64,000 nucleotides of DNA from Modestobacter altitudinis (GTDB lineage: Bacteria; Actinomycetota; Actinomycetes; Mycobacteriales; Geodermatophilaceae): positions 1 through 64,000 of the forward strand of contig NZ_SJEW01000008.1 of NCBI RefSeq assembly GCF_005930475.1, read 5' to 3'. Position 1 is the first letter of the stretch, and each line of letters starts with the position of its first letter. A program made the translations under genes and the position numbers. Positions 1-64,000 of this stretch are shown piece after piece. The notes beneath the pieces are model-generated. The model saw nothing but the letters and a program-made list of their open reading frames with translations, searched no databases and was not told the origin of the DNA.

Positions 1-49
1 CCTGCCCACAACGACGGCGCGGGTGGTCAGCGCCGTCGTTGTGGGCAGG
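1..49. terminator. Perfect 20-bp stem hairpin at window edge
   Basis: Bases 1-20 (CCTGCCCACAACGACGGCGC) are the exact reverse complement of bases 30-49, leaving a 9-base loop. No T-tract follows on either strand. It is probably a bidirectional terminator or a dispersed palindromic element at the end of a gene lying outside the window; the left edge of the window hides its context. Confidence 0.6.
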
Positions 50-302
50 GGTGTACTGGCTGGAAGTCATACGTCGTTCCTCAACAGTCCGGTGGCCACC
101 GTTCATCCACCGGGCGCGGGGCACCCGTCAGGGGCCGCTTCGCACGTCGGGGTCGGACGTCGGGTCGCCGGCGCGCCTCCGTGGCGCTGCCTCGCGCCGA
201 CGTCGAGTCCACCCGCTCTCGGATTGAGCGGGGGGCGGCGCCGGTGATCCCCACTCTGCCAGAGCGGGGCCGTGCTGCGCAGGGACGCCACGGAGGCGCT
301 CG
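50..302. other. Gene-free stretch downstream of the AraC-type gene
   Basis: Several overlapping open frames exist here on both strands, but none has a ribosome binding site or recognisable protein sequence, and they look like the usual GC-driven shadows. The only structure seen is the small hairpin at 249-269. Confidence 0.6.
249..269 (-). terminator. Hairpin downstream of the AraC-type regulator
   Basis: CCCCACTCTG (249-258) pairs with CAGAGCGGGG (260-269) with one G-T wobble and almost no loop. It lies 34 bases past the stop of the minus-strand regulator and is a reasonable terminator for it. No T-tract is present. Confidence 0.45.
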
Positions 303-1319
303 TCACATCGGGGTGGCCGCTGCGCCGGTCGGCGCGGACCCGCGGAAGGTGCGCCGGTAGGTCAGCGGCGCCACCCCGATCGCGGCGTGCAGGTGCTGGC
401 GGAGCGACGCGGTGGTCCCGAACCCCGCCTCGTCGGCGACCCGCTCGACCGGGGTGTCGGTCGACTCCAGCAGGTGCCGGGCCAGCGCCACCCGCTGCTG
501 GGTCAACCAGCGCTGCGGGCTCAGCCCGGTCTCCTGGCGGAACCGCCGGGTGAACGTGCGCACGCTCATCCGGGCGTGCCCGGCCAGCTCGGCCAGGGTC
601 AGCGGCTCGCCCAGCCGGGTCATCGCCCAGGCGCGGGTGTCCGCCGTCCCGGTCCCTGCGGGGTCGGGCAGCGGCCGCTCGATGAACTGCGACTGGCCGC
701 CGTCCCGCCACGGCGAGGCCACCCGCCGGCGGGCGACGCTGTTGGCCACCTCGCTGCCGTGGTCACGGCGCACGACGTGCAGCAGCAGGTCGATGCCCGC
801 GGCGTTGCCGGCCGAGGTGAGCACGTCGCCGTCGTCGACGAAGAGCACGTCGGGGTCCAGGCGCACCTGCGGGAAGAAGCCGGAGAAGGCGGCGGCGTGC
901 ATCCAGTGCGTGGTGGCCGGGCGGCCGTCGAGCAGCCCGGCGGCCGCGAGCACGAAGGCGCCGGTGCAGATCGAGACGATCCGGGCGTGCGTCGCCGCGC
1001 GGGTCAGCGCGTCGGTCAGGGCGGGGGAGAGGACGCCGTCGGACTGCGGTCCGCCGTAGACGCCCGGGACGACCACGGTGTCCGCCGTCTCCAGCAGGCG
1101 GAGGTCGTGGTCGGGCAGCACCGCGTAGCCGGCGCTGGTGCGCACCGGGCCGCCGTCCACCGTGGCGACCCGGACCCGGTACAGCGGGCGCCCCGCGGCG
1201 TCGACCGCGCCGCCGAGGAAGGCGTGCGGCAGCCCGAGCTCGAAGGCGACGGTCGTGTCCATGGCCAGGACGGCGACCTCGTGGACGGCGGAGTCGGGCA
1301 TGGCCGGATCGTTGCACAT
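303..1319 (-). CDS. GlxA-type AraC family transcriptional regulator
   Basis: A 338-residue regulator. Residues about 14-180 form a DJ-1/PfpI-like domain with the elbow Cys118 in SICTGAF. Residues about 225-328 form a two-helix-turn-helix AraC DNA-binding domain (helices near LTLAELAGHARMSVRTF and the signature ending APLTYRRTF). This architecture is typical of GlxA-like activators that sense small metabolites through the amidotransferase-like domain. The ATG at 1319 is chosen because GGGAAG stands 5 bases upstream; an internal ATG at 1301 has no such site. It is divergent from the MFS transporter with 54 bases between start codons, so it probably controls that gene. Ligand unknown. Confidence 0.9.
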   Translation of the reverse strand: MCNDPAMPDSAVHEVAVLAMDTTVAFELGLPHAFLGGAVDAAGRPLYRVRVATVDGGPVRTSAGYAVLPDHDLRLLETADTVVVPGVYGGPQSDGVLSPALTDALTRAATHARIVSICTGAFVLAAAGLLDGRPATTHWMHAAAFSGFFPQVRLDPDVLFVDDGDVLTSAGNAAGIDLLLHVVRRDHGSEVANSVARRRVASPWRDGGQSQFIERPLPDPAGTGTADTRAWAMTRLGEPLTLAELAGHARMSVRTFTRRFRQETGLSPQRWLTQQRVALARHLLESTDTPVERVADEAGFGTTASLRQHLHAAIGVAPLTYRRTFRGSAPTGAAATPM

Positions 1320-1373
1320 GCTGGCTTCCCGGCCACTGGTTGCGCGCCTGCGGTGCCCGGCAGGATCTGCTCC

Positions 1374-2690
1374 GTGACCACCGCGCTGCCGACCCGCACG
1401 TCCCGGATCCACCCTGCGTGGTGGGTCGCCGCGGTGACCTTCCTGGCGCTGATCGGCGCCGCCGCGTTCCGTGCCGTGCCGGGTGTGCTCATCGACCCGC
1501 TGCACGAGGAGTTCGGCTGGTCGCTGTCGACCATCTCGCTGGCCGTCGCGATCAACCTGGCTCTCTACGGCCTCACCGCGCCGTTCGCCGCCGCGCTGAT
1601 GGAGCGCTTCGGCATCCGCCGGGTCGTCGTCGCCGCGCTGCTGGTGGTCGCCGTCGGCAGCGGGCTGACCGTCTTCATGACCGCGAGCTGGCAGCTGGTC
1701 CTCTGCTGGGGCGTGCTCGTCGGGCTGGGCACCGGCTCGATGGCGATGTCACTGGTCGCGACGGTCACCGGGCGCTGGTTCGTGGCCCGCCGGGGGCTGG
1801 TGTCCGGCGTGCTGACCGCCGCCGGTGCCACCGGGCAGCTGGTCTTCCTGCCGCTCGTCGCCTGGGTGAGCGAGCACTGGGGCTGGCGCCCGGCGGCGCT
1901 GGGCACCGCAGCGGCGGCGCTCGCGGTCGCGCCGTTCGTCGCCTGGCTGCTCCGGGACCGACCCCGCGACGTCGGGGTGGCGCCCTACGGCGGCACGCCG
2001 GAGGACGACGTCGAGCCCGCCCGCGGCAACCCGGCCCGCACCGCGCTGCGCGGGCTGGCCGAGGCGGTGCGCACCCGGCCGTTCTGGCTGCTCGCCGGCG
2101 GCTTCCTCATCTGCGGCGCCTCGACCAACGGCCTGGTGCAGCCGCACTTCATCCCCGCCGCGCACGACCACGGCATGCCGGTGACCACCGCGGCCGGCCT
2201 GCTGGCGATCGTCGGGGTCTTCGACGTCGCCGGCACGATCTTCTCCGGCTGGCTCACCGACCGGGCCGACCCGCGGGTGCTGCTGCTGGCCTACTACGGG
2301 CTGCGCGGGATGTCGCTGTTCCTGCTGCCGCAGCTGTTCGGCACCGACATCCAGGCCTCGATGATCGCCTTCATCGTCTTCTACGGCCTGGACTGGGTGG
2401 CCACCGTGCCGCCGACGCTGGCGCTGTGCCGGCAGTACTTCGGTGCCCGGGCGCCGGTCGTCTTCGGCTGGGTCTTCGCCTCCCACCAGGTGGGTGCCGC
2501 GCTGGCCGCGTTCGGTGCCGGCGTCATCCGCGACGTCACCGGTTCCTACGACGGCGCCTGGTACGGCGCAGCCGCGCTCTGCGTGGTCGCCGCGGCGCTG
2601 TCGATCTCCATCCGCCGCCGGCCGTCGTCCCCAGAGACCACGCTGCCGGTCGAGCCGGTCCCCGCCGCCGCCGACCAGGCCCACGGCTGA
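1374..2690 (+). CDS. MFS transporter (OxlT/MCT-like permease)
   Basis: A 438-residue integral membrane protein with about twelve hydrophobic segments in two six-helix halves separated by a charged central loop near residues 195-240. The loop after helix 2 carries a weak form of the MFS signature (MERFGIRRVVV). The overall pattern resembles the monocarboxylate/oxalate transporter branch of the major facilitator superfamily. The GTG at 1374 (VTTALPTRTS) sits just before the first membrane segment and respects the 54-base gap to the divergent AraC-type gene. Substrate cannot be read from the sequence; an organic anion is a guess. Confidence 0.85.
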   Translation: MTTALPTRTSRIHPAWWVAAVTFLALIGAAAFRAVPGVLIDPLHEEFGWSLSTISLAVAINLALYGLTAPFAAALMERFGIRRVVVAALLVVAVGSGLTVFMTASWQLVLCWGVLVGLGTGSMAMSLVATVTGRWFVARRGLVSGVLTAAGATGQLVFLPLVAWVSEHWGWRPAALGTAAAALAVAPFVAWLLRDRPRDVGVAPYGGTPEDDVEPARGNPARTALRGLAEAVRTRPFWLLAGGFLICGASTNGLVQPHFIPAAHDHGMPVTTAAGLLAIVGVFDVAGTIFSGWLTDRADPRVLLLAYYGLRGMSLFLLPQLFGTDIQASMIAFIVFYGLDWVATVPPTLALCRQYFGARAPVVFGWVFASHQVGAALAAFGAGVIRDVTGSYDGAWYGAAALCVVAAALSISIRRRPSSPETTLPVEPVPAAADQAHG

Positions 2691-2825
2691 GCCGGGGCGC
2701 CGGACACCCTTCCGGTGGGTGCGGTGGGCGAGCAGCATGGCGGGGTCGGGGAGACGCCCGACACCCGTGAGCGAGCCTGGCGCCGGGGGCTCCGTCGACC
2801 CGCCATCCCACGCGAGGAGACGACC

Positions 2826-3887
2826 ATGGCAGTCGACCAGGACAAGGTGATGGACTTCCTGCACCGGTTCGTCGGTGACCTGGGAGCCGCGATGGCGGCG
2901 GGCAACGTCGTCGTCGGTCACCGGCTGGGGCTCTACGCCGCACTGGCGCAGGGGCCGGCGACGCCGGCCGGCCTGGCGGAGCGCACCGCGACCGATCCCC
3001 GCTACATCACTGAGTGGCTGCGCGGGCAGGCGGCCGGTGGCTACGTCACCCGGGACGCCGGAGCCAACGAGGAGACCTACTCGATGACCGAGGAGCAGGC
3101 CTTCTGCCTGACCAGCCCGGACAACCCGGTCTACGTTCCGGGGGCGTTCCTGCTCACGCTGGGCGCGCTGCGCGCGGAGCCGCGGATCACCGAGGCGTTC
3201 CGGACCGGTGGCAGCATGGGGTGGCACGAGCACGACGGGGACGTGTTCGTCGGCACCGAGCAGTTCTTCCGCCCGGGCTACCACGCGAACCTCACGACCA
3301 GCTGGCTGCCCGCACTCGACGGGGTCGAGGCGAAGCTGCAGGCGGGTGGGTCGGTCGCGGACATCGGCTGCGGCCTGGGCGCCTCCAGCGTGCTGCTCGG
3401 CCAGGCGTACCCGGCCGCGCACGTGACCGGCTCGGACTACCACGATGGCTCGATCGAGCTGGCCCGCAAGCGCGCGGCCGATGCCGGCGTCGGCCACCGG
3501 GTCAGCTTCGAGGTCGCGACGGCGCAGACGTTCAGTGGCAGCGACTTCGACCTCGTGACGTCGTTCGACTGCCTGCACGACATGGGTGACCCGCTGGAGG
3601 CCGCCCGGCACGTGCTCCAGGCGCTGGCTCCTGACGGCAGCTGGATGATCGTGGAGCCGATGGCAGCCGACGACCCGGCGGACAACCTCAACCCGGTGGG
3701 TCGCGTCTTCTACAGCGCCTCGACGTTCCTCTGCCTGCCCAACGCGAGGTCGCAGCCCGGCGGCTACGCGCTGGGGGCCCAGGCGGGGGAGGCGGCGATC
3801 CGGCGGGTGGTCACCGACGCCGGCTTCACCCGGTTCGCCCGGGTCGCGGAGACCCCGTTCAACCTCGTCTTCGAGGCCCGCCCGTAG
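2826..3887 (+). CDS. Class I SAM-dependent methyltransferase, Rv2258c-like
   Basis: A 353-residue protein, the same length as I recall for M. tuberculosis Rv2258c. Residues about 1-95 form a winged-helix-like dimerisation domain (LGLYAAL, TPAGLAERTATDPRYITEWLRGQAAGG), as in O-methyltransferases. Residues about 170-350 form a Rossmann methyltransferase domain with motif I VADIGCGLG at 177-185, followed by an acidic residue in GSDYH and motif FDLVTSFDCLHDM. A purine-rich GAGGAG lies about 8 bases before the ATG. The acceptor substrate is unknown; old annotations of this family as transcription regulators come from the N-terminal winged helix. It appears to be a single-gene unit. Confidence 0.85.
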   Translation: MAVDQDKVMDFLHRFVGDLGAAMAAGNVVVGHRLGLYAALAQGPATPAGLAERTATDPRYITEWLRGQAAGGYVTRDAGANEETYSMTEEQAFCLTSPDNPVYVPGAFLLTLGALRAEPRITEAFRTGGSMGWHEHDGDVFVGTEQFFRPGYHANLTTSWLPALDGVEAKLQAGGSVADIGCGLGASSVLLGQAYPAAHVTGSDYHDGSIELARKRAADAGVGHRVSFEVATAQTFSGSDFDLVTSFDCLHDMGDPLEAARHVLQALAPDGSWMIVEPMAADDPADNLNPVGRVFYSASTFLCLPNARSQPGGYALGAQAGEAAIRRVVTDAGFTRFARVAETPFNLVFEARP

Positions 3888-3896
3888 CCCCGCCTC

Positions 3897-3945
3897 CGGT
3901 TTCGGCGCCGGACCCCGACCGGGGTTTCGGCGCCGAGACCGGCTG
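3897..3945. repeat. GGTTTCGGCGCCG intergenic repeat, copy 1
   Basis: Two tandem units, CGGTTTCGGCGCCGGACC and GGGGTTTCGGCGCCGAGACC, separated by a few bases, between the converging methyltransferase and GMC remnant. Each is self-complementary around GGCGCC. The same theme reappears in three units at 34153-34223, also between converging genes. Likely role is a bidirectional terminator or REP-like element. Confidence 0.6.
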
Positions 3946-3948
3946 GGT

Positions 3949-4236
3949 TCAAGCGGGGACGGCGGAGGCCGTGGTTCCGACGGCGGCTCTGATCAGGTCG
4001 GACGCCCGTTCGGCGATCATGATCGTCGGGGCGTTGGTGTTGCCGGGCACCAGCGTCGGCATGACCGAGGCGTCGACCACCCGCAGGCGGTCGATGCCGC
4101 CGGCCTCCAGCAGCAGCACCCGCAGCGAGGGGTCCTCGGTCAGCCGGCCGGCGAGCGTGCAGCCCGCCGACCCCGCACCGACGACGACGACGTCGAACTC
4201 GTCCAGGGCAGAAGTGGCCACTTCTGCCCTGGTCAC
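3949..4236 (-). pseudogene. GMC oxidoreductase, internally deleted remnant
   Basis: The 95-codon frame joins the two ends of a glucose-methanol-choline oxidoreductase. Residues 13-47 are the N-terminal FAD-binding fold ([12 protein letters not shown] then LLLEAGG). From residue 48 the sequence is the extreme C-terminal motif of the family ([19 protein letters not shown], then a final amphipathic helix). Full-length members have about 500-550 residues, so some 400 are missing, yet the frame is intact across the junction. Its GTG overlaps the aldehyde dehydrogenase stop as GTGA. It cannot hold the substrate domain or the catalytic His pair fully, so it is probably non-functional. Confidence 0.85.
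4203..4232. repeat. 30-bp perfect palindrome (AAGTGNCACTT family), copy 1
   Basis: CCAGGGCAGAAGTGG (4203-4217) is followed directly by its exact reverse complement. It lies across the first codons of the GMC remnant, immediately after the aldehyde dehydrogenase stop. Related palindromes with the same AAGTG/CACTT centre occur at 48505-48534 and, less perfectly, 58441-58474. Confidence 0.75.
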
Positions 4237-5771
4237 CGGTGGCGGCCGTGCACGATGCCGATGACCCGGGCGAGCACGTTGGCGGCGGCGGCCGGGCGGC
4301 TGAAGCTCATCAGGTCCACCGGCAGCGGGAAGCGCTGGCGGGTGATCGCCTTGGCCCGGGTGAACTCGCGCAGCCCGTCCTCGCCGTGGATCCGGCCGAA
4401 GCCGCTGTCGCCCACCCCGCCGAAGGGCAGCGAGGGCACCGAGGCGAAGGTCAGCACCGAGTTGATCGACGTCATGCCGCTGCGCATCCGGCGGGCCAGG
4501 TCCATCGCCTTCGCGGTCGAGCCGCTGAACACCGAGCCGCCCAGGCCCAGCGAGGTGGCGTTGGCGCGGCGCAGGCCCTCCTCGGCGTCGGCCACCCGCG
4601 CGATGGTGATCGTCGGCCCGAAGGTCTCCTCGGTGACCGCTGTCGACGTCTCGGGGACGTCGAGCAGCACGGTCGGGGCGATGTAGCCGCCGTCCAGCGT
4701 GCCGCCGGTCGCGGCCCGCCCGCCGGCGCCGATGGCGTCGTCCAGGTGCCGGCGGACGACGTCGCCCTGGCTGGCCATGGTCATCGGGCCGTAGGTCGCC
4801 TCGTCGTCCGAACCCGGGCGCAGGTCGGCCACCTGCCTGGTGACCTCGGCGACGAACCGGTCGTAGACGGCGCTGGTCGCGTAGACCCGCTCGATGCCGA
4901 TGCAGGTCTGCCCGGCGTTGCTCATCCCGCCCCACACCGCGGCGTCGGCCGCGGCAACAATGTCGGCGTCGTCGTCGACGATCATCGCGTCCTTGCCGCC
5001 GCACTCCATGAGCACCGGGGTCAGCGTCTCGGCGCAGGTGGCCATCACCTTCCGTCCGGTCGCCGCCGAGCCGGTGAAGGCCAGCTTGCCGACGCCGGCC
5101 CGGCACAGCGCCGCGCCGGTCTCCCCGGACCCGGTGACGAGCTGGAAGGCGTCGGCCACGTCGGGGACGGCGGCCCGCCAGGCCCCGGCCAGCCACGCGC
5201 CGACGGCCGGGGTGAACTCGCTGGGCTTGAAGACGACGGCGTTGCCGGCTGCCAGCGCGTAGGCGATCGAGCCCATCGGCGTGAACACCGGGTAGTTCCA
5301 CGGCCCGATCACGCCGACGACGCCCAGCGGCTGGTACTCCAGGGAGGCGGCGTGGTTGGCGGCGAGCAGGCCGGGGTTGACCCGGCGCGGACCGAGGGTC
5401 CTCCTGGCGTGCGCGCCGGCCCAGGCGAGGTGGTCGACGGCGAGGGTGATCTCCAGGACGGCGTCGGCGTGCGGCTTGCCGTTCTCCCGGTGCACCAGCT
5501 CTGCGAGCTCGTGCACCCGCCGGGCCAGGTACCCGCGGTAGGCGGCGAGCCGGAGCCGGCGCTCGGCGAAGCCGAGGGCGGCCCACCGCTCGGCGGCGAC
5601 CCGCGCCCGGGCGACGGTCTCCCGGACGGTGTCTGCGTCGTGCACCGGGAAGACCCCGACAACGGCGCCGGTGGCCGGGTTCGTGGACTCGAAGGTCTGC
5701 TGGGTGGAGTGGCGGTCCACGGTCCCGGCGGTGGTGGCCGAGACGCTGTCCAACTCCTCGCTGAGCGGCAT
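4233..5771 (-). CDS. NAD(P)-dependent aldehyde dehydrogenase
   Basis: A 512-residue aldehyde dehydrogenase superfamily enzyme that oxidises an aldehyde to the acid. Visible landmarks are the coenzyme-binding segment GVIGPWNYP and KPSEFTP, the nucleotide-fold motif FTGSAATG, the general-base Glu in MECGGKDA and the nucleophile Cys in NAGQTCIG. The TFGP motif near the C-terminus completes the family pattern. The ATG at 5771 is preferred because longer starts would run into the divergent phosphatase gene. The downstream GMC oxidoreductase remnant suggests the ancestral pair oxidised an alcohol to an acid in two steps. The 12-bp palindrome at 5784-5795 just upstream is a candidate operator. Confidence 0.92.
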
Positions 5772-5783
5772 GGCACGGCAGGT

Positions 5784-5795
5784 TACCGGCCGGTA
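5784..5795. promoter_or_regulatory. Candidate operator palindrome TACCGGCCGGTA
   Basis: A perfect 12-bp palindrome 12 bases upstream of the aldehyde dehydrogenase ATG, in the 139-bp region divergent to the PAS-GAF-PP2C gene. TACCG/CGGTA half sites are common for TetR-type repressors, but no TetR gene lies nearby, so this is only a candidate. Confidence 0.35.
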
Positions 5796-5910
5796 GTGCG
5801 GTCCGCGTCCGCGCCTGCTTGGTGCCCAACTCCTTGGCACGCGACCGGTCAGGGGTGACCGATACCCTCGCGCGGTGCGCCCGGCTGTCGGGTGCGGGAG
5901 GCGGAGGCAC

Positions 5911-8289
5911 GTGGAGCAGGCCGGGGCAGCGCACGGCGGGATCGACCTGGCCGCGGTGTTCGGCGCACTGCCGACGTCCTTCCTGGTCATGACGCCCGAC
6001 CTGGTCATCGTCGAGGCGAATGACGCCTACCTGGCCACCACCGGGCGTACCCGCGCGGAGCTCGTCGGCCGGCCGGTCTTCGAGGCGTTCCTGGGCAACC
6101 CGTCCGACAGCGAGGCCGACGGCGGGGTCGGCAAGGTCCAGGCCTCCCTGGAGCGCGCCCGGGACACCCGGCGGCCGGACACCATGCCGGTGCAGGAGTA
6201 CGACATCCCCGACGGCACGGGGGGCTTCAGCAAACGCTTCTGGAGCCTGATCAGCACGCCGGTCCTGGACGCCGAGGGCCGCTGCGCCTACCTGGTGCAG
6301 CGGGCCGAGGACATCACCGACTACGTGGTCGAGCAGCGCCGCATCGGCGTCGACGACCCCACCGACCTGCAGCGGCGCGTCCTCGAGGTCGAGTCCGACC
6401 TCTACGCCCGCGGCCTCGAGCTCGCCGACGCCCGCGCAGCCCAGGCCGCCAGCGCCGGGCGTCTCACCGCCCTCGCTGGGGTGGCGCGGCGGCTGGCCGG
6501 CGCGGAGACCGTCGCCGACCTGGTCTCGGTGGTCACCGAGGGCGGGCTGGCCGTGGTGGGCGCACCCGGCGGGGCCGTGGCGGTCCGCGACGGCGACGTG
6601 CTCCGGTCGGTGGTCTCCGGGGAGCTGGGCGGCCCACGGACCCAGCAGACCTACCAGCTGCTGCCCCTCGACGGGCCGCTCCCGGTCAGCGTCGCGGCGC
6701 GCACCGGCCGGCCGGTGCTGCTGCCCGACCGCGCGGCGTCGCTCGGGTTCGCCCCGGAGATGGCCGGCGTCGTCGAGGCCACCGGCGGAGTGGCCTACGC
6801 GAGCCTGCCGCTGCGCACCCCGACCCGGGACATCGGCGTGCTGACCGTCGTCTGGGACGAGCCGCAGGCCTTCGTCCCCGCCGAGGTGGAGGTGCTGGTC
6901 GCGTTCGCCGCGCAGTGCAGCCAGGCGCTCGACCGCATCCAGACCCGCGAGGCGGAGCTCCGCAGCGCCCGGCAGCTGACCGCGCTCGCCGAGCTCGCCC
7001 TGGCGCTCGGACGCGCGGAGTCGGTCCACGAGCTGACGGCGACCGTGGTGGACCGCGGCCTCGCGGTGCTCGGTGCCCAGGGCGGCGCGGTGGCGATCAG
7101 CGACCCCGACGACCCGGCGATGCTCCGGCTGGCGATCACCGACGGGCTGGGGGAGGACACCCAGCAGACTTACGGGTTGATCCCGGTGGCCGGTCCGCTC
7201 CCCGCCAGCATCGCCGCGCGCACCCGTCGACCGGTGGTGCTGCACGACGGGGCGGAGTCCCGCGCGCTGACCGCGGACATGGCCCAGGTCATCACCGACA
7301 CCGGCTGCCAGGCGTGGATCGCGGTCCCGCTGGAGAGCGGTGGCCGGCTGCTCGGGTCGCTGACCGTCGGTTGGGCCGACCCGCAGCTCTTCGGTCCTGC
7401 CGACCTCGAGGTCGTCGTCGCCTTCGCCGCCCAGGCCGCGCAGGCGCTGGACCGGCTGCAGACCCGGACGGCCGAGCGGACCGCGCTCAACGCGCTGGCC
7501 GGCACGGTCGAGGCACTGCAGCGCAGCCTGCTCTCCGACCCGCCGGAGCCCGACCACCTGGAGCTGTCCGTCCGGTACCTCCCCGCCGCGCGCCAGGCCC
7601 AGGTCGGCGGTGACTGGTACGACAGCTTCCTGCTCTCCGACGGGCGCACCGTGCTGGTGATCGGCGACGTCACCGGCCACGACAGCCACGCGGCCGCCGC
7701 GATGGCCCAGGTGCGCAACGTGCTCCGCGGGGTCGCCCACCACAGCGGCGGCAGGCCGTCCGAGGTGCTCACCGGGCTGGACGCCGCCATGCGCGACCTG
7801 GACATCGGCACGCTGGCCACCGCGGTGCTCGCGACCGTCGAGCAGACCGCCGCCGACGCCGCCCGCGGGGCCCGGGTGCTGCGCTGGTCCAACGCCGGGC
7901 ACCCGGCACCCCTGCTGGTGCAGCCCGACGGCAGCATCGAGGTGCTGGAACGCCCGGCGGACCTGCTGCTCGGCGTCGACCCGGAGCGCCCCCGGCACGA
8001 CCACGCGCGGGAGCTGGCCCCGGGTTCGACGGTGCTGCTCTACACCGACGGGCTCATCGAGCGCCGCGGCGTCCCGCTCGACGACGGCGTGCGCTGGCTC
8101 GGTGACCTGCTCCGCGAGCTCCGCCACCTCGACCTCGAGGAGCTGTGCGACCGGGTGCTGGCCGAGCTCGCCGGCCGGGTCGACGACGACGTCGCGCTGC
8201 TGGCGATCCGGGCGCACCCGGAGGACCGGCCCCGGCCGCCGTCGGCCGGCTCGGGGCGGCTGCCCGAGGAGCACAGCGCGCTGCGGTGA
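5911..8289 (+). CDS. PAS-GAF-GAF-PP2C (SpoIIE/RsbU-type) serine phosphatase
   Basis: A sensor phosphatase of about 792 residues. In order: PAS domain (about 8-130, with [20 protein letters not shown]), GAF domain (about 170-335), a second GAF domain (about 345-500) and a PP2C-type phosphatase domain (about 530-770). The metal-binding Asp residues lie in GGDWYD (near 566) and GDVTGHD, with LLYTDGL near the end. Such proteins dephosphorylate STAS anti-anti-sigma factors in partner-switching pathways. The GTG at 5911 is preferred because GGGAGG and GGAGG precede it; a GTG at 5875 in the same frame has no ribosome site. A paralogue with the same plan lies at 23358-25622. Likely cytoplasmic, since no membrane segment is seen. 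Confidence 0.88.
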
Positions 8290-8295
8290 CCGCGG

Positions 8296-8667
8296 TCAGC
8301 GGGCGCTGCCGGGGGTGAGCAGGTCGTCCAGGCCGATCCGGCGGAAGAACTCCACCCGGATCCGGTCGGCGACCGCCCGGTCGGGATCGGCCGGGTGCCC
8401 GGCGTGCGCGAAGTGGTGGGTGCCTGACGGGTACGCGCCGGGCACGACGATCGCCGTGTCCACCCCGAACCGGACGAGCTCGCCGGCGCAGGAGACCGCC
8501 AGGGCGTCCAGAGCCGCCTTCGCCGCCGCGGAGTACGGCGCCAGGAACGGCGGGGCGCCGCCCCGGGTGCTCGACGAGCCGATCCACACCAGCGGCTGTC
8601 CAGCGAGGACGGCCGGCAGCGGCTCGCGGCGGACGCGCTCCCCGACTGACCCCCGCCGGTCGGGCAT
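8296..8667 (-). pseudogene. Short-chain dehydrogenase, 5'-truncated fragment
   Basis: The 123-codon frame matches only the C-terminal half of a short-chain dehydrogenase/reductase. It contains the strand with the catalytic Ser (LVWIGSSSTRGG), then YSAAAKAALDAL, which is the YxxxK active-site helix with one extra Ala, and the PGAYPSGT segment after it. The Rossmann nucleotide-binding half (TGxxxGxG, NNAG) is absent. The only start, an ATG at 8667, lies 9 bases from the divergent sacsin-like gene, so the missing half is not hidden upstream. Probably a decayed gene. Confidence 0.75.
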
Positions 8668-8676
8668 GCTGCGCAG

Positions 8677-11625
8677 GTGCCTGACCCCGCCGAGCTGCGC
8701 CGCCGGGTGCTGGCCGCCTGGACCGACGCCCCGGCCCGCTTCCGGGAGGACGCGAACGCCGAGGAGGACCTGGTCCTCGGCGGCTACCGCGACCGGCTGC
8801 TCGTCGAGCTCGCCCAGAACGCCGCCGACGCCGCCGCCCGGGCCGGCGTCCCCGGCTCCCTGCGGCTGCAGCTGGACGGCGACGTCCTGCGCGCGGCCAA
8901 CACCGGCGCCCCGCTGGACGACGACGGCGTCCAGGCGCTGGCCAGCCTGCGGGCCTCGGCCAAACGGGGTGCGGGCGACTCCGTGGGGCGGTTCGGCGTC
9001 GGGTTCTCCGCCGTCCTGGCCGTCAGCGACCAGCCGGCCGTGGTCTCCACCGGCCGCTCGGTCCGGTTCAGCGCCGAGGGGACCCGGGCCGCCGTCGCCG
9101 CCGTGCCCGCCCTCGCCGACGAGGTGGCCCGCCGGGGCGGTGCCGTCCCGGTCCTCCGGCTGCCGTTCCCGGCCGACGGCACCCCACCCGCCGGCTTCGA
9201 CACCGAGGTCGTCCTGCCGCTGCGGGCCGGCACGGCCGGGCAGGTCCGCGCCGCCCTGGGCGGCCTGGACGCCGAGCTGCTGCTCGCCCTCCCGGCGCTG
9301 ACCCGCATCGACGTCGACCTCGACGGCGCCGTCCGCACGCTGACCTCGCGGCCCGGTCCGACCGCGGACGTGGTGCTCGGCGACGGGGACCGGACGACGA
9401 CGTGGCGGGTCGTCCAGCGCTCCGGCGAGCTGCCCGAGCGGCTGTTCGCCGACCGACCGGTGGAGGAGCGGGACCGCCGCGGCTACACCGTCACCTGGGC
9501 CGTCCCGGTCTCCGACGACGTCCCGCTCCCGCTGACCGGCCGGCAGGTGGTGCACGCCCCGACGCCCAGCGACGAGCCGCTCTCGCTGCCCGCCCGGCTG
9601 ATCGCGCCGTTCCCGCTCGGTCCCGACCGGCGGCACGTCGCACCCGGCCCGGTCACCGACGCGCTGGTGCAGGTGGCCGCCGACGGCTACGCCGAGCTGC
9701 TCGCGGACCTGCCGGCCGACCCGGTCCTGCTCCGGCTCGTGCCCCGGACCGGCCTCGCCGCCGCCGAGCTGGACGCCGTGCTGTGCCGCGCCGTGCTGGA
9801 CCGGATCCGTGGCGCGGCCTGGCTGCCGCCCGCCGACCCGGAGGAGGCACCGCTGCGGCCGGACCGCGCCGTCGCCCTCGACGACCCCACCGACGAGCGG
9901 GTCGCCGCGCTCGTCGGGGTGCTGCCCGGCCTGCTGCCGGCCGCGTGGTCCCGGCGGTCGGACGCGACGGTGCTCAGCGCGCTCGGCGTCCGCCGCGCCG
10001 GGCTGGCCGAGGTGGTGGAGGCGGTGCGCGGCGTGCAGCGGCCGGCGGGGTGGTGGGCCGGTCTGTACGCCGCGCTGGAGAGCGGCGACCGGGACGAGCT
10101 CGCGGCCCTCCCGGTGCCGCTGGCCGACGGCCGGACGGCACAGAGCCCGGCCGGGGTGCTGCTGACCGACGCCTCGCTGCCCGCCGACCGGCTGGCCCCG
10201 CTCGGCCTGCGCATCGCCGACCCGGTTGCGGCGGCCGGCCCGGCGCGCCGGGTGCTGGAGCGGCTGGGCGCCCGCCCGGCGACCGCCGCCGCCGTGCTCG
10301 CCGATCCCGACGTGCGGGCGGCGGTGGAGAACTCGCTGGACGAGGCCGACGACGGCGTGGACGTCGAGCCGCTGGCCGTCGCCGTCCTCACCCTGGTCGG
10401 CGCCGCCGGGACGGCGCCCGGGGAGCTGCCGTGGCTGGCCGAGCTGGCGCTGCCCGACGACGACGGCGGCTGGGCGCCGGCCGGGGAGCTGGTGCGCCCG
10501 GGCTCGCCGCTGGCCGACGTCCTGGCCCCCGCCGCGCTCGGCGCGCTGGACCCCGAGTTCGCCGCCGGCCAGGACGTCGCCGCGCTGCGGGCCGTGGGGG
10601 TGCTGGACACCTTCGCGCTGCTGACCGCCGAGGACCCCGACGACCTCGACGTCGACCGGGTCGACGAGTGGCTGGACGCCGTCCTGGACCGGCTGCCCGC
10701 CGACGCCCCACCGCCGGTCTGGCCGCCGCTGACCGCGGTGCGCGACCTGGAGCTGGTCCGGGACTGGGACCGCGCGCTGCCGCTGCTGGCCGGCCTGCCG
10801 GCCGCCGCGCTCGCCGACGTCGACCTCGGCGGGACCGTGGTCCCGGGCTACCTGCGCTGGTGGCTGCGCACGTCCCCGGTGCTCCGTGGCACCCGGCCCG
10901 ACCGGCTGCGCTCCTCTGACAGCGTCGAGCTGCTGGGACTGTACGAACCGGTGCCCGAGCTCCCGGCCGACGTCCTGGCCCTGCTGCGGCCGCCGGCGAC
11001 GGTGGCCGACGTGCTGGCCGACGTCGAGGACGCCCTCGACCTGCTCGACCGGCTCGGCGACCCCGCGCGGACGGTCGGCCCGGCGGTGCTGCGCACCGTG
11101 TACGCCGACCTGGCCGCCGCGCTGGCCGACGTCGACGTCGAGCCCCCGCGCCGGGTGCGGGTCGCGCCCGGCCGGGTGAGCGACGAGGCGGTGGTCCTGG
11201 ACGCGCCCTGGTTGCAGCCACTGGTCCCGGCCGCCGTCGTCCCGGCGGGCGGGGCGTCCGGTCCGGTCGCCGACCTGCTCGACCTGCCGCTGGCCAGCGA
11301 GCAGGCCGGCCGTGCGCGGGTGACCAGCCGGGCCGCGCGCACGGTGGGGTGGGCCGAGGTGCCGGGGGCCGGGCTGGCCGCGGCGCGGCTCGGCCTGCCC
11401 GAGCTGCCCGGGTCGGTCGCGGTCCACCCGACGCTGACCGTGACCGGCGGCCGGACCGTCTCCTGGTGGCCCGGCGAGCCGGACGCGGTGGACGGCTCAC
11501 CCGCGGCGCTGGGCCGGGCGCTGGCCTGGCGGTCCGGGGTCTGGCCGCTGAGGCAGGCGCTCGCCGAGGCGTTCGCCCACCCGCAGCGGGCCGCCGAGCT
11601 GGCCGGCGAGGACGCCGTCGGCTGA
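8677..11625 (+). CDS. Sacsin N-terminal-like GHKL ATPase, about 980 residues
   Basis: A 982-residue protein with an Hsp90/sacsin-type GHKL ATPase fold in the first 250 residues. The N-box is visible as VELAQNAADAA, an ATP-lid motif as RAANTGAPLDDDGVQAL, and the G2 motif as RFGVGFSAVL. The remaining 700 residues are rich in Ala, Leu, Asp and Pro and show no domain I recognise. No signal peptide or membrane segment is seen, so it is probably cytoplasmic. GTG at 8677 is the first start and lacks a clear ribosome site, suggesting a leaderless message. Similar large proteins are found in other actinomycetes. A chaperone-like function is inferred from the fold only. Confidence 0.75.
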   Translation: MPDPAELRRRVLAAWTDAPARFREDANAEEDLVLGGYRDRLLVELAQNAADAAARAGVPGSLRLQLDGDVLRAANTGAPLDDDGVQALASLRASAKRGAGDSVGRFGVGFSAVLAVSDQPAVVSTGRSVRFSAEGTRAAVAAVPALADEVARRGGAVPVLRLPFPADGTPPAGFDTEVVLPLRAGTAGQVRAALGGLDAELLLALPALTRIDVDLDGAVRTLTSRPGPTADVVLGDGDRTTTWRVVQRSGELPERLFADRPVEERDRRGYTVTWAVPVSDDVPLPLTGRQVVHAPTPSDEPLSLPARLIAPFPLGPDRRHVAPGPVTDALVQVAADGYAELLADLPADPVLLRLVPRTGLAAAELDAVLCRAVLDRIRGAAWLPPADPEEAPLRPDRAVALDDPTDERVAALVGVLPGLLPAAWSRRSDATVLSALGVRRAGLAEVVEAVRGVQRPAGWWAGLYAALESGDRDELAALPVPLADGRTAQSPAGVLLTDASLPADRLAPLGLRIADPVAAAGPARRVLERLGARPATAAAVLADPDVRAAVENSLDEADDGVDVEPLAVAVLTLVGAAGTAPGELPWLAELALPDDDGGWAPAGELVRPGSPLADVLAPAALGALDPEFAAGQDVAALRAVGVLDTFALLTAEDPDDLDVDRVDEWLDAVLDRLPADAPPPVWPPLTAVRDLELVRDWDRALPLLAGLPAAALADVDLGGTVVPGYLRWWLRTSPVLRGTRPDRLRSSDSVELLGLYEPVPELPADVLALLRPPATVADVLADVEDALDLLDRLGDPARTVGPAVLRTVYADLAAALADVDVEPPRRVRVAPGRVSDEAVVLDAPWLQPLVPAAVVPAGGASGPVADLLDLPLASEQAGRARVTSRAARTVGWAEVPGAGLAAARLGLPELPGSVAVHPTLTVTGGRTVSWWPGEPDAVDGSPAALGRALAWRSGVWPLRQALAEAFAHPQRAAELAGEDAVG

Positions 11626-11785
11626 GGAACCGGCTCCCGCGGTTTCGTGGTGCAGATCACAGCCACGTGCGAGACTCCCTCAGCCGGCACTCGGTCGACG
11701 CACAGGGAGCACCTCTCGGGGACGTCCCAGCGACCTGCTCCGGTGCAGCTGAGTCCCGAGGACGAGCTCGAGGGGTGGCACGCGG

Positions 11786-13384
11786 ATGAGGCACCGGACC
11801 CGCTGGACCGGACGGGCGCTGGCGACAGCGGCGGCAGTCGCACTCGGCATGGGCGTGGTGGTGGCGCCGACCGCGAGCGCCACACCACCGGCAGGCGGGG
11901 CTCCACCACCCGTCGGCTGTGCGGAGGTGAGCACCGCTCGGCTGGCCCTGCCGAACACCACCGTCACCTCGGCCGTGGCCGACCCGGGTGACGCCACCAC
12001 GCCGGCGTCCTGCCGGGTCACGCTGACCGTCACGCACCCGCCGGCCGGGGACGCGGTGACCGTCTGGGTGCACCTGCCCACGGACACCTGGAACGGCCGG
12101 TTCCAGGCGATGGGCGGCGGCGGGTTCCGCGGCGGCTCACCGGACTCGCTGCTGACCCCCCTGCGCGACGGCTACGCCACCGCGGCCACCGACGCCGGGC
12201 ACGCGGGCGCCACGGCCGACTTCGCGTTGAACCCCGACCGGACGCTGAACTGGCCGGCGATCGAGGACTTCGGCTACCGCGGCGTGCGCGACATGACCGT
12301 CACCGCGAAGGCCGTCATCGCCGCGTTCTACGGCACCGGGCCGGAGTACTCGTACTGGAACGGCTGCTCCACCGGCGGCCGGCAGGGCCTGATGGAGGCG
12401 CAGCGCTACCCCGACGACTACGACGGCGTGCTGGCCGGTGCTCCCGTCATCAACTACTCGCGCCTGCAGATCGCCCAGATGTGGGGCCAGGTCGTGATGC
12501 TCGAGGAGGCCAACCCGGTCGCCCCGTGCAAGTTCGACGCTGCTCTCCGGGCGACCGTCGCGGCCTGCGACACCGTCGGGGACGGCGTGGTCGACGGCGT
12601 GATCGGCGACCCGCTGGGCTGCTCCTTCGACCTGGGCACGCTGGTCGGCACCGCGACACCGTGCGGCGACATCACCGCGGCCGACGTCGAGGTGATGCGC
12701 CGGATCGCCGAGGGCCCGCGCACGCAGGACGGGCAGTTCCTCTGGTACGGCCAGGCGCCGGGCACCCCGTACGCCGGGCTCAACGACACCGAGGTGGTCG
12801 ACGGCCAGCTGGTGGGCAAGCCGTTCCAGTACGACCTGTGGTGGATCGGCCTGTTCCTCGCCCAGGACCCGGACTGGGACTGGCGGACGCTGACCTACGC
12901 CGGCTACGAGGCGTTCTTCCAGCAGTCGGTCGAGATGTACTCGGCGGTGTTCTCCGCTGACGACCCCGACCTGTCCGCGTTCGCCGACTCCGGCGGCAAG
13001 GCGCTGCTGTGGCACGGCGCGGCCGACTTCGGCGTCCCGTTCCAGGGCACCGTCGACTACGTCGAGCGGGTCCAGGACACGATGGGACCGGGGCGGACGA
13101 AGGAGTTCCTCCGGCTGTTCCTCGCCCCGGGCGTCGGCCACTGCGGCGGCGGCGCCGGTCCGCAGCCGGTCGGCCAGTTCGAGGCGCTGGTCGACTGGGT
13201 CGAGCACGGGAACGCGCCGCGGACCATCGACGCGGAGGCGGTCGACGCCTCGGGGGCGGTCGTGCAGACCCGCCCGCTGTGCGCCTACCCGAAGGTCGCG
13301 CGGCTGGTCGGGCACGGCGACCCTGCCGACGCCGGCAGCTACCGCTGCGTCCGCGGCACGGAGATGGAACCCGCCGTCCGTTGA
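11786..13384 (+). CDS. Secreted tannase/feruloyl esterase family hydrolase
   Basis: A 532-residue secreted alpha/beta hydrolase of the tannase/feruloyl esterase family. An N-terminal signal peptide (RHRTRWTGR, then a hydrophobic stretch ending SASATPPAG near residue 36) is followed by the mature enzyme. The nucleophile is Ser195 in GCSTGGRQG, the acid is probably the Asp in HGAADFGVP, and the His lies in GVGHCGGG. The Cys next to the Ser and the Cys next to the His fit the family's CS-D-HC disulfide arrangement. It would cleave ester bonds of plant phenolics or similar aromatics outside the cell. It is a single gene; the hairpin at 13394-13430 probably ends its transcript. Confidence 0.85.
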   Translation: MRHRTRWTGRALATAAAVALGMGVVVAPTASATPPAGGAPPPVGCAEVSTARLALPNTTVTSAVADPGDATTPASCRVTLTVTHPPAGDAVTVWVHLPTDTWNGRFQAMGGGGFRGGSPDSLLTPLRDGYATAATDAGHAGATADFALNPDRTLNWPAIEDFGYRGVRDMTVTAKAVIAAFYGTGPEYSYWNGCSTGGRQGLMEAQRYPDDYDGVLAGAPVINYSRLQIAQMWGQVVMLEEANPVAPCKFDAALRATVAACDTVGDGVVDGVIGDPLGCSFDLGTLVGTATPCGDITAADVEVMRRIAEGPRTQDGQFLWYGQAPGTPYAGLNDTEVVDGQLVGKPFQYDLWWIGLFLAQDPDWDWRTLTYAGYEAFFQQSVEMYSAVFSADDPDLSAFADSGGKALLWHGAADFGVPFQGTVDYVERVQDTMGPGRTKEFLRLFLAPGVGHCGGGAGPQPVGQFEALVDWVEHGNAPRTIDAEAVDASGAVVQTRPLCAYPKVARLVGHGDPADAGSYRCVRGTEMEPAVR

Positions 13385-13393
13385 CCGGGAGCC

Positions 13394-13430
13394 GGGGGCA
13401 CCGGCGGGCAGGTCCCGCCCGGTGACCCCC
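13394..13430. terminator. GC-rich hairpin between converging genes
   Basis: GGGGGCACCGGCGGG pairs imperfectly with CCCGCCCGGTGACCCCC across a 5-base loop. It sits between the tannase stop (13384) and the stop of the minus-strand hypothetical gene (13458), so it can serve both. Confidence 0.5.
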
Positions 13431-13457
13431 GGATCCCGGCCGAGGGGGTCCTTGCGC

Positions 13458-13838
13458 TCAGAACCAGCGGGGAGCAGCCTGCGCGCCGGGGGCGTGGCCG
13501 TGCCGGCTGTCCGCGCGCGGACCGTGGCCACCGGACCGGCCGGTCGACCTCGGCGCCTGCTCGTGCGACCGCCACGCGGTGAACAGCGACACCCAGTGCT
13601 CGGCAGTCAGCGCGGACGCCCGGGACATCGGGGACAGGCCCTCGGCGTGCAGCCAGCGCACCCCGGCGGTGCCGGGGAGCTGGCTGCGCAGGACCGCGCC
13701 GAGCGCGGGCTGCCTGGTCGCTCCCGGGGCGGAGAGGACGGCGTGCGCGAGCCGGTCGAAGTCGGCCCGGTCGTCCTCGGGGAGCTGGGCGCGGGCGGCG
13801 ACGGCAGGGCCGTCGAGGGCAGGGGTGGGGCGTGACAT
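13458..13838 (-). CDS. Small hypothetical protein, 126 residues
   Basis: I do not recognise this protein. The ATG at 13838 is backed by a strong TGGAGG site 7 bases upstream, which argues that it is real. The first 85 residues look folded and contain RADFDRLAHAV and LTAEHWVSLFTAW. The last 40 are a Gly/His/Arg-rich tail (APGAQAAPRWF at the end). No signal peptide, membrane segment or cysteine pair is seen. It appears to be transcribed alone, converging on the tannase gene. No function is assigned. Confidence 0.55.
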   Translation of the reverse strand: MSRPTPALDGPAVAARAQLPEDDRADFDRLAHAVLSAPGATRQPALGAVLRSQLPGTAGVRWLHAEGLSPMSRASALTAEHWVSLFTAWRSHEQAPRSTGRSGGHGPRADSRHGHAPGAQAAPRWF

Positions 13839-14049
13839 GGAGGACCTCCAGCAGGGGTGAGGGCACCCGCGACGTCCGGCGGGCACGCCGGGGAACGGGG
13901 GAGAGCGGTCGCGCCCGGTCACGAGGGGACCGGCGGACGGCGGGCCGGGGCCCGCGGGTCAGCTCAGGAGGTGCGCAGCCGCAGCCGCAGCGAGGTGTCG
14001 CCCATGGGGAGGACGGTAGCGGCGGCCCGGGGCGGCCGTCGAGGGGTTT

Positions 14050-14370
14050 TCAGGACGCCCGCTCGTCGGCGCCGCGCTCCTGCGCCGCCCGGGCCTTCTC
14101 CGCCTGGCGGGCCTGGTGCGCGGCGTACCGGGCGGCGTCCTTCTCCCGCTTGCCGGCGTCCCGCTCCCACTTCTGCTTGCGCTTGCGGGCCCGGACCAGC
14201 TCGCGGGCGGCGAAGTCCGGGTGCTCGTCCCAGCTGCTCGCCAGCTGGACGACGACCACGCCGATGCCACCGAAGATCAGCACGCAGGCGCCCAGGACGG
14301 GGTCGACGAGGAACGCCAGCACGGAGAGGAGGACCCAGACAGCTCCGGCGACGACGGTCCGCTTCGACAT
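14050..14370 (-). CDS. Small membrane protein with basic coiled-coil tail
   Basis: A 106-residue protein. Two adjacent hydrophobic segments near residues 5-22 and 25-45 (TVVAGAVWVLLSVLAFLV, then VLGACVLIFGGIGVVVVQL) form a helical hairpin. They are followed by a highly charged, predicted helical tail with RARKRKQKWERDAGKREKD and ending in Ala/Glu/Arg repeats. The tail is probably cytoplasmic. ATG at 14370 directly precedes the first membrane segment; upstream extensions of the frame are low-complexity and unconvincing. The family is not recognised and no function is assigned. Apparently monocistronic. Confidence 0.65.
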   Translation of the reverse strand: MSKRTVVAGAVWVLLSVLAFLVDPVLGACVLIFGGIGVVVVQLASSWDEHPDFAARELVRARKRKQKWERDAGKREKDAARYAAHQARQAEKARAAQERGADERAS

Positions 14371-14718
14371 GCCCCCAGTATCCGCGCCCTCCCTGTGCAA
14401 CCGGGACGACGGCCGGTGAGGACGACCGTCGGCGGCGGGCGTCGGGCATGCTCGCGCGCTGACCTGGGACGAGCAGGTCGCCGAGCTCGCGGTGGTCGTG
14501 GCGGTGGCGGAGGCGGTCTGAGGGTGACACGCCGGTGACATCGAGGGGGACGCGACGGCGTGGCGCGGCCGCCACGCCGACGACCCCTTGTGCACCACCG
14601 ATGTCGTCTCTAACGTCCTGTTCGCGGTTCAACCACCAGCCGCGACCGGGCACCCGATGCCCGGCGCACGAGACTGGTGGCAGGTGCCACCGGTCACGAC
14701 GGCCAGCCGGAGGTCCCC
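14371..14718. other. 348-bp intergenic region, no gene supported
   Basis: This gap lies between the divergent small membrane protein and the STAS gene. A short open stretch at 14459-14520 reads like protein (LTWDEQVAELAVVVAVAEAV) but has no ATG or GTG start before the preceding stop, so it is not called. No palindrome or promoter convincing enough to list was seen. Confidence 0.5.
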
Positions 14719-15069
14719 ATGACCGCATCCATCGACATGGACCCCACCCGCATCGACGTCCGCGCCGCGACCAGCTCGTCGGGCACCGTCGTCCGCGTCA
14801 GCGGCGAGGTCGACTCCACCACCGCCCCGGGCCTGCGCAACTGCCTGCTCGAGGTCGTGGCCCGGCCGGGTTCCTCGGCCGTGGAGGTCGACCTGCAGGG
14901 CGTCACCTTCCTCGACTCCGCGGGGCTGTCCGCGCTGGCGACCGCGCACCGGGCTGCCGTGGCCGCGGGGCGGGTGCTGCAGATGCGCTGCGGCAGCGCG
15001 CGCGCCGTCGTCCGCCCGCTGCAGATCACCGGCCTGTGGAGCGTCTTCACCGTCGTCGACGCCGACTGA
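14719..15069 (+). CDS. STAS-domain anti-anti-sigma factor (RsbV/SpoIIAA-like)
   Basis: A 116-residue STAS protein. The conserved switch motif FLDSAGLSAL places the phosphorylatable serine at residue 67. In partner switching, an anti-sigma kinase phosphorylates this serine and a PP2C phosphatase removes the phosphate, freeing the STAS protein to bind the anti-sigma factor. ATG at 14719 is preferred over an upstream GTG frame because CCGGAGG stands 5 bases before it. No cognate anti-sigma kinase gene is found in the window. The two PP2C phosphatases at 5911-8289 and 23358-25622 could act on it, but neither is adjacent. Length is normal for the family. Confidence 0.88.
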   Translation: MTASIDMDPTRIDVRAATSSSGTVVRVSGEVDSTTAPGLRNCLLEVVARPGSSAVEVDLQGVTFLDSAGLSALATAHRAAVAAGRVLQMRCGSARAVVRPLQITGLWSVFTVVDAD

Positions 15070-15080
15070 GGGGGCCCCGG

Positions 15081-15097
15081 CCGGCCATGATGGCCGG
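15081..15097. promoter_or_regulatory. Palindrome abutting the esterase start codon
   Basis: CCGGCCAT, one base, then ATGGCCGG form an 8-bp perfect inverted repeat ending one base before the esterase ATG (15098). It occupies the place of the ribosome site and contains two out-of-frame ATG triplets, so it could be an operator or a translation-limiting hairpin. Confidence 0.4.
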
Positions 15098-16027
15098 ATG
15101 GTCGACGGCGTTCCTCCCCAGCTCCACCCCCAGCTCGCGGCGCTGCTGCCCGCGCTGCCCACCACACCGGCCCGCGAGGTCGGCCTCGACGCCGCCCGCC
15201 ACAGGTTCGGCGAGCTGCTGGCCGCCGGGCTCGCCGGGGCGCCGGAGGTGGACGTGGACGACCTCGTCCTGGACGGCGGGCTCCCCGCGCGGGTCTACCG
15301 GCCCGCCACCGCCCGGGGCGCCACCGTCGTCTTCCTCCACGGCGGCGGCTGGACGCTGGGCAGCGTCGCCGACTACGACGGGCTGGCCCGCAGGCTGGCC
15401 GACGGCCTGTCCGCGGTGGTGCTCGCCGTGGAGCACCGCCGCGCTCCCGAGCACCCGTTCCCCGCCGCCGTCGACGACGCCGTCGCCGGCACCCGGTGGG
15501 CGCTGGCCCACGCCGCGGACCTGGGCGGGGACCTGCGGCGGGTGGCGGTCGCCGGGGACAGCGGCGGCGGCAACCTGGCCGCGGTCGCCTGCCAGCAGCT
15601 CCGGGACGCCGGCGGTCCGCAGCCGACGGCGCAGCTGCTGCTGTACCCGAACGTCTCCCGCGGCGCCGACCAGCCCTCGGTGCAGGCCTTCGGCCACCTG
15701 CCGTTCCTCACCCTGTCCGACATGGGCTGGTACACCCGCAGCTACGTGCCGCAGGGCACCGACCTCGGCGACCCGCGGATCAGCCCGGCGGAGGGCGACC
15801 TCGCCGGGCTGCCGCCCGCGTTGGTCGTCACCGCCGGGGTCGACCCGCTGCGCGACTCCGGGCGGGCCTACGCCGAGGCGCTCACCGCCGCCGGCACCCG
15901 CGCCGAGTGGCTGGACCTGCCGGACATGCCGCACGGCTTCGCCCACCTGGGCGCCCTCGCGCCGGCCGCGGAGGCGGCGCTGGTGCAGGTGCTCGCCCGC
16001 GCCGCCGTCCTGCTCGATGGGGACTGA
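15098..16027 (+). CDS. HSL-family alpha/beta hydrolase (esterase/lipase)
   Basis: A 309-residue esterase of the hormone-sensitive lipase family (bacterial family IV). The oxyanion-hole motif HGGGW lies near residue 77, the nucleophile elbow is GDSGGGN, the acid is probably the Asp in AGVDPLRD and the His is in MPHGFAHL. No signal peptide is present, so it is cytoplasmic. It follows the STAS gene by 28 bases on the same strand and may be cotranscribed, although a 17-bp palindrome separates them. It converges with the DUF1206 gene, leaving only 11 bases between stops. Natural substrate unknown; short acyl esters are typical. Confidence 0.88.
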   Translation: MVDGVPPQLHPQLAALLPALPTTPAREVGLDAARHRFGELLAAGLAGAPEVDVDDLVLDGGLPARVYRPATARGATVVFLHGGGWTLGSVADYDGLARRLADGLSAVVLAVEHRRAPEHPFPAAVDDAVAGTRWALAHAADLGGDLRRVAVAGDSGGGNLAAVACQQLRDAGGPQPTAQLLLYPNVSRGADQPSVQAFGHLPFLTLSDMGWYTRSYVPQGTDLGDPRISPAEGDLAGLPPALVVTAGVDPLRDSGRAYAEALTAAGTRAEWLDLPDMPHGFAHLGALAPAAEAALVQVLARAAVLLDGD

Positions 16028-16038
16028 GCGGTCCTCGC

Positions 16039-16902
16039 TCAGGTGGCGGGGTCCCGGTCGGGGAAGCGCGCCCGGGCCAGGGCGTAGACGCCGAACGCGG
16101 CGAACCCGACCGCGACGGCGGTGAGCAGCCACCGCCCGGTCGGCACGCCGGCGATCGCGTGCATCGCGCCGTCCAGCCCGGTCGCCGTCGACACGTCCTC
16201 GGTGGCCGCGGCGTAGACCAGCAGCCCACCGGAGACGGCGAAGGCGATGCCCTTGGCCACGTAGCCCACCGAGCCGATCCGCTCGATCAGCGGCTCCCAC
16301 CGGTCGGGGGCCGCGGCCAGGTCGACGTCTTTCATGAAGCCGCCGGTCAGCCCGCGCACCAGCGTGTACGTCCCGACGGCGGCCACCCCGACCCCGACCA
16401 GGACCACGGCCGCCGCTCCGCCGGGGATCTCCAGGGCCTCGTCGGTCAGCTCCCGGAACCGGTCGGCGGCGTCGTACTCGGCGCCCACGGCGAAGAAGAG
16501 CGCGGTGACCCCGAGGACCGCGTACACCGTGCCCTTGGCCCCGCACTTGGCGCAGACCACGGCGGTGCGCACCCGGCGGGCCGGCCGCAGCAGGCCGGTC
16601 CACACGCGCAGCACCTCACCGGCCTGCCACAGCGCGAGCGCCAGCATGCCCAGCCCGATCACCCACAGCAGCACCCGGCCGCCGGGGGAGCCGGCCACCG
16701 TCTGCAGCGCACCGGTCTGGTCGGCGTCCTCGGCGCGGGGACCGGCGGACCAGGCGACCCGGGAGGCGAGCCAGCCGATCAGCACGTGCAGGACGCCGTA
16801 GGCGACCAGGCCGACCCGGGCCAGGTGGGTGAGCACCGGGTGGTCGGTCACCTCGCGGGCGCGGGCGACGGCGTCGTGCACCCGTTGCAGGACGGCGGTC
16901 AC
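16039..16902 (-). CDS. DUF1206 membrane protein (downstream paralogue)
   Basis: A 287-residue membrane protein with three repeated units of two transmembrane helices, the hallmark of DUF1206. The unit motif recurs as LARVGLVAYGVLHVLIGWLA, KCGAKGTVYAVLGVTALFF and IGSVGYVAKGIAFAVSGGLL. The GTG at 16902 is the first acceptable start after the upstream stop at 16943; it lacks a strong ribosome site, so translation may depend on the upstream gene. The protein immediately upstream is a paralogue with the same plan, pointing to tandem duplication. The molecular function of DUF1206 is unknown. Confidence 0.8.
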   Translation of the reverse strand: MTAVLQRVHDAVARAREVTDHPVLTHLARVGLVAYGVLHVLIGWLASRVAWSAGPRAEDADQTGALQTVAGSPGGRVLLWVIGLGMLALALWQAGEVLRVWTGLLRPARRVRTAVVCAKCGAKGTVYAVLGVTALFFAVGAEYDAADRFRELTDEALEIPGGAAAVVLVGVGVAAVGTYTLVRGLTGGFMKDVDLAAAPDRWEPLIERIGSVGYVAKGIAFAVSGGLLVYAAATEDVSTATGLDGAMHAIAGVPTGRWLLTAVAVGFAAFGVYALARARFPDRDPAT

Positions 16903-16942
16903 CCCGGGATCGTGCCCGACCCCGGGCGCGCCCGCACGGCGG

Positions 16943-17785
16943 TCAGGTGCGCTCGGGGTACCGGGCCCGGAAGAGGCAGAAGACGCCGAACGCCGCGATG
17001 CCCAACGCGACGACGGTGAGCAGCACCTTGCCGAACGGGGCGTCCAGCAGCGTCCGCATGGCGCCGTCCAGGCCACTGGCCTTCGCCGGGTCGAAGGTGA
17101 TCGCCGCCCAGCCGAGCAGCCCGCCCACGAGGGCGAGCGCGACCCCCTTCAGCGGGTACCCGACGAGGCCGAGCCGCTCGATCACCTGCTGCTGGCCCGC
17201 CGTGGCCTGCGCGGTGTCGATCTCCTCCATGAAGTGCTTCGTGATGCCCTTGTGCACGTGGTAGATGCCCACGCCGATGACCACCAGCGCGGCGAGGCCG
17301 ACCAGGAACCGGCCGGCCGGCCAGCTGAACACCCCGGCCACGGCCGACTGCTGCTGCTGCCCGCTCGACTGGCCGCCACCGGTGGCGAACCGGAAGGCGG
17401 TGACGGCGAGGAACAGGTACACGACGGTCTTGGCGACCGCCTTGGCGGTCTTCACGGCGGCCTTCTTCTTCGCGTCGCCGGAGCCGCGCAGCCGCGAGCG
17501 CTGCCGCAGCACCTCGGCCAGCTGCCAGAGGGCCAGCGCGACGAGCCCGATCGCCAGGACCCACAGCAGCCCCTTGCCGAACGGCTTCGAGGCGAGGGTG
17601 GCCATGGCGCCGGACTGGTCGGCCGAGCCGCCGCCCCCGCCCCCGCCCCAGGCCAGCTGCAGGGCCAGCCAGGCCACCAGCAGGTGGACGACGCCGTAGG
17701 CGATCAGCCCGACGCGGGCCAGGTCCTCCAACGCGTCGCTGTCGCCCGCCCGGTCGGCACTGGACGAGGTGCCCGATCTGGTCAC
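16943..17785 (-). CDS. DUF1206 membrane protein (upstream paralogue)
   Basis: A 280-residue membrane protein with the same three-unit DUF1206 layout as its downstream neighbour. Units are seen as LARVGLIAYGVVHLLVAWLA, the KTVVYLFLAVTAFRF segment and LGLVGYPLKGVALALVGGLL. It differs by a Gly-rich loop (seven glycines near residues 46-53), a Lys-rich cytoplasmic stretch (DAKKKAAVKTAKAVAKT) and a Gln-rich loop (SSGQQQQSA). The GTG at 17785 has AAGGGA upstream. It is first in a two-gene operon, with 40 bases before the next start. Function unknown. Confidence 0.82.
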   Translation of the reverse strand: MTRSGTSSSADRAGDSDALEDLARVGLIAYGVVHLLVAWLALQLAWGGGGGGGSADQSGAMATLASKPFGKGLLWVLAIGLVALALWQLAEVLRQRSRLRGSGDAKKKAAVKTAKAVAKTVVYLFLAVTAFRFATGGGQSSGQQQQSAVAGVFSWPAGRFLVGLAALVVIGVGIYHVHKGITKHFMEEIDTAQATAGQQQVIERLGLVGYPLKGVALALVGGLLGWAAITFDPAKASGLDGAMRTLLDAPFGKVLLTVVALGIAAFGVFCLFRARYPERT

Positions 17786-17974
17786 GGTGGGTCCCTTCGG
17801 TCGCGGGAGCGGACGGCGCCCGGATCCGGTGCTCGCGTCCCCGTGGCCGCTCAGATTGGCACAGCCGCAGGTCGGGTGCGCGCCGGACGAGCGCGGCGTC
17901 AGCCGACCGGGTGCCGCGCGCGGGCCGGGCGGTGCGCCTGGGTGGTGTGCTCACCGGTGGGGGAGACTGGGTGC

Positions 17975-18622
17975 GTGACGAACGCCGTGACCGCCGGCCG
18001 GCTGGCCGGGACCCCCGCCGCCCCGCCCACGCCGCAGCAGGCCCGGTCGACCTGGCCGCGGATGGCCGCCCTCGGTGCCGCCCTGCTCGTGCTCGGTGTG
18101 CTGGCACTGACCTGGTCGGGGGTCGGGCCGCGGCTGCTGCTGGCGGCGCTGGGCCTGTTCGCCGTCGTCCGCGGCGTCGCGCTGCTCCGCAGCGCCCGCG
18201 CCGGTGAGGTCGAGCGGTCCGGCGCGGTCCTCGGCGCCGGTGCCGTCTGGGTGGGGCTCGTCCTCGCCGCACTGGGGCTGGTGTCGGCGACCACGGCCGG
18301 CTGGGGCCTCGTCGCCGCCGTCGTCCTGCTGCTGCCGGTGCTGGCCGCCGCGGTGACCGCCCGCCGCGCCGCGTGGGCCGGCGCCGCGGTCGCCGTCGCC
18401 GTCGCCGTCGCCGCCCTCGCGCTCGGGCTGCTCGCCGGCACCGACGCCCTGCTCTCGGCCGGGCGGGTCGTCGTCGGCGTCGTCGTGGCGGCGCTGGGGC
18501 TGGCCAACCTCGCCGGGGCCGCCGGCCTGGCCCGGATCGCCCGCCGGCCGGAGCCCGCGCCGGTGGCGGCCGGGTGCGGTGGCTGCGCCTGCGGCGCGGG
18601 GGGCTGCGGCGCGCTCGGCTGA
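17975..18622 (+). CDS. Multi-pass membrane protein with Cys/Gly-rich C-terminus
   Basis: A 215-residue protein with about six hydrophobic helices between residues 28 and 190 in an HdeD/DUF308-like pattern; the family assignment is tentative. The C-terminal 16 residues are GCGGCACGAGGCGALG, with four cysteines, a plausible metal-binding or membrane-interface tail. GTG at 17975 is backed by GGGGGAG about 9 bases upstream. The helices are extremely Ala/Val-rich and partly encoded by GTCGCC repeats near 18395-18420. It is divergent from the DUF1206 operon and precedes the zinc-finger gene by 154 bases. Function unknown. Confidence 0.65.
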   Translation: MTNAVTAGRLAGTPAAPPTPQQARSTWPRMAALGAALLVLGVLALTWSGVGPRLLLAALGLFAVVRGVALLRSARAGEVERSGAVLGAGAVWVGLVLAALGLVSATTAGWGLVAAVVLLLPVLAAAVTARRAAWAGAAVAVAVAVAALALGLLAGTDALLSAGRVVVGVVVAALGLANLAGAAGLARIARRPEPAPVAAGCGGCACGAGGCGALG

Positions 18623-18776
18623 CGGGGCGCTCGCTGAGGGGCGCGCGTCCTCCAGTCGTTCCGTGCCGGACACCTCCCCGACATGCGACCGACCTACCGT
18701 CGGGTGTGCGGTGGCCGGCGATCCCGGACCACCGGCACAGCGGCCGCGACCGCCGGCCCGGCACGGAGGAGGGGAC

Positions 18777-18878
18777 ATGCGCACCATCGAACGCACGGTG
18801 TGGACCTGCGACAACTGCAGGTACACCAACGCCGCTGACCGCAAGCGGTGCACCGACTGCGGCACCACCCGGCACTGA
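18777..18878 (+). CDS. 33-residue RanBP2-type zinc-finger protein
   Basis: A very small protein, MRTIERTVWTCDNCRYTNAA and onward to residue 33. It consists of little more than one zinc finger: W9, C11 and C14, then Asn18, then C25 and C28. The spacing W-x-C-x2-C-x3-N-x6-C-x2-C matches the RanBP2-type finger, which in eukaryotes binds ubiquitin or single-stranded RNA. An excellent GGAGGAGGGG site precedes the ATG, which supports real translation. Its role in a bacterium is unknown; nucleic-acid or protein binding is inferred from the fold. The stop codon lies inside a 14-bp tandem duplication. Confidence 0.7.
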   Translation: MRTIERTVWTCDNCRYTNAADRKRCTDCGTTRH

Positions 18879-18901
18879 GCACCGAGGACTGAGCACCGAG
18901 G
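18874..18901. repeat. 14-bp tandem duplication across a stop codon
   Basis: ACTGAGCACCGAGG occurs twice in direct tandem (18874-18887, 18888-18901). The first copy contains the TGA of the zinc-finger gene, so the duplication gives a second out-of-use TGA downstream. Probably a replication-slippage product. Confidence 0.7.
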
Positions 18902-18962
18902 CCCGCGACCGCGCGCGACGAGGCGCCGGTACGTGGGCGCCCGCAGGAGTGACCTGACCTCC

Positions 18963-18977
18963 CCGGGGTAACCCCGG
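18963..18977. promoter_or_regulatory. Palindrome just upstream of the catalase-like/SIR2 operon
   Basis: CCGGGGTAACCCCGG is a 7-bp perfect inverted repeat around a central A. It ends 5 bases before the ATG at 18983 and takes the place of a normal ribosome site. It is a candidate operator or translational control hairpin for the two-gene unit that follows. Confidence 0.4.
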
Positions 18978-18982
18978 CAGAC

Positions 18983-19669
18983 ATGGCAGACCTCATGGAC
19001 GCCGCCGGCCGGCTGGTCGCCGTCCCCATCGCCGCGCTGACCCGGGTCCGCGGCGCCAAGCCGATGCACCCCCGGGGCACCCTGTTCGCCGCGGTGCTGC
19101 AGCGTTCCGGGCTGGCCGCCGGCATCCCGTGGCTGGACGCCACCGGCCGCGACGACGTCCTGGTCCGGGTCTCCCGCGGCGCCGGGCTGCCCCCGGCGCT
19201 GCCGGACCTGCTCGGCTTCGCGCTCCGGGTGCCGGGGGAGCACCCGGTCGACCTGCTGCTGTCCTCCACCGGCCGCGGGCGGTGGAGCCGGCGGGTGCCG
19301 GTGCTGCGCCGCGACGCGGCGACCAGCTACGGCTCGATCATGGCCTACCGCAGCGCCGGCGGGCCGGTCTGGCTGGCCGCCGACCCCACCGGTGGCCCGC
19401 TGCCCACCGCCGTCGACCGGCTCGCCGCGGCCGCGCCCGGCCGGGTCGTCACGCTCTCCGCCGCGGTCGGTCGTGGACCGTGGGAGCCCTTCGGCACGGT
19501 GACGCTGGGGGAGCCGAGCACACCGCCGGACCCGGAGCTGCCCTTCGACGCCGTCCAGCACGCACCCCCGGGCCTGGTTGCCGACGGCCCGCTCGCCCGC
19601 TTCCGCCGTCCCGCGTACGCGGCGGCCCGCGCCGCCCGCGGGGTCGCGCTGGAGACCGGCCTGCGGTGA
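18983..19669 (+). CDS. Small catalase-fold (SrpA-like) protein
   Basis: A 228-residue protein that reads like a minimal heme catalase core. His29 in KPMHPRGTLF matches the distal His segment. Arg62 in VLVRVSRGAG and DLLGFALRV match the catalase strand usually written as VRFS...GFAVRF. The FRRPAYAAARAAR segment near the end might supply a proximal Tyr ligand. The typical catalase Asn and the RLFSY motif are not evident, so peroxidase or another activity is possible. Similar actinomycete proteins are often left hypothetical. Its stop overlaps the GTG of the SIR2 gene, so the two are translationally coupled. Heme binding is inferred, not shown. Confidence 0.5.
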   Translation: MADLMDAAGRLVAVPIAALTRVRGAKPMHPRGTLFAAVLQRSGLAAGIPWLDATGRDDVLVRVSRGAGLPPALPDLLGFALRVPGEHPVDLLLSSTGRGRWSRRVPVLRRDAATSYGSIMAYRSAGGPVWLAADPTGGPLPTAVDRLAAAAPGRVVTLSAAVGRGPWEPFGTVTLGEPSTPPDPELPFDAVQHAPPGLVADGPLARFRRPAYAAARAARGVALETGLR

Positions 19670-21225
19670 GCGGTCACGTCTTCGTCGTCGGCGCGGACCT
19701 CACCCGGCTGTCCTGCGACGACGTCGTCATCCCCACCGACCGGTCCCGGCGGGTGACCGCGAGCTGGGTCCCGCTGCTGCCGGCGGACGCCGTCCGGGCG
19801 GAGGACGAGGACGGGGCGTGCGTGGCCGGTACCTGGCGGGGCGAGGAACGGGTGCACGAGGTGCCCGGCTGCGGCGACCGGCGCGCCTGGCTGGTCGACA
19901 CCGTGGACCGCGACGGCTCCCGGGACGGGGAGCGGGGCCTCAGCTGGCTGCTCGACGGCGCCCGCGAGGTGCTGGCCGCGGTCGCCCGCCGCGAGGTCGC
20001 CGCACCGGCGCACGGGCGGGCCCGCCGGCTGGTCGGGCTCCCGGCGCTGGGCACCGGCTGGGGTGGGGCCGCCGGACAGCGCGGCGCACTGCTCCAGCAG
20101 CTGCTGCCGGTGCTCCGCCAGGCCGCCGACGAGCACGGCTACGACATCGCGCTGGTGCTCCGCCGGCCCAGCGACCTGGCCGCGGCCCAGCGGGTCCGGC
20201 GGGGCGACGGCGGTGGCTGGCGGTTGCCCGAGGCGCTGGACGGGCTCGCGGAGGACCTGGGCCGGCGGGCCCGCGAGGGGGAGCTGGCCGTCTTCCTCGG
20301 CGCCGGCGTCAGCGCCGCGGCCGGGCTGCCCACCTGGGAGCAGCTGCTCGCGGAGCTCGCCGTCCGCGCCGGCCTGGACGACGGCTCGCGCGCCGGGCTG
20401 TCCGGCCTCCCGCCGCAGGACGCCGCCGCCCTGCTGGCCCGGGTGCTCGGCCGTGACGAGCTGGCCGCCTACGTGCAGGAGCGCTTCGGCCCGGGCTCCT
20501 ACTCGCTGGCGCACGCGCTGGTCGCCGCGCTGCCGGTGCGCGAGTTCGTGACCACCAACTACGACCCGCTGGTGGAGCTGGCCGCCGCCGACATCGGCCG
20601 GCCGATGCGGGTGCTGCCCTTCGACGAGCCCGCGCCGGGCGTGCCCTGGCTGCTCAAGCTGCACGGCGACGCCGCCCACCCGGACAGCGTCGTGCTCACC
20701 CGCGAGCAGTACCTGGAGTTCGGTGACCACCGCAGCGCCCTGGCCGGCGTCCTGCAGTCGCTGCTGCTCACCCGGCACGTGCTGTTCGTCGGCACCTCGA
20801 TGCTGGACGACGACCTGATCCGGATCGCCCACCAGGTGCGCAGCGTGCTGCACGTGCCCGAGTCCGCGGACCGGCGGCGCAGCGGCACCGTGCTGGCGCT
20901 GCGCGAGGACCCGGTGCGCGCCCGGCTGTGGGAACGGGACGTCGAGACGGTGGCTATGACGAGCGCCGCGGAGGCCGCCGACGTCCCCCCGGCCGAGGCG
21001 GCCCGCCGGCTCGAGGTGCTGCTGGACCTGCTCGGCTGCCTCGCCAGCCGGCCGACCGGCTACCTGCTCGACCCGGCCTACCGCGGGCTGCTCGACGAGG
21101 AGGAGACCGCGCTGGCCGACGCGCTGACCGACGCCGCGGCGGCGCTCGGCGGCGGGGCGGGGCGGAGCTGGGCCGGCCAGGAGGTGCTGCGGCTGCTCCG
21201 CGAGCTCGGCCGGGGCGACGGCTGA
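19666..21225 (+). CDS. Macro-like/SIR2 fusion, putative NAD-consuming effector
   Basis: A 519-residue fusion. Residues about 4-175 resemble a divergent macro domain: GADLTRLSCDDVVIPTD looks like the ADP-ribose loop and LVGLPALGTGWGG like its second loop. Residues about 205-400 form a SIR2 Rossmann domain with LGAGVSAAAGLP (211-222), TTNYD (Asn298), LKLHGD (His333) and FVGTSMLDDDL. Asn and His at these places are the residues needed for NAD cleavage in known SIR2-domain enzymes. There is no zinc-ribbon insert of the deacetylase type. Residues beyond 400 form a helical tail. GTG at 19666 overlaps the previous stop as GTGA. An NADase or ADP-ribose-linked role is inferred. Confidence 0.65.
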   Translation: MSGHVFVVGADLTRLSCDDVVIPTDRSRRVTASWVPLLPADAVRAEDEDGACVAGTWRGEERVHEVPGCGDRRAWLVDTVDRDGSRDGERGLSWLLDGAREVLAAVARREVAAPAHGRARRLVGLPALGTGWGGAAGQRGALLQQLLPVLRQAADEHGYDIALVLRRPSDLAAAQRVRRGDGGGWRLPEALDGLAEDLGRRAREGELAVFLGAGVSAAAGLPTWEQLLAELAVRAGLDDGSRAGLSGLPPQDAAALLARVLGRDELAAYVQERFGPGSYSLAHALVAALPVREFVTTNYDPLVELAAADIGRPMRVLPFDEPAPGVPWLLKLHGDAAHPDSVVLTREQYLEFGDHRSALAGVLQSLLLTRHVLFVGTSMLDDDLIRIAHQVRSVLHVPESADRRRSGTVLALREDPVRARLWERDVETVAMTSAAEAADVPPAEAARRLEVLLDLLGCLASRPTGYLLDPAYRGLLDEEETALADALTDAAAALGGGAGRSWAGQEVLRLLRELGRGDG

Positions 21226-21262
21226 CCGTTTCCCGCACCGCCCGGCGGGCAGTGCACACCGC

Positions 21263-22513
21263 ATGCGCCGGCCCCGGTTCGACCAGTCCCTCCCCATGCT
21301 CGCCAAGGGCTACGCCTGGCTGCCCGACCGCCGGCGCACCGCGGGCCGGGACACCGTGCAGACCCGGCTGCTGGGGGTGCGCCGGACGCTCGGGGTGGAG
21401 GGCCCGGCCGGGGCGCGGTTCCTCTACGACGAGGACCACGTCCGGCGCAGCGGCGCCCTCCCCGAGCCGGTGGTCAGCACCCTGTTCGGCCACGGTGCGG
21501 TGCACACGCTGGACGGCGAGCCGCACCGGGTGCGCAAGGCGATGTTCGTGCACCTGCTGATGGACAGCGGCACCGCGGACCTCGTCGACCGGGTCGGCGC
21601 GGCCTGGGACGACGCCGTGCCGCGCTGGGCGCACCAGCCGCAGGTCGTGCTCATGGACGAGGCGGCCCGGGTGCTCACCCGGGGCGTGTGCGACTGGGCC
21701 GGCGTCCCGGTGTCCGACGAGGAGCTGCCCGCCCTCGCCGCTGACCTGACCACGCTGGTCGACGGCTTCGCCACCGGCGCGCCACGGCACTGGCGGGCCC
21801 GGCGGGTGCGGCAGCGCCGTGAGGCGTGGCTGGCCGGCATCGTCGACGCGCTGCGCGCCGGCGAACGGACCGCGGCGGCCGGCTCGGTCCTCGACGTCGT
21901 CGCCACCCACCGCGACTCCGAGGGCGAGCTCCTCGAGCCGCGGGTGGCCGCCGTCGAGGTGCTCAACGTCATCCGGCCCACCGTGGCGGTCAGCTGGTTC
22001 ATCGGCTTCGCCGCGCACGCGCTGCACCGCTGGCCGGCCGACCGCGAGCGGCTGCGCGCCGGGGGCGCCTACGCCACCGCGTTCGCCCACGAGGTGCGCC
22101 GCTACTACCCGTTCGCGCCGTTCATCGGCGGCCGGGCACCCCGGGACGTCGAGTGGGACGGCGAGCGGGTGCCGGCCGGCTCGATGGTGCTGCTGGACCT
22201 CTTCGGCCAGTCCCACGACCCCACGCTGTTCCCCGAGCCCTACGCCTTCCGCCCCGAGCGGTTCCTGACCGGGGACGGCGACCGGGTCCGCGACATCGGT
22301 CCGTGGGAGCTGGTGCCGCAGGGCGCCGGCGACCCGCGCACCGGGCACCGCTGCCCGGGGGAGGACGTGACGGTCGCGCTGCTGGCGTCGCTCGCCGTCC
22401 GGCTGGCCCGGCTGGGGTACCGGCTGCCCGACCAGGACCTGACCATCTCGCTGCGCCGGATCCCGGCTCGACCGGCCAGCGGGGTGGTGCTCAGCGACGT
22501 CCGGCCGGGCTGA
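21263..22513 (+). CDS. CYP152-type peroxygenase cytochrome P450
   Basis: A 416-residue P450 close to the CYP152 peroxygenases, which use hydrogen peroxide directly to hydroxylate or decarboxylate fatty acids. The heme ligand is Cys364 in GHRCPGEDV. In place of the usual acid-alcohol pair in the I helix there is Arg238-Pro239 in NVIRPTVAVSW; in CYP152 enzymes this Arg binds the substrate carboxylate. The N-terminus (FDQSLPMLAKGYAWL) also fits the family. ATG at 21263 is used; another ATG lies 33 bases downstream. It follows the SIR2 gene by 37 bases on the same strand, beside a catalase-like protein. Confidence 0.85.
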   Translation: MRRPRFDQSLPMLAKGYAWLPDRRRTAGRDTVQTRLLGVRRTLGVEGPAGARFLYDEDHVRRSGALPEPVVSTLFGHGAVHTLDGEPHRVRKAMFVHLLMDSGTADLVDRVGAAWDDAVPRWAHQPQVVLMDEAARVLTRGVCDWAGVPVSDEELPALAADLTTLVDGFATGAPRHWRARRVRQRREAWLAGIVDALRAGERTAAAGSVLDVVATHRDSEGELLEPRVAAVEVLNVIRPTVAVSWFIGFAAHALHRWPADRERLRAGGAYATAFAHEVRRYYPFAPFIGGRAPRDVEWDGERVPAGSMVLLDLFGQSHDPTLFPEPYAFRPERFLTGDGDRVRDIGPWELVPQGAGDPRTGHRCPGEDVTVALLASLAVRLARLGYRLPDQDLTISLRRIPARPASGVVLSDVRPG

Positions 22514-22569
22514 CCCGCAGGACCCCCGAAGGGTGGTCTCGGAACGGCGCGGTCGCGTACCTTCCGAGC

Positions 22570-23361
22570 ATGAACGTCCGCGCACGGAACGACGTCCGTG
22601 TGAGTGGTGCGGCCGGTGCCCGCCCCATGGTGTTCGCGCACGGCTACGGCTGTGACCAGAACATGTGGCGGTTCATCACCCCCGACTTCGCGGTCGACCA
22701 CCAGGTGGTCACCTTCGACCACGTCGGCTTCGGCAACTCCGACCTGTCGGCCTACGACCCGGTCCGGTACGAGTCCCTGCACGGGTACGCGGCCGACGTC
22801 GTCGACGTCATGCGTGACCTGGAGCTGACCGACGCGATCTTCGTCGGCCACTCGGTGAGCGCCATGATCGGCGTGCTGGCCCATGCCCGGGCGCCGGAGC
22901 TGTTCGGCGCCATGGTGATGGTCGGACCCAGCGCCCGGTACGTCGACGACGGCGACTACCGAGGCGGGTTCACCCGCGAGCAGATCAGAGAACTGCTGGA
23001 CAACCTCGACGCCAACCACCTCGGCTGGTCCACGACGATGGCCCCGGTGATCATGGGCAACCCGGACCGGCCGGAGCTGACCGAGGAGCTGACCAACAGC
23101 TTCTGCCGGACCGACCCCGACGTCGCGCGCCAGTTCGCCCGCGTCTCCTTCCTCTCCGACAACCGCGCCGACCTGCCCGGCGTCGACGTGCCGAGCCTGG
23201 TGCTGCAGTGCTCCGAGGACGTCATCGCCCCCGAGTCGGCAGGTCGCTACGTGGCCGAGCAGGTCCCGGACGCCCGCTTCACGCAGCTGGCCGCCACCGG
23301 GCACTGCCCGCACCTCAGCGCCCCGGAGGAGACCACCGCAGCCATCCGGGCGTGGCTGTGA
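22570..23361 (+). CDS. rsbQ: RsbQ-like alpha/beta hydrolase
   Basis: A 263-residue hydrolase matching RsbQ of Bacillus, which supplies a hydrophobic ligand or product needed to activate the phosphatase RsbP under energy stress. The nucleophile Ser96 lies in FVGHSVSAM, the probable acid Asp217 in CSEDVIAP and His245 in GHCPHLS. The oxyanion segment is AHGYGCDQNMWR. ATG at 22570 has no ribosome site; instead a 7-bp inverted repeat (CTCGGAA 22538-22544, TTCCGAG 22562-22568) ends one base before it, suggesting a leaderless or structurally controlled start. Its stop overlaps the RsbP-like GTG, a strong sign of joint function. Confidence 0.88.
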   Translation: MNVRARNDVRVSGAAGARPMVFAHGYGCDQNMWRFITPDFAVDHQVVTFDHVGFGNSDLSAYDPVRYESLHGYAADVVDVMRDLELTDAIFVGHSVSAMIGVLAHARAPELFGAMVMVGPSARYVDDGDYRGGFTREQIRELLDNLDANHLGWSTTMAPVIMGNPDRPELTEELTNSFCRTDPDVARQFARVSFLSDNRADLPGVDVPSLVLQCSEDVIAPESAGRYVAEQVPDARFTQLAATGHCPHLSAPEETTAAIRAWL

Positions 23362-25622
23362 CCCCGACCCCCACGACGGACCGGCGCCGCGACGACGACG
23401 CCCGGGGCCAGGTGCAGCAGCTGCTCGAGGACGACCCGGCCGACCTGTTCGAGAACGCGCCGTGCGGGTACCTGTCCACGCTGCCGGACGGGACGATCAT
23501 CAAGGTCAACCGCACGCTGTGCAGCTGGATCGGGCAGTCCGCCGAGGAGGTGCTGCGGGTCCGGCTGCGGGACCTGCTCAGCGTCGGCGGCCAGGTGTTC
23601 CACGACACCCACCTCACGCCGCTGCTGCGGATGCAGGGCGCCGTCCGCGAGGTCGCGCTCGACGTCGTCCGGGCCGACGGCTCGCTGCTGCCCTGCCTGG
23701 TGAACGCCGTGGAGGTGCAGGGGCCCGACGGTGAGCCGGTGCTGGTCCGGGTCACCCTCTTCGAGGCGACCGCCCGCCGCCGGTACGAGCGCGAGACCCT
23801 CGCCGCCCGGCGGGCCGCCGAGGCGTCCGAGGCGCGCTCGCGCACCCTGCAGCAGTTCACCTCCGAGCTGGCCACCGCGGTCACCACCGCGGACGCGGCG
23901 GGCGTGGTCGTGCACCGCAGCCGCCGGGCGGTCCAGGCCGCCGGTGCCGCGCTCTGGCTGCTGGGCACCGCTCCCGGGCCCGGGGAGGAACCGGCCGTCG
24001 AGCTCGCCGCCGCCGAGGGGATGACGCCCGAACTGCTGCACCAGCTCAGCGGCGCCGCTCCCGGCCGGGTCCTGCCGGTGCTCGGTGCCGGGGTGCGCAC
24101 CGTGCCGGTCGGCGACGCGCTGCGGGCGGCCTGGCCGGAGCTGGCCGCGGCCGCCGAGAAGGCCGGCTGCACCGACCTCGTCGTCGTCCCGGTGATCGCC
24201 GACGGCGACCACCTCGGCGCGATGGTGCTCGCCCGCGGCCGGGTGGACGAGAGCGCGCTCATCTCGCTCAGCGAACCGGGGGAGCACCACGCGCTGTCCG
24301 AGGCCGACGCCGACCTGCTCGCCACGCTGGGCCGCCAGGCGGGACAGGCCCTGGAGCGCGCCCGGCTGCACGAGGAGACCGCCCGCCAGGCGGAGCGGTC
24401 GACGTTCCTGCTCGACGCCGCCCGGCTGCTGGCCCGCGCGACCGGTGTGACCGAGACCGTCGAGCGGCTCGCGGAGATGGTGGTGCCCCGGCTGGCCGAC
24501 ATGTGCCTGCTCGACCTCGTCCTGGAGCACGGGATGAGCCGGGTGGTCGCCCGGCACGGTGACCCCACGCGGCAGCAGCACGTCGAGGAGCTGCGCGCGT
24601 GGGCGCCGCCGTTCCGAGACCTGCCGGCACCGGCCCGCGCGGCTCTGGAGGAGGGGCGCACCCGCTGGTTCCCGTCCCTGCCCGACGAGTGGCTGGCCGA
24701 GGTCGTCCGGGACCCCGCCGAGCTCGCCGCGGTCCGCGCGCTGGACCTGTCCAGCGTGATCAGCGTGCCGCTGGTGGCCGAGGGCAGGTCGCTGGGCGTG
24801 ATGACGCTGTCGGCCGACCGGCGGCGCGCGCCGTTCACCGCCGCCGACGTCGAGCTGGCCGAGCAGCTCGCGCTGCAGGTGTCGCTGATGATGGCGAAGG
24901 CGCAGCGCTTCGAGCTCGAGGCGCGCACCTCGCACACCCTGCAGGCCACCCTGCTGCCGCCACCCCCGCCGGGGGTCCCGGGCGTCTCGGTGGCCGTCCG
25001 GTACCTGGCCGCGACCCACGGGGTGGAGATCGGCGGCGACTTCTACGACGTCGCGCCGCTGCCGGGGGACCACGTGGCCATCGCCGTCGGGGACGTCGTC
25101 GGGCACGACATCACCGCTGCGGCCACCATGGGGCAGCTGCGCAGCGTCTACCGGGCGCTGCTGGTCGAGGGCCCGGCGCCGACCGCGGTCATCGACCGGC
25201 TGCAGGCCAGCTGGCCGCTGCTCGGGCTGCAGCGGATGGCCACCGCGCTGTTCGCCACCCTCGACCTGCCCACCGGCGTGCTGCACATCGCCTCGGCCGG
25301 CCACCCGCCGCCGCTGCTGGTGGCCGACGGCCGCGCGGAGTTCCTGCCGGTGGTGCCCAGCCGGATGCTGGGCGCCCCGCCGGCGCCCGCCGTCGAGTGG
25401 ACCGGGGTGCTGCCCCGGGGCGCCACGCTGGTGCTGTTCACCGACGGGCTGGTGGAGAGCCGCACCAGCGACCTCGACGCCGGCCTCGCCCGGCTGCAGG
25501 CTGCTGCTGACCGACGGGTGACGACCGACCCGGAGGAGCTCTGCGACCGGCTGCTCGGCGACCTGGCCGGCACCCACCGCGCCGACGACATCGCCCTGCT
25601 CGCCCTCACCCGCGACCCCTGA
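23358..25622 (+). CDS. rsbP: RsbP-like PAS-GAF-GAF-PP2C serine phosphatase
   Basis: A 754-residue phosphatase coupled to RsbQ by a GTGA overlap. In order: PAS domain (about 28-140; FENAPCGYLSTLPDGTIIKVN), a linker helix, two GAF-like domains (about 165-335 and 360-520) and a PP2C/SpoIIE phosphatase domain (about 530-754). Metal-binding Asp residues are in GGDFYDV and GDVVGHD, with VLFTDGLVES near the end. Bacillus RsbP has only PAS and PP2C domains, so the two GAF modules add further sensory inputs. Expected action is to dephosphorylate an RsbV-like STAS protein; the nearest in the window is 9 kb away. The symbol is by analogy with the RsbQ pair. Confidence 0.85.
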   Translation: MTPTPTTDRRRDDDARGQVQQLLEDDPADLFENAPCGYLSTLPDGTIIKVNRTLCSWIGQSAEEVLRVRLRDLLSVGGQVFHDTHLTPLLRMQGAVREVALDVVRADGSLLPCLVNAVEVQGPDGEPVLVRVTLFEATARRRYERETLAARRAAEASEARSRTLQQFTSELATAVTTADAAGVVVHRSRRAVQAAGAALWLLGTAPGPGEEPAVELAAAEGMTPELLHQLSGAAPGRVLPVLGAGVRTVPVGDALRAAWPELAAAAEKAGCTDLVVVPVIADGDHLGAMVLARGRVDESALISLSEPGEHHALSEADADLLATLGRQAGQALERARLHEETARQAERSTFLLDAARLLARATGVTETVERLAEMVVPRLADMCLLDLVLEHGMSRVVARHGDPTRQQHVEELRAWAPPFRDLPAPARAALEEGRTRWFPSLPDEWLAEVVRDPAELAAVRALDLSSVISVPLVAEGRSLGVMTLSADRRRAPFTAADVELAEQLALQVSLMMAKAQRFELEARTSHTLQATLLPPPPPGVPGVSVAVRYLAATHGVEIGGDFYDVAPLPGDHVAIAVGDVVGHDITAAATMGQLRSVYRALLVEGPAPTAVIDRLQASWPLLGLQRMATALFATLDLPTGVLHIASAGHPPPLLVADGRAEFLPVVPSRMLGAPPAPAVEWTGVLPRGATLVLFTDGLVESRTSDLDAGLARLQAAADRRVTTDPEELCDRLLGDLAGTHRADDIALLALTRDP

Positions 25623-25652
25623 GGCCCCTCGCCCGTCGCACGCTGTGCCGAC

Positions 25653-25702
25653 TGTGCAGCTACCGGGCTCCCGAGCGCGCTGAGGGCCCGGTAGCTGCAC
25701 TC
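25653..25702. repeat. Inverted repeat left of the AbiEi/DUF559 gene
   Basis: GTGCAGCTACCGGGC (25654-25668) pairs perfectly with its reverse complement at 25686-25700 across a 17-base loop. It begins 31 bases after the RsbP-like stop and ends 60 bases before the AbiEi/DUF559 start. A related element follows that gene at 26645-26696 in the same orientation. Confidence 0.7.
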
Positions 25703-25761
25703 CCGACGGGGCCTGTGGACGGCGTCAGCGCCGACCCTCCTCCGACGGGCACCCTGCTCCG

Positions 25762-26637
25762 GTGGCCGTCCGTCCCCGCGTTCCCGCGGAACTGCGCACT
25801 GGGGTGTTCCGCGGGTCGACAGCGGTGCAGCGAGGCCTCCTGACGCCCGACGAGCTCCGCGGTCCGGCGTGGACGGCATTGTTCCGCGACGTCCACGTCG
25901 CCGCGGACCAGCCGATCACCCACGCACTCCGCGCCCGGGCCGCTGCAGGCGTGCTACGCCCTGGGGCAGTCGTCATCGGCCGGAGCGCCGCGGTCCTCTG
26001 GGGCGTCGACCTGGCCTCCGCGCAGGACGACGTGGAGCTGGCCCTCCTGCCGGGGGCGCACCCCATGCGCGTGCCCGGGGTGCGGGCCCGGCGGGTGCTG
26101 CTCGATCCCCGGCACGTGTGCGCGCGACGGGGCGTGCTGGTGACAGATCCTGACGCGACGGCCGTGGCCGTGGCAGGCGCCCTGCCGCTGGACGACGCCG
26201 TCGTCGCAGTCGATCAGCTGACCTCCCGTGGACCGGCTGACCTCCCGCGGGTCCGGGCGCTGGCGGAGGTCGGGACAGGACGCGGCTGCCGCCGGGCGCG
26301 GCTGGCCTGCTCGCTCGCCGACGGGAAGGCCGAATCGCCGCAGGAGACCCGCATCCGGCTGCTGCTCCTGCGCAGCGGGCTGCCCGCACCGATCGCCCAG
26401 TTCGAGGTGCCGCGAGCCGGCCGGCGGCCACTGCGGCTGGACTTCGCCTGGCCCGAGCACCGGCTCGCACTGGAGTACGACGGGCAGTGGCACGGCGATC
26501 CGGGGCAGCTGGGCAAGGACCGCAGGCGGTGGAACGAGCTGGGGGACGCCGGCTGGCGGATCGTCTTCGCCACGGCGGTCGACGTCCACCGTCCGGCCGA
26601 GCTCATCGCCCGCCTCAGTGCCCTGCTCGTTCCCTGA
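25762..26637 (+). CDS. AbiEi-like domain plus DUF559 (Vsr-fold) endonuclease-like protein
   Basis: A 291-residue protein with two parts. Residues about 1-170 resemble the AbiEi antitoxin-like region (TAVQRGLLTPDELRG, HVAADQPITHALRARAAAGV, VIGRSAAVLWG). Residues about 185-290 form a DUF559 domain, a Vsr/PD-(D/E)XK relative. Candidate catalytic residues are Glu195 (SPQETRIR), Asp227 (LDFAWP), Glu238 and Asp240 (LEYDGQWH), with Lys252 and Arg254 (KDRRRWNEL) near the active site. GTG at 25762 is the first start. It has no partner toxin gene next to it and is bracketed by two related inverted repeats, suggesting a self-contained cassette. Function unproven; such genes can be multicopy in actinomycetes. 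Confidence 0.75.
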   Translation: MAVRPRVPAELRTGVFRGSTAVQRGLLTPDELRGPAWTALFRDVHVAADQPITHALRARAAAGVLRPGAVVIGRSAAVLWGVDLASAQDDVELALLPGAHPMRVPGVRARRVLLDPRHVCARRGVLVTDPDATAVAVAGALPLDDAVVAVDQLTSRGPADLPRVRALAEVGTGRGCRRARLACSLADGKAESPQETRIRLLLLRSGLPAPIAQFEVPRAGRRPLRLDFAWPEHRLALEYDGQWHGDPGQLGKDRRRWNELGDAGWRIVFATAVDVHRPAELIARLSALLVP

Positions 26638-26644
26638 CAGCGAA

Positions 26645-26696
26645 TGTGCAGGCAACGGGCTCTGCGAACCGTCCAGGGCCCGCTGCCCGCACACTC
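26645..26696. repeat. Inverted repeat right of the AbiEi/DUF559 gene
   Basis: TGTGCAGGCAACGGGC (26645-26660) pairs with GCCCGCTGCCCGCACA at 26679-26694, 14 of 16 positions. It shares TGTGCAG, the CGGGCTC segment, the GGGCCCG segment and the GCAC end with the element at 25653-25702. It lies 8 bases after the AbiEi/DUF559 stop and 16 bases before the HelR-like stop. Confidence 0.65.
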
Positions 26697-26711
26697 GGTG
26701 CCGGGACCGGG

Positions 26712-29024
26712 TCAGGCGTCGGTGAGGCGGTGCAGCTCGGCGGGGAGCTCGCCGGGGGAGAGCACCGTGAGCCGCTGGGTCGGGCGGGTCAGCGCGACGT
26801 AGAGGTCGCTGTGCCCGCGGACGCCCTCGTCGAGCAGGCCCTGCGGGTCCACCAGCAGCACCGAGTCGAACTCCAGCCCCTTGGCCTCGGCCGGCACCAG
26901 CACCACCGGGCCGGCCGAGGAGTCCGCGGCCGGTCCGGCGGAGACGACGGGGAACGCCCCGGCCAGGCAGTCGACGACGGCCGGCACCCGGCTCGGCGGG
27001 ACGATCACCGCAACCGTGCCGCCGGCCGCGACCAGCTCGGCGGTCACCTCGGCGGCCCGGGGGAGCAGCCGGTCCGCGGGGACCTGCTCGGCGACCGGCG
27101 GCACCCCGGTGCTCCGCACCGACTGCGGCGCGGCGGTGACGGCATCGCTCGCGGCCAGCACGTCGGCGGCGACCGCCATGATCTCGGCCGGCGTCCGGTA
27201 GTTGACGGTGAGCTGGGCCAGCCGCCACTGCTCGCCGACGTGCGGCCGGAGCACCGCGCCCCAGTCGGTCGCGCCGGCCAGGCTGCCGGTCTGCGCCAGG
27301 TCGCCGACGACGGTCATCGACCGGGTGGGGCACTTGCGGGCCAGCAGCCGCCAGGTCATCGCCGAGAGCTCCTGCGCCTCGTCGACGACGACGTGGCCGA
27401 ACACCCAGCTGCGGTCGGTGGCGGCGCGCTCGGCGGCGGTCCGGGTGTCCAGGTCGGCGTCCCGCTCGGCCAGCTGCTCGGCGTCCAGCAGGTCGCCGGC
27501 GGTCAGCTCCTCGCCCTCCTCGTCGTCCTCCAGGTCCGTGGACCGGGAGCCGTGCAGCAGGTCCAGGGTCTCCTGCGCCTCCTCCTGGGCACGGCGGCGG
27601 CGGCGCGCCTCCCGCGCCCGCTCGGCGCTGTCGTCGTGGCCGAGGAGCTCGTCGGCCTCCTCCAGCAGCGGGACGTCGGCCGGCGTCCACGGCGCGTCCG
27701 CGGCGCGCTCGAGCAGGGCCCGGTCCTCGTCGGTCCAGCCCTTGGTGGCTCGGCGGATGCGGGCCGGGTCGGCCAGCAGCTCGCGCAGCAGCCCCTCAGC
27801 GGTGAGCACCGGCCACAGCTCGTCGACCAGCTGCCGGACGGCGGGCTCGCCGGCGATCTCCGACTCCAGCGCCTCGACGTCCCGGCGGTCGAGCAGGTCG
27901 GCACCGCCGCGCACGTCGCCGCCGATCCGGTCGGCGTAGCGCTGGGCGACGAGCTCGACCAGGGCCCGGACGAACGCCGGGCGGCCCAAGTTGTGCTGCC
28001 GCGAGGCGCGCCGGGCGGTGGTGCGGCAGCGGGTGAGGTCGACCGGGCGCAGCGGCATCCGGACGCCGTCGATCACCAGCTCGCGCACGCCCCGCGGCAC
28101 CGTCTCCCGGTCGCGGACGGCGGCCTTGAGCACGTCGACCATCGCCAGCCGGCCCTTCACCTCGGCGACCTGGGGCGCCTCGGTGCCGCGCGCGTCCAGC
28201 CCGGGCCGCAGCTGGCCCAGCCCGGCGAGCAGCACGCCGGTCTCGCCGAGGGCCGGCAGGACGTCGGCGATGTAGCGCAGGAAGGTCGGGGTGGGGCCGA
28301 CGACCAGCAGTCCGCTGCGGGCCAGCCGGTCCCGGTGCGTGTACAGCAGGTAGGCGGCGCGGTGCAGGGCGACCGCCGTCTTCCCGGTGCCCGGGCCGCC
28401 CTGGACGACCAGCACGCCGCGGGCGTCGCTGCGGATGATCGCGTCCTGCTCGGCCTGGATCGTCGCCACGATGTCGGTCATCCGGCCGGTGCGCTCGGCG
28501 GTCAGCGCGGCCATCAGCGCAGCCTCGCCGGTCAGCGGCGGGCCGTCGGTCTCGGTGGCGGCGATGGTCAGCACCTCGTCGTGGACGGCGGTGACCTCGC
28601 GGCTGCGGGTGCGGATGTGCCGGCGGCGGAGGACGCCCTCGGGCCGGAACGGCGTCGCGGTGTAGAACGGCCGCGAGGCCGGTGCCCGCCAGTCGACCAG
28701 CGCCGGGTCGCCGGCCGGGTCGTCGGCGGGGAGCCCGACCCGGCCGATGTAGAGCGGCTGCGGGGAGACCTCGCGGTCCAGCCGGCCGATGACCAGCCCG
28801 TGGTCGGCGGCGTCCAGCGCGGTGATCCGCTGGCCCTGGAAGCGGGCGGCCGCCTCCCGCTCACCGAGCGACTGCGGGTTGATGATCGGCATCGCCAGCG
28901 CCTGCCGGAACCGGGTCACCGCCAGCTCGCGGGCGGCGTCCAGCCGGCGGTACAGGTCGGTGACTGCGGCCCGTTCGGCGGCGAGGTCGGGGTCGGGGGC
29001 GACATCCTGGGACGAGCTCGACAA
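26712..29024 (-). CDS. HelR/HelD-type RNA polymerase recycling motor ATPase
   Basis: A superfamily 1 helicase-fold protein of about 770 residues, like the class II HelD proteins of mycobacteria and HelR of Streptomyces. These displace stalled RNA polymerase from DNA and can confer rifamycin tolerance. Residues 1-60 hold a coiled-coil N-terminal arm; Walker A is GGPGTGKT at 209-216; the Walker B region is HVVVDEAQE; later motifs include TVVGDLAQTGS, VNYRTPAEI and YVALTRPTQRL. The acidic insert (DLEDDEEGEEL) near residue 500 is typical. The best start is a TTG at 29024 with GAGGAG 9 bases upstream; longer forms overlap the divergent alaX gene. Confidence 0.82.
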   Translation of the reverse strand: MSSSSQDVAPDPDLAAERAAVTDLYRRLDAARELAVTRFRQALAMPIINPQSLGEREAAARFQGQRITALDAADHGLVIGRLDREVSPQPLYIGRVGLPADDPAGDPALVDWRAPASRPFYTATPFRPEGVLRRRHIRTRSREVTAVHDEVLTIAATETDGPPLTGEAALMAALTAERTGRMTDIVATIQAEQDAIIRSDARGVLVVQGGPGTGKTAVALHRAAYLLYTHRDRLARSGLLVVGPTPTFLRYIADVLPALGETGVLLAGLGQLRPGLDARGTEAPQVAEVKGRLAMVDVLKAAVRDRETVPRGVRELVIDGVRMPLRPVDLTRCRTTARRASRQHNLGRPAFVRALVELVAQRYADRIGGDVRGGADLLDRRDVEALESEIAGEPAVRQLVDELWPVLTAEGLLRELLADPARIRRATKGWTDEDRALLERAADAPWTPADVPLLEEADELLGHDDSAERAREARRRRRAQEEAQETLDLLHGSRSTDLEDDEEGEELTAGDLLDAEQLAERDADLDTRTAAERAATDRSWVFGHVVVDEAQELSAMTWRLLARKCPTRSMTVVGDLAQTGSLAGATDWGAVLRPHVGEQWRLAQLTVNYRTPAEIMAVAADVLAASDAVTAAPQSVRSTGVPPVAEQVPADRLLPRAAEVTAELVAAGGTVAVIVPPSRVPAVVDCLAGAFPVVSAGPAADSSAGPVVLVPAEAKGLEFDSVLLVDPQGLLDEGVRGHSDLYVALTRPTQRLTVLSPGELPAELHRLTDA

Positions 29025-29178
29025 CGGGGGCTGCTCCTCGGATGGCGTGCGGTACGTCGTGGCGACCTGCAACCGTACGTGTCCCGGCGTCGTCCCGGGC
29101 CGCCCGTGCGGATGAGTGTCCGAGTGGACCGCCGGTGGACTGGTCCGTGCCGGGCCGGACGGCGGGCAGGATGCCGGC

Positions 29179-29913
29179 ATGGCCACCGCACACATCGGGC
29201 ACACCCACCGCCTCGACCTGGCCGACGCCACGGTCCGCGAATGGGACGCCACGGTCGTCGCCGCCGATCCCGAGCAGGGGATCGTGCTGGACCGCTCGGC
29301 GTTCTACCCGGGCGGTGGTGGTCAGCCGCCGGACGAGGGCGTGCTGCTGTGGGGCGGCGTGCGCACCCGGATCGCCGGCACCCGCACCGGCGACGAGCTG
29401 TACCTGGTGCCCGCCGAGGGTGACCCGCTGCCCCCGGTGGGGACAGCGGTGCGCGGCGCGCTGGACGACGAGCGGCGGACCGCGCTGATGCGCACCCACT
29501 CCGGGCTGCACGTGCTCACCGGCGTCGTCTTCCGCGACTACGGGGCGCTGGTCACCGGCGGCAACATGGAGCCGCTGACCGCGCGGATGGACTTCGACCT
29601 GGCCGAGGTGCCTCCCGACTTCAAGGACCGGGTCGCCGAGGCGGTCAACGCCGAGCTCGCCGCCGACCGCCCGATCCAGGTGCAGGTGCTGCCGCGCGAG
29701 GAGGCGTTCGCGATCCCGGACATCATCCGGACCGCGACCAACCTGCTGCCCCCGGACCTCGAGGAGGTGCGGATCGTGGACATCGTCGGGCTGGACACCC
29801 AGGCCGACGGCGGCACCCACGTCGCCTCGACGGCGATGGTCGGCCGGGTCGAGGTCGTGAAGATGGAGAACAAGGGCCGCGGCTTCCGCCGGCTCCGCAT
29901 CCGGATCGTCTGA
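29179..29913 (+). CDS. Alanyl-tRNA editing protein, AlaX-type
   Basis: A 244-residue stand-alone editing protein related to the second domain of alanyl-tRNA synthetase. It would hydrolyse Ser or Gly wrongly attached to tRNA-Ala. His107 and His111 in THSGLH form the first metal-binding pair, and His214 in DGGTH is in the second. The position usually taken by Cys in the CGGTH form is Asp210 here, so metal ligation may differ. The N-terminal segment FYPGGGGQP is also characteristic. ATG at 29179 lies within a 10-bp palindrome ATGCCGGCAT. It is divergent from the HelR-like gene. Confidence 0.88.
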   Translation: MATAHIGHTHRLDLADATVREWDATVVAADPEQGIVLDRSAFYPGGGGQPPDEGVLLWGGVRTRIAGTRTGDELYLVPAEGDPLPPVGTAVRGALDDERRTALMRTHSGLHVLTGVVFRDYGALVTGGNMEPLTARMDFDLAEVPPDFKDRVAEAVNAELAADRPIQVQVLPREEAFAIPDIIRTATNLLPPDLEEVRIVDIVGLDTQADGGTHVASTAMVGRVEVVKMENKGRGFRRLRIRIV

Positions 29914-29915
29914 AG

Positions 29916-29972
29916 AAGGACCACCCTTCCCCCACGCCTCGCAGGCTCGGCGCGGGCCCCTGAAGAGTGGCC
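29916..29972. repeat. GAAGGAC...GCGGGCCCCTG intergenic repeat, copy 1
   Basis: A 57-base element between the converging alaX and DUF1810 genes. It shares its opening GAAGGAC, the CCCCCAC core, the GCTCG segment and GCGGGCCCCTG with the copy at 33497-33554. Its ends (CCACCCTTC and GAAGAGTGG) can pair with one mismatch. Confidence 0.65.
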
Positions 29973-29973
29973 G

Positions 29974-30411
29974 TCAGGACGGCGTCGGGGTGAGCCGGGA
30001 CGTCGTCGCGTCGTCCCGGGCGCCGCCGAAGTACTGGTCCAGGACCTGGGCGAAGACCGGCTCGTCGGAGACGGCGGCGAACAGGGTCATCGACGACCGC
30101 AGCTTCTGGGCGTCGATGCCGCCGAGCACCCGGACCGGGTCGGTGGTGCCCAGGTCGGTCAGCGCGCGGGCGGACTCCCGCAGCCGGGGGCCGAGCACCG
30201 GGTGGGCCAGGTAGGCACACGCCTCGGCGGCGCCGCTGATCGCGTAGTGCTGCGCCGTCGCGCTCCGGCCCAGGCCGGCGACCTGCGGGAAGACGAACCA
30301 CATCCAGTGGCTGCGCTTGGCCCCGGCCCGCAGCTCGGCGAGCGCGGCGGAGTACGTGCCATCGCCGTCCTGGGCGTCGACGAAGCGCTGCAGGTCGAAG
30401 GCGTCGCTCAC
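29974..30411 (-). CDS. DUF1810 family protein
   Basis: A 145-residue protein of the DUF1810 family, recognised by the N-terminal FDLQRFVDAQ, the central SHWMWFVFPQVAGLGRS and the YAISGAAEACAYLAHPVLGPRL segment. The family is widespread in bacteria and has no established biochemical role. GTG at 30411 has GGAGGG about 11 bases upstream. It is cytoplasmic by sequence. It follows the GNAT gene on the same strand with 52 bases between them, so the two may be cotranscribed. Confidence 0.85.
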   Translation of the reverse strand: MSDAFDLQRFVDAQDGDGTYSAALAELRAGAKRSHWMWFVFPQVAGLGRSATAQHYAISGAAEACAYLAHPVLGPRLRESARALTDLGTTDPVRVLGGIDAQKLRSSMTLFAAVSDEPVFAQVLDQYFGGARDDATTSRLTPTPS

Positions 30412-30463
30412 CTGGCCAGCCTGCCCTCCGCCCGGTCCGATCGCACGGCAGCCCGCCGCTCGG

Positions 30464-31072
30464 TCACGCCGGCTCCCGCCACATCGGGAACACCGTCGGG
30501 CCGCCGGCCGGCAGCGACACCGCGCCGCGCTGGACGAAGCCGTGCCGGGCGTAGAGCGAGCGGTTGCGCTCGCAGGAGGCTTCGAGGTAGGCCGGGGTGC
30601 CCGTGCGGTCACACTCCTCCAGCACCGGCCGCAGCAGTGCACCTCCGATGCCCGTCCCCTGCTCCCGCGGCTCGACGCCCAGGTAGTGCAGGTACCAGTG
30701 CCCGGGCAGCGGTCGGTGCGCTTCCATCGCGGACCGTGCCCTGCCCGCCCGCCGCAGCTGCCGGCCGAACAACCGGACCCAGCGGGGCGCGTCCCGGATG
30801 TCCTCCCAGGTGGTGGGCGCCCACCGGCCGGGTGGGAACCACATCGCTGCGCCCGCACCGTCGCCGGCGATCCAGGTGCCGCCCCGCTCGTCGCTGCGGG
30901 CGGCTTCCAGGTCGAACATCCGCTGCATCCGCCGCCGTCGGTGCGGCAGCGCCGGGGGGAACAGGTACGTGAACACGGGATCCTCGGCGAACGCCGCCGT
31001 CAGGACCTGGGCGATCCGGGCGCGGTCCGCTCCGGTTGCACGTCGAACGGCTGGTCCGGTGTCCTCCGCCAT
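30464..31072 (-). CDS. GNAT family N-acetyltransferase
   Basis: A 202-residue acetyltransferase. The acetyl-CoA binding motif is visible as LGVEPREQGTGIGGALL (about residues 138-154), followed by a helix and YARHGFVQRG typical of the C-terminal strand. The N-terminus VRRATGADRARIAQVLTAAF is a normal GNAT start. The ATG at 31072 is supported by its position before this segment; upstream extension gives only low-complexity sequence. Substrate not predictable. It is divergent from the acyl-CoA dehydrogenase pair, with about 200 bases between. Confidence 0.82.
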   Translation of the reverse strand: MAEDTGPAVRRATGADRARIAQVLTAAFAEDPVFTYLFPPALPHRRRRMQRMFDLEAARSDERGGTWIAGDGAGAAMWFPPGRWAPTTWEDIRDAPRWVRLFGRQLRRAGRARSAMEAHRPLPGHWYLHYLGVEPREQGTGIGGALLRPVLEECDRTGTPAYLEASCERNRSLYARHGFVQRGAVSLPAGGPTVFPMWREPA

Positions 31073-31270
31073 GCCCGGCACGATGGCCCGGCTGCCAGGG
31101 CGGGAGAAGTCCCGGTGCACTGCCCACGCGCCTGCTCCGCGTGGCCGTGGCCCACCGCAACGGCAGGCGGACCGAGCCGGCGCGCCCTGCCCGCAGACCC
31201 CGTTCCGCCGGGGACGGCGGCGACCTGTAGAACCGGTGCAGACGGACCACACCGACGTGGGGAGCACCGC

Positions 31271-32434
31271 ATGGGCAGCAACTCGTTGACGCTGGCGCCC
31301 GCGCCACGCTCGGCAGCGGCGGAGGAGGTGCGCGCGGAGGTCCGCGCGTTCCTGGCCGAGGAGCTGGCCGCGGGCAGCTTCACCACCTCCGTCGACACCT
31401 GGCTCTCCGGCGTCGACCCGGCCTTCTCCCGCAAGCTGGGCGAGCGCGGCTGGCTGGGGATGACCTGGCCGAAGGAGTACGGCGGTCACGAGCGGACGGC
31501 GATGGAGCGCTACGCCGTCACCGAGGAGCTGCTGGCCGCCGGTGCCCCGGTCGCCGCGCACTGGATCGCCGACCGGCAGTCCGGCCCGAACCTGCTGCGC
31601 TACGGCACCGAGGCGCACCGCACCGAGATCCTGCCGCGGATCGCCGCCGGGGAGTGCTTCTTCGTCATCGGGATGAGCGAGCCGGACAGCGGCTCCGACC
31701 TCGCCTCGATCCGCACCCGGGCCACCCGCGACGGCGACGGCGACTGGGTGGTGAACGGCGCCAAGGTGTGGACGTCGAACGCGCACACCAGCCACTACGC
31801 GATCACCCTGGTCCGCACCTCCCCGGCCGACCCGGCCAGCCGGCACGCGGGCATGTCGCAGCTGCTGGTCGACCTCTCGCTGCCCGGGATCACGGTCAAC
31901 CCGATCCGCATCCTCGACGGCGGTCACCACTTCAACGAGGTCGTGTTCGACGACGTCGTCGTCCCCGGCGACATGCTGCTGGGCGAGGAGGGCAACGGCT
32001 GGCACCAGGTGACCGCGGAGCTGGCGTTCGAGCGGTCCGGACCGGAGCGGTTCCTGTCCACCTACCCGCTCGTCGCCGAGTTCGCCCGGCGGGTGGCCGC
32101 GGCGCCCGACCCGGCCGGACTGGCGGCGCTGGGCCGGCTCTCGGCCCGGTTGCTGGCGCTGCGCCAGATGTCGCTGCGGATCGCCGGTGCGCTGGACCGC
32201 GGTGAGCTCCCCGACATCCCGGCCGCCCTGGTCAAGGACGTCGGGACGACGTTCGAGGCCGACGTGATCGACGAGGTGCGCCGCGCGGTCGACGTGGTGG
32301 CCTCGCTGGACTCACCCGACCCGCTGGGCCGGGCGCTGGCCGAGGCCCAGCTGCACGCGCCGGGCTACACGCTGCGCGGTGGGACCAACGAGATCCTCCG
32401 AGGGATCGTCGCTCGCGGATTGGGGTTGCGCTGA
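31271..32434 (+). CDS. Acyl-CoA dehydrogenase, FadE subunit A
   Basis: A 387-residue FAD-dependent acyl-CoA dehydrogenase. The FAD/substrate segments IGMSEPDSGSDLASIRTRA and VWTSNAHTSHYAI and the C-terminal RGGTNEILRGIVARGLGL are characteristic. It lies in a strict operon with a second FadE-like gene, overlapping as TGATG. In mycobacteria such paired FadE proteins form alpha2beta2 enzymes acting on steroid side chains or other bulky acyl-CoAs, so the two here probably form one heteromeric enzyme. ATG at 31271 has GGGGAG about 6 bases upstream. Confidence 0.9.
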   Translation: MGSNSLTLAPAPRSAAAEEVRAEVRAFLAEELAAGSFTTSVDTWLSGVDPAFSRKLGERGWLGMTWPKEYGGHERTAMERYAVTEELLAAGAPVAAHWIADRQSGPNLLRYGTEAHRTEILPRIAAGECFFVIGMSEPDSGSDLASIRTRATRDGDGDWVVNGAKVWTSNAHTSHYAITLVRTSPADPASRHAGMSQLLVDLSLPGITVNPIRILDGGHHFNEVVFDDVVVPGDMLLGEEGNGWHQVTAELAFERSGPERFLSTYPLVAEFARRVAAAPDPAGLAALGRLSARLLALRQMSLRIAGALDRGELPDIPAALVKDVGTTFEADVIDEVRRAVDVVASLDSPDPLGRALAEAQLHAPGYTLRGGTNEILRGIVARGLGLR

Positions 32435-33495
32435 TGTCGGACCAGGACCTGGTGGTCGAGACCGTCCGGGACATCCTCACGTCGTTCGAGCCGTTCGTGC
32501 TCACGCGTGACCGGCCGTGGGACGCCGGGCTCTGGGCGGCGCTGGCCGAGGCCGGGCTCACCGGCGTCGGGCTGCCCGAGGAGGCCGGCGGATCCGGCGG
32601 CGACCTCGCCGACGCCGTGGCCATCGTGGCCACTTTGGCCCGAGGGGCCGCGGCGGTCCCGGTGGCCGAGCAGCTGCTGGTCGCCGCGCCCGCCGTCCTC
32701 GCCGCCGACCTGGACCTGCCCGCGCCGGACCAGCCGCTGACCATCGCGGTCGACGGTGCGGTCAGCGCGGAGCCGCGGGACGACGGCGACGGCCCGGGCA
32801 GCTGGACCCTCACCGGGACGGCGACCGACGTCGCGTGGGCCGGGGTCGCCCGGCACCTGGTCGTGCTGGCGACCAGCCCGGTCGGCCCGGTGCTCGCGCT
32901 GGTCGACGTCACCGGCCGGGAGACGACGCACGCGGCCAACCTGGCCGGGGAGCCCCGCGGCTCGCTGGTGTTCGACGGGGTGACCTGCGCCGGTGCGCTG
33001 CTCACCGACCGGCAGGCCACCGAGCTGCGTGCCCGGTACGCCCTCGCCCGGGCGGTGCAGCTGTCCGCGGCGCTGGAGCAGGTGCTCGCCTGGACGGTGC
33101 AGTACGCCGGGGAGCGGGTCCAGTTCGGCCGGCCGCTGGGCCGGTTCCAGGCGATCCAGATGGAGCTGGCCGAGATGGCCGGTGAGGTGACCGCCGTCGC
33201 CGCGCTGGTCGACGCCGCGGTGCAGGCCACCGAGCGCGGGGAGTCCCTGGTGCCGGCCGCCGCGGCCGCCAAGGTCCGCGCCGGGGCGGCGGTCGAGGTG
33301 GTCGCCCGGCTCGCGCACCAGGTGCACGGCGCCATCGGGTTCACCCAGGAGCACAAGCTGCACCACCTCACCCGGCGGTGCTGGTCGTGGCGGGACGAGG
33401 CCGGCACCGAGCTGGCGTGGTCGCGGGTGCTCGGCGAGCGGCTGCTCGCCGACGGCCCCGACGCGCTCTGGCCGGCGCTCACCCGGGTCGTGTGA
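32434..33495 (+). CDS. Acyl-CoA dehydrogenase, FadE subunit B
   Basis: A 353-residue partner of the preceding dehydrogenase. It is shorter, with a less conserved N-terminal half (GLPEEAGGSGGDLADAVAI is recognisable), and a better conserved C-terminal helical domain (QYAGERVQFGRPLGRFQAIQ split across two helices, then LAHQVHGAIGFTQEHKLHHL). This pattern fits the second chain of heteromeric FadE enzymes, in which one chain contributes most of the catalytic site. Its ATG overlaps the upstream TGA by one base. Its own TGA overlaps the GTG of the acetyltransferase that follows, so all three may be translated together. Confidence 0.85.
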   Translation: MSDQDLVVETVRDILTSFEPFVLTRDRPWDAGLWAALAEAGLTGVGLPEEAGGSGGDLADAVAIVATLARGAAAVPVAEQLLVAAPAVLAADLDLPAPDQPLTIAVDGAVSAEPRDDGDGPGSWTLTGTATDVAWAGVARHLVVLATSPVGPVLALVDVTGRETTHAANLAGEPRGSLVFDGVTCAGALLTDRQATELRARYALARAVQLSAALEQVLAWTVQYAGERVQFGRPLGRFQAIQMELAEMAGEVTAVAALVDAAVQATERGESLVPAAAAAKVRAGAAVEVVARLAHQVHGAIGFTQEHKLHHLTRRCWSWRDEAGTELAWSRVLGERLLADGPDALWPALTRVV

Positions 33496-34151
33496 GGAAG
33501 GACTTCCCTGCCCCCACCACTTGCACGCTCGCGGCGGGCCCCTGCACGGGGGCCACCATCCGGCCGTACCGGGCGGCGGACCGGGCCGCGGTCTACGACG
33601 TCTGCGTGCGCACGGCGTCCGCCGGCGGGAACGCCCGCGGCCGGTGGTCGACCGACGACCTGATGCCCGACCTGTTCGCCGGCCCGTACGTCGACCTCGA
33701 GCCGTCGCTGGCCTTCGTGCTGGACGACGGCGACCGGGCCGTCGGCTACGTGGTCGGCACCGCGGACACCGCCGCGTTCGTCCGCCACTGGCGACGGGAG
33801 TGGCTGCCGCGGCTGGCCGACCGGTACCCGGCGCCACCGGTCCCGCCCCGGACGGCGGAGCAGGCGATGGTCGCGCTGCTGCACCGGCCCGAAGGGATGC
33901 TCCGGCCCGAGCTGGCGGCGTACCCGGCGCACCTGCACATCGACCTGCTGCCCACCCACCAGGGCGCCGGTCACGGCCGGGCGCTGATCGACACGTTCCG
34001 GGCCGCGGCGGCCCGCGCCGGGGCAGCCGCCCTGCACCTCGGCGTCGACCCGGCCAACCACCGGGCCCGCGCCTTCTACGACCACCTCGGGTTCACCGAG
34101 ATCGCCGTCCCCGACCCGGGCGTGACCTACCTCGGCCTGCCGACGTCCTGA
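33492..34151 (+). CDS. GNAT acetyltransferase with repeat-encoded N-terminus
   Basis: A 219-residue protein. The recognisable GNAT sequence begins at TIRPYRAADRAAVYDVC near residue 22 and includes the acetyl-CoA motif LLPTHQGAGHGRALI and the closing FYDHLGFTEIAV. The layout resembles the acetyltransferase-like domain once described next to O-GlcNAcase, but the substrate is unknown. The only start in frame before the GNAT domain is a GTG overlapping the FadE stop. The first 21 codons fall within an intergenic repeat (33497-33554), so the leader VRKDFPAPTTCTLAAGPCTG is probably acquired. Last gene of the FadE operon. Confidence 0.75.
   Translation: MRKDFPAPTTCTLAAGPCTGATIRPYRAADRAAVYDVCVRTASAGGNARGRWSTDDLMPDLFAGPYVDLEPSLAFVLDDGDRAVGYVVGTADTAAFVRHWRREWLPRLADRYPAPPVPPRTAEQAMVALLHRPEGMLRPELAAYPAHLHIDLLPTHQGAGHGRALIDTFRAAAARAGAAALHLGVDPANHRARAFYDHLGFTEIAVPDPGVTYLGLPTS
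33497..33554. repeat. GAAGGAC...GCGGGCCCCTG repeat, copy 2, inside a reading frame
   Basis: This 58-base element is related to 29916-29972, sharing GAAGGAC, the CCCCCAC core, GCTCG and GCGGGCCCCTG. Unlike the first copy, it lies inside an open frame, encoding the first residues of the GNAT protein after the FadE stop. Confidence 0.6.
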
Positions 34152-34152
34152 A

Positions 34153-34223
34153 GCCGGTCCCGGCGCCGAACCCGGCTCGGGTTCCGGCGCCGAACCCAGG
34201 CGGGTCTCGGCGCCGGAACCGGC
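34153..34223. repeat. GGTTCCGGCGCCGAACC intergenic repeat, copy 2
   Basis: Three tandem units of the type GGTCCCGGCGCCGAACC, GGGTTCCGGCGCCGAACCC and GGGTCTCGGCGCCGGAACC fill the space between the converging GNAT gene and ABM-like gene. Each unit is self-complementary around GGCGCC. The same theme is at 3897-3945 in two units. Confidence 0.65.
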
Positions 34224-34847
34224 TCAGACGGTCTCGGGGATGCGGAGGCGGGCGATGACCAGGTCGAGCTCGGCGACCTCGGTGATCCGGCCGCCCATCG
34301 ACCGGGAGTACTCGCCCTGCAGCTGGTCGGCCCGCTGGCCGGCGGCGATCATGGCGTTCCGGTCGACGTAGTTGACCGCGGCCACGGCCCGGCCGGTCAG
34401 CCGGTCGACCATCAGGCTGACGCTGGAGAAGCCGGGCAGCTCCTCGATCCGGGGGAGCAGCGTCATCCGAAAGGTCGCGATGTCCTCGTCGACGGCGGCC
34501 GGGTCGCGCAGCGCGCTCCAGGTCACCCGGCAGCAGGCGTGGTCACCGGCCTGCTGGGCCCGGTGCATGACGGCGATCTCCCACTGCGCGACCAGGGGGA
34601 CGGCGCCGAGCAGCTTGCCCAGCTGCGCGCGGTTGGGGCGCATGGCCTGCTCGCTGGCCTTCAGCGCGGCCTCGGTCTCCCACCCGGTGGTGACGATGCA
34701 GCGGCCCGAGTTCGGTCCGGCCAGCATCGACATGCCGGTGCAGCCGTCCATCCCGGTGGTCGTGGGCAGCCATTCCTCCCGCACGAACCTGGTCGCCTCG
34801 TCGAGCGCTCCTGGGTTCCCGCGCAGCGTGGCGGTTCGGGCGTACAT
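34224..34847 (-). CDS. ABM-like (dimeric alpha-beta barrel) protein, paralogue 1
   Basis: A 207-residue protein that seems to hold two ferredoxin-like halves of the antibiotic-biosynthesis-monooxygenase type. The first half runs from MYARTATLRG to about residue 100 (GCTGMSMLAGPNSGRCIVTTGW); the second runs from about 105 to the end (EELPGFSSVSLMVDRLTGRAVAAV). A paralogue of exactly the same length lies at 53862-54485, sharing MYART, GMSMLA, SGRC/AGRCIVT, EELPGF and the C-terminal RITEVAE. Such folds serve in heme degradation, quinone oxidation or sensing; no function can be chosen here. Confidence 0.65.
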   Translation of the reverse strand: MYARTATLRGNPGALDEATRFVREEWLPTTTGMDGCTGMSMLAGPNSGRCIVTTGWETEAALKASEQAMRPNRAQLGKLLGAVPLVAQWEIAVMHRAQQAGDHACCRVTWSALRDPAAVDEDIATFRMTLLPRIEELPGFSSVSLMVDRLTGRAVAAVNYVDRNAMIAAGQRADQLQGEYSRSMGGRITEVAELDLVIARLRIPETV

Positions 34848-35008
34848 CCGCAGCTCCCCTCGGCCGGCGGTGCCCCGGCGGCACGACCGCAGGACCGACT
34901 CTGCCCGCTCGCTCGCCGCTGCGGGAACCGCCCTGCGATACCCCTCCGTTCCGCATACGGCGGTTCGCGACTGTCCGAGACCGCGCTGCGACAGGAGGCC
35001 CAGGGGCT

Positions 35009-35037
35009 GCGGGGCCGCCCGACGAGGACGGCCCCGC
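35009..35037 (-). terminator. Hairpin downstream of the alkaline phosphatase
   Basis: GCGGGGCCG (35009-35017) pairs perfectly with CGGCCCCGC (35029-35037) across an 11-base loop, beginning 9 bases past the phosphatase stop. No T-tract follows. Confidence 0.5.
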
Positions 35038-35045
35038 CCCCGGGA

Positions 35046-36368
35046 TCAGCCGAGCAGCACCCCCCGCACGACCTCGTGCAGGTGGGTGTTCGGGTAGTAG
35101 CCGGTCAGCTCCTCGCTGCCCGGCCCCTCCGCGGTCACCACGGTGGGCACACCGGTGTGCCCGGTCGTCGTCCAGTCCAGCGCGAAGTCGTAGTCCTCGC
35201 TCCCGGCGACGAGGAACGGGCCGTCCTCGCCGGACTCGGTGTCGCCCTCGACCGCGGTCTCCTGCGGCAGGGTCCCGCCGGGGCCGCTCTCGTCCTCGGG
35301 GTCGACGTCCTCGATGGTCAGCCCACCGCACTCGTGGTCACCGGTGACGATCAGCAGCGTGTCCGGGTGCTCGGCGACGTAGGCCTCCGCGACCTCGACC
35401 GCGGCGTCCAGCGAGCGCATCGCCTCGAGCATCCGGGTGCCGTTGTTGCTGTGGCTCATCTCGTCGACGGCCTCTTCCTCGACCAGCAGGAAGAAGCCGT
35501 CCTCGTCCTCGGACAGGATGTCGAGGGCCTTGGTGGTCATGTCGGCCAGCGGGACGAGGGGGGAGAACTCGTCGCCCTGGCCCTCGGGTCGCTGCTGGAA
35601 CATCTCCTCGTTGGCGAAGAGCCCGAGCAGCTGGTCGGAGTCGGCGGCGGCGAACTCCGCGGCGGTGCTCACGTACTCGTAACCCAGGCCCTCGGCCTGC
35701 GCGACCAGGTCGCCCTGGGTGCTGCGGGAGACCTCCGGGTCCTCGGTGTCGCCGGTGCGGGGTGCGTAGGTGCCCTCGTCGCCGGCCGGCAGCCACCAGT
35801 CCTCGCCGCCGCCCAGGATGACCTGCGGCCTGCTGACCTCGAGGTACTGGCGGGCGATGTCGTCCTGCGCGCTGCGGTTCACCGAGTTGCTGAAGAACGC
35901 GGCCGGGGTCGCGTCGGTGACCTGCGCGGTGGTCACCAGCCCGGTGGCCAGGCCTGCCTGCTGGGCCTCCGCGCCGATGACCGGCAGCGGGTTGCCGTCG
36001 ACGTCGACGCTGATCGCGCCGTTGTAGGTCTTCACCCCGGTCGCCCAGGCGCTCGCCGCCGCGGCCGAGTCGGTGACGGTGTCCTCCGGGTCACGCGCGT
36101 CGGTGGTCTGCAGCCCGGCGATCGGGAGGGAGTCCATGGCCAGCTGGCCGTCGAACCCCTCCTGGTCCAGCCGGGCGGCCTCGCGGTGGGCGGCGGCCAT
36201 GCCGTCGCCGTTGACGAAGATGACGCTCCGCGGGTGGTGGCCGTGGCCGTCCCCGCCGGCGGAGGCGGCGCCGGGCAGCAGGACGACGGCGCCACCGCCC
36301 ACGAGCGTGGCGGCGAGACACAGCGGCAGGGTCCGGCGCTGGAGGCGCCGCATTCTGGTGGTGGACAT
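35046..36368 (-). CDS. Secreted alkaline phosphatase (PhoA family)
   Basis: A 440-residue exported phosphatase of the alkaline phosphatase superfamily. An N-terminal signal (MRRLQRRTLPLCLAATLV, cleavage near ASAGG at residue 37) is followed by the metal-binding Asp55 in NGDGM and the nucleophile Ser101 in VTDSAAAASAW. Later metal ligands lie in VEEEAVDEMSH, GDHECGG and TTTGHTGV. It would release phosphate from organic esters outside the cell. ATG at 36368 directly precedes the basic signal-peptide start. It converges with the ABM-like gene and is divergent from the DinB gene. Expression under phosphate starvation is expected, but no Pho box was identified. Confidence 0.9.
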   Translation of the reverse strand: MSTTRMRRLQRRTLPLCLAATLVGGGAVVLLPGAASAGGDGHGHHPRSVIFVNGDGMAAAHREAARLDQEGFDGQLAMDSLPIAGLQTTDARDPEDTVTDSAAAASAWATGVKTYNGAISVDVDGNPLPVIGAEAQQAGLATGLVTTAQVTDATPAAFFSNSVNRSAQDDIARQYLEVSRPQVILGGGEDWWLPAGDEGTYAPRTGDTEDPEVSRSTQGDLVAQAEGLGYEYVSTAAEFAAADSDQLLGLFANEEMFQQRPEGQGDEFSPLVPLADMTTKALDILSEDEDGFFLLVEEEAVDEMSHSNNGTRMLEAMRSLDAAVEVAEAYVAEHPDTLLIVTGDHECGGLTIEDVDPEDESGPGGTLPQETAVEGDTESGEDGPFLVAGSEDYDFALDWTTTGHTGVPTVVTAEGPGSEELTGYYPNTHLHEVVRGVLLG

Positions 36369-36495
36369 GACTCTCCCTGGTGCGGCTGGACGGCCGCGGT
36401 CGGTGTGGTCGAGCTGAGAGCAGCCTGCGAGCACACTGTGACCCGCGCCACTCCAGACGTCGATGAGTTCCGCTGTGCCGGACGGTCCCTCCCGC

Positions 36496-37083
36496 ATGAC
36501 GACGACGACACCGCTGGACCTCACCTCCTCGGTCGCCGAGGTCGCCCGCGTGGTGACGGCGGTGCCCGAGGACCAGCTGACCGCCCCGACGCCGTGCGCC
36601 GACACCTCGGTGGCCGCGCTGCTGGACCACCTGCACGGTTTGGCCGTCGGGCTGCGGCTGGCGGCGGAGAAACGGTCGACCGGGGCGCCGAGCCCCTCCG
36701 CCGACGCGCTGCCGGCGGACTGGCGCACCCGCATCCCGCGCGAGCTCGACGAGCTGGCCGACGCCTGGCGCGACCCGGCGGCCTGGGAGGGCACCGCCGA
36801 GCCCGGCGGCGTCGCGCTGCCGGCAGCGTGGGCCGGGCGGGTGGCCCTCAACGAGGTGGTGGTGCACGGCTGGGACCTCGCCGTGGCCACCGGCCGGGCG
36901 TACGCACCCGACCCGGCCGCGGTGCGCGCCTGCACCGCCTACGGGCGCGAGTTCGCCGCGGCGGTGCCCGAGGCGCGGGACTCGATCTACGGGCCGGAGG
37001 TCCCGGTGCCGGCGGACGCCCCGGAGCTGGACCAGCTGCTCGGGCTCACCGGGCGCGACCCCGGCTGGCGGCCGGTGGGCTGA
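36496..37083 (+). CDS. TIGR03086-type DinB/mycothiol-dependent-isomerase-fold protein
   Basis: A 195-residue protein of the DinB-like, mycothiol maleylpyruvate isomerase N-terminal family, in the TIGR03086 group. Three His/acidic metal ligands are expected; those visible are in LLDHLHGLAVG (His near 47 and 50) and EVVVHGWDLAVATG (His near 126). Members act as mycothiol-dependent enzymes or remain uncharacterised. ATG at 36496 follows the divergent phosphatase by 127 bases. Its 3' end overlaps the converging minus-strand gene by 97 bases, which is unusual for two intact genes and suggests that the other gene's tail is a read-through extension. Confidence 0.8.
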   Translation: MTTTTPLDLTSSVAEVARVVTAVPEDQLTAPTPCADTSVAALLDHLHGLAVGLRLAAEKRSTGAPSPSADALPADWRTRIPRELDELADAWRDPAAWEGTAEPGGVALPAAWAGRVALNEVVVHGWDLAVATGRAYAPDPAAVRACTAYGREFAAAVPEARDSIYGPEVPVPADAPELDQLLGLTGRDPGWRPVG

Positions 37084-37832
37084 CCGTCCCCCGGCCACTC
37101 CGCGGTGTCCCGGCCCAACGCCACCGCGGCAGGGAGCCGCAACGTGGCGGTGAGCCAGAGCAGCAGGTCGTGCAGCCGCAGCCGGGTCAGCCGGTGCCCG
37201 AGCAGGTCGGCGACGACGTCCTCCAGCCCGCCGAAGGCCTCGGCGTTGCCCTGCAGCTCCCGGTGCACGACGGCGGCGACCCCGCTGTCGCCCTCCACCA
37301 GGTGCGGCACCAGCTGCAGCCAGGTGGTGCGGGTGACCAGGGGCACCAGCGCCGGGCGGCGGTGGTGCAGCGCGGCCACGACGTAGCGGCCGTGCGGGCC
37401 GGGCGGCTCGCCGAGGGCCCGCAGCGCCGCGCCGACGGTGCCGGGCTCACCGAGCACCGAGACCTCGTCGTCGGGCAGCTCCCAGAACGGCCGGCCGCCG
37501 GCGCGGGCGGCCAGCGCCGCAGCCGCCGGCCCGACGTCGTCCAGCGCCCGGCGGACCGTCGCCCAGCCTTCCGGGTCCAGCCGGCCGTGCACGCCCTCGG
37601 CCACCAGCACGTCGTCGTCCCCGAGCGGGTCGGCCGGCACCGGCCGGCGGTCGAACCGCTCGAAGCCGAACGCCGGCACCAGCACCCAGCGGCCCTCCCG
37701 CTCGATCGGGGAGCGGTAGCGCAGCGGACGCCGCCCCCGGGCGTACCCGAGGACGGCGGCCAGCGCTGTGTCCCACGGCAACGGGTCGGGCCCCGCGCTG
37801 GGGAGGGCGAACGCCGGCCGGTCGGGGGACAT
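36987..37832 (-). CDS. Hypothetical protein, 281 residues
   Basis: The body of this protein (residues about 1-245) looks folded and conserved in style, with WDTALAAVLGYARGRRPL, WVLVPAFGFERFDRRP, SVLGEPGTVGAALRALG and a final LTRLRLHDLLLWLTATLRL. I do not recognise its family; a DUF6308-type protein is possible but unverified. The last 35 residues are a low-complexity Pro/Ser/Gly tail lying antisense to the end of the DinB-like gene, suggesting loss of an earlier stop. The ATG at 37832 is 8 bases after the EthD-like stop, so it is the last gene of a three-gene unit. Confidence 0.6.
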   Translation of the reverse strand: MSPDRPAFALPSAGPDPLPWDTALAAVLGYARGRRPLRYRSPIEREGRWVLVPAFGFERFDRRPVPADPLGDDDVLVAEGVHGRLDPEGWATVRRALDDVGPAAAALAARAGGRPFWELPDDEVSVLGEPGTVGAALRALGEPPGPHGRYVVAALHHRRPALVPLVTRTTWLQLVPHLVEGDSGVAAVVHRELQGNAEAFGGLEDVVADLLGHRLTRLRLHDLLLWLTATLRLPAAVALGRDTAEWPGDGQPTGRQPGSRPVSPSSWSSSGASAGTGTSGP

Positions 37833-37840
37833 GAGAGGGG

Positions 37841-38158
37841 TCAGCCCGCGGGGCTGACGTCCTCGACGTCGAAGCTGGCCATGGTGGCCCCGCCGGTGGC
37901 GAAGGTGCCGACGTCGGCGCCCGCGGCCCGGCCGGCCTCCGAGCTCATGCCGGCGCCCATCGCCTCGGCCGAGTCGAAGTCCAGCTCGGCCACCAGGTAG
38001 GGGGCCGGCGCGCTCGGGTCCAGCGAGGCGGCGTGGCCGATGGAGAACCGCTGCAGGCCGGGGATGGCCTGGGCCAACCCGACGTGCACGTCGCGGTAGT
38101 GCCGGTCGAACTCGGCCGGGTCGGTGGGCTGGCCGTACTGGACGATCAGTCGGTGCAC
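37841..38158 (-). CDS. EthD family protein
   Basis: A 105-residue EthD-like protein, a dimeric alpha-beta barrel relative of the ABM fold. Typical landmarks are the N-terminal HRLIVQYGQP, the FDRHYRDVHVGLAQAIPGL segment and the strand YLVAELDFDSAEAMGAGM. EthD proteins assist oxygenase reactions in other organisms; the partner here is unknown. GTG at 38158 is supported by GAGGGAG about 8 bases upstream. It lies between an ECM4-type reductase and an unrecognised gene on the same strand, with gaps of 71 and 8 bases, forming a likely operon. Confidence 0.82.
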   Translation of the reverse strand: MHRLIVQYGQPTDPAEFDRHYRDVHVGLAQAIPGLQRFSIGHAASLDPSAPAPYLVAELDFDSAEAMGAGMSSEAGRAAGADVGTFATGGATMASFDVEDVSPAG

Positions 38159-38229
38159 GATGGGGCTCCCTCGGAGATGGCCGGGCTCCGCTGCCCGGCG
38201 CGCTGACCAGCCAACCAGAGTGTGGCGGG

Positions 38230-39270
38230 TCAGCGGTGGCCGAGGCCGCCGGGGCCGTGGTCGGCCGGGACCTCCTCGCCCGCGGCGACCGGGCCGGGCG
38301 GCGTGCCGTCGCCGAACGGGCTGCCACCGAGCTCCTCGCGGCCGTGCGCGGTCAGCCAGTTCGACGTGTCCGGGCCCTGCGGGATGATCTGCGTCGGGTT
38401 GATGTCTGCGTGCACGACGTAGTAGTGCTCCTTGATCTGCGGGAAGTCGGTGGTGTCGCCGAACCCCGGAGTCTGGAACAGGTCGCGCGCGTAGGCCCAC
38501 AGCACCGGCATCTCGGTCAGCTTCTGCCGGTTGGCCTTGAAGTGGCCGTGGTAGACGGCGTCGAACCGGGCCAGCGTGGTGAACAGCCGGACGTCGGCCT
38601 CGGTGATCGTGTCGCCCATCAGGAACCGCTGCGTCGACAGCCGCTCCTCCAGCCAGTCCAGCGCCGTCCACAGCCGGTCGTAGGCCTTGTCGTAGGCGCG
38701 CTGGGACCCGGCGAACCCGCAGCGGTAGACCCCGTTGTTGACCTCTGTGTAGACGCGCTGCATGACCTCGTCCATCTCCTCGCGGAGGTGCTCGGGGTAG
38801 AGGTCCGGGGCGCCGGCGCGGTGGAGCTCGGTCCACTCGGTGGAGAAGTCGAGGGTCATCTGCCGGAAGTCGTTGGTCACCACGGCCTTGGTGGGCAGGT
38901 CGACCATCGCCGGCACGGTGATCCCGCGCGGGTACTCGCGGTCGCGGGCGAGGAACGCCTCCTGCAGCCGCTCGTAGCCCAGCACCGGGTCACGGCCGCC
39001 GGGGTCCAGGTCGAAGGTCCAGCTGCGCTCGTCGTGGGTGGGACCGCAGATGCCCATCGAGATCACCGGCTCGAGGCCGAGCAGCCGCCGGACGATCGCG
39101 GCGCGGTTGGCCCACGGGCAGGCCCGGGCGATCACCAGCCGGTAGCGGTCGGCCTCCACCGGCCAGCCGCTGGAGCCGTCGGCGGTGATCCGGTCGGTGA
39201 TGTAGTTCGAGTCGCGCTGGTACTCCTGGCCCGCTTCGACGTAGCCGCTGCCGCTCTGCTCGGTGCTCAC
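38230..39270 (-). CDS. ECM4/YqjG-type (S-glutathionyl-hydroquinone reductase family) protein
   Basis: A 346-residue protein of the Xi-class glutathione transferase family. The catalytic Cys51 lies in RACPWANRA, followed by GLEPVISMG, the cis-Pro segment TVPAMVD, and the all-helical C-terminal domain with ITEADVRLFTTLARFDAVYHGHFKANR. In proteobacteria and yeast these enzymes reduce glutathionyl-hydroquinones. Actinomycetes generally lack glutathione and use mycothiol, so a mycothiol-linked role is likely. GTG at 39270 has GGGAAGG upstream. It is the first gene of the unit with the EthD-like and hypothetical genes. Confidence 0.88.
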   Translation of the reverse strand: MSTEQSGSGYVEAGQEYQRDSNYITDRITADGSSGWPVEADRYRLVIARACPWANRAAIVRRLLGLEPVISMGICGPTHDERSWTFDLDPGGRDPVLGYERLQEAFLARDREYPRGITVPAMVDLPTKAVVTNDFRQMTLDFSTEWTELHRAGAPDLYPEHLREEMDEVMQRVYTEVNNGVYRCGFAGSQRAYDKAYDRLWTALDWLEERLSTQRFLMGDTITEADVRLFTTLARFDAVYHGHFKANRQKLTEMPVLWAYARDLFQTPGFGDTTDFPQIKEHYYVVHADINPTQIIPQGPDTSNWLTAHGREELGGSPFGDGTPPGPVAAGEEVPADHGPGGLGHR

Positions 39271-39439
39271 GTCCCCAGCCTTCCCGACGGCGCGACCGCG
39301 CGCCGGGTGACCGGTGCGTGAGGGGCTGCCAGCTGAGGGTGGCTGCCGGCTCCGGGGGCGTGTCGGCGGGGCGACGCGCCTTCCCGCCCGGCGCCTCGGC
39401 TCGGAGGCTGGTCCTCTCACCGGAGAACAGGAGACCGTC

Positions 39440-39820
39440 ATGGCCCGCAGCGACATCGACGCCCTGAACCAGACCTTCGGGCAGGGGCTGGAGAAGGGCG
39501 ACGCCGACATCGTCATGTCGGTCTACGCCCCGGACGCCCGGCTCTTCCCGCCGGGCAGCGACGTGGTCGAGGGCCCGGCGATCCGCGACTTCTGGCAGGG
39601 CGCGATCGACGCCGGCGTGGACGGCGGAGCGCTGGAGACCGTGGCGCTGGAGGAGCACGGCGACGTCGCCGTCGAGCAGGGCCGCTACCAGGTCCGCGCC
39701 GGGACCGAGGTCGTCGACCGGGGCAAGTACGTCGTGGTCCACCGGCGGCAGCCCGACGGCAGCTGGCGCTTCGGCCTGGACATCTGGAACTCCAGCGACC
39801 CGGTGGCGTCCCCGGCGTGA
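39440..39820 (+). CDS. SnoaL/DUF4440-type NTF2-like protein
   Basis: A 126-residue protein with a cone-shaped NTF2 fold. The opening helix IDALNQTFGQGLEKGDADIVMSVY is followed by the signature YAPDARLFPPGSDVVEG and the closing strands DRGKYVVVHRRQPDGSWRF. In this family the cavity may bind a small ligand or catalyse isomerisation; many members remain uncharacterised. ATG at 39440 follows an AGGAG site 6 bases upstream. The gene stands alone, divergent from the ECM4-type operon, and precedes a small membrane protein by 25 bases, possibly in the same transcript. Confidence 0.8.
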   Translation: MARSDIDALNQTFGQGLEKGDADIVMSVYAPDARLFPPGSDVVEGPAIRDFWQGAIDAGVDGGALETVALEEHGDVAVEQGRYQVRAGTEVVDRGKYVVVHRRQPDGSWRFGLDIWNSSDPVASPA

Positions 39821-39845
39821 CGCCGGGGTCGCCTAGCCTGGGGGC

Positions 39846-40112
39846 ATGGCCGCCAACCCCGCCCGCCCTGACTGGTTCGCCAACATCGGGGTCCAGCTGC
39901 TCGCCGGGGCCGCGGCCGTCTACAACGTCGTGCAACTGGTCCTGAAGCTGGTCGACGGCCGGTACGGCGAGGCCTTCCTCAGCTTCGCCTGGACCGTGCT
40001 GTTCGGGTACGTGCTGCTGGAGTCGCTGCGCTTCCGCAAGCTGCAGCGGCAGGAGGCTGCGGCCGGTGAGACTCCCGCCGAGCCGACGCGCCCGGCGGAA
40101 CCCACCGACTGA
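39846..40112 (+). CDS. Small membrane protein, 88 residues
   Basis: An 88-residue protein with two predicted membrane segments (about 13-33, QLLAGAAAVYNVVQLVLKL, and 43-60, FLSFAWTVLFGYVLLESL). It ends in a Pro/Glu/Thr-rich tail (ETPAEPTRPAEPTD). I do not recognise a family. The ATG follows the preceding gene by 25 bases, with a GGGGC run 6 bases upstream as a weak ribosome site. No function is assigned. Confidence 0.6.
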   Translation: MAANPARPDWFANIGVQLLAGAAAVYNVVQLVLKLVDGRYGEAFLSFAWTVLFGYVLLESLRFRKLQRQEAAAGETPAEPTRPAEPTD

Positions 40113-40256
40113 CGGTCCTCCTCGGCGACGCGCCGTCCCTGCAGAAGTCACCTCGCGGCGTCACGGGATGGTCACTTACAGTCAGTTACCCGTTCACAGC
40201 AGTTGCTCATGCTGTGCCGGTCCTGCCGATCGAGTCGCCCTCCGAGAGGACCGTTC

Positions 40257-42893
40257 GTGCCCCTCCCTCCAGGTACCGCCCGCACCGCCGTCCGGCGCGG
40301 AGCACTCAGCGCAGCAGCGGCGTCCGCCGCCGTGCTCGCCGCCGTCGCCGTCCCGGCCGTCGCGGCTGCCGCGCCGCCCAGCGCGCCGTTCCTCTCCGAG
40401 GTCCACTACGACAACGCCGGTGCCGACGCCGGTGAGTTCGTCGAGGTGCAGATCCCCGCGGGCACCAGCTCGGCCGGGTTGTCCGTCGTCCTCTACAACG
40501 GCGGCAACAACACGGTGTACGACACCGACGCGCTCCCGCTGGTGACCGCACCGGCCGACGCGCCCGCCGTGGTGGTCGTCGACTACCCGGTCGACGGCCT
40601 GCAGAACGGCGCGCCGGACGGCATCGCCCTGGTTGCAGCGGACGGCGAGGTGCTCGAGTTCTTCTCCTACGAGGGCACGCTGACCGCCGTGAGCGGCCCG
40701 GCCGCGGGCACGACCAGCACAGAGATCGGGGTCGCCGAGGGCAGCGGCACGCCGGTCGGGCAGTCGCTCTCCCGGGCCTACGATGCCGCCGCGGACACGC
40801 TGGTCTGGTCCGGTCCGGGCCCGGCCACCAAGGGCGCGGTCAACACCGCACCGGCTCCGGTCGAGCCGCCGCCGGCTGCCGGCGAGGTCTGCGACACCCC
40901 AGCGACGCACGAGATCGGCGCCGTCCAGGGCGCCGGTGACGCCACCCCGCTGGCGGGCTCGACGGTCACCGTGCGCGGCGTCGTCGTCGGCGACGTCCCC
41001 GGCCTGTCCGGCTTCTACCTGCAGGACCGGGACGGCGACGGCGCCGCTGCGACCTCCGACGGCGTCTTCGTCCACTCCACCGCAGCAGTGGACCTCGGCG
41101 ACACGGTGGCGGTGACCGGCCGGGCCGAGGAGGCGTTCGGGCAGACCCAGGTCAACGCGGGAACGGCCGTCGGTGTCTGCACCGACGGCACGGTCGCTGA
41201 CCTGCCCGCGCCCACCCCGCTGGACCTGCCGGCCGACGCCGCCGCTCGCGAGCGGCTCGAGGGCATGCGCGTCGCCCCGGCGGACACCCTCACCGTCAGC
41301 GAGGTCTTCGACCTCACGAGCTTCGGCGAGCTGACCCTGTCCGAGGGCGGGCTGCTGGTCCAGCCCACCGAGCTGGCCCGTCCCGGTGCCGCCGCTGACG
41401 CGATCGCGGCGCAGAACGCGCTGCGCAGCATCGTCCTGGACGACGCGGCCAGCACCCGGCTCACCGTGCCGAACGCCCCCTACCTGTCCCCGACCACCCC
41501 GGTGCGGGTCGGTGACCAGGTGGAGTTCACCGAGCCCCTCGTGCTGGGCTACGGGTTCGACGCCTGGCGGCTGCAGCCGGCCGACGGCACCGCGGACGGC
41601 GTCTTCGCCGCCCGGAACACCCGTCCGACCGCCCCGGGCGCGGTCGGTGGTGACGTCCAGCTGGGCGCGTTCAACGTGCTCAACTACTTCCTCACCTTCG
41701 GCGGGGTCGGCCGCGGCGCCACCAGCCAGGCCGAGCTCGACGAGCAGGCCGGCAAGATCGTGCCGGCGATCAACGCGCTGGACGCCGACGTGGTCACGTT
41801 GATGGAGATCGAGGACACCGACTCCACCGGCCTCACGCCGGGCAACGCCGACACCGCGCTCGCCGAGCTGGTCGGCCGGCTGAACGCCGCGGCCGGCTCG
41901 GGGAAGTGGGCCTACGTCCCCTTTCCGCAGGAGCTGTACGCCGTCGACCGGGACGTGATCCGCAGCGCTGTCATCTACCAGCCCGCCGTCGTCACGCCGG
42001 TCGGTCCGTCGGTCGGGCTGGTCGACGAGGCGGTCTGGTCCAACGCCCGGGAGCCGATCGCCCAGACGTTCACCAGGGACGGCGACGCCTTCACCGTGGT
42101 GGCCAACCACTTCAAGTCCAAGGGCGGCGGCACCGACGCCACCGGTGACAACGCCGACACCGGGCAGGGTGCCTACAACGGCGACCGGGTCCGCCAGGCG
42201 CAGTCGCTGGCGGCCTTCACCGAGCGGCTCCGGCAGCAGACCGGCGACCCGGACGTGGTCCTGATGGGCGACTTCAACGCCTACACCCAGGAGGACCCGA
42301 TCGAGGCGCTGCGCACGGCCGGCTACGTCGACCTCGGCGAGGAGTTCGACCCGGGCCGGTACAGCTACGTGTTCGACGCGCTGTCGGGCTCCCTGGACCA
42401 CGCGCTGGCCTCGACCGAGCTCGCCGCCAAGGTCACCGGCCTCGTGCACTGGAACATCAACTCGGTCGAGTCCTTCGCCTACCAGTACACCGGTGACCCG
42501 GAGCTGTACGCGCCCAACCCGTACCGCTCCAGTGACCACGACCCGCTGCTGCTCGGGATCGACCTGGCCGAGCGGTGCAACGGACTCGTCCCGACGATCC
42601 GTGGCACCGCCGGCAACGACACGATCAGCGGTGGCAACGGCGTCGACGTGATCATGGGTTTCGGCGGCAACGACACGATCACCGGTGGCAACGGGAACGA
42701 CGTCCTCTGCGGCGGCGACGGGAACGACGTCGTCCGCGGTGGCAACGGCGACGACGTGCTGCTGGGCGGCGCCGGGAACGACCGGCTGTTCGGCGACAAC
42801 GGCAACGACACGCTGCTCGGCGGGACGGGCACCGATCAGCTCGATCAGGGCCGGGGCACCGGCCGGGTCGAGCAGGAGGGCGCCGGGTCCTGA
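40257..42893 (+). CDS. Secreted ExeM/NucH-type nuclease with RTX tail
   Basis: An 878-residue exported nuclease. A signal peptide (TARTAVRRG, then an Ala/Val stretch ending AVAAAAPPS near residue 39) is followed by a lamin-tail-like domain (APFLSEVHYDNAGADAGEFV), an OB-fold region (near 230-330) and an endonuclease/exonuclease/phosphatase domain (about 460-770; motifs LGAFNVLNYF, VVTLMEIEDT, MGDFNAY, SSDHDPLLLG). Residues 781-878 hold about nine RTX-like nonapeptides of the GGxGNDxIx type, which bind calcium. Similar proteins degrade extracellular DNA in biofilms. GTG at 40257 has GAGAGGA 6 bases upstream. A role in recycling DNA phosphate fits with the alkaline phosphatase at 35-36 kb. Confidence 0.88.
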   Translation: MPLPPGTARTAVRRGALSAAAASAAVLAAVAVPAVAAAAPPSAPFLSEVHYDNAGADAGEFVEVQIPAGTSSAGLSVVLYNGGNNTVYDTDALPLVTAPADAPAVVVVDYPVDGLQNGAPDGIALVAADGEVLEFFSYEGTLTAVSGPAAGTTSTEIGVAEGSGTPVGQSLSRAYDAAADTLVWSGPGPATKGAVNTAPAPVEPPPAAGEVCDTPATHEIGAVQGAGDATPLAGSTVTVRGVVVGDVPGLSGFYLQDRDGDGAAATSDGVFVHSTAAVDLGDTVAVTGRAEEAFGQTQVNAGTAVGVCTDGTVADLPAPTPLDLPADAAARERLEGMRVAPADTLTVSEVFDLTSFGELTLSEGGLLVQPTELARPGAAADAIAAQNALRSIVLDDAASTRLTVPNAPYLSPTTPVRVGDQVEFTEPLVLGYGFDAWRLQPADGTADGVFAARNTRPTAPGAVGGDVQLGAFNVLNYFLTFGGVGRGATSQAELDEQAGKIVPAINALDADVVTLMEIEDTDSTGLTPGNADTALAELVGRLNAAAGSGKWAYVPFPQELYAVDRDVIRSAVIYQPAVVTPVGPSVGLVDEAVWSNAREPIAQTFTRDGDAFTVVANHFKSKGGGTDATGDNADTGQGAYNGDRVRQAQSLAAFTERLRQQTGDPDVVLMGDFNAYTQEDPIEALRTAGYVDLGEEFDPGRYSYVFDALSGSLDHALASTELAAKVTGLVHWNINSVESFAYQYTGDPELYAPNPYRSSDHDPLLLGIDLAERCNGLVPTIRGTAGNDTISGGNGVDVIMGFGGNDTITGGNGNDVLCGGDGNDVVRGGNGDDVLLGGAGNDRLFGDNGNDTLLGGTGTDQLDQGRGTGRVEQEGAGS

Positions 42894-42912
42894 CCGGCTC
42901 GTGAGGTGACCG

Positions 42913-42947
42913 GACGGCGGCGTCCTCGGACCGGGGGCGCCGCCGTC
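42913..42947. terminator. Hairpin between nuclease and FNT channel genes
   Basis: GACGGCGGCG (42913-42922) pairs perfectly with CGCCGCCGTC (42938-42947). It lies between two converging genes whose stops are at 42893 and 42961, so it can act on both transcripts. Confidence 0.55.
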
Positions 42948-42960
42948 TGCCGTTCCCGGC

Positions 42961-43809
42961 TCAGGCCCGCTCGGCGTCCGGTGCCGAGGGCGCCGCGACC
43001 GGGTCGGGCTGGTCGCGCAGGAACAGGTACCAGTAGGACGTCGAGACGAAGACGACGGCGCCCACCAGGTTGCCCACCCCGGCGAACAGCCAGTTCAGCA
43101 GCACGTCGCCCCAGGTCAGGTCCGGGACGCCGGCGAAGATCGCGGCGGGCAGGAAGAACATGTTGGCCACCACGTGGTCGAAGCCCATCGCCACGAACGC
43201 CATGATCGGGAAGAAGATCACCAGCACCTTGCCGGAGACGTTCTTGGTCGCCAGGGACATCCACACCGCCAGGCAGACCAGCCAGTTGCAGCCGATCCCG
43301 CGCAGGAAGACCTGCCAGTGCGACTCCCCGGTCGCCTTGCCCTCGGCGATGGCGGCCAGCCGCTCGTAGGTCAGCCCGGGGCTCCCGCTGGCCCCGGCGT
43401 GCCCGATCACGCCGGTCTGCACGGCGAGGAAGAAGGCGACGAAGACCGCGCCGATCAGGTTGCCGATCAGCACCAGGGTCAGGTTGCGGACGACGTCGGC
43501 CACGGTGATCCGGCCGCGCATCGCGCTGAGCGGGACCAGCATCATGTTGCCCGTCGCCAGGTCCGACCCCGCGATCAGGACCAGCACCAGGCCGAGGGTG
43601 AACGCCGCGCCCATGAACAGCGTCGGCAGCGTGCCCCAGGTCGCCGGGTCGAGGCCCGAGGACACGGTGATCGCCACCAGGGCGCCGAAGGAGATGTACG
43701 CCCCGGCGAGGAAGGAGCTGACGAGCACCCGGTCCCAGCTGCGATGGGTCTTCTTCGCTCCCGTCTCGACGGCGGCCTGGGCCATCTCCTGCGGTTCACG
43801 ATCGGTCAT
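42961..43809 (-). CDS. Formate/nitrite transporter family channel
   Basis: A 282-residue FNT (FocA/NirC) channel with six membrane helices. Recognisable landmarks are the first helix SSFLAGAYISFGALV, the half-helix segment SDLATGNMML and its repeat GIGCNWLVCLAVWM, and FDHVVANMFFLPAAIF containing the conserved gating His. The family passes formate, nitrite or hydrosulfide as pentamers. ATG at 43809 is the natural start before a short charged N-terminus. No adjacent formate or nitrite metabolism gene is seen, so the substrate cannot be chosen. It is divergent from the acyl-CoA ligase across a 216-base region containing a strong hairpin. Confidence 0.9.
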   Translation of the reverse strand: MTDREPQEMAQAAVETGAKKTHRSWDRVLVSSFLAGAYISFGALVAITVSSGLDPATWGTLPTLFMGAAFTLGLVLVLIAGSDLATGNMMLVPLSAMRGRITVADVVRNLTLVLIGNLIGAVFVAFFLAVQTGVIGHAGASGSPGLTYERLAAIAEGKATGESHWQVFLRGIGCNWLVCLAVWMSLATKNVSGKVLVIFFPIMAFVAMGFDHVVANMFFLPAAIFAGVPDLTWGDVLLNWLFAGVGNLVGAVVFVSTSYWYLFLRDQPDPVAAPSAPDAERA

Positions 43810-43914
43810 GTGCGCCTCCGAGGGGGTGCCGCGGCGGCCGGGGCTGGGCCGCGAGGGTCAGCGTCCCCGGCGGTGTGCTCTCCCGCCAGGCGAGCCGGGT
43901 GCCACCCCCGGCGC

Positions 43915-43949
43915 TCGTGCTCTGCTGCCTGGCGGGCAGCAGAGCACGA
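43915..43949. promoter_or_regulatory. 15-bp perfect hairpin in a divergent promoter region
   Basis: TCGTGCTCTGCTGCC (43915-43929) pairs exactly with 43935-43949 across a 5-base loop. It stands between the divergent starts of the FNT channel (43809) and the acyl-CoA ligase (44026), where a terminator is not expected. Possible roles are an operator, a transcript insulator, or one copy of a dispersed element. Confidence 0.5.
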
Positions 43950-44025
43950 CTGCCCGCCGGGTCGCACCGGGCGGGGCGCAGAATGGTTTCCGGTGGCAAC
44001 GACGTCACCATGAGCTGGAGGTGCC

Positions 44026-45561
44026 GTGCCCGAGGTCCACGACCCGTTCGACAGCAGCGGCACCGAGGTCGGTGCCGACGGGGTCCGCCGGTACACCGGG
44101 CTGCACCGCAACGTCGTCGCCCTGCTCCAGGAGACCGTGCAGCGCCACCCGGACCGCCCCGCCGTGGTCGAGCTGGACGGGCCGGCGGTCGGCTACGCCG
44201 AGCTGTGGGAGCGCGCCGCCCGGGTGGCCGGCGGACTGCGGGACGCCGGGGTGGGCCGTGGTGACCGGGTCGCCGTCCGGTTGGGCAACGGGCTGGACTG
44301 GCTGCTCGCCTTCTGGGGCACCCACCTGGCCGGCGGCATCGTCGTCCCGCTGAACACCCGGCTGGCCGAGGCCGAGGTCGAGTACGTCCTCGCCGACTGC
44401 GGCGCCGCCCACGTCGTCCGGCCGGGGGAGCCGCTGCCCGACGGGGAGCCCGGCGAGGCCGCCGACCCCGCGCACGGCGACGTGGCCGCGCTGTTCTACA
44501 CCAGCGGCACGACCGGCCGCCCCAAGGGCGCGATGCTCACGCACGAGAACTTCCTGTCGACCATCGAGAGCGTCATCCGCTGCCGCCAGCTCTCCCGCGA
44601 CCCCGGGGTCTCGAACGCGACCCTCATCTCGGTGCCGCTGTTCCACGTCACCGGCTGCTGCTCGCAGATGATGACCCAGGTCGCGCTGGGCGGGCTGTCC
44701 GTCGTGATGCCGCGGTTCGACCCGGCGGCGTTCCTGGCGGCTGTGCCGCGCCACGGCATCACCCTGCTGACCAGCGTGCCGACGATCTACGAGCTGGTGC
44801 TGCGGCACCCCGCCTTCCCGACGACCGACGTCTCCACCGTGCGGACGCTGAGCTACGGCGGTGCCCCGATCGCCCCGGACCTGGTGCAGCGGCTGCTCGA
44901 GGCGTTCCCGCGCGCGCGGCTGGGCAACGGGTTCGGGCTGTCCGAGACCTCGGCGCTGGCGACCTTCCTGCCGCACGAGTACGCCGCCACGCACGCCGAC
45001 GCCGTCGGCTTCCCGACCCCGGTGAACGACGTGCGGGTCGACCGGCCGGACGACGAGACCGGCATCGGCGAGCTGCTGGTGCGCGGGCCCAACGTCGTCG
45101 CCGGGTACTGGGGCGACCCGGCGCGGACGGCGGAGACCTTCGTGCACGGCTGGCTGCACACCGGCGACATGGCCACGATCACCGACGGCCCCGGCTTCGC
45201 CGGCCTGGTGCGGATCGTCGACCGGGCCAAGGACATGATCAACCGCGGCGGGGAGAACGTGTACTCCGTCGAGGTGGAGAACGCGCTGGCCGCCCATCCC
45301 GACGTCGTCGAGGTGGCGGTGGTCGGGGTCGCGGACCCGGTGATGGGGGAGAAGGTCGGCGCCGTGGTGCTGCCCCGCCCGGGGGTGACGGCGGGGGAGC
45401 TCGTCCCGTCGCTCATCGCCTTCGCCCGCACCCGGCTCGCCGACTTCAAGGTGCCGCAGTTCGTCCGGGTGCTGGAGGCGCCGCTGCCGCGCAACGCCGG
45501 CGGCAAGGTGCTCAAGAGCCCGCTGCGCCAGCAGACCGAGTGGACCGCCGTCCCGCGCTGA
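44026..45561 (+). CDS. Acyl-CoA synthetase (AMP-forming), long/medium-chain type
   Basis: A 511-residue acid-CoA ligase of the ANL superfamily. The ATP-binding P-loop is YTSGTTGRPKGAM, followed by the aromatic loop VPLFHVTGCC, motif LSYGGAPIAPDL, NGFGLSETSAL, the hinge DRAKDMINRGGENVYSVEVE and the C-terminal catalytic Lys in PRNAGGKVLK. It would activate a carboxylic acid to its CoA ester through an adenylate. GTG at 44026 has GGAGGTGCC directly upstream, a strong site. A link to the FadE pair 12 kb away is possible but not shown by position. It stands alone, with an unstructured gap before the subtilase gene. Confidence 0.9.
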   Translation: MPEVHDPFDSSGTEVGADGVRRYTGLHRNVVALLQETVQRHPDRPAVVELDGPAVGYAELWERAARVAGGLRDAGVGRGDRVAVRLGNGLDWLLAFWGTHLAGGIVVPLNTRLAEAEVEYVLADCGAAHVVRPGEPLPDGEPGEAADPAHGDVAALFYTSGTTGRPKGAMLTHENFLSTIESVIRCRQLSRDPGVSNATLISVPLFHVTGCCSQMMTQVALGGLSVVMPRFDPAAFLAAVPRHGITLLTSVPTIYELVLRHPAFPTTDVSTVRTLSYGGAPIAPDLVQRLLEAFPRARLGNGFGLSETSALATFLPHEYAATHADAVGFPTPVNDVRVDRPDDETGIGELLVRGPNVVAGYWGDPARTAETFVHGWLHTGDMATITDGPGFAGLVRIVDRAKDMINRGGENVYSVEVENALAAHPDVVEVAVVGVADPVMGEKVGAVVLPRPGVTAGELVPSLIAFARTRLADFKVPQFVRVLEAPLPRNAGGKVLKSPLRQQTEWTAVPR

Positions 45562-45578
45562 CGGCCCCTCGCCGACGT

Positions 45579-45615
45579 CGCGCCTCCGGTGAGCCGCCCG
45601 GTCGCCGAAGGCGCG
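45579..45615 (+). terminator. Weak hairpin downstream of the acyl-CoA ligase
   Basis: CGCGCCT (45579-45585) pairs with AGGCGCG (45609-45615) across a 23-base loop, 17 bases past the ligase stop. The right arm overlaps the recurring 12-mer GCCGAAGGCGCG. Confidence 0.35.
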
Positions 45616-45727
45616 CGGTGGGCGATCGAGCGGGAGATCCCTCGATCGGGGCATCCAGTTCTGCGCGCCGGCTGTCGATGCGACCGAACGGCCCGTCTCG
45701 GGTCGCGGCGTCGAGCGAAGGCAGCAG

Positions 45728-48493
45728 ATGAGCGAGCACGGCCAGTACCGCAGCGGCAGCACGCCCCCCCTCCGCCGTCCCGAGGACACCTCGGGTCGGT
45801 ACCGCGGCGTGCTGGCCGGGGCGCGCACCTCACGCCAGCGGGCCGTGGCCGTCGTGGCGACCGCGGCGCTGGGCTTCGGCGGCGCGGCCGCGATCGACCA
45901 GTTCGCGCTCGCCGCTCCCGCTCTCGCGCCGGCGGCCGACGCCGTCCCGGCCGGCGACGGGCTCACCCGGCTCGTCGTGACCGGCGCCGCGGGCAGCGTC
46001 AGCGACGCCGAACTCGCCGCGCTGCAGGGGCACGCCGGGGTGGCCACCGTGCAGCGGGTCTTCGACGGCTCCGCGCTGGTGGCGACGCACGGCCTCGCCC
46101 CGGCCGACCTCGCCGGCGTCGTGGCCGGCGCCGACGTGCAGTTCTCGGCCACCGGGACGTTCTCCGGCGGCACCGTCAGCGACCCCTACTGGGCCCGCTA
46201 CGGCTACAACCTCGCCAACACCGGCAGCAACGCGCTCAACCAGCCGGCCGTCGCCGGGGCGGACGTCGACGCGCCCACCGGCTGGCGGGCCGGCACCGGG
46301 ACCGGGATGGTGCTCGCGGTCACCGACAGCGGCATGGACACCAGCCACCCCGACCTGCAGGGCGCGCTGTGGACCAACCCCGACTGCGACACCGACGCCG
46401 ACGGCGACGGGCTGGTCGGCGACTGCCACGGCTGGAACTTCTACGGCGCCAGCGCCGATGTCGTGAACGGCGGCGGCAACAGCCACGGCACCGGCGTGGC
46501 CGGGATCGCCGGGGCCCGCGCCGGCAACGGCGAGGGCTCGGCCGGGGTCGCTCCCGGGGTGCAGATCATGCCGCTGGTGGTCGGCTACGGCTCGTCGGTG
46601 GACATCACCGCCGCGGCCGCGGCGATCCACTACGCGGTCGACCACGGTGCCGACGTCGTCAACGCCAGCTGGGGCGGCCCCGGGCTGGCCCCGGTGCTCG
46701 CCGCCGCCATCGACTACGCCGACGCCCACGGCGTGCTCGTGGTGGCCGCAGCCGGCAACGACTCCCTCGACCGCGACCGCACCCCGACCTACCCGGCGAA
46801 CTCCACCAGCCCCGCGGTGCTCACCGTCGGGTCCAGCACCGCCGCGGACACGATCAGCTCCTTCTCCGGCTACGGCGCCACGACGGTCGACCTGTTCGCC
46901 CCCGGCCAGGCGATCGTCTCCCCGGCGCCGGGTGGCGGCTACGTCGCCATGGACGGCACCTCGATGGCCGCGCCCGAGGTCGCTGCCGCGGTCGCGCTGT
47001 ACCGGGCGCACTACCCGGCCGCCACCATGACGCAGCTGCGCCAGCAGCTGCTCGACGACACCCAGCCGGTGGCCGCGTTCGCCCGCCGGTCGGTGAGCGG
47101 TGGCCGGCTGTCGCTGACCGCGCTGGGCAACACCGCCGCCGAGGTGCAGTACAGCTTCACCTCGATGGTGGCCGCGGCCGGCCCGGTCGCACCGCAGGTC
47201 GTGGTGAGCGGGTCGACACCGCCGGGCGGCTACGCCGTGCGCTTCGGCCTGGGGGAGGAGTACAGCGGTGAGCTGTTCGCCGTCTCCGGGCAGGCGATCA
47301 CCCTGGACGGCGTCACGGCGACCACCGACGACAGCGGCGAGGCGCTCTTCGACCTGGGCCCGCGCCCCAGCGCCGGCCCGCTGGTGCTGTCGCCGTCCAC
47401 CGAGCTGCAGGCGGCGCGGTACGTGCTGACCGTGCAGCTGTACCGGGATGGCGCCCCGGTGGGCCTCCGGTTCGCCGCTCCGCTGCTGGTGGGGCAGCGG
47501 ACGGTGCCGACGGCACCGGCTCCCAGCGGCTCGGCATCCCCGACGCCACGGGCCACCACCACCCCCACGGCGACCGCGACGAGCACCCCGCGGACGACGA
47601 CCGCCGCGCCGGGCATCCCGAGCGTCGGTGCCCCCACCGCGCCCGGGACCGGACCGGCTGCCCCGACGACGGGCGGCCCGCGCCCGGGCACCTCGGCGCC
47701 CGGTTCGGCCGCGCCCACCGCAGCGGTGCCCACCGCTTCCCAGCCCACCGCGACGAAGCCCACCGCGTCGGTGCCACCGGGCTCGGTCCCCGGCAGCTCG
47801 ACTGCGGCGCCGACGACGACGCGGGCCGCCGGCCCGACGTCCGCCCCGACCAGCGGTGCGGCGACCCCGACCCGGGCGGCGACCCCGACGGCCGGCGTCC
47901 CGACCGGCAGCACGCCGTCGGTGGCCGGCACCAGCGCGCCGACCTCGGCCGGCAGCACCCCGGGCGCCGGCACGGCCCCGACGTCGCCGGGACCGGGGGG
48001 CAGCACCACTTACCCGCCCAGCGGCCCGTTCGGGCTGACCTCGATCAGCCCGACCCGGGTGGGCGTCGAGGGCGGCACCCGGGTCACCGTCACCGGCAGC
48101 GCCATCCCGGCGAACGCCCAGGTGCGCATCGGCCTGACCAGCCCGGCCGTCGTGTCCTCGGTGTCCGCGACGCGGCTGGTGTTCACCACCCCGGCGCTGG
48201 TGGCCGGCACCTACGACGTCTACGTGTCGGTCCCCGGTGGCACCCCCACGGTGCTGACCGGTGGGCTCACCTACCTGCCCGCCGCCAGCGCGCCGACGAC
48301 GCCGGCGGCCGGCACGACCCCGCGGAGCACGCCGACGGCCAGTGCACCGGCCGCCACCCCGACCGCGGCCGCGCCCACCGCCGTCGCCGGGCCGCACGGT
48401 GAGCGGCTGGTCCGCTCGTCGGTGTTCCGCTCGCTGGCGCCGGCGATCTGGCGGGTGAACTGCGCGTCCGCCTGCAGCGGCCTGGCGGTCTGA
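45728..48493 (+). CDS. Secreted subtilisin-like serine peptidase (S8) with IPT/TIG domain
   Basis: A 921-residue exported protease. An N-terminal membrane/signal segment (about 37-65) precedes a prodomain-like region (about 78-145, RLVVTGAAGSVSDAELAAL). The S8 catalytic domain spans about 160-460, with Asp200 in AVTDSGMDTSH, His253 in NSHGTGVAG, oxyanion Asn344 in AAGND and Ser412 in DGTSMAAP. DTDADGDG (221-228) is a calcium-loop candidate. A jelly-roll-like region follows, then a Pro/Ala/Thr/Ser-rich linker (about 591-763), an IPT/TIG domain (about 767-850; SPTRVGVEGGTRVTVTG) and a C-terminal tail with two Cys. It would act at or beyond the cell surface. Confidence 0.88.
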   Translation: MSEHGQYRSGSTPPLRRPEDTSGRYRGVLAGARTSRQRAVAVVATAALGFGGAAAIDQFALAAPALAPAADAVPAGDGLTRLVVTGAAGSVSDAELAALQGHAGVATVQRVFDGSALVATHGLAPADLAGVVAGADVQFSATGTFSGGTVSDPYWARYGYNLANTGSNALNQPAVAGADVDAPTGWRAGTGTGMVLAVTDSGMDTSHPDLQGALWTNPDCDTDADGDGLVGDCHGWNFYGASADVVNGGGNSHGTGVAGIAGARAGNGEGSAGVAPGVQIMPLVVGYGSSVDITAAAAAIHYAVDHGADVVNASWGGPGLAPVLAAAIDYADAHGVLVVAAAGNDSLDRDRTPTYPANSTSPAVLTVGSSTAADTISSFSGYGATTVDLFAPGQAIVSPAPGGGYVAMDGTSMAAPEVAAAVALYRAHYPAATMTQLRQQLLDDTQPVAAFARRSVSGGRLSLTALGNTAAEVQYSFTSMVAAAGPVAPQVVVSGSTPPGGYAVRFGLGEEYSGELFAVSGQAITLDGVTATTDDSGEALFDLGPRPSAGPLVLSPSTELQAARYVLTVQLYRDGAPVGLRFAAPLLVGQRTVPTAPAPSGSASPTPRATTTPTATATSTPRTTTAAPGIPSVGAPTAPGTGPAAPTTGGPRPGTSAPGSAAPTAAVPTASQPTATKPTASVPPGSVPGSSTAAPTTTRAAGPTSAPTSGAATPTRAATPTAGVPTGSTPSVAGTSAPTSAGSTPGAGTAPTSPGPGGSTTYPPSGPFGLTSISPTRVGVEGGTRVTVTGSAIPANAQVRIGLTSPAVVSSVSATRLVFTTPALVAGTYDVYVSVPGGTPTVLTGGLTYLPAASAPTTPAAGTTPRSTPTASAPAATPTAAAPTAVAGPHGERLVRSSVFRSLAPAIWRVNCASACSGLAV

Positions 48494-48504
48494 TCCTCAC
48501 CCCA

Positions 48505-48534
48505 TCTTCGCCAAAAGTGCACTTTTGGCGAAGA
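48505..48534. terminator. 30-bp perfect palindrome (AAGTGNCACTT family), copy 2
   Basis: TCTTCGCCAAAAGTG (48505-48519) is followed immediately by its reverse complement (48520-48534). It lies in the 51-base gap between the converging subtilase and GH15 genes and is flanked by C-rich and G-rich runs, as expected for a bidirectional terminator. Same centre as the palindrome at 4203-4232. Confidence 0.7.
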
Positions 48535-48544
48535 GGGGGTGGGG

Positions 48545-50395
48545 TCAGGCTTCGGAGACGGTGATCGCGGCGTTGACCAGCGCCAGGTGGGACAGCGCCT
48601 GGGGCAGGTTGCCGAGGAAGTCGCCGGTGGCCGGGTCGAGCATCTCGGCGAGCACGCCGACGTCGTTGGCGCACGGCATCAGCTCGTCCATCAGCGCGCG
48701 GGCCTCGTCGACCCGACCGCACAGCGTCAGCGCCGACACCATCCAGAAGGAGCAGGCCAGGAAGACGCCCTCCTCCTTGTGCGCCCCGCTGTACCGGTAC
48801 AGGTGCGGGCCGGCGCCGAGGTCGGCGCGCAGCGCGTCCAGCGTCGAGCTCATCCGCGTCCCGCGGTCGAACCCGCTGATCGCGTGCAGCACGATCGAGG
48901 CGTCCAGCTGGTCGCTGCCGGGGTACCAGACGTAGGCGCCGCGGTCGGCGGACCAGCAGTGCTCGGAGACCCAGGACCGGATCCGCTCGGCCTCACTGCG
49001 CCAGCGGGCGTCGTCGCCGGGGACGTGCCCCGCCTCGGCCAGCTCCACCGCCTTGGTCAGCGCCATCCACGCGCCGAGCTTGGACGTCGTGTAGTGCCGG
49101 GCCTCCGGCAGCTCCCACATGCCGGAGTCCTTGGCCTGCCACCGGTCGCAGGTCAGGTCGGCGATCTGCGCGAGCAGCCGGCCGGTCTCGGCGTCCAGCA
49201 CGTTCCCGTTCTCCACGTACAGCGAGACGATGGCGAACAGGTCGCCGAAGACGCCCAGCTGCAGCTGCCCGGCCGCGTTGTTGCCGCTCACCACCGGGCC
49301 GATGCCACGCCAGCCGGGCACGTCGCGAAACTCCGCGACCGGTACCAGCCCGCCGTCGAGGGAGTAGACGACCTGCGGCTCCGGCCCGTTCTCCCGCACC
49401 GTGGACAGCAGCCAGCTGATCGCGCCGTGGGTCTCCTCGCGCAGCCCGAACCGGAACAGCGCGGTGAGCGCGTAGGCGGAGTCGCGGACCCAGGCGTAGC
49501 GGTAGTCCCAGTTCTTGCCGCCGGCCGGGTCCTCCGGCAGCGAGGTGGTCGCGGCAGCGACCATCGACCCGTTCGCGGCGTGGCTCAGCTGCTTGAGCAG
49601 CAGCGTGCTGCGCCGGACGGCGGTGTCCCACGGGCCGTCCCAGGAGAACTCGGCCATCCAGGCGGTCCAGTTGCCGACGGTGCGGTCGATGCCGCGGTCG
49701 ACGTCCTCGGCACGGGGGAGGAACAGCGGCTCGTCCTCGGTGGCCACCAGGCCGAGCAGCTGCCGGGAGCCCGGCGAGGTGGTGAAGGTGACGTCGATCC
49801 GCCGGTCGCCGACGGTGACCTCGTCGGCGTCCAGGGTGCGGACGGCGAGGGTGAGCCCGTCGACCCGGAGCACCGGGCCGTGCGCGGTCTGGTGCACCCA
49901 CGGCGCAGCGGTGTTCAGGCAGGTGCCCGGCCGGACGGCGGCGCGCATCCGCACGGACCCGGTCAGCCCCTCGATCCGGCGGCCCAGCTCCGACCACGGC
50001 AGCCGGCCGGCGATGCCGGAGTTCAGCGCGTCGGTGACCCGGACCGACCCCGAGGCGGTGGTGAAGGTGGTGGTCAGCACGTTGGTGTGCTCGACGTAGG
50101 ACCGGGCGACGGTGAACTCCTCGACCGGGCACAGCTCGATGCAGCCACCGTTGTCGGCGTCCAGCAGCGCGCCGAACGCGGGGGCGGCGTCCATCTCCGG
50201 CAGCGGCAACCAGTCGATCCGGCCGTCCCGGGCGATCAGCGCGACGGTGCGGCCGTCGCCGATCGCGGCATAGGAGCGCAGGTCGGCGTAGCCGTCGTCG
50301 TCCCGCTCCGCGACCGGGGCCGGGGCGCCGCCCGCACCCCAGTGCAGGTGCGGGCGGCGCTCGGTGTCCTGCGGCGCGGGGTCGTCCGGCGTCAC
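48545..50395 (-). CDS. Glycoside hydrolase family 15 (glucoamylase/trehalase-like)
   Basis: A 616-residue GH15 enzyme. After an N-terminal beta-sandwich domain (about 30-260) comes the alpha/alpha-toroid catalytic domain. Landmarks are NWDYRYAWVRDSAYALTALFRFG, the general acid Glu in GMWELPE with HYTTSKLGAWMAL, and the base region HKEEGVFLACSFWM. Mycobacterial relatives are trehalases; other members cut alpha-1,4-glucans, so trehalose or maltooligosaccharide is the likely substrate. No signal peptide is seen, so it is cytoplasmic. The GTG at 50395 overlaps the stop of the dehydrogenase remnant as GTGA, which ties its translation to that remnant. Confidence 0.88.
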   Translation of the reverse strand: MTPDDPAPQDTERRPHLHWGAGGAPAPVAERDDDGYADLRSYAAIGDGRTVALIARDGRIDWLPLPEMDAAPAFGALLDADNGGCIELCPVEEFTVARSYVEHTNVLTTTFTTASGSVRVTDALNSGIAGRLPWSELGRRIEGLTGSVRMRAAVRPGTCLNTAAPWVHQTAHGPVLRVDGLTLAVRTLDADEVTVGDRRIDVTFTTSPGSRQLLGLVATEDEPLFLPRAEDVDRGIDRTVGNWTAWMAEFSWDGPWDTAVRRSTLLLKQLSHAANGSMVAAATTSLPEDPAGGKNWDYRYAWVRDSAYALTALFRFGLREETHGAISWLLSTVRENGPEPQVVYSLDGGLVPVAEFRDVPGWRGIGPVVSGNNAAGQLQLGVFGDLFAIVSLYVENGNVLDAETGRLLAQIADLTCDRWQAKDSGMWELPEARHYTTSKLGAWMALTKAVELAEAGHVPGDDARWRSEAERIRSWVSEHCWSADRGAYVWYPGSDQLDASIVLHAISGFDRGTRMSSTLDALRADLGAGPHLYRYSGAHKEEGVFLACSFWMVSALTLCGRVDEARALMDELMPCANDVGVLAEMLDPATGDFLGNLPQALSHLALVNAAITVSEA

Positions 50396-50775
50396 GGCGT
50401 CGGCATCCCACCGTTGACGTTGAGGGTCTCGCCGGTGACGTAGCTGGACTCGGGCGAGGCGAGGAAGACGTGGGCCGGGCCGAGCTCGGCCGGCTGGCCG
50501 GCGCGACCCAGCGGGGTTTCCTTGCCGAACTCCGGCAGCGCCTCGGGAGGCTGGCCGCCGGTGGCCTGCAGTGGGGTCCAGAACGGGCCTGGTGCGACGA
50601 CGTTGACCCGGATGCCCCTGGGGGCGAGCTGCTGGGTGCCCCGGTAGCTCTGCTCGCCGTGGTCCGCGCCGGGCGCGAGGTCCTCCGCGAGGCCGGGGGC
50701 GTCCTGGTGCTGCTCCGGGTAGCCGCCGGTCCGGTAGAGCGTGGTGGGGTCGCTGAAGGTGAACTGGTCGGCCAC
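50392..50775 (-). pseudogene. Short-chain dehydrogenase with in-frame internal deletion
   Basis: A 127-codon frame that joins the two ends of a YhdF-type short-chain dehydrogenase. Residues 1-46 are the N-terminal extension (VADQFTFSDPTTLY, EQHQDAPGL, ADHGEQSYRG). From about residue 47 the sequence is the segment after the active site (QLAPRGIRVNVVAPGPFWTP) through to the C-terminus (SYVTGETLNVNGG). The TGxxxGIG nucleotide motif, the NNAG strand and the Ser-Tyr-Lys triad are all missing, roughly 150 residues. The frame is still open and coupled to the GH15 gene by GTGA. GTG at 50775 matches the usual start of the family. Confidence 0.85.
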
Positions 50776-50842
50776 GACCCCGGTCGTGCCCCACTCGGCT
50801 GTAGGCGACACGTGCGGCCGCGGCCCGTCACGCCGACCGCGC

Positions 50843-51529
50843 TCAGGCCACGAGGGAGGCGTAGACGACCACGTTGTCCCGGTAGCTGTCGACGTCGGGA
50901 TCGAAGCCGCCGCCGCAGGTGATCAGCCGCAGCCCGGCCTCGTCGATGTCGCCGTAGACCGACCCGGCCGGGAACTCGTCCTTGGCGTACTGGGCGACCC
51001 GGTCGACGGCGAAGGTCGCGGTGCTGCCGTCGGCGCGGTCGACCAGCACCTGGTCACCGGGGCGCAGCGTGCGCAGGCCCCAGAAGACGCCGGGCTCGCC
51101 GCCCCAGTCGACGTGTCCGGCCAGCACCGCCGGCCCGAGCTCCCCGGGCGTCGGGCTGCGGTCGAACCAGCCGGCCGGGTACCCGCCGGGCGGCACCTCC
51201 ATCGACCCGTCGTCGTCGAACCCGAGCTCCATCACCGGGCTGCGGACCCCCAGCTCGGGGATGGTGACCCGCACCGGCGCACTGCGCGGCATCGTCACCG
51301 GCTCGACCGGCACCGGCACGGTCACCCGCGCGCCGGCCCGCACCGGCGTCGGCTCGAGCGCGTCGACGTCCACGGTGACCAGGGCACCGGCGACGGTGAC
51401 GGGGCCAGGTCCGCCGGCCGGCAGCAGGCACACGGCGGCCACCCCGGCCGCGGAGAGCAGCACCGCCGTGACCGTCCAGGCGCGCGCGGCGAGGGGACGG
51501 CGGGCGGCGCGACGATGGTGCCGGGACAC
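50843..51529 (-). CDS. Class E/F-type sortase
   Basis: A 228-residue sortase with a single N-terminal membrane anchor (about 16-38). The catalytic residues are His139 in LAGHVDW, Cys205 in LITCGG and Arg217 in SYRDNVVVY. Length and motif spacing suit the class E or F sortases of actinomycetes, which link secreted proteins to the cell wall or cleave them. GTG at 51529 starts 4 bases after the stop of the excalibur-type gene, so the two form a tight operon and the upstream protein is the obvious candidate substrate or partner. No classic LPxTG protein is encoded nearby. Confidence 0.88.
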   Translation of the reverse strand: MSRHHRRAARRPLAARAWTVTAVLLSAAGVAAVCLLPAGGPGPVTVAGALVTVDVDALEPTPVRAGARVTVPVPVEPVTMPRSAPVRVTIPELGVRSPVMELGFDDDGSMEVPPGGYPAGWFDRSPTPGELGPAVLAGHVDWGGEPGVFWGLRTLRPGDQVLVDRADGSTATFAVDRVAQYAKDEFPAGSVYGDIDEAGLRLITCGGGFDPDVDSYRDNVVVYASLVA

Positions 51530-51533
51530 CGGG

Positions 51534-51926
51534 TCAGGCGCGCGACGCCCGGCGCGCGGCGAGCGCGGCACCGCCGGCGGCCGCGAAGGCCAGCCCGCCG
51601 GCGACGTAGGACAGCGGGCTGCCGCCCTCGTCCGGGGCCCGGCCGGCCGAGCTGCCGTCACCCGCGGCGACCCCGCCGGTGGGCTGCACGGCGACCTGGC
51701 CCGCGGTCGTCGCCACCGCCGTGTAGCCGTAGGCCTCGCAGGCCACGCGGTTGCCGTTGGAGTCCAGGCTGTTCGGGTCGGCCGGGTCGGCGTCGAGGAC
51801 CACCTGCGCGGCCGCCTGGTTCGGGAAGTCCGCGCAGTCCAGGTCCGCGGCCGAGGCGGTGCCGGTGAGGGGCAGCCAGACGGCGGCGGTCAGGACGACG
51901 ACGTCGGCGGCGCGCGGCAGGCGCAT
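51534..51926 (-). CDS. Secreted excalibur calcium-binding protein
   Basis: A 130-residue surface protein. A signal peptide (residues 1-26, ending GTASAADLD) is followed by an excalibur domain (about 27-68; LDCADFPNQAAAQVV, then DSNGNRVACEAYG), with Cys31 and Cys63 likely disulfide-bonded and a DxDxDG-like calcium loop. A short Gly/Ser linker leads to a C-terminal membrane helix (about 106-124) and the basic tail ARRASRA. This resembles a sortase substrate layout, but SPLSYVAGG precedes the helix instead of LPxTG or LAxTG. ATG at 51926 is used. It is first in the operon with the sortase. Confidence 0.8.
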   Translation of the reverse strand: MRLPRAADVVVLTAAVWLPLTGTASAADLDCADFPNQAAAQVVLDADPADPNSLDSNGNRVACEAYGYTAVATTAGQVAVQPTGGVAAGDGSSAGRAPDEGGSPLSYVAGGLAFAAAGGAALAARRASRA

Positions 51927-52041
51927 GGGTGCTCCTCGAGGACGGCAGTGGATCACCCAAAATTATCGAGACGCGACCGTCTGTGACAGGAGTGACCGGC
52001 GTGTCGGGAGGGGACCGCGATCGTGTCGTGACCTGACCGGG

Positions 52042-53649
52042 TCAGCCGTTGCTGCCGTTCCCGTTGCCGTTCCCGCGGCCGCTCCCGTTGCCCCAGCGGT
52101 CCCCGTTGCCGTTCCCGTTGCCGGGGAGGTCGTCGGTGGGCGCCTGCTGCTCGGGCTCGGTCTCCACCGGCTCGCTCTCGTCCGGCTCCGGCTCGTCGGC
52201 GCCGGGGTCCGTCACGGTCGGCGTCGGCGTCGGCGTCGGGGTCGGGGTCGGCGTCGGCGTCGGCGTCGGCGGAGCGACGGCGTAGCTGACGGTCACCGGG
52301 CTGTTGGGGGTGAGCGGGCCGTCCGGGGCGACCCCGGTGACCAGCCCGTCGGCGACGTCGGCGGTCTCCTGCGCGCTGAGCGTGACGACCAGCCCGCGGC
52401 CGGTCAGCTCCGCCTGCACGTCGCCCACCGGGCGCCCGACGAAGTCGGACGAGGCGAGGTCGACCAGTTGCACGGTGGGCGGCGCGGGCGCGGTGGAGGA
52501 CGGCGCGCTGCTGGTCGGCGAACTCGTCGCGCCGGTCGCGGTCCGGTCGTCGTCCGCACCGCTGGTGAGCATCTGCCACCCGCCGAGGGCGACCGCCGCG
52601 ACGACGAGCAGCGCGAGCAGCGGCACGAGGAGGCGCCGCCGCCGGCTGTCCTCGCGCTGCTCCTCGGCCGGCTCCGGGCTCCAGTCCTGCGCGGGCTCGG
52701 CGTGCCAGGCCGGCCGCGGCTGGGTGGCCGGGAACTCCGCGGTCGGCGCGGCCACCGCGGGCATCACGGTGGTGGCGGCCGGTCCGGCGGAGGCGACCGG
52801 GCGGCCGAAGGCCCGGCCGGCCATGACCTGGTCGATCGCGTCGCGGAAGGCGGCGCCGTCGGGGAACCTGTCGGCCGGGTCCTTGACCATCGCCGTCTCG
52901 ATCAGCGCGCGCACCGGGGCGGGGACGTCGTCCGGCAGCGGCTCGGGGTGGTCCCGGATGTGCATGAGCGCGACCTGCACCGAGCTCTCCGCGTCGAAGG
53001 CGCGGTGCCCGGAGAGGCACTCGTAGCCGACGACACCGAGTGCGTAGACGTCGCTGGCCGCCGTCGCGCGGTTCCCCTGGGCCTGCTCGGGGGAGAGGTA
53101 GTGGGCGGTGCCGATGACCTGGCCGGTCCGGGTGAGCGGCACGCTGGCGGCGGAGACGGCGACGCCGAAGTCGGTGATCTTCACCGAGCCGTCGTTGCCC
53201 AGCAGCACGTTGCCCGGCTTGACGTCGCGGTGCACCACACCGGCCGCGTGCGCGGCGGCCAGCCCGGCGGCGCTCTGCCTCAGGACGGCGAGCGTGCGCT
53301 CGGGCGGGAGCCGGCGCTGGCGGCGGAGCAACGCGGACAGCGACTCGCCGCGGACCAGCTCCATCACCAGGTAGGCGAGGTGCTCACCCCGCGGGTCGGC
53401 GGGAGCGACCTCGCCGTAGTCGAACAGCGTGGCGATGTTGGGGTGCACCAGGCCGGCCGCCAGCTGCGCCTCGGCGCGGAAGCGGGCCAGGAAGGTCGGA
53501 TCGCCGGTGTACTCGTCGCGGAGGACCTTCACCGCGACGTCCCGGTTGAGCACGGTGTCGCGCCCCTGCCACACCTGACCCATGCCACCCGTGGCGATGA
53601 GCGCGGTCAGTTCGTAGCGCCCGCCGAGGAGTCGGCCGTTCGGTTCCAA
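52042..53649 (-). CDS. PASTA-type transmembrane Ser/Thr protein kinase
   Basis: A 535-residue eukaryote-like kinase. The kinase domain (about 11-275) has the glycine loop TGGMGQVW, Lys41 in VAVKVL, HRDVKPGN (Asp142), DFG (Asp160) and the GTAHYLSPEQ activation segment. A Pro-rich juxtamembrane region leads to a membrane helix (about 335-357). Outside are one PASTA-like domain (about 391-455), a run of Pro-Thr repeats encoded by repeated GTCGGC-like DNA, an acidic stretch and a Gly-Asn-rich tail. Such kinases sense the cell wall and regulate growth or stress. The best start is a TTG at 53649 with GGGGGAG upstream; no ATG or GTG lies nearby in frame. Confidence 0.85.
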   Translation of the reverse strand: MEPNGRLLGGRYELTALIATGGMGQVWQGRDTVLNRDVAVKVLRDEYTGDPTFLARFRAEAQLAAGLVHPNIATLFDYGEVAPADPRGEHLAYLVMELVRGESLSALLRRQRRLPPERTLAVLRQSAAGLAAAHAAGVVHRDVKPGNVLLGNDGSVKITDFGVAVSAASVPLTRTGQVIGTAHYLSPEQAQGNRATAASDVYALGVVGYECLSGHRAFDAESSVQVALMHIRDHPEPLPDDVPAPVRALIETAMVKDPADRFPDGAAFRDAIDQVMAGRAFGRPVASAGPAATTVMPAVAAPTAEFPATQPRPAWHAEPAQDWSPEPAEEQREDSRRRRLLVPLLALLVVAAVALGGWQMLTSGADDDRTATGATSSPTSSAPSSTAPAPPTVQLVDLASSDFVGRPVGDVQAELTGRGLVVTLSAQETADVADGLVTGVAPDGPLTPNSPVTVSYAVAPPTPTPTPTPTPTPTPTPTVTDPGADEPEPDESEPVETEPEQQAPTDDLPGNGNGNGDRWGNGSGRGNGNGNGSNG

Positions 53650-53861
53650 CTCAGCTCCCCCCGCTGGTCGACCTCGCCCGGCTTGGGCGGCGGGTCCACC
53701 ATCCCACCACGGGGGCGGTCGGCACAGCACTGGGACCACGGCTTCGGCGACGCCCCGCCGCGGAGGAGCGGACACGCCGGGCCTCGGTTCGCCGAAGGCA
53801 CGCCTCCGGCGTCGGTGGCGGGACGCCGGCCGGCGGGCGGAGCTCGCCGGCCGGCACGGGG

Positions 53862-54485
53862 TCAGGCCATCTCGGGCACGCGCAGGTGCGCGAGCGCGAG
53901 GTCGAACTCGGCGACCTCGGTGATCCGGGCGCCCATCGCGGTGGCGAAGTCGTCGCGCATCGACGCGCCCATCTGGCGGGAGCGCATCAGCGCGTCCCGG
54001 CTCTCGTAGGTGACCGCGGCCGAGGCACGTCCGGTCATCCGGTCGATCATCAGGCTGACGCTGCAGAAGCCGGGCAGCTCCTCCATCCGCGGCAGCAGGC
54101 TCATCCGGAACGCGTCGACCATGCCGTCCAGCGACGACGGGTCGGCCTCGGTCCAGATGACCCGGGCGCAGGCGTCCGGCCCGGCCGGGTGGACCCGGTG
54201 CAGCGCGGCGATCTCCCACTCCTGGACGTCGACCGTGTCGGCCCGCAGCACCTCGGCGGCCTTGCTCCGGGAGTCCCGGACGCTGGCCGCGCTGGCCTGC
54301 ATCGCCTCCTCGGTGGCCCAGGCGGCGGTCACGATGCACCGGCCGGCCTCCCGGTCGGCGAGCATCGACATGCCGACGCAGCCGCTCATGTGCTGCAGCA
54401 TCGGCCAGACGGCGTCCCGGACGTACTCGATGCCCTCGTCGACGGCACCCGGGTCGCCGCGCACGGTGGTGGTCCTGGCGTACAT
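53862..54485 (-). CDS. ABM-like (dimeric alpha-beta barrel) protein, paralogue 2
   Basis: A 207-residue protein identical in length and plan to the paralogue at 34224-34847. Shared landmarks include MYART, a Gly-Cys pair before GMSMLA, AGRCIVT, the second half with EELPGF and SVSLMIDRMTGR, and the closing RITEVAEFDL. The sequence seems to hold two ferredoxin-like halves of the ABM type. The pair differs in charge in the middle, so the two may bind different ligands. ATG at 54485 is used. It lies between the kinase and the amidase on the same strand but with sizeable gaps, so it is probably its own unit. Confidence 0.65.
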   Translation of the reverse strand: MYARTTTVRGDPGAVDEGIEYVRDAVWPMLQHMSGCVGMSMLADREAGRCIVTAAWATEEAMQASAASVRDSRSKAAEVLRADTVDVQEWEIAALHRVHPAGPDACARVIWTEADPSSLDGMVDAFRMSLLPRMEELPGFCSVSLMIDRMTGRASAAVTYESRDALMRSRQMGASMRDDFATAMGARITEVAEFDLALAHLRVPEMA

Positions 54486-54643
54486 GCCAGTGCTCCTCCC
54501 TGGCAATGCCCCTGCGGCATCGCCGCGGGTCGAACTCTCCTCGCGCGACGCCGTCCGGTCGGGCACTGCGGTCCGCCGGGGCCGGCCGACGGCGCGTGCG
54601 GACCCTCCGCACACCCGCGCGCACACCCCGCGGCGGTGGTCGG

Positions 54644-56050
54644 TCAGGCGGTGAGGAGGCGTTCGAGCCGGGCGCAGGCGGTGAGCAGGGCGGCGTCGGC
54701 TCCGGTCCGGCCGATCAGCTGGACGGCGAAGGGCAGGCCGTCGTCGGTCCGGCCGGCCGGCAGCGCGACCGCGGGCTGGCCGGTGACGTTGAACGGCCCG
54801 GTGAACAACCCCTCGACCTCGCCCTCGGGGGTGTCGATCGGCGGCGTCGTCCCCGGCGCGACGTAGGGCGCAGCCGGCCCGAGCAGCACGTCGACGCCGT
54901 CGAGCAGCGCCTCGGCGGCGGGCAGCAGCTCGGCCTGGCGGGCCAGCGCGCGGTCCCGAACGGCGGGGTCGGCGTCGCGGGCGGCCTCGAACAGCCGCAG
55001 CGTCTCGGGGCCGTACCAGCCGGGCTCGGCGGTCACCCGCTCGCCGTGCACCGCCCAGGCCTCGGGCAGCAGCACCGGCACCAGCAGGTCGCCGAGTTCG
55101 GTCAGCACGTCGTCCCGGACGTCGACCAGCTCCGCGCCGGCCTCGGCGAGCCGGTCGAGCAGTGCGCCGGTCCGCTTGGCGAGCTCCGGGTCCAGCGCGG
55201 GGTGCGCGAGCTGACCGATGAGGACGCCGATCCGCAGCCCGCGCACCGGTGCCGGGTCGTCGGCCGCGGTCGCCAGCGCGGGTCGGTCGGCGATCACCGC
55301 CAGCACCCGGGCGGTGTCCCGGACGGTCGCAGCCAGCACGCCGACGTGGTCCAGGGTCGGCGACAGCGGGGTGACGCCGTCGACCGGGACGAGCCCGGAG
55401 GTCGGCTTGATGCCGACGACGCCGCAGTAGTGCGCCGGGAGCCGGATCGACCCACCGGTGTCGGTGCCGAGCGCCGCTGGGACGACGCCCGCGCCGACCA
55501 GCGCGGCCGACCCGCCGCTGGAGCCACCGGCGGTGCGGTCGGGGCGGACCGGGTTGAGCGCCTCGGGCAGGTCCGGGTGCGGCGCGCCGGCGGCGTACTC
55601 GAGCAGCGATGCGGTGGCGACGACGTCGGCGGCCGCGGCGCGCAGCCGGGCGACGACCGGGGCGTCGTGGGCGGCGGGCGAGCCGGCCATCGCGCTGGGG
55701 TTGCCGTCGCCGCGGACGGACCCGGCGACGTCGATCATGTCCTTGACCGCGACCGGTGTGCCGAGCAGCGGGCCCTCGGCGGCGCGCGGCGGGGCCGGCA
55801 GCACCTGGACCACCGCGCGCAGCGGACGGCCCAGCCTCTCCAGGCCCTCGTAGGCGGCGAGCAGGGCGAGGTTCGCCGACTGCGCCGTCCGCTCGCCGTC
55901 CGCGATGGACTGCTGCAGCGCCGCGATCGAGTCGGCGAGCCTGGGGAGCGCCGGCGCGAGGTCGGCCCACCGGGGATCGGCGAGGACGTCGTCCCTGCTC
56001 AGCCCGGTGAGGGCGACGACGGCCTGGACGAGCGGGTCGGACGGCGACAT
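54644..56050 (-). CDS. Amidase signature family enzyme
   Basis: A 468-residue amidase. The Ser-cisSer-Lys triad is visible: Lys103 in PVAVKDM, cis-Ser178 in AGGSSGGSAA and nucleophile Ser201 in DTGGSIRLPA. The segment HYCGVVGIKPTSGLVP after it is also typical. Members hydrolyse amides such as indoleacetamide, allophanate, nylon oligomers or aryl amides; the substrate is not predictable. The ATG at 56050 is used. No signal peptide, so cytoplasmic. No urea or allophanate genes adjoin it. Confidence 0.9.
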   Translation of the reverse strand: MSPSDPLVQAVVALTGLSRDDVLADPRWADLAPALPRLADSIAALQQSIADGERTAQSANLALLAAYEGLERLGRPLRAVVQVLPAPPRAAEGPLLGTPVAVKDMIDVAGSVRGDGNPSAMAGSPAAHDAPVVARLRAAAADVVATASLLEYAAGAPHPDLPEALNPVRPDRTAGGSSGGSAALVGAGVVPAALGTDTGGSIRLPAHYCGVVGIKPTSGLVPVDGVTPLSPTLDHVGVLAATVRDTARVLAVIADRPALATAADDPAPVRGLRIGVLIGQLAHPALDPELAKRTGALLDRLAEAGAELVDVRDDVLTELGDLLVPVLLPEAWAVHGERVTAEPGWYGPETLRLFEAARDADPAVRDRALARQAELLPAAEALLDGVDVLLGPAAPYVAPGTTPPIDTPEGEVEGLFTGPFNVTGQPAVALPAGRTDDGLPFAVQLIGRTGADAALLTACARLERLLTA

Positions 56051-56141
56051 GGCCGGACCCTAACCAGCGCCGAAGGCGCGACTGCGGCGAGAAGGCGGCA
56101 TGCGGCGCCGAGCGCGGCAGGCGGAGGGCCGGGTCCTCCGG

Positions 56142-56576
56142 TCAGGGCGTGCTGGAGGTGTCGATCGTCGCCAGACCCTCGGCCGACCAGGCGGTGACGA
56201 GGGCATGATCACCCGACATCGCGACGGTCGTCGGGTCGGCGAGGCGGGCGGCGGCAGCGCAGTGGACGGCGTCGAACCCGCGAAGTGCGTGCCGGCGCGC
56301 CAGCCGAGCTGCCGAGTCGACCAGTTGGTCGTCGATGTCGAGGAGGTCGAACTGCCGCCACAGCTCGTCGAGACCCGCGAGGCTCGCGTCGTGCTCCGGA
56401 GGTCCCAGGCGGCCCAGCCGCGCCGCGCGGGCCAACGCCGCGGCGGCCTCGACGTACGTCAGCCTGGTCGTGACGAGGGTGGCGGCGGAGTCCCAGATGC
56501 GCCGGCAGACGGGCCCGCCGGGTTCATCGGCCACCAGGAGCGGGATGACCGCCGACGTGTCGAAGTAGGCGATCAT
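56142..56576 (-). CDS. PIN-domain toxin (VapC-like)
   Basis: A 144-residue PIN-domain ribonuclease. The acidic active-site residues are Asp6 in YFDTSAV, Glu43 in TYVEAAAAL, Asp102 in GFDAVHCAA and Asp123 in MSGDHALV. VapC toxins cleave specific RNA sites such as initiator tRNA or the 23S sarcin-ricin loop. The ATG overlaps the antitoxin stop as ATGA, giving translational coupling. This is the toxin of a complete module with the Phd-like gene. Confidence 0.9.
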   Translation of the reverse strand: MIAYFDTSAVIPLLVADEPGGPVCRRIWDSAATLVTTRLTYVEAAAALARAARLGRLGPPEHDASLAGLDELWRQFDLLDIDDQLVDSAARLARRHALRGFDAVHCAAAARLADPTTVAMSGDHALVTAWSAEGLATIDTSSTP

Positions 56577-56830
56577 CCCCGGTCGTCGGCGACGAGCTCG
56601 GTCACCGGGCCCGTGGCCCGCACGGGCTCCGGTCGAGAGCGGACAGGCTGCGCCGCAGGACGGACCACGCCTTCTGCGACCAGCTGTTCCAGGACGGTGG
56701 GCGCGTCGACCGGCACGATGCGTGCGATCGGATGCCCGTGATCGGTGACGGTCACCACCGTGCCTGCCCGGACAGCGGCGAGGTGTCGGCTCAGCCCGTC
56801 GCGCAAGTCCTTGATCCCGATGGCGGGCAT
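56573..56830 (-). CDS. Phd/YefM-type antitoxin (VapB role)
   Basis: An 85-residue antitoxin. The N-terminal MPAIGIKDLRDGLSRHLAAV and TVVTVTDHGHPIARIVPVD are typical of the Phd/YefM DNA-binding fold; the C-terminal part (PTVLEQLVAEGVVRP, then an acidic VADDRG end) would wrap the PIN toxin. ATG at 56830 has a GAGGAG site about 7 bases upstream. It would repress its own operon. First gene of the two-gene module with the PIN toxin. Confidence 0.88.
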   Translation of the reverse strand: MPAIGIKDLRDGLSRHLAAVRAGTVVTVTDHGHPIARIVPVDAPTVLEQLVAEGVVRPAAQPVRSRPEPVRATGPVTELVADDRG

Positions 56831-56940
56831 GATCAGCTCCTCGACTGTCGCCACTTTCCCGAGGCGAAGAGTAGCCACCCGAGGTGATCGTCGTACAGCT
56901 CGGGAGGGCGGCGTCGCAGGCGCCTTCGGCGAGACACAGG

Positions 56941-57804
56941 TCAGGCGGCTTGGAAGGAGCGCTTGCTCAGCCCCATCGAGTAGCCGTTGATCGCGGTGGT
57001 GACCGGCGCCTCCGGGTCGCTGGCCGCGCCGAGGGTGACGAACAGCGGCGTGAAGTGCTCGACCGTCGGGTGCGCGTAGGGCATGCCGGGCGCGGCCGAC
57101 CGGAAGCGGGCGAGCTCGTCGACGTCCCCGCGGGAGAGCGCGTCGGCGGCCCAGGCGTCGAAGTCGCGCGACCACTCGGGGACGACGGTGCCGCTGAACA
57201 TCTCCCGGGTCAGGAACGGCAGCCCGTGGGTCATGAACCCGCTGCCGATGACCAGCACGCCGTGCTCGCGCAGGGTGCGCAGCCGCCGGCCGAGGCCGAG
57301 CAGCGTCGAGGCGTCGTGGGTCGGCATGGACAGCTGCAGCACCGGGACGTCGGCGTCGGGGTACATCACCTTCAACGGCACCCACGCGCCGTGGTCGAGA
57401 CCGCGGCTGCGGTGCTCGTGCAGCTCCTCGCCGTCGGGCAGCACCGACATGACCAGCTGCGCCAGGTCCGCAGCCGACGGGGTGTCGTAGCGCATCCGGT
57501 AGTACATCGGCGCGAAGCCGCCGAAGTCGTAGACCAACTCGGTGCCGGCCTGGGTGCTGCTGATCGACAGCGGCGCGGACTCCCAGTGCGCGCTGACGAT
57601 CAGGATGGCCCGCGGCTTGGGCAGCGACCGGGCCCAGGTGTGCAGCTCGGTCATCCAGGCGGCGTCCTCGAAGGTCGGCGGGGCGCCGTGGCTGAGGTAC
57701 AGGCTCGGCAGCGCGCCGTCCTCCGGCGTCCACGTCCGCTGTGGCGCGGACGCCTCCAGCTCGGCGTGCCGCTGCAGGTGGGTGCTGAACGGGTGCTGGG
57801 CCAT
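56941..57804 (-). CDS. LigB/DODA-type extradiol dioxygenase
   Basis: A 287-residue ring-cleaving dioxygenase of the class III LigB/DODA superfamily (YgiD-like). Metal-binding His residues are seen in LYLSHGAPP, VSAHWES, GLDHGAWVPL and the C-terminal HPTVEHFTPLFVTLG. These enzymes cut catechol-type rings such as DOPA or protocatechuate. No adjacent aromatic pathway genes are present, so the substrate is unknown. ATG at 57804 follows a candidate operator CTTGAAGATTCAAG at 57826-57839. Confidence 0.9.
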   Translation of the reverse strand: MAQHPFSTHLQRHAELEASAPQRTWTPEDGALPSLYLSHGAPPTFEDAAWMTELHTWARSLPKPRAILIVSAHWESAPLSISSTQAGTELVYDFGGFAPMYYRMRYDTPSAADLAQLVMSVLPDGEELHEHRSRGLDHGAWVPLKVMYPDADVPVLQLSMPTHDASTLLGLGRRLRTLREHGVLVIGSGFMTHGLPFLTREMFSGTVVPEWSRDFDAWAADALSRGDVDELARFRSAAPGMPYAHPTVEHFTPLFVTLGAASDPEAPVTTAINGYSMGLSKRSFQAA

Positions 57805-57825
57805 GCCCCGACCATACGCCTTCTG

Positions 57826-57839
57826 CTTGAAGATTCAAG
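57826..57839. promoter_or_regulatory. Candidate operator CTTGAAGATTCAAG
   Basis: An AT-rich inverted repeat, CTTGAA and TTCAAG around a central GA, that stands out in this GC-rich DNA. It lies 22-35 bases upstream of the dioxygenase ATG, where a MarR-type repressor responding to phenols or quinones would bind. No MarR gene is nearby. Confidence 0.5.
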
Positions 57840-57906
57840 TACCGACGTGAGGAGTGCCACGCCCCGCCGTCAGGAGAGTCCGGCTGCCGTCGGCTAGACA
57901 GTGGGC

Positions 57907-58437
57907 ATGACCGAGGTGACGCAATCTGGTGCCGGCTGGCTCTCCCGCGAGGAGATGGACGCCGCGCGCGAGCGGCTGCCGATCCTCTACGTCGACGCCG
58001 TCCCGGTGCGGGTGGACGACCACGGCGTCGTCACCGCGGTCGGTCTGCTGCTGCGGATCGGGCAGAACGGCCAGGTCAAGCGGGCTCTGGTGTCCGGGCG
58101 GGTGCTGTACCACGAGCGGGTCCGCTCGGCGCTGCTCCGGCACCTGGAGAAGGACCTCGGCCCGCTGGCGCTGCCCCGGGTCCCGTCGGCGCCGCAGCCG
58201 TTCACCATCGCCGAGTACTTCCCGACCCCGGGCGTGACGCCGTTCCACGACCCCCGGCAGCACGCGGTGTCGCTGGCCTACGTGGTGCCGGTCGGGGGCG
58301 ACTGCGCGCCGCAGCAGGACGCGCTGGAGCTGACCTGGTTCGCGCCGGACGACGTCCGGGACCCGGCGGTGCTCGCCGAGCTGGCGAACGGCCAGAGCAC
58401 CCTGCTGCTCCAGGCCCTCGCGCACCTCGGCGTCTGA
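57907..58437 (+). CDS. DUF4916 (Nudix-like) protein
   Basis: A 176-residue protein of the DUF4916 family, placed among Nudix-fold proteins. Recognisable segments are GWLSREEMDAARERLPILYVDAVPV, LVSGRVLYHERVRSALLRHL and HAVSLAYVVPVGGD. A canonical Nudix box with REUXEE is not evident, so hydrolase activity is uncertain. ATG at 57907 is preferred; a GTG two codons upstream is possible. It is divergent from the dioxygenase gene across about 100 bases that hold the candidate operator. Confidence 0.75.
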   Translation: MTEVTQSGAGWLSREEMDAARERLPILYVDAVPVRVDDHGVVTAVGLLLRIGQNGQVKRALVSGRVLYHERVRSALLRHLEKDLGPLALPRVPSAPQPFTIAEYFPTPGVTPFHDPRQHAVSLAYVVPVGGDCAPQQDALELTWFAPDDVRDPAVLAELANGQSTLLLQALAHLGV

Positions 58438-58440
58438 CCC

Positions 58441-58474
58441 CCCGTTCGCCAAGAGCGCCACTTTGGCGAACGGG
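58441..58474. terminator. Hairpin related to the AAGTGNCACTT palindromes, copy 3
   Basis: CCCGTTCGCCAA (58441-58452) pairs perfectly with TTGGCGAACGGG (58463-58474). The centre GAGCGCCACTT resembles the AAGTG/CACTT centres of the palindromes at 4203 and 48505 with several changes. It begins 3 bases after the DUF4916 stop and is a likely terminator. Confidence 0.6.
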
Positions 58475-58572
58475 ACGGCTGCCGAAGGCGCGCCTTGGGC
58501 GAAGACCGGAGGCATGACGTGGGCGACGCCGGGCGCAGGGGGTACCGATCCGCGGCTGGACGACCGATACCG

Positions 58573-58586
58573 GGTCTGAACAGACC
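58573..58586. promoter_or_regulatory. Inverted repeat GGTCTGAACAGACC upstream of DUF4407 gene
   Basis: A 6-bp perfect inverted repeat around AA, 20 bases upstream of the DUF4407 ATG. It could be an operator or a leader hairpin; the GGGAGAGGA ribosome-site region lies just after it. Confidence 0.35.
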
Positions 58587-58606
58587 TGGGAGAGGACGTC
58601 GTCTGC

Positions 58607-60106
58607 ATGAGGGCCCGCAACAGTTCCGTCGGTGACCGCCTGGCCGTGCTCGCCGGAGCACGGTTGGACGTGCTCACGGTCGCGCCGGGCTCCCGCGCCA
58701 AGTACGTGGCGCTCGGTGGTGTCCTGCTCAGCACGGGTGGGCTGGCGGCCGTGTCGGCGGCCTTCGCCGTGCACATGGCCCTCGGCGCCCCGTGGCTGCT
58801 GGCCGGCGTGATCGGCCTCGGCTGGGGCCTGGTGATCGTCAACCTGGACCGGATGCTGCTGGTCGGCATGGGCCACGACGCCTCGGTGTTCCGCAACGTC
58901 GCGATGGCGGTGCCACGCATCGCCCTCGGCGTCCTGCTCGGCACGGTGATCTCGATGCCGCTGACGCTGCAGGTGTTCAACAAGGAGATCGACGCGACGA
59001 TCGTGACGCTGCAGGCCGAGGCGGCCGACGAGTTCACCGCCGAGCTGGACGCCGACGCCCGGTACGCGCAGATCCCCGAGCTGCAGGACAAGATCGCCTC
59101 CGAGCAGGCCGTGCTGGCCGGCGGTGGGCAGACCGACTCGAACGCCGACCCGCGGGTCACCGCCGCGCAGACGGACCGGGAGTCGAAGCAGCAGGCCTAC
59201 GACGCCGCGCTGGCCAGCTACGGCACGCTGCAGGCCAAGGCGCAGTGCGAGCTCGACGGCACGTGCGGCTCCGGTGATCCCGGCGAGGGCGACGCCTACG
59301 TCTCCGCCGCCGCGGCCGCCGCGCAGCAGGCCACCGTCCGGGACGCCGCCAAGGCCGAGCTGGACGCCGCCGACGCCGCGCTCGTCGACGCCCGGACGTC
59401 GGCCGGCGCGGACGCGGCCAGCAACGGTGCCCGCAGCGTCGCGATGGCGCAGGCCGACCTGGCCACCGACCAGGCCGAGCTGGCCCGGCTGACCGCGCTG
59501 CGCACCGCCGAGCAGGAGGCGTTCGCCGCGCAGAACTCCCAGGCCGACGGCCTGCTCGCCCGGCTCGAGGCGATGGACCGGCTGGCCGAGGACCGGCGGG
59601 CCGCCGGCACCGCGCACGTGATGCTGTTCCTGCTCTTCCTGTCCGTCGAGCTGCTGCCGGTGCTGATGAAGACGCTGCTCAACTTCGGTGAGCCCAACGC
59701 CTACGAGGTGCTGGAGAAGCTGCGCGACGAGGAGGACGTCGAGGCGGAGAAGATCCGCCGCGACGGACGCCAGCGCGCGGTGCAGGCCCGCGCCGACCTG
59801 GTGGTCGCCGCCGAGACCGACCGGATGGCCCGGGAGATCCTGGACCGGGAGATCGCCGCCCGCGAGGAGGCCGAGCGCCGGGAGGCCCGCCGGCAGGCCC
59901 GCCGCGGCCGGTTCGCCCGGATCCTGCGCAACGCGGTCGGCTCCGACCGCCCGGTTCCGGCGGCGACCGAGGTCGTCGAGCCCACGCTGGACACCGGCGA
60001 GCTCGAGGCGCTGATGACCGCCCCGTCCGCCGTCCGCCCGTGGCCGCTGCCGGCCCCGCGTCCGGCCGCGGAGCTGTTCACCCCGGTGGAGTCCCGCGAG
60101 CGCTGA
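58607..60106 (+). CDS. DUF4407 membrane protein with long coiled coil
   Basis: A 499-residue DUF4407 protein. Two or three membrane helices near residues 30-130 (KYVALGGVLLSTGG, APWLLAGVIGLGWGLVIV with NLDRML, IALGVLLGTVISMPLTLQVF) are followed by an extended coiled coil (about 135-325), a further membrane segment (AHVMLFLLFLSVELLPVLMK) and a charged C-terminal helix rich in Arg/Glu. The VNLDRML motif after the second helix is typical of the family. Function is unknown; the coiled coil might lie outside the membrane. ATG at 58607 is used. Confidence 0.8.
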   Translation: MRARNSSVGDRLAVLAGARLDVLTVAPGSRAKYVALGGVLLSTGGLAAVSAAFAVHMALGAPWLLAGVIGLGWGLVIVNLDRMLLVGMGHDASVFRNVAMAVPRIALGVLLGTVISMPLTLQVFNKEIDATIVTLQAEAADEFTAELDADARYAQIPELQDKIASEQAVLAGGGQTDSNADPRVTAAQTDRESKQQAYDAALASYGTLQAKAQCELDGTCGSGDPGEGDAYVSAAAAAAQQATVRDAAKAELDAADAALVDARTSAGADAASNGARSVAMAQADLATDQAELARLTALRTAEQEAFAAQNSQADGLLARLEAMDRLAEDRRAAGTAHVMLFLLFLSVELLPVLMKTLLNFGEPNAYEVLEKLRDEEDVEAEKIRRDGRQRAVQARADLVVAAETDRMAREILDREIAAREEAERREARRQARRGRFARILRNAVGSDRPVPAATEVVEPTLDTGELEALMTAPSAVRPWPLPAPRPAAELFTPVESRER

Positions 60107-60120
60107 CCCGCCCCACCCGT

Positions 60121-60161
60121 ACTGGCCTCGACCCCGGCATCTCGCGGGGGTCGGGGCCAGT
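60121..60161. terminator. 15-bp hairpin between converging genes
   Basis: ACTGGCCTCGACCCC (60121-60135) pairs with GGGGTCGGGGCCAGT (60147-60161) with one wobble, across an 11-base loop. It lies between the DUF4407 stop (60106) and the serine hydrolase stop (60195) and can end both transcripts. Confidence 0.6.
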
Positions 60162-60194
60162 CGGCGTTCGGGACGGCGCGGGTTCGCCGGTCGG

Positions 60195-61451
60195 TCAGGC
60201 TCCGGGGACCAACCCTGCTGCGTCCACGGTCTCGTACAGCGTCTGCATCAGCGGTCCGATCTGGTCATTGGGGCCCTCGACGGAGCTGTTCAGGGCGAAG
60301 GCGATGATCAGGCCCGACTCCGGGAAGTAGGCGTGCACGGCGCGGAAGCCGAGAGTCTGGCCTTCGTAGAACCAGAACGTGCCGAGTTGCGGGGTCGTGA
60401 GCTGGGCGATCCCCAGACCGAACCCCTGGGGGTCGGTCGCCGACGTGCTGTCGATGGGCTGGCCGGTCGTGGTCGAGACGAGGCTCTCCAGCTCGGCCTG
60501 CTGCTGGGGTGGGAGCAGCCGGCCACCGTAGAGCGCGCGTTCCCACCGGGTCATGTCGCTGGTGGTGCTGATGATGGCGCCGGCGGAGCGCGCCCAGGAC
60601 AGCGTGTCCCGGCTGACGTCCTGTCCCAGGAGCCCGGGCAGCGGGAAGTCGGGGTTGAAGAGGTAGCCGGCGGGTTCGCGGTCGGTCACCCAGGCGGGGT
60701 AGACGTCGGGGCGGTAGTGCAGGTCGCGCAGGCCCAGCGGCTCGATGATGCGGCGGTACAGCTGGTCGGAGTAGCTGTGCCCGGTCGCCCGCTCGATGAT
60801 CATCTCGGCGAGGACGTAGTTCGTGTTCGAGTAGCTGTAGCCCGACGTCGCCGGGGCGTCGAGCACGTAGCCGACCAGCCGCTCCTGTGAGAAGTACGTG
60901 TGCGGATCGGCGGCGTAGTCGGCGTACCAGGCCGGCTGGTCGTCGTAGGTCGGGATGCCGCTGGTCATGTTCAGCAGCCGCCGGATCGTGACGTCCCGCC
61001 ACTGCGGGTACTGCGGCAGCCACGTCCCGAGCGTGTCGTCGATGGACAGCCGGTGCTGTGCCTCCAGCTGCAGCAGCAGCACGGCGGTGAACGCCTTGGT
61101 GTTGCTGCCGATCTGCCAGACGGCGTCCGGTGGCACCGGCACGGAGCCGCCGAAGGTCGTCGTCCCGGTGGTCACGTCGATCGTCGACCGGCGGCCGGGC
61201 AGGTTGACGCTGACGCCGGCGGCCGAGACGTGCTCCGCCGCACCGCGGTCACGCAGGTAGGCGTCGAGGTCCGCGCGCAACTCCGCAGCGACGTCGTCGC
61301 CGCGTGCCCCCTCTGGAATGGACGGCGCGGCGTGCGCGGGGACATTCCCCGCGATCGGGGCCACGAGGCCCGCGAGCACGAGCAGCGCGACGACGAGGGC
61401 GCGGATCAGCGCGGCTCGGGTGGTCAGGTGAGGTGCGCGGTGTCCGGTCAT
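60195..61451 (-). CDS. Secreted beta-lactamase-fold serine hydrolase (class C-like)
   Basis: A 418-residue exported serine hydrolase of the class C beta-lactamase/penicillin-binding-protein-like group. A signal peptide (about 1-44, ending VPAHAAPSIP) is followed by the enzyme. The SxxK motif is SNTK within QIGSNTKAF and the YxN motif is YSN within SGYSYSNTNYVLAE. The third motif is unclear, as often in D-aminopeptidase or esterase relatives. It may act as a D,D-peptidase or esterase; antibiotic resistance should not be assumed. The ATG at 61451 is preferred over a GTG four codons upstream, because GGAG lies 7 bases before it. Confidence 0.85.
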   Translation of the reverse strand: MTGHRAPHLTTRAALIRALVVALLVLAGLVAPIAGNVPAHAAPSIPEGARGDDVAAELRADLDAYLRDRGAAEHVSAAGVSVNLPGRRSTIDVTTGTTTFGGSVPVPPDAVWQIGSNTKAFTAVLLLQLEAQHRLSIDDTLGTWLPQYPQWRDVTIRRLLNMTSGIPTYDDQPAWYADYAADPHTYFSQERLVGYVLDAPATSGYSYSNTNYVLAEMIIERATGHSYSDQLYRRIIEPLGLRDLHYRPDVYPAWVTDREPAGYLFNPDFPLPGLLGQDVSRDTLSWARSAGAIISTTSDMTRWERALYGGRLLPPQQQAELESLVSTTTGQPIDSTSATDPQGFGLGIAQLTTPQLGTFWFYEGQTLGFRAVHAYFPESGLIIAFALNSSVEGPNDQIGPLMQTLYETVDAAGLVPGA

Positions 61452-61636
61452 GGCGGGCTCCACCCAGGAACATCGAAGGTGTCGGGCGAGTGGCCCACCG
61501 TTCCGCAGGCGGAGCGGCCCGTGGTGGCTGGGAATCGCGGTGTGCAGGCGCAGACGGCGCGTCCCTACGCCGTGGCAGTGTCGGCTCCGGTCAGCACGAC
61601 GTCCCAGTTGCGGCGAAGCGGTGCCACGCTGACTGC

Positions 61637-61924
61637 ATGAGCAGCCCGGTGGAGGTGACTGCCCTGGCGATCAACGTGACGATCCCGGAGGCGATGCGCT
61701 GGACGGACACCCGGCGCGGTCAGGAGTTCCTGCTCAGCACGCTGAACGTCCGGCTGCTGCCGGACGGGCACCTGGCGGCGAAGGCCTACGGGCGGCCGAC
61801 CGCCGGCGGTCGCGGCACGTACGTCTCCTTCCGGGTCCCCGACCGGCCGGAGCTGGCGGCGCTGGTGTCGGAGGCCGCCGGCCGCGCCGGTGAGCTGTGG
61901 GCGGCTCACCGCGGCCTCGGCTGA
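61637..61924 (+). CDS. Small hypothetical protein, 95 residues
   Basis: A 95-residue protein I do not recognise. It begins MSSPVEVTALAINVTIPEAM and contains NVRLLPDGHLAAKAYGRPT, suggesting a short beta-rich domain, then a helix SEAAGRAGELWAAH. No signal, membrane segment or cysteine. ATG at 61637 has no strong ribosome site. It lies in a region divergent from the serine hydrolase and 93 bases before an NTF2-like gene. Confidence 0.5.
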   Translation: MSSPVEVTALAINVTIPEAMRWTDTRRGQEFLLSTLNVRLLPDGHLAAKAYGRPTAGGRGTYVSFRVPDRPELAALVSEAAGRAGELWAAHRGLG

Positions 61925-62017
61925 GGCCCGGCGGATCCGACTGGTTCCCCGGGGGGCGTGGGCGGACTAGCTTGCCCGGCGACGGCACCCCCGCCGTCCG
62001 ATCCACGGGAGGCAGCC

Positions 62018-62365
62018 GTGACCCGCACCCCGCAGGAGATCTTCGCCCACCACGCGAGCGCGTTGATGGCCGGTGACGTCGACGAGCTCGTCGCCGACTA
62101 CGCCGAGGACGCGGTCCTCATCACCCCGGCCGAGGTCTTCCGCGGCCGGGACGGCGTCCGGGGGTGGGTCAAGGGGATGCTCGCCGACCTGCCCGACGCG
62201 AGCTGGGACGTGCCCACGCAGGTCTTCGAGGGTGACGTCCTGTTCATCGAGTGGTCGGCCGTCGCCACGTCCAGCCGGGTGACCGACGGCGTGGACACCT
62301 TCGTCTTCGCGGACGACAGCATCCGAGTGCAGACGGTGCGCTGCACTCTGGAGAAGACGGGCTGA
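62018..62365 (+). CDS. SnoaL-like NTF2-fold protein
   Basis: A 115-residue NTF2-fold protein. The helix PQEIFAHHASALMAGDVDELVADY and the strand AEDAVLITPAEVFRG are typical of SnoaL/DUF4440 proteins, as is the RVTDGVDTFVFADDSIRVQ segment. The cavity residues that would show an enzyme activity cannot be assigned. GTG at 62018 has GGGAGGCAGCC directly upstream, a strong site. Stands alone, converging with the small minus-strand gene, with only 4 bases between stops. Confidence 0.82.
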   Translation: MTRTPQEIFAHHASALMAGDVDELVADYAEDAVLITPAEVFRGRDGVRGWVKGMLADLPDASWDVPTQVFEGDVLFIEWSAVATSSRVTDGVDTFVFADDSIRVQTVRCTLEKTG

Positions 62366-62369
62366 CGTG

Positions 62370-62600
62370 TCAGGCGGTGACGCGGCGCCCGTGCAGGTGG
62401 CCCTCGAGGCCGAAGTAGATCTTGCCGGTGGCGGCGCCGTCGCAGACCTCGCAGGTCGCCTCGGGGCGCTCGCCGGAGTCGTCCAGCCGCTTGCGCAGCC
62501 GACGGGCCGTCGTCTCGCCGTCGACGAGGTCCTCCAGCCAGGTCTGCAGCCCGCCGTCGTCCGGCGGCACCGCGTCGTGCGCTCTCTTCCGGAACCTCAC
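62370..62600 (-). CDS. Small hypothetical protein with a CxxC pair, 76 residues
   Basis: A 76-residue protein not assigned to a family. It starts VRFRKRAHDAVPPDDGG at a GTG, has a helix (WLEDLVDGETTARRLRKRL) and a CEVCDG pair near residue 53 followed by GKIYFGLEGHLHGRRVTA. One Cys pair with nearby His residues might bind zinc, but a second pair is missing. It lies downstream of the MazF-type toxin gene on the same strand, with about 140 bases between. Function unknown. Confidence 0.55.
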   Translation of the reverse strand: MRFRKRAHDAVPPDDGGLQTWLEDLVDGETTARRLRKRLDDSGERPEATCEVCDGAATGKIYFGLEGHLHGRRVTA

Positions 62601-62740
62601 GGTGCTGTTGTCGGCAGGTGGGGCGGGGGAATCGCCGGGAACGGGTGCTGGTCGAGCCGGGGCACCCCACCTGCCCCAGGCGCCACTCCCGTGCGGACAT
62701 CCGGGGCCGCACGCGACCACGGCAGGCAGACGCTGGGGAA

Positions 62741-63058
62741 TCAGCGCAGTGGGGGGAGATCGTCGAGGTCGAAGGCCGCGTGCAGTGCCGCGGTGAGCGC
62801 CGTCTCCTGGTCAGGCAGCAGGCGGCCGATCTGCCGGCCGAGGGCCGTGACCGGAACGGTGACGACGTCGTCGCAGCTGACCACGCTCGGGTGGTCGAGC
62901 CCGTTGTCGTGGCCGACGGGGACCTCGGTGGACAGTCCCCGGATCGTGCTGGTGATCGGGGCAACGGTCACCCGGCTCAGGTGCGGCCGGACGAGCTCGC
63001 GGGTCAGCACGAGGACCGGGCGCGTCTTGTCCAGGGAGGCCAGGTGGATCGGCCGCAT
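62741..63058 (-). CDS. MazF-type toxin (PemK family)
   Basis: A 105-residue MazF/PemK ribonuclease toxin. Features are the opening MRPIHLASLDKTRPVLVLTRE, the HLSRVTVAPITSTIRG strand pair and the core LDHPSVVSCDDVVTVPVTAL. The first half lacks the very common GDI(V/W) motif but retains the RPVLVL strand. It would cleave mRNA when freed from its antitoxin. ATG at 63058 overlaps the antitoxin stop by one base (TGATG). Confidence 0.88.
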   Translation of the reverse strand: MRPIHLASLDKTRPVLVLTRELVRPHLSRVTVAPITSTIRGLSTEVPVGHDNGLDHPSVVSCDDVVTVPVTALGRQIGRLLPDQETALTAALHAAFDLDDLPPLR

Positions 63059-63291
63059 CAGTCGAGGTCGTCGAGCGGCAGCGCGGCGACGTGTTCGGCC
63101 AGCCCGTCCAGGTCGTCGCTCGGTCCACCCGCCAGGATGGCGGCGTCCCGGGCGGCCAGCTCCCGACGGCGCTCGCGCTGCAGAGCCTGGCTCACCGCCG
63201 CAGCACGGGAGGACGCTCGACCGTCGGCCACGAGCTGGTCGATGAAGCGGACGAGTTCCTCCGGCAGGCGGACGGCGACCTGGATGCTCAC
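63058..63291 (-). CDS. Ribbon-helix-helix antitoxin (MazE role)
   Basis: A 77-residue antitoxin. The N-terminus SIQVAVRLPEELVRFIDQL and SSRAAAVSQALQRE is a ribbon-helix-helix DNA-binding fold; the acidic C-terminus (SDDLDGLAEHVAALPLDDLD) would bind and block the MazF toxin. GTG at 63291 is used; the upstream extension of the frame (VAPRIPRRYRR) is out of character. It is first in the two-gene operon and would autoregulate it. Confidence 0.85.
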   Translation of the reverse strand: MSIQVAVRLPEELVRFIDQLVADGRASSRAAAVSQALQRERRRELAARDAAILAGGPSDDLDGLAEHVAALPLDDLD

Positions 63292-63392
63292 GCACCTACG
63301 GTACCGCCGTGGGATGCGAGGTGCTACCACCCGAGGGGTTCCCGCTCTGGACCGAGTGCGACCGCCGCATCTCCTCGCTGCATGATCAGGAC

Positions 63393-64000
63393 ATGCCGCT
63401 GCCTGGGGTGCCGCTGGAGAAGCTCGGTTTCCTGACGATCGGGTTGTTCGACGGGGACGACCCCGGGCCGGGCCACGAGTCGACGCTGCAGGTGATCGAG
63501 CTGGGGGAGCGGCTCGGCTTCGACAGCGCCTGGCTGCGGCACCGGCACCTTCAGTACGGGATCAGCTCACCGGTCGCCGTCCTCGCCGCGGCGACGCAGC
63601 GGACGTCGCGGATCTCGCTGGGGACGGCGGTGACGCCGCTGGCGTGGGAGAACCCGCTGCGGCTGGCCGAGGACCTGGCGACGGTCGACGTGCTGTCCGG
63701 TGGCCGGCTGAACCCGGGGGTCAGCGTCGGGCAGCCGATGCACTGGGACGACGTCAAGGCAGCGCTCTACCCGGACACTGCGGACGTCGAGGACTTCTCC
63801 TACGAACGGGTGGCGCGGCTGCGTCGGCTCATCGCGGGGGAGCCGGCGTCGTCCTTCCGCGGCAAGGAGGGCGTGGTCGAGGAGTGGTCGGACCGGGTGC
63901 AACCGCACGCTCCCGGGCTGGCCGACCGGCTCTGGTACGGCGGGGCGTCGCTGAGGTCGGCGCAGTGGGCGGGGGAGCAGGGGATGAACTTCCTGACCTC
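63393..64000 (+). CDS. Luciferase-like (LLM) flavin oxidoreductase, 3' end outside window
   Basis: The first 202 codons of a luciferase-like monooxygenase; the frame runs off the right edge. Typical features are LEKLGFLTIGLFDG, the strand LGERLGFDSAWLRH, SLGTAVTPLAWENPLRLAED with the cis-peptide region, and the VDVLSGGRLNPGVSVGQ turn. Full-length members have about 320-380 residues and use reduced flavin (FMN or F420). ATG at 63393 is used, with a weak AGGA site close upstream; a GTG at 63309 is in frame and possible. Substrate unknown. It is divergent from the MazEF-type pair. Confidence 0.85.
   Translation, partial: MPLPGVPLEKLGFLTIGLFDGDDPGPGHESTLQVIELGERLGFDSAWLRHRHLQYGISSPVAVLAAATQRTSRISLGTAVTPLAWENPLRLAEDLATVDVLSGGRLNPGVSVGQPMHWDDVKAALYPDTADVEDFSYERVARLRRLIAGEPASSFRGKEGVVEEWSDRVQPHAPGLADRLWYGGASLRSAQWAGEQGMNFLT

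Follow-up and report, generated by a model that had tools for sequence, protein, structure and literature searches.

Most of what is known about SIR2 NADases of the ThsA type concerns phage defense, in which they act as suicide effectors. What, then, does such a domain do in a 64-kb stretch of Modestobacter altitudinis DNA (the window, i.e., the whole of the sequence analyzed), where it is encoded directly after a small catalase-like protein, and does that neighbor have a part in its function? Both genes lie on the forward strand. The first (P0001, positions 18983 to 19669) encodes 228 residues with the motifs KPMHPRG (residues 26 to 32), VLVRVSRGAG (residues 59 to 68), and LLGFALRV (residues 76 to 83). 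The second (P0002, positions 19666 to 21225) has a GTG start and encodes a 519-residue fusion with GADLTRL (residues 9 to 15) and LPALGTGWGG (residues 125 to 134) in its N-terminal part, and the sequence common to the two genes is GTGA (positions 19666 to 19669). Reexamination of the open reading frames and translations found the lengths, motifs, and overlap just as in the original prediction, which had taken the pair for one unit. Its folds and SIR2 residues hold; its joining of the two genes into a single sensing and response unit is not supported.

The middle of P0002 (approximately residues 196 to 396, positions 20251 to 20853) is a SIR2 domain of the ThsA/KomC type, closest to ThsA, KomC, and DSR2 by both sequence and fold. 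Pfam SIR2_2 matched with an E value of 5e-27, and the best PADLOC model was ThsA (E 3.5e-30, residues 196 to 395). A phmmer search of the PDB placed ThsA chains at the top (7uxt, E 9.5e-19), followed by KomC-type and DSR2 chains, and the 50 Foldseek matches listed for an AlphaFold2 model of the whole protein (mean pLDDT 84.0) were ThsA, KomC/HAM-SIR2, and DSR2 entries. Asn298 and His333, picked out beforehand as the residues expected for NAD cleavage, are present at these positions and align with the active-site residues of the ThsA TTNYD and HGD motifs. Together with Lys331, Gly334, and Asp381, they are invariant in all 68 distinct homologues (53 from the main clade, to which the window's copy belongs, and 15 others, from a set of 83 rows that included some duplicates). 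The zinc site of four cysteines that canonical sirtuin deacylases have in this domain is absent from P0002: its only cysteines are at residues 17, 52, 69, and 458, none of which is inside this domain. The C-terminal SLOG/STALD domain of Thoeris ThsA was not found in P0002 either, the matches to the ThsA model and chains ending at about residue 396 to 405. The region that follows (approximately residues 397 to 519, positions 20854 to 21222) is mostly helical, and the libraries searched gave nothing there beyond SIR2. The sequence DRxQxQRxG ends 39 of 51 called fusion proteins (loci L052 to L092); the window's P0002 lacks this ending.

Residues 1 to approximately 180 of P0002 (positions 19666 to 20205) are a diverged macro domain, an assignment settled by profile and fold searches where Pfam alone would have failed: Pfam Macro gave no match at its cutoff in P0002, nor did it match in any of 21 genomes of the genus. 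A profile of 20 homologous N termini gave 12 matches, of which the top five are entries named macroH2A (the best, 7ny6, with an E value of 7.1e-9); TTHA0132, which we take to be a macro protein, came sixth (E 0.083), and the remaining six are unrelated (E 0.15 or worse). Profile-profile comparison aligned these N termini with 20 Pfam Macro proteins over 157 columns (E 3.1e-6, probability 88%), as against E 0.05 or worse for 16 other family alignments. A separate model of residues 1 to 190 (mean pLDDT 83.9) gave 50 listed Foldseek matches, the best with an E value of 1.1e-6, which are macro domains by name except for a few, presumably macro scaffolds or macroH2A fusions. The macro-like appearance first read from short motifs, which a lack of structural matches would have spoken against, is thus borne out. 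The Gly-rich loop of MacroD-type hydrolases had no counterpart in the domain, either by alignment or by profile comparison, and the GTGxGG loop is mostly retained (Gly129 in 68, Gly131 in 65, and Gly134 in 66 of the 68 distinct homologues), from which we infer that it binds its ligand rather than hydrolyzes it. The macro-SIR2 architecture as such has probably appeared in print before, since a figure legend of PMC12700824 names macro as an additional domain of SIR2-like proteins; a literature search for Geodermatophilus together with sirtuin found nothing.

As a single sequence, P0001 had no match in Pfam, PADLOC, or the PDB. A profile of 32 of its homologues (33 to 78% identical to it) was best matched in the PDB by 3e4w (E 1.8e-9), which we take to be a mycobacterial catalase-related protein; 3e4w has 320 residues as against 228, and the strong match is limited to the N-terminal part. 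Of the other 33 matches, 31 were catalases (E 2.6e-4 to 0.24). Invariant throughout the family (32/32) are His29, Gly32, Arg62, Ser64, Pro70, Asp75, Gly78, Asp90, Leu158, Arg208, and Tyr212, which presumably supply the distal His and the proximal Arg-x3-Tyr of a catalase heme site. Pfam Catalase matched 0 of the 32 members at E values up to 1, and hhalign against 14 full catalases aligned residues 26 to 92 only (E 8.6e-4, probability 23.5%), a weaker result than that of the PDB profile search. The PDB matches and the conserved heme-site residues uphold the catalase fold originally proposed and identify P0001 as a putative minimal, heme-type member of that fold.

Whether the two genes belong together was examined by gene order in 49 contigs of relatives plus the window (50 loci). 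The gene after the fusion encodes a cytochrome P450 in 41 of 50 loci, with a median gap of 40 bp (positions 21263 to 22513, forward strand, in the window). The gene before it belongs in 35 of 45 loci to a family, c2, that is membrane-type by eye and without a Pfam match and is the usual upstream neighbor in other genera (positions 17975 to 18622, forward strand, in the window); P0001 holds that place in 5 of 45. In the loci examined, P0001 and the fusion adjoin only in the window's genus group, Modestobacter (nine genomes), with the 4-bp overlap in eight and a 9-bp gap in the ninth (G004), so that the search for the pair across actinomycetes gave no sign of a conserved two-gene unit. In two loci (L051:7953 and L094:7911) the overlap depends on an earlier start, the fusion there opening with short (V/M)SGHxPVVGG repeats that precede the usual start and span the gap to the P0001 overlap. 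Three other genomes have both genes on different contigs, and in other Geodermatophilaceae the fusion usually lies without P0001 directly before the P450 gene. Farther upstream in the window, two adjoining genes of one family (positions 16039 to 16902 and 16943 to 17785; DUF1206 in the one scanned) are kept here in most loci.

Within Modestobacter, the order is c2-P0001-fusion-P450 in the nine genomes, c2-P0001-P450 in three (G013, G016, and G021), c2-P450 in four (G001, G005, G008, and G018), and c2-other-P450 in one (G017), a tally that leaves out G002, G003, G011, G015, G019, and G022. Because other genera have c2-fusion-P450, the simplest reading of these orders is that the fusion was lost within Modestobacter, while P0001 seems to be a local addition beside it in that lineage. 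Among 10 neighbors of the locus scanned with PADLOC, there was no TIR partner or ThsB, and only a UvrD-type helicase-like gene matched, weakly.

The distribution of the fusion was followed in 96 complete genomes of the family, a main-clade copy being one of 71% identity or more. It was present in 59 and absent from 37: Modestobacter had it in 9 of 18 genomes, four further genus groups had it in 25 of 26, 18 of 23, 6 of 11, and 1 of 3, and the remaining 15 genomes had none. Three of the 59 copies are interrupted (G064, G066, and G077, the last of which may be an assembly matter), and that of G086 is cut by a contig end. Across the phylum, 7 of 396 genomes, including the window's own, had a match at an E value of 1e-20 or better, with at most three candidates scored per genome in the rows listed. 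Three of the 49 relative loci (L095, L096, and L097) carry labels outside Actinomycetota, and one is a MAG labeled Frankiales; upstream of the homologue in the Acidobacteria-labeled MAG is an ORF (L095:16-1218) that is photolyase-like by eye.

Where present, the main clade keeps to a single locus in all the genera seen. For six loci from the window's genus group, pairwise dN/dS was 0.12 to 0.34 for the fusion, 0.14 to 0.34 for the P450 gene, and 0.24 to 0.69 for P0001; like the neighboring P450 gene, the main-clade fusion is under purifying selection, with no sign of fast diversification. Among 72,556 plasmid records, 220 matched P0002, none covering 80% of it and all at <60% identity, the 20 listed corresponding to the SIR2 region. 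One of 50,697 phages matched, again in the SIR2 region, with none full-length, and the viral contigs gave no match. A mobile defense gene was accordingly rejected for the window's clade, no full-length copy having been found in the three sets searched (plasmids, phages, and viral contigs).

A further pointer to function lies upstream of the genes. The box GGG[TC]A starts 15 to 17 nt before the start codon in 34 of 39 fusion genes (scanned from 13 to 19 nt; seven partial or distant entries were left out, as were five loci from the window's genus group, in which the fusion comes second), precedes 36 of 43 P450 genes, and is found in 12 of 415 controls from 11 other families on the same contigs. 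The Fisher P value for the fusion box against the controls, 9e-36, overstates the case because related genomes are not independent. The −35 half is weak: of the 34 fusion genes with the box, 23 have GTT 14 to 21 nt before it. The box precedes 1 of 14 distant fusion homologues. Streptomyces SigB-type promoters are described in PMC8346170 as having, in the −10 region, a GGG that hardly varies and A as the fifth base, and mycobacterial SigF promoters in PMC7693655 as GGWWT-N16-17-GGGTAY; by this likeness we infer that the box before the main-clade fusion genes is a general-stress promoter element of the SigB/SigF type. Since the P450 genes carry the same stress-type box, the two genes may share one regulon. 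In the window, the P450 gene is preceded on the forward strand by a promoter-like element at positions 21228 to 21252 (GTTTCC at 21228 to 21233 and GGGCAG at 21247 to 21252). P0001 has a SigB/SigF-like element on the same strand at positions 18949 to 18971 (GTGACC at 18949 to 18954 and GGGTAA at 18966 to 18971), whose 11-nt spacer falls short of the published spacer lengths. In P0001 genes heading the pair the box is looser, with the strict form in two of five (12 sequences listed).

The 15-bp palindrome CCGGGGTAACCCCGG lies, as originally reported, at positions 18963 to 18977, five bases before the P0001 ATG, and overlaps the conserved −10-like box. It was rejected as an operator and judged a chance palindrome, because the window holds 26 15-mers of that kind (perfect 7-bp arms, 1-nt center) and the perfect form is not preserved in the relatives compared.

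Seven Geodermatophilaceae genomes encode a full-length P0002 homologue at 41 to 43% identity, a sister clade whose surroundings are of another kind. In a FastTree tree, the main clade had a support of 0.97 and six sister-clade members one of 0.99. ARPP-1 lies ≤5 kb from the sister-clade homologue in all seven genomes and occurs in 18 of 92 family genomes, 11 of which, the window's included, are without that homologue; in the window's genome, the ARPP-1 gene is read in two pieces (G000:C76:6845-7652), away from the fusion. Of 12 distant loci, 7 have an ADP-ribosylglycohydrolase-phosphatase family, 1 has NrtR-Nudix and ARPP-1 without that family, and 4 have none of these, five representatives having been named by Pfam and the rest assigned by clustering. 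Some sister-clade loci adjoin DruE-like, PDC-S37/Hhe-like, UvrD/PD-(D/E)XK, and NERD-helicase proteins; L127, L128, and L133 to L138 place the sister clade within ARG/ARPP/NrtR-Nudix neighborhoods, some beside defense-type genes. Section 3.8 of PMC9503650 describes ARG-centered systems with ARPP as likely antiviral and states that the search for them selected systems to which no ARTs or sirtuins are coupled. The sister clade adjoins the same gene families, in contrast to that choice of systems without sirtuins, whereas the window's clade lies outside such a neighborhood. The genomic context thus points to a role of the sister clade in ADP-ribose-centered conflict.

We put at approximately 0.45 the probability that P0002 is an NAD-cleaving enzyme under stress regulation whose activity is gated by a ligand of the ADP-ribose type, that it is related to ThsA without belonging to Thoeris, and that P0001 is separate from it. 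A SigB/SigF-type promoter would drive the chromosomal fusion gene in Geodermatophilaceae; the N-terminal macro-fold domain would bind ADP-ribose or a related nucleotide and gate the SIR2 active site, where Asn298 and His333 would cleave NAD+. The enzyme would then lower NAD+ or make an ADP-ribose product, probably under stress rather than on phage infection, because the gene is chromosomal, stably inherited, and under a stress-type promoter. P0001 would have entered the transcription unit within Modestobacter, where it would give the shared transcript a capacity for peroxide handling. Counting for this reading are the ThsA-like SIR2 domain, the invariant residues, the macro fold, the fixed locus, the box, the low dN/dS, and the lack of mobile copies. 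Counting against it are the weak −35 half, the short spacer in the window, the strict box in so few P0001 genes and distant homologues, and the sister clade's place among defense-type genes; the absence of the fusion from 37 of 96 genomes and its interruption in 3 of 59 also fit a costly or optional effector.

Known systems resemble parts of this scheme. SIR2-SLOG ThsA, as described in PMC11204291, depletes NAD+ once activated by cyclic ADP-ribose isomers. It has the same SIR2 Asn and His and likewise fuses SIR2 to a nucleotide-binding type of domain, but its SLOG domain is C-terminal whereas the macro domain of P0002 is N-terminal, and the P0002 locus is fixed, of a stress type, and without a TIR partner among the 10 neighbors; with neither SLOG nor ThsB, membership in Thoeris was rejected. 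The TM-macro ThsA described in the same source is an effector that likewise has a macro domain, of a type that binds ADP-ribose, but it is presented there with transmembrane segments and without a SIR2 domain.

An anti-phage effector, in which an infection-made ADP-ribose-type signal binds the macro domain, SIR2 depletes NAD+, and the infection is aborted, as in ThsA with the sensor at the other end, has its appeal in the defense NADases that are the closest SIR2 relatives, in the DruE-like and other defense-type neighbors of the sister clade, and in the patchy loss of the fusion in the window's genus. Against this stand the single locus of the main clade across genera, purifying selection, the stress-type box, the lack of a TIR partner or clear defense gene among the 10 neighbors, and the absence of full-length copies from plasmids, phages, and viral contigs, so that we consider it unlikely. 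For the window's clade, a role in stress physiology fits better than phage defense given the promoter, the fixed locus, and the purifying selection, and the gene for P0002 appears to be a stress gene, stably inherited and with relatives among phage-defense enzymes.

The stress-type promoter would also suit a macro-sirtuin writer and reader or eraser, like the SirTM/Zn-Macro pairs and the fungal fusions: as part of a stress response, SIR2 would attach ADP-ribose to a target, and the macro domain would bind that mark or take it off; linked macro and sirtuin proteins tied to oxidative stress are described in PMC11490716. SirTM enzymes, however, are described there as having Gln for the key His, whereas the family of P0002 keeps His333 in 68/68 distinct sequences, which led us to reject SirTM membership; P0002 also has a cysteine-free SIR2 domain, the hydrolase-type macro loop is absent as well, and this reading is less probable still. 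Last comes the redox-sensing NADase unit of the original prediction, in which the catalase-fold protein would sense peroxide and control the SIR2 enzyme. It is in keeping with the 4-bp overlap in eight of the nine genomes with the pair and with the catalase fold and heme-site residues of P0001. Nevertheless, P0001 seldom precedes the fusion, stands at the same place without it in three genomes of the window's genus, and has relatives in 56 of 296 class genomes against strong fusion matches in 7 of 396 phylum genomes; we hold it to be very improbable.

The reading of P0002 as a stress-regulated, ligand-gated NAD-cleaving enzyme may be carried one step further, with considerable doubt: a ThsA-type NAD+-depleting enzyme may have moved from phage defense into the general stress response of the family as a sigma-induced NAD+ "fuse," its macro domain sensing ADP-ribose-type products, with the sister clade still in ADP-ribose-centered defense islands. 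If true, this would link sirtuins with the predicted ARG/ARPP ADP-ribose systems, whose definition excluded sirtuins, and would put an NAD-cleaving module of the defense type at the service of everyday stress physiology in soil bacteria that are very hardy.
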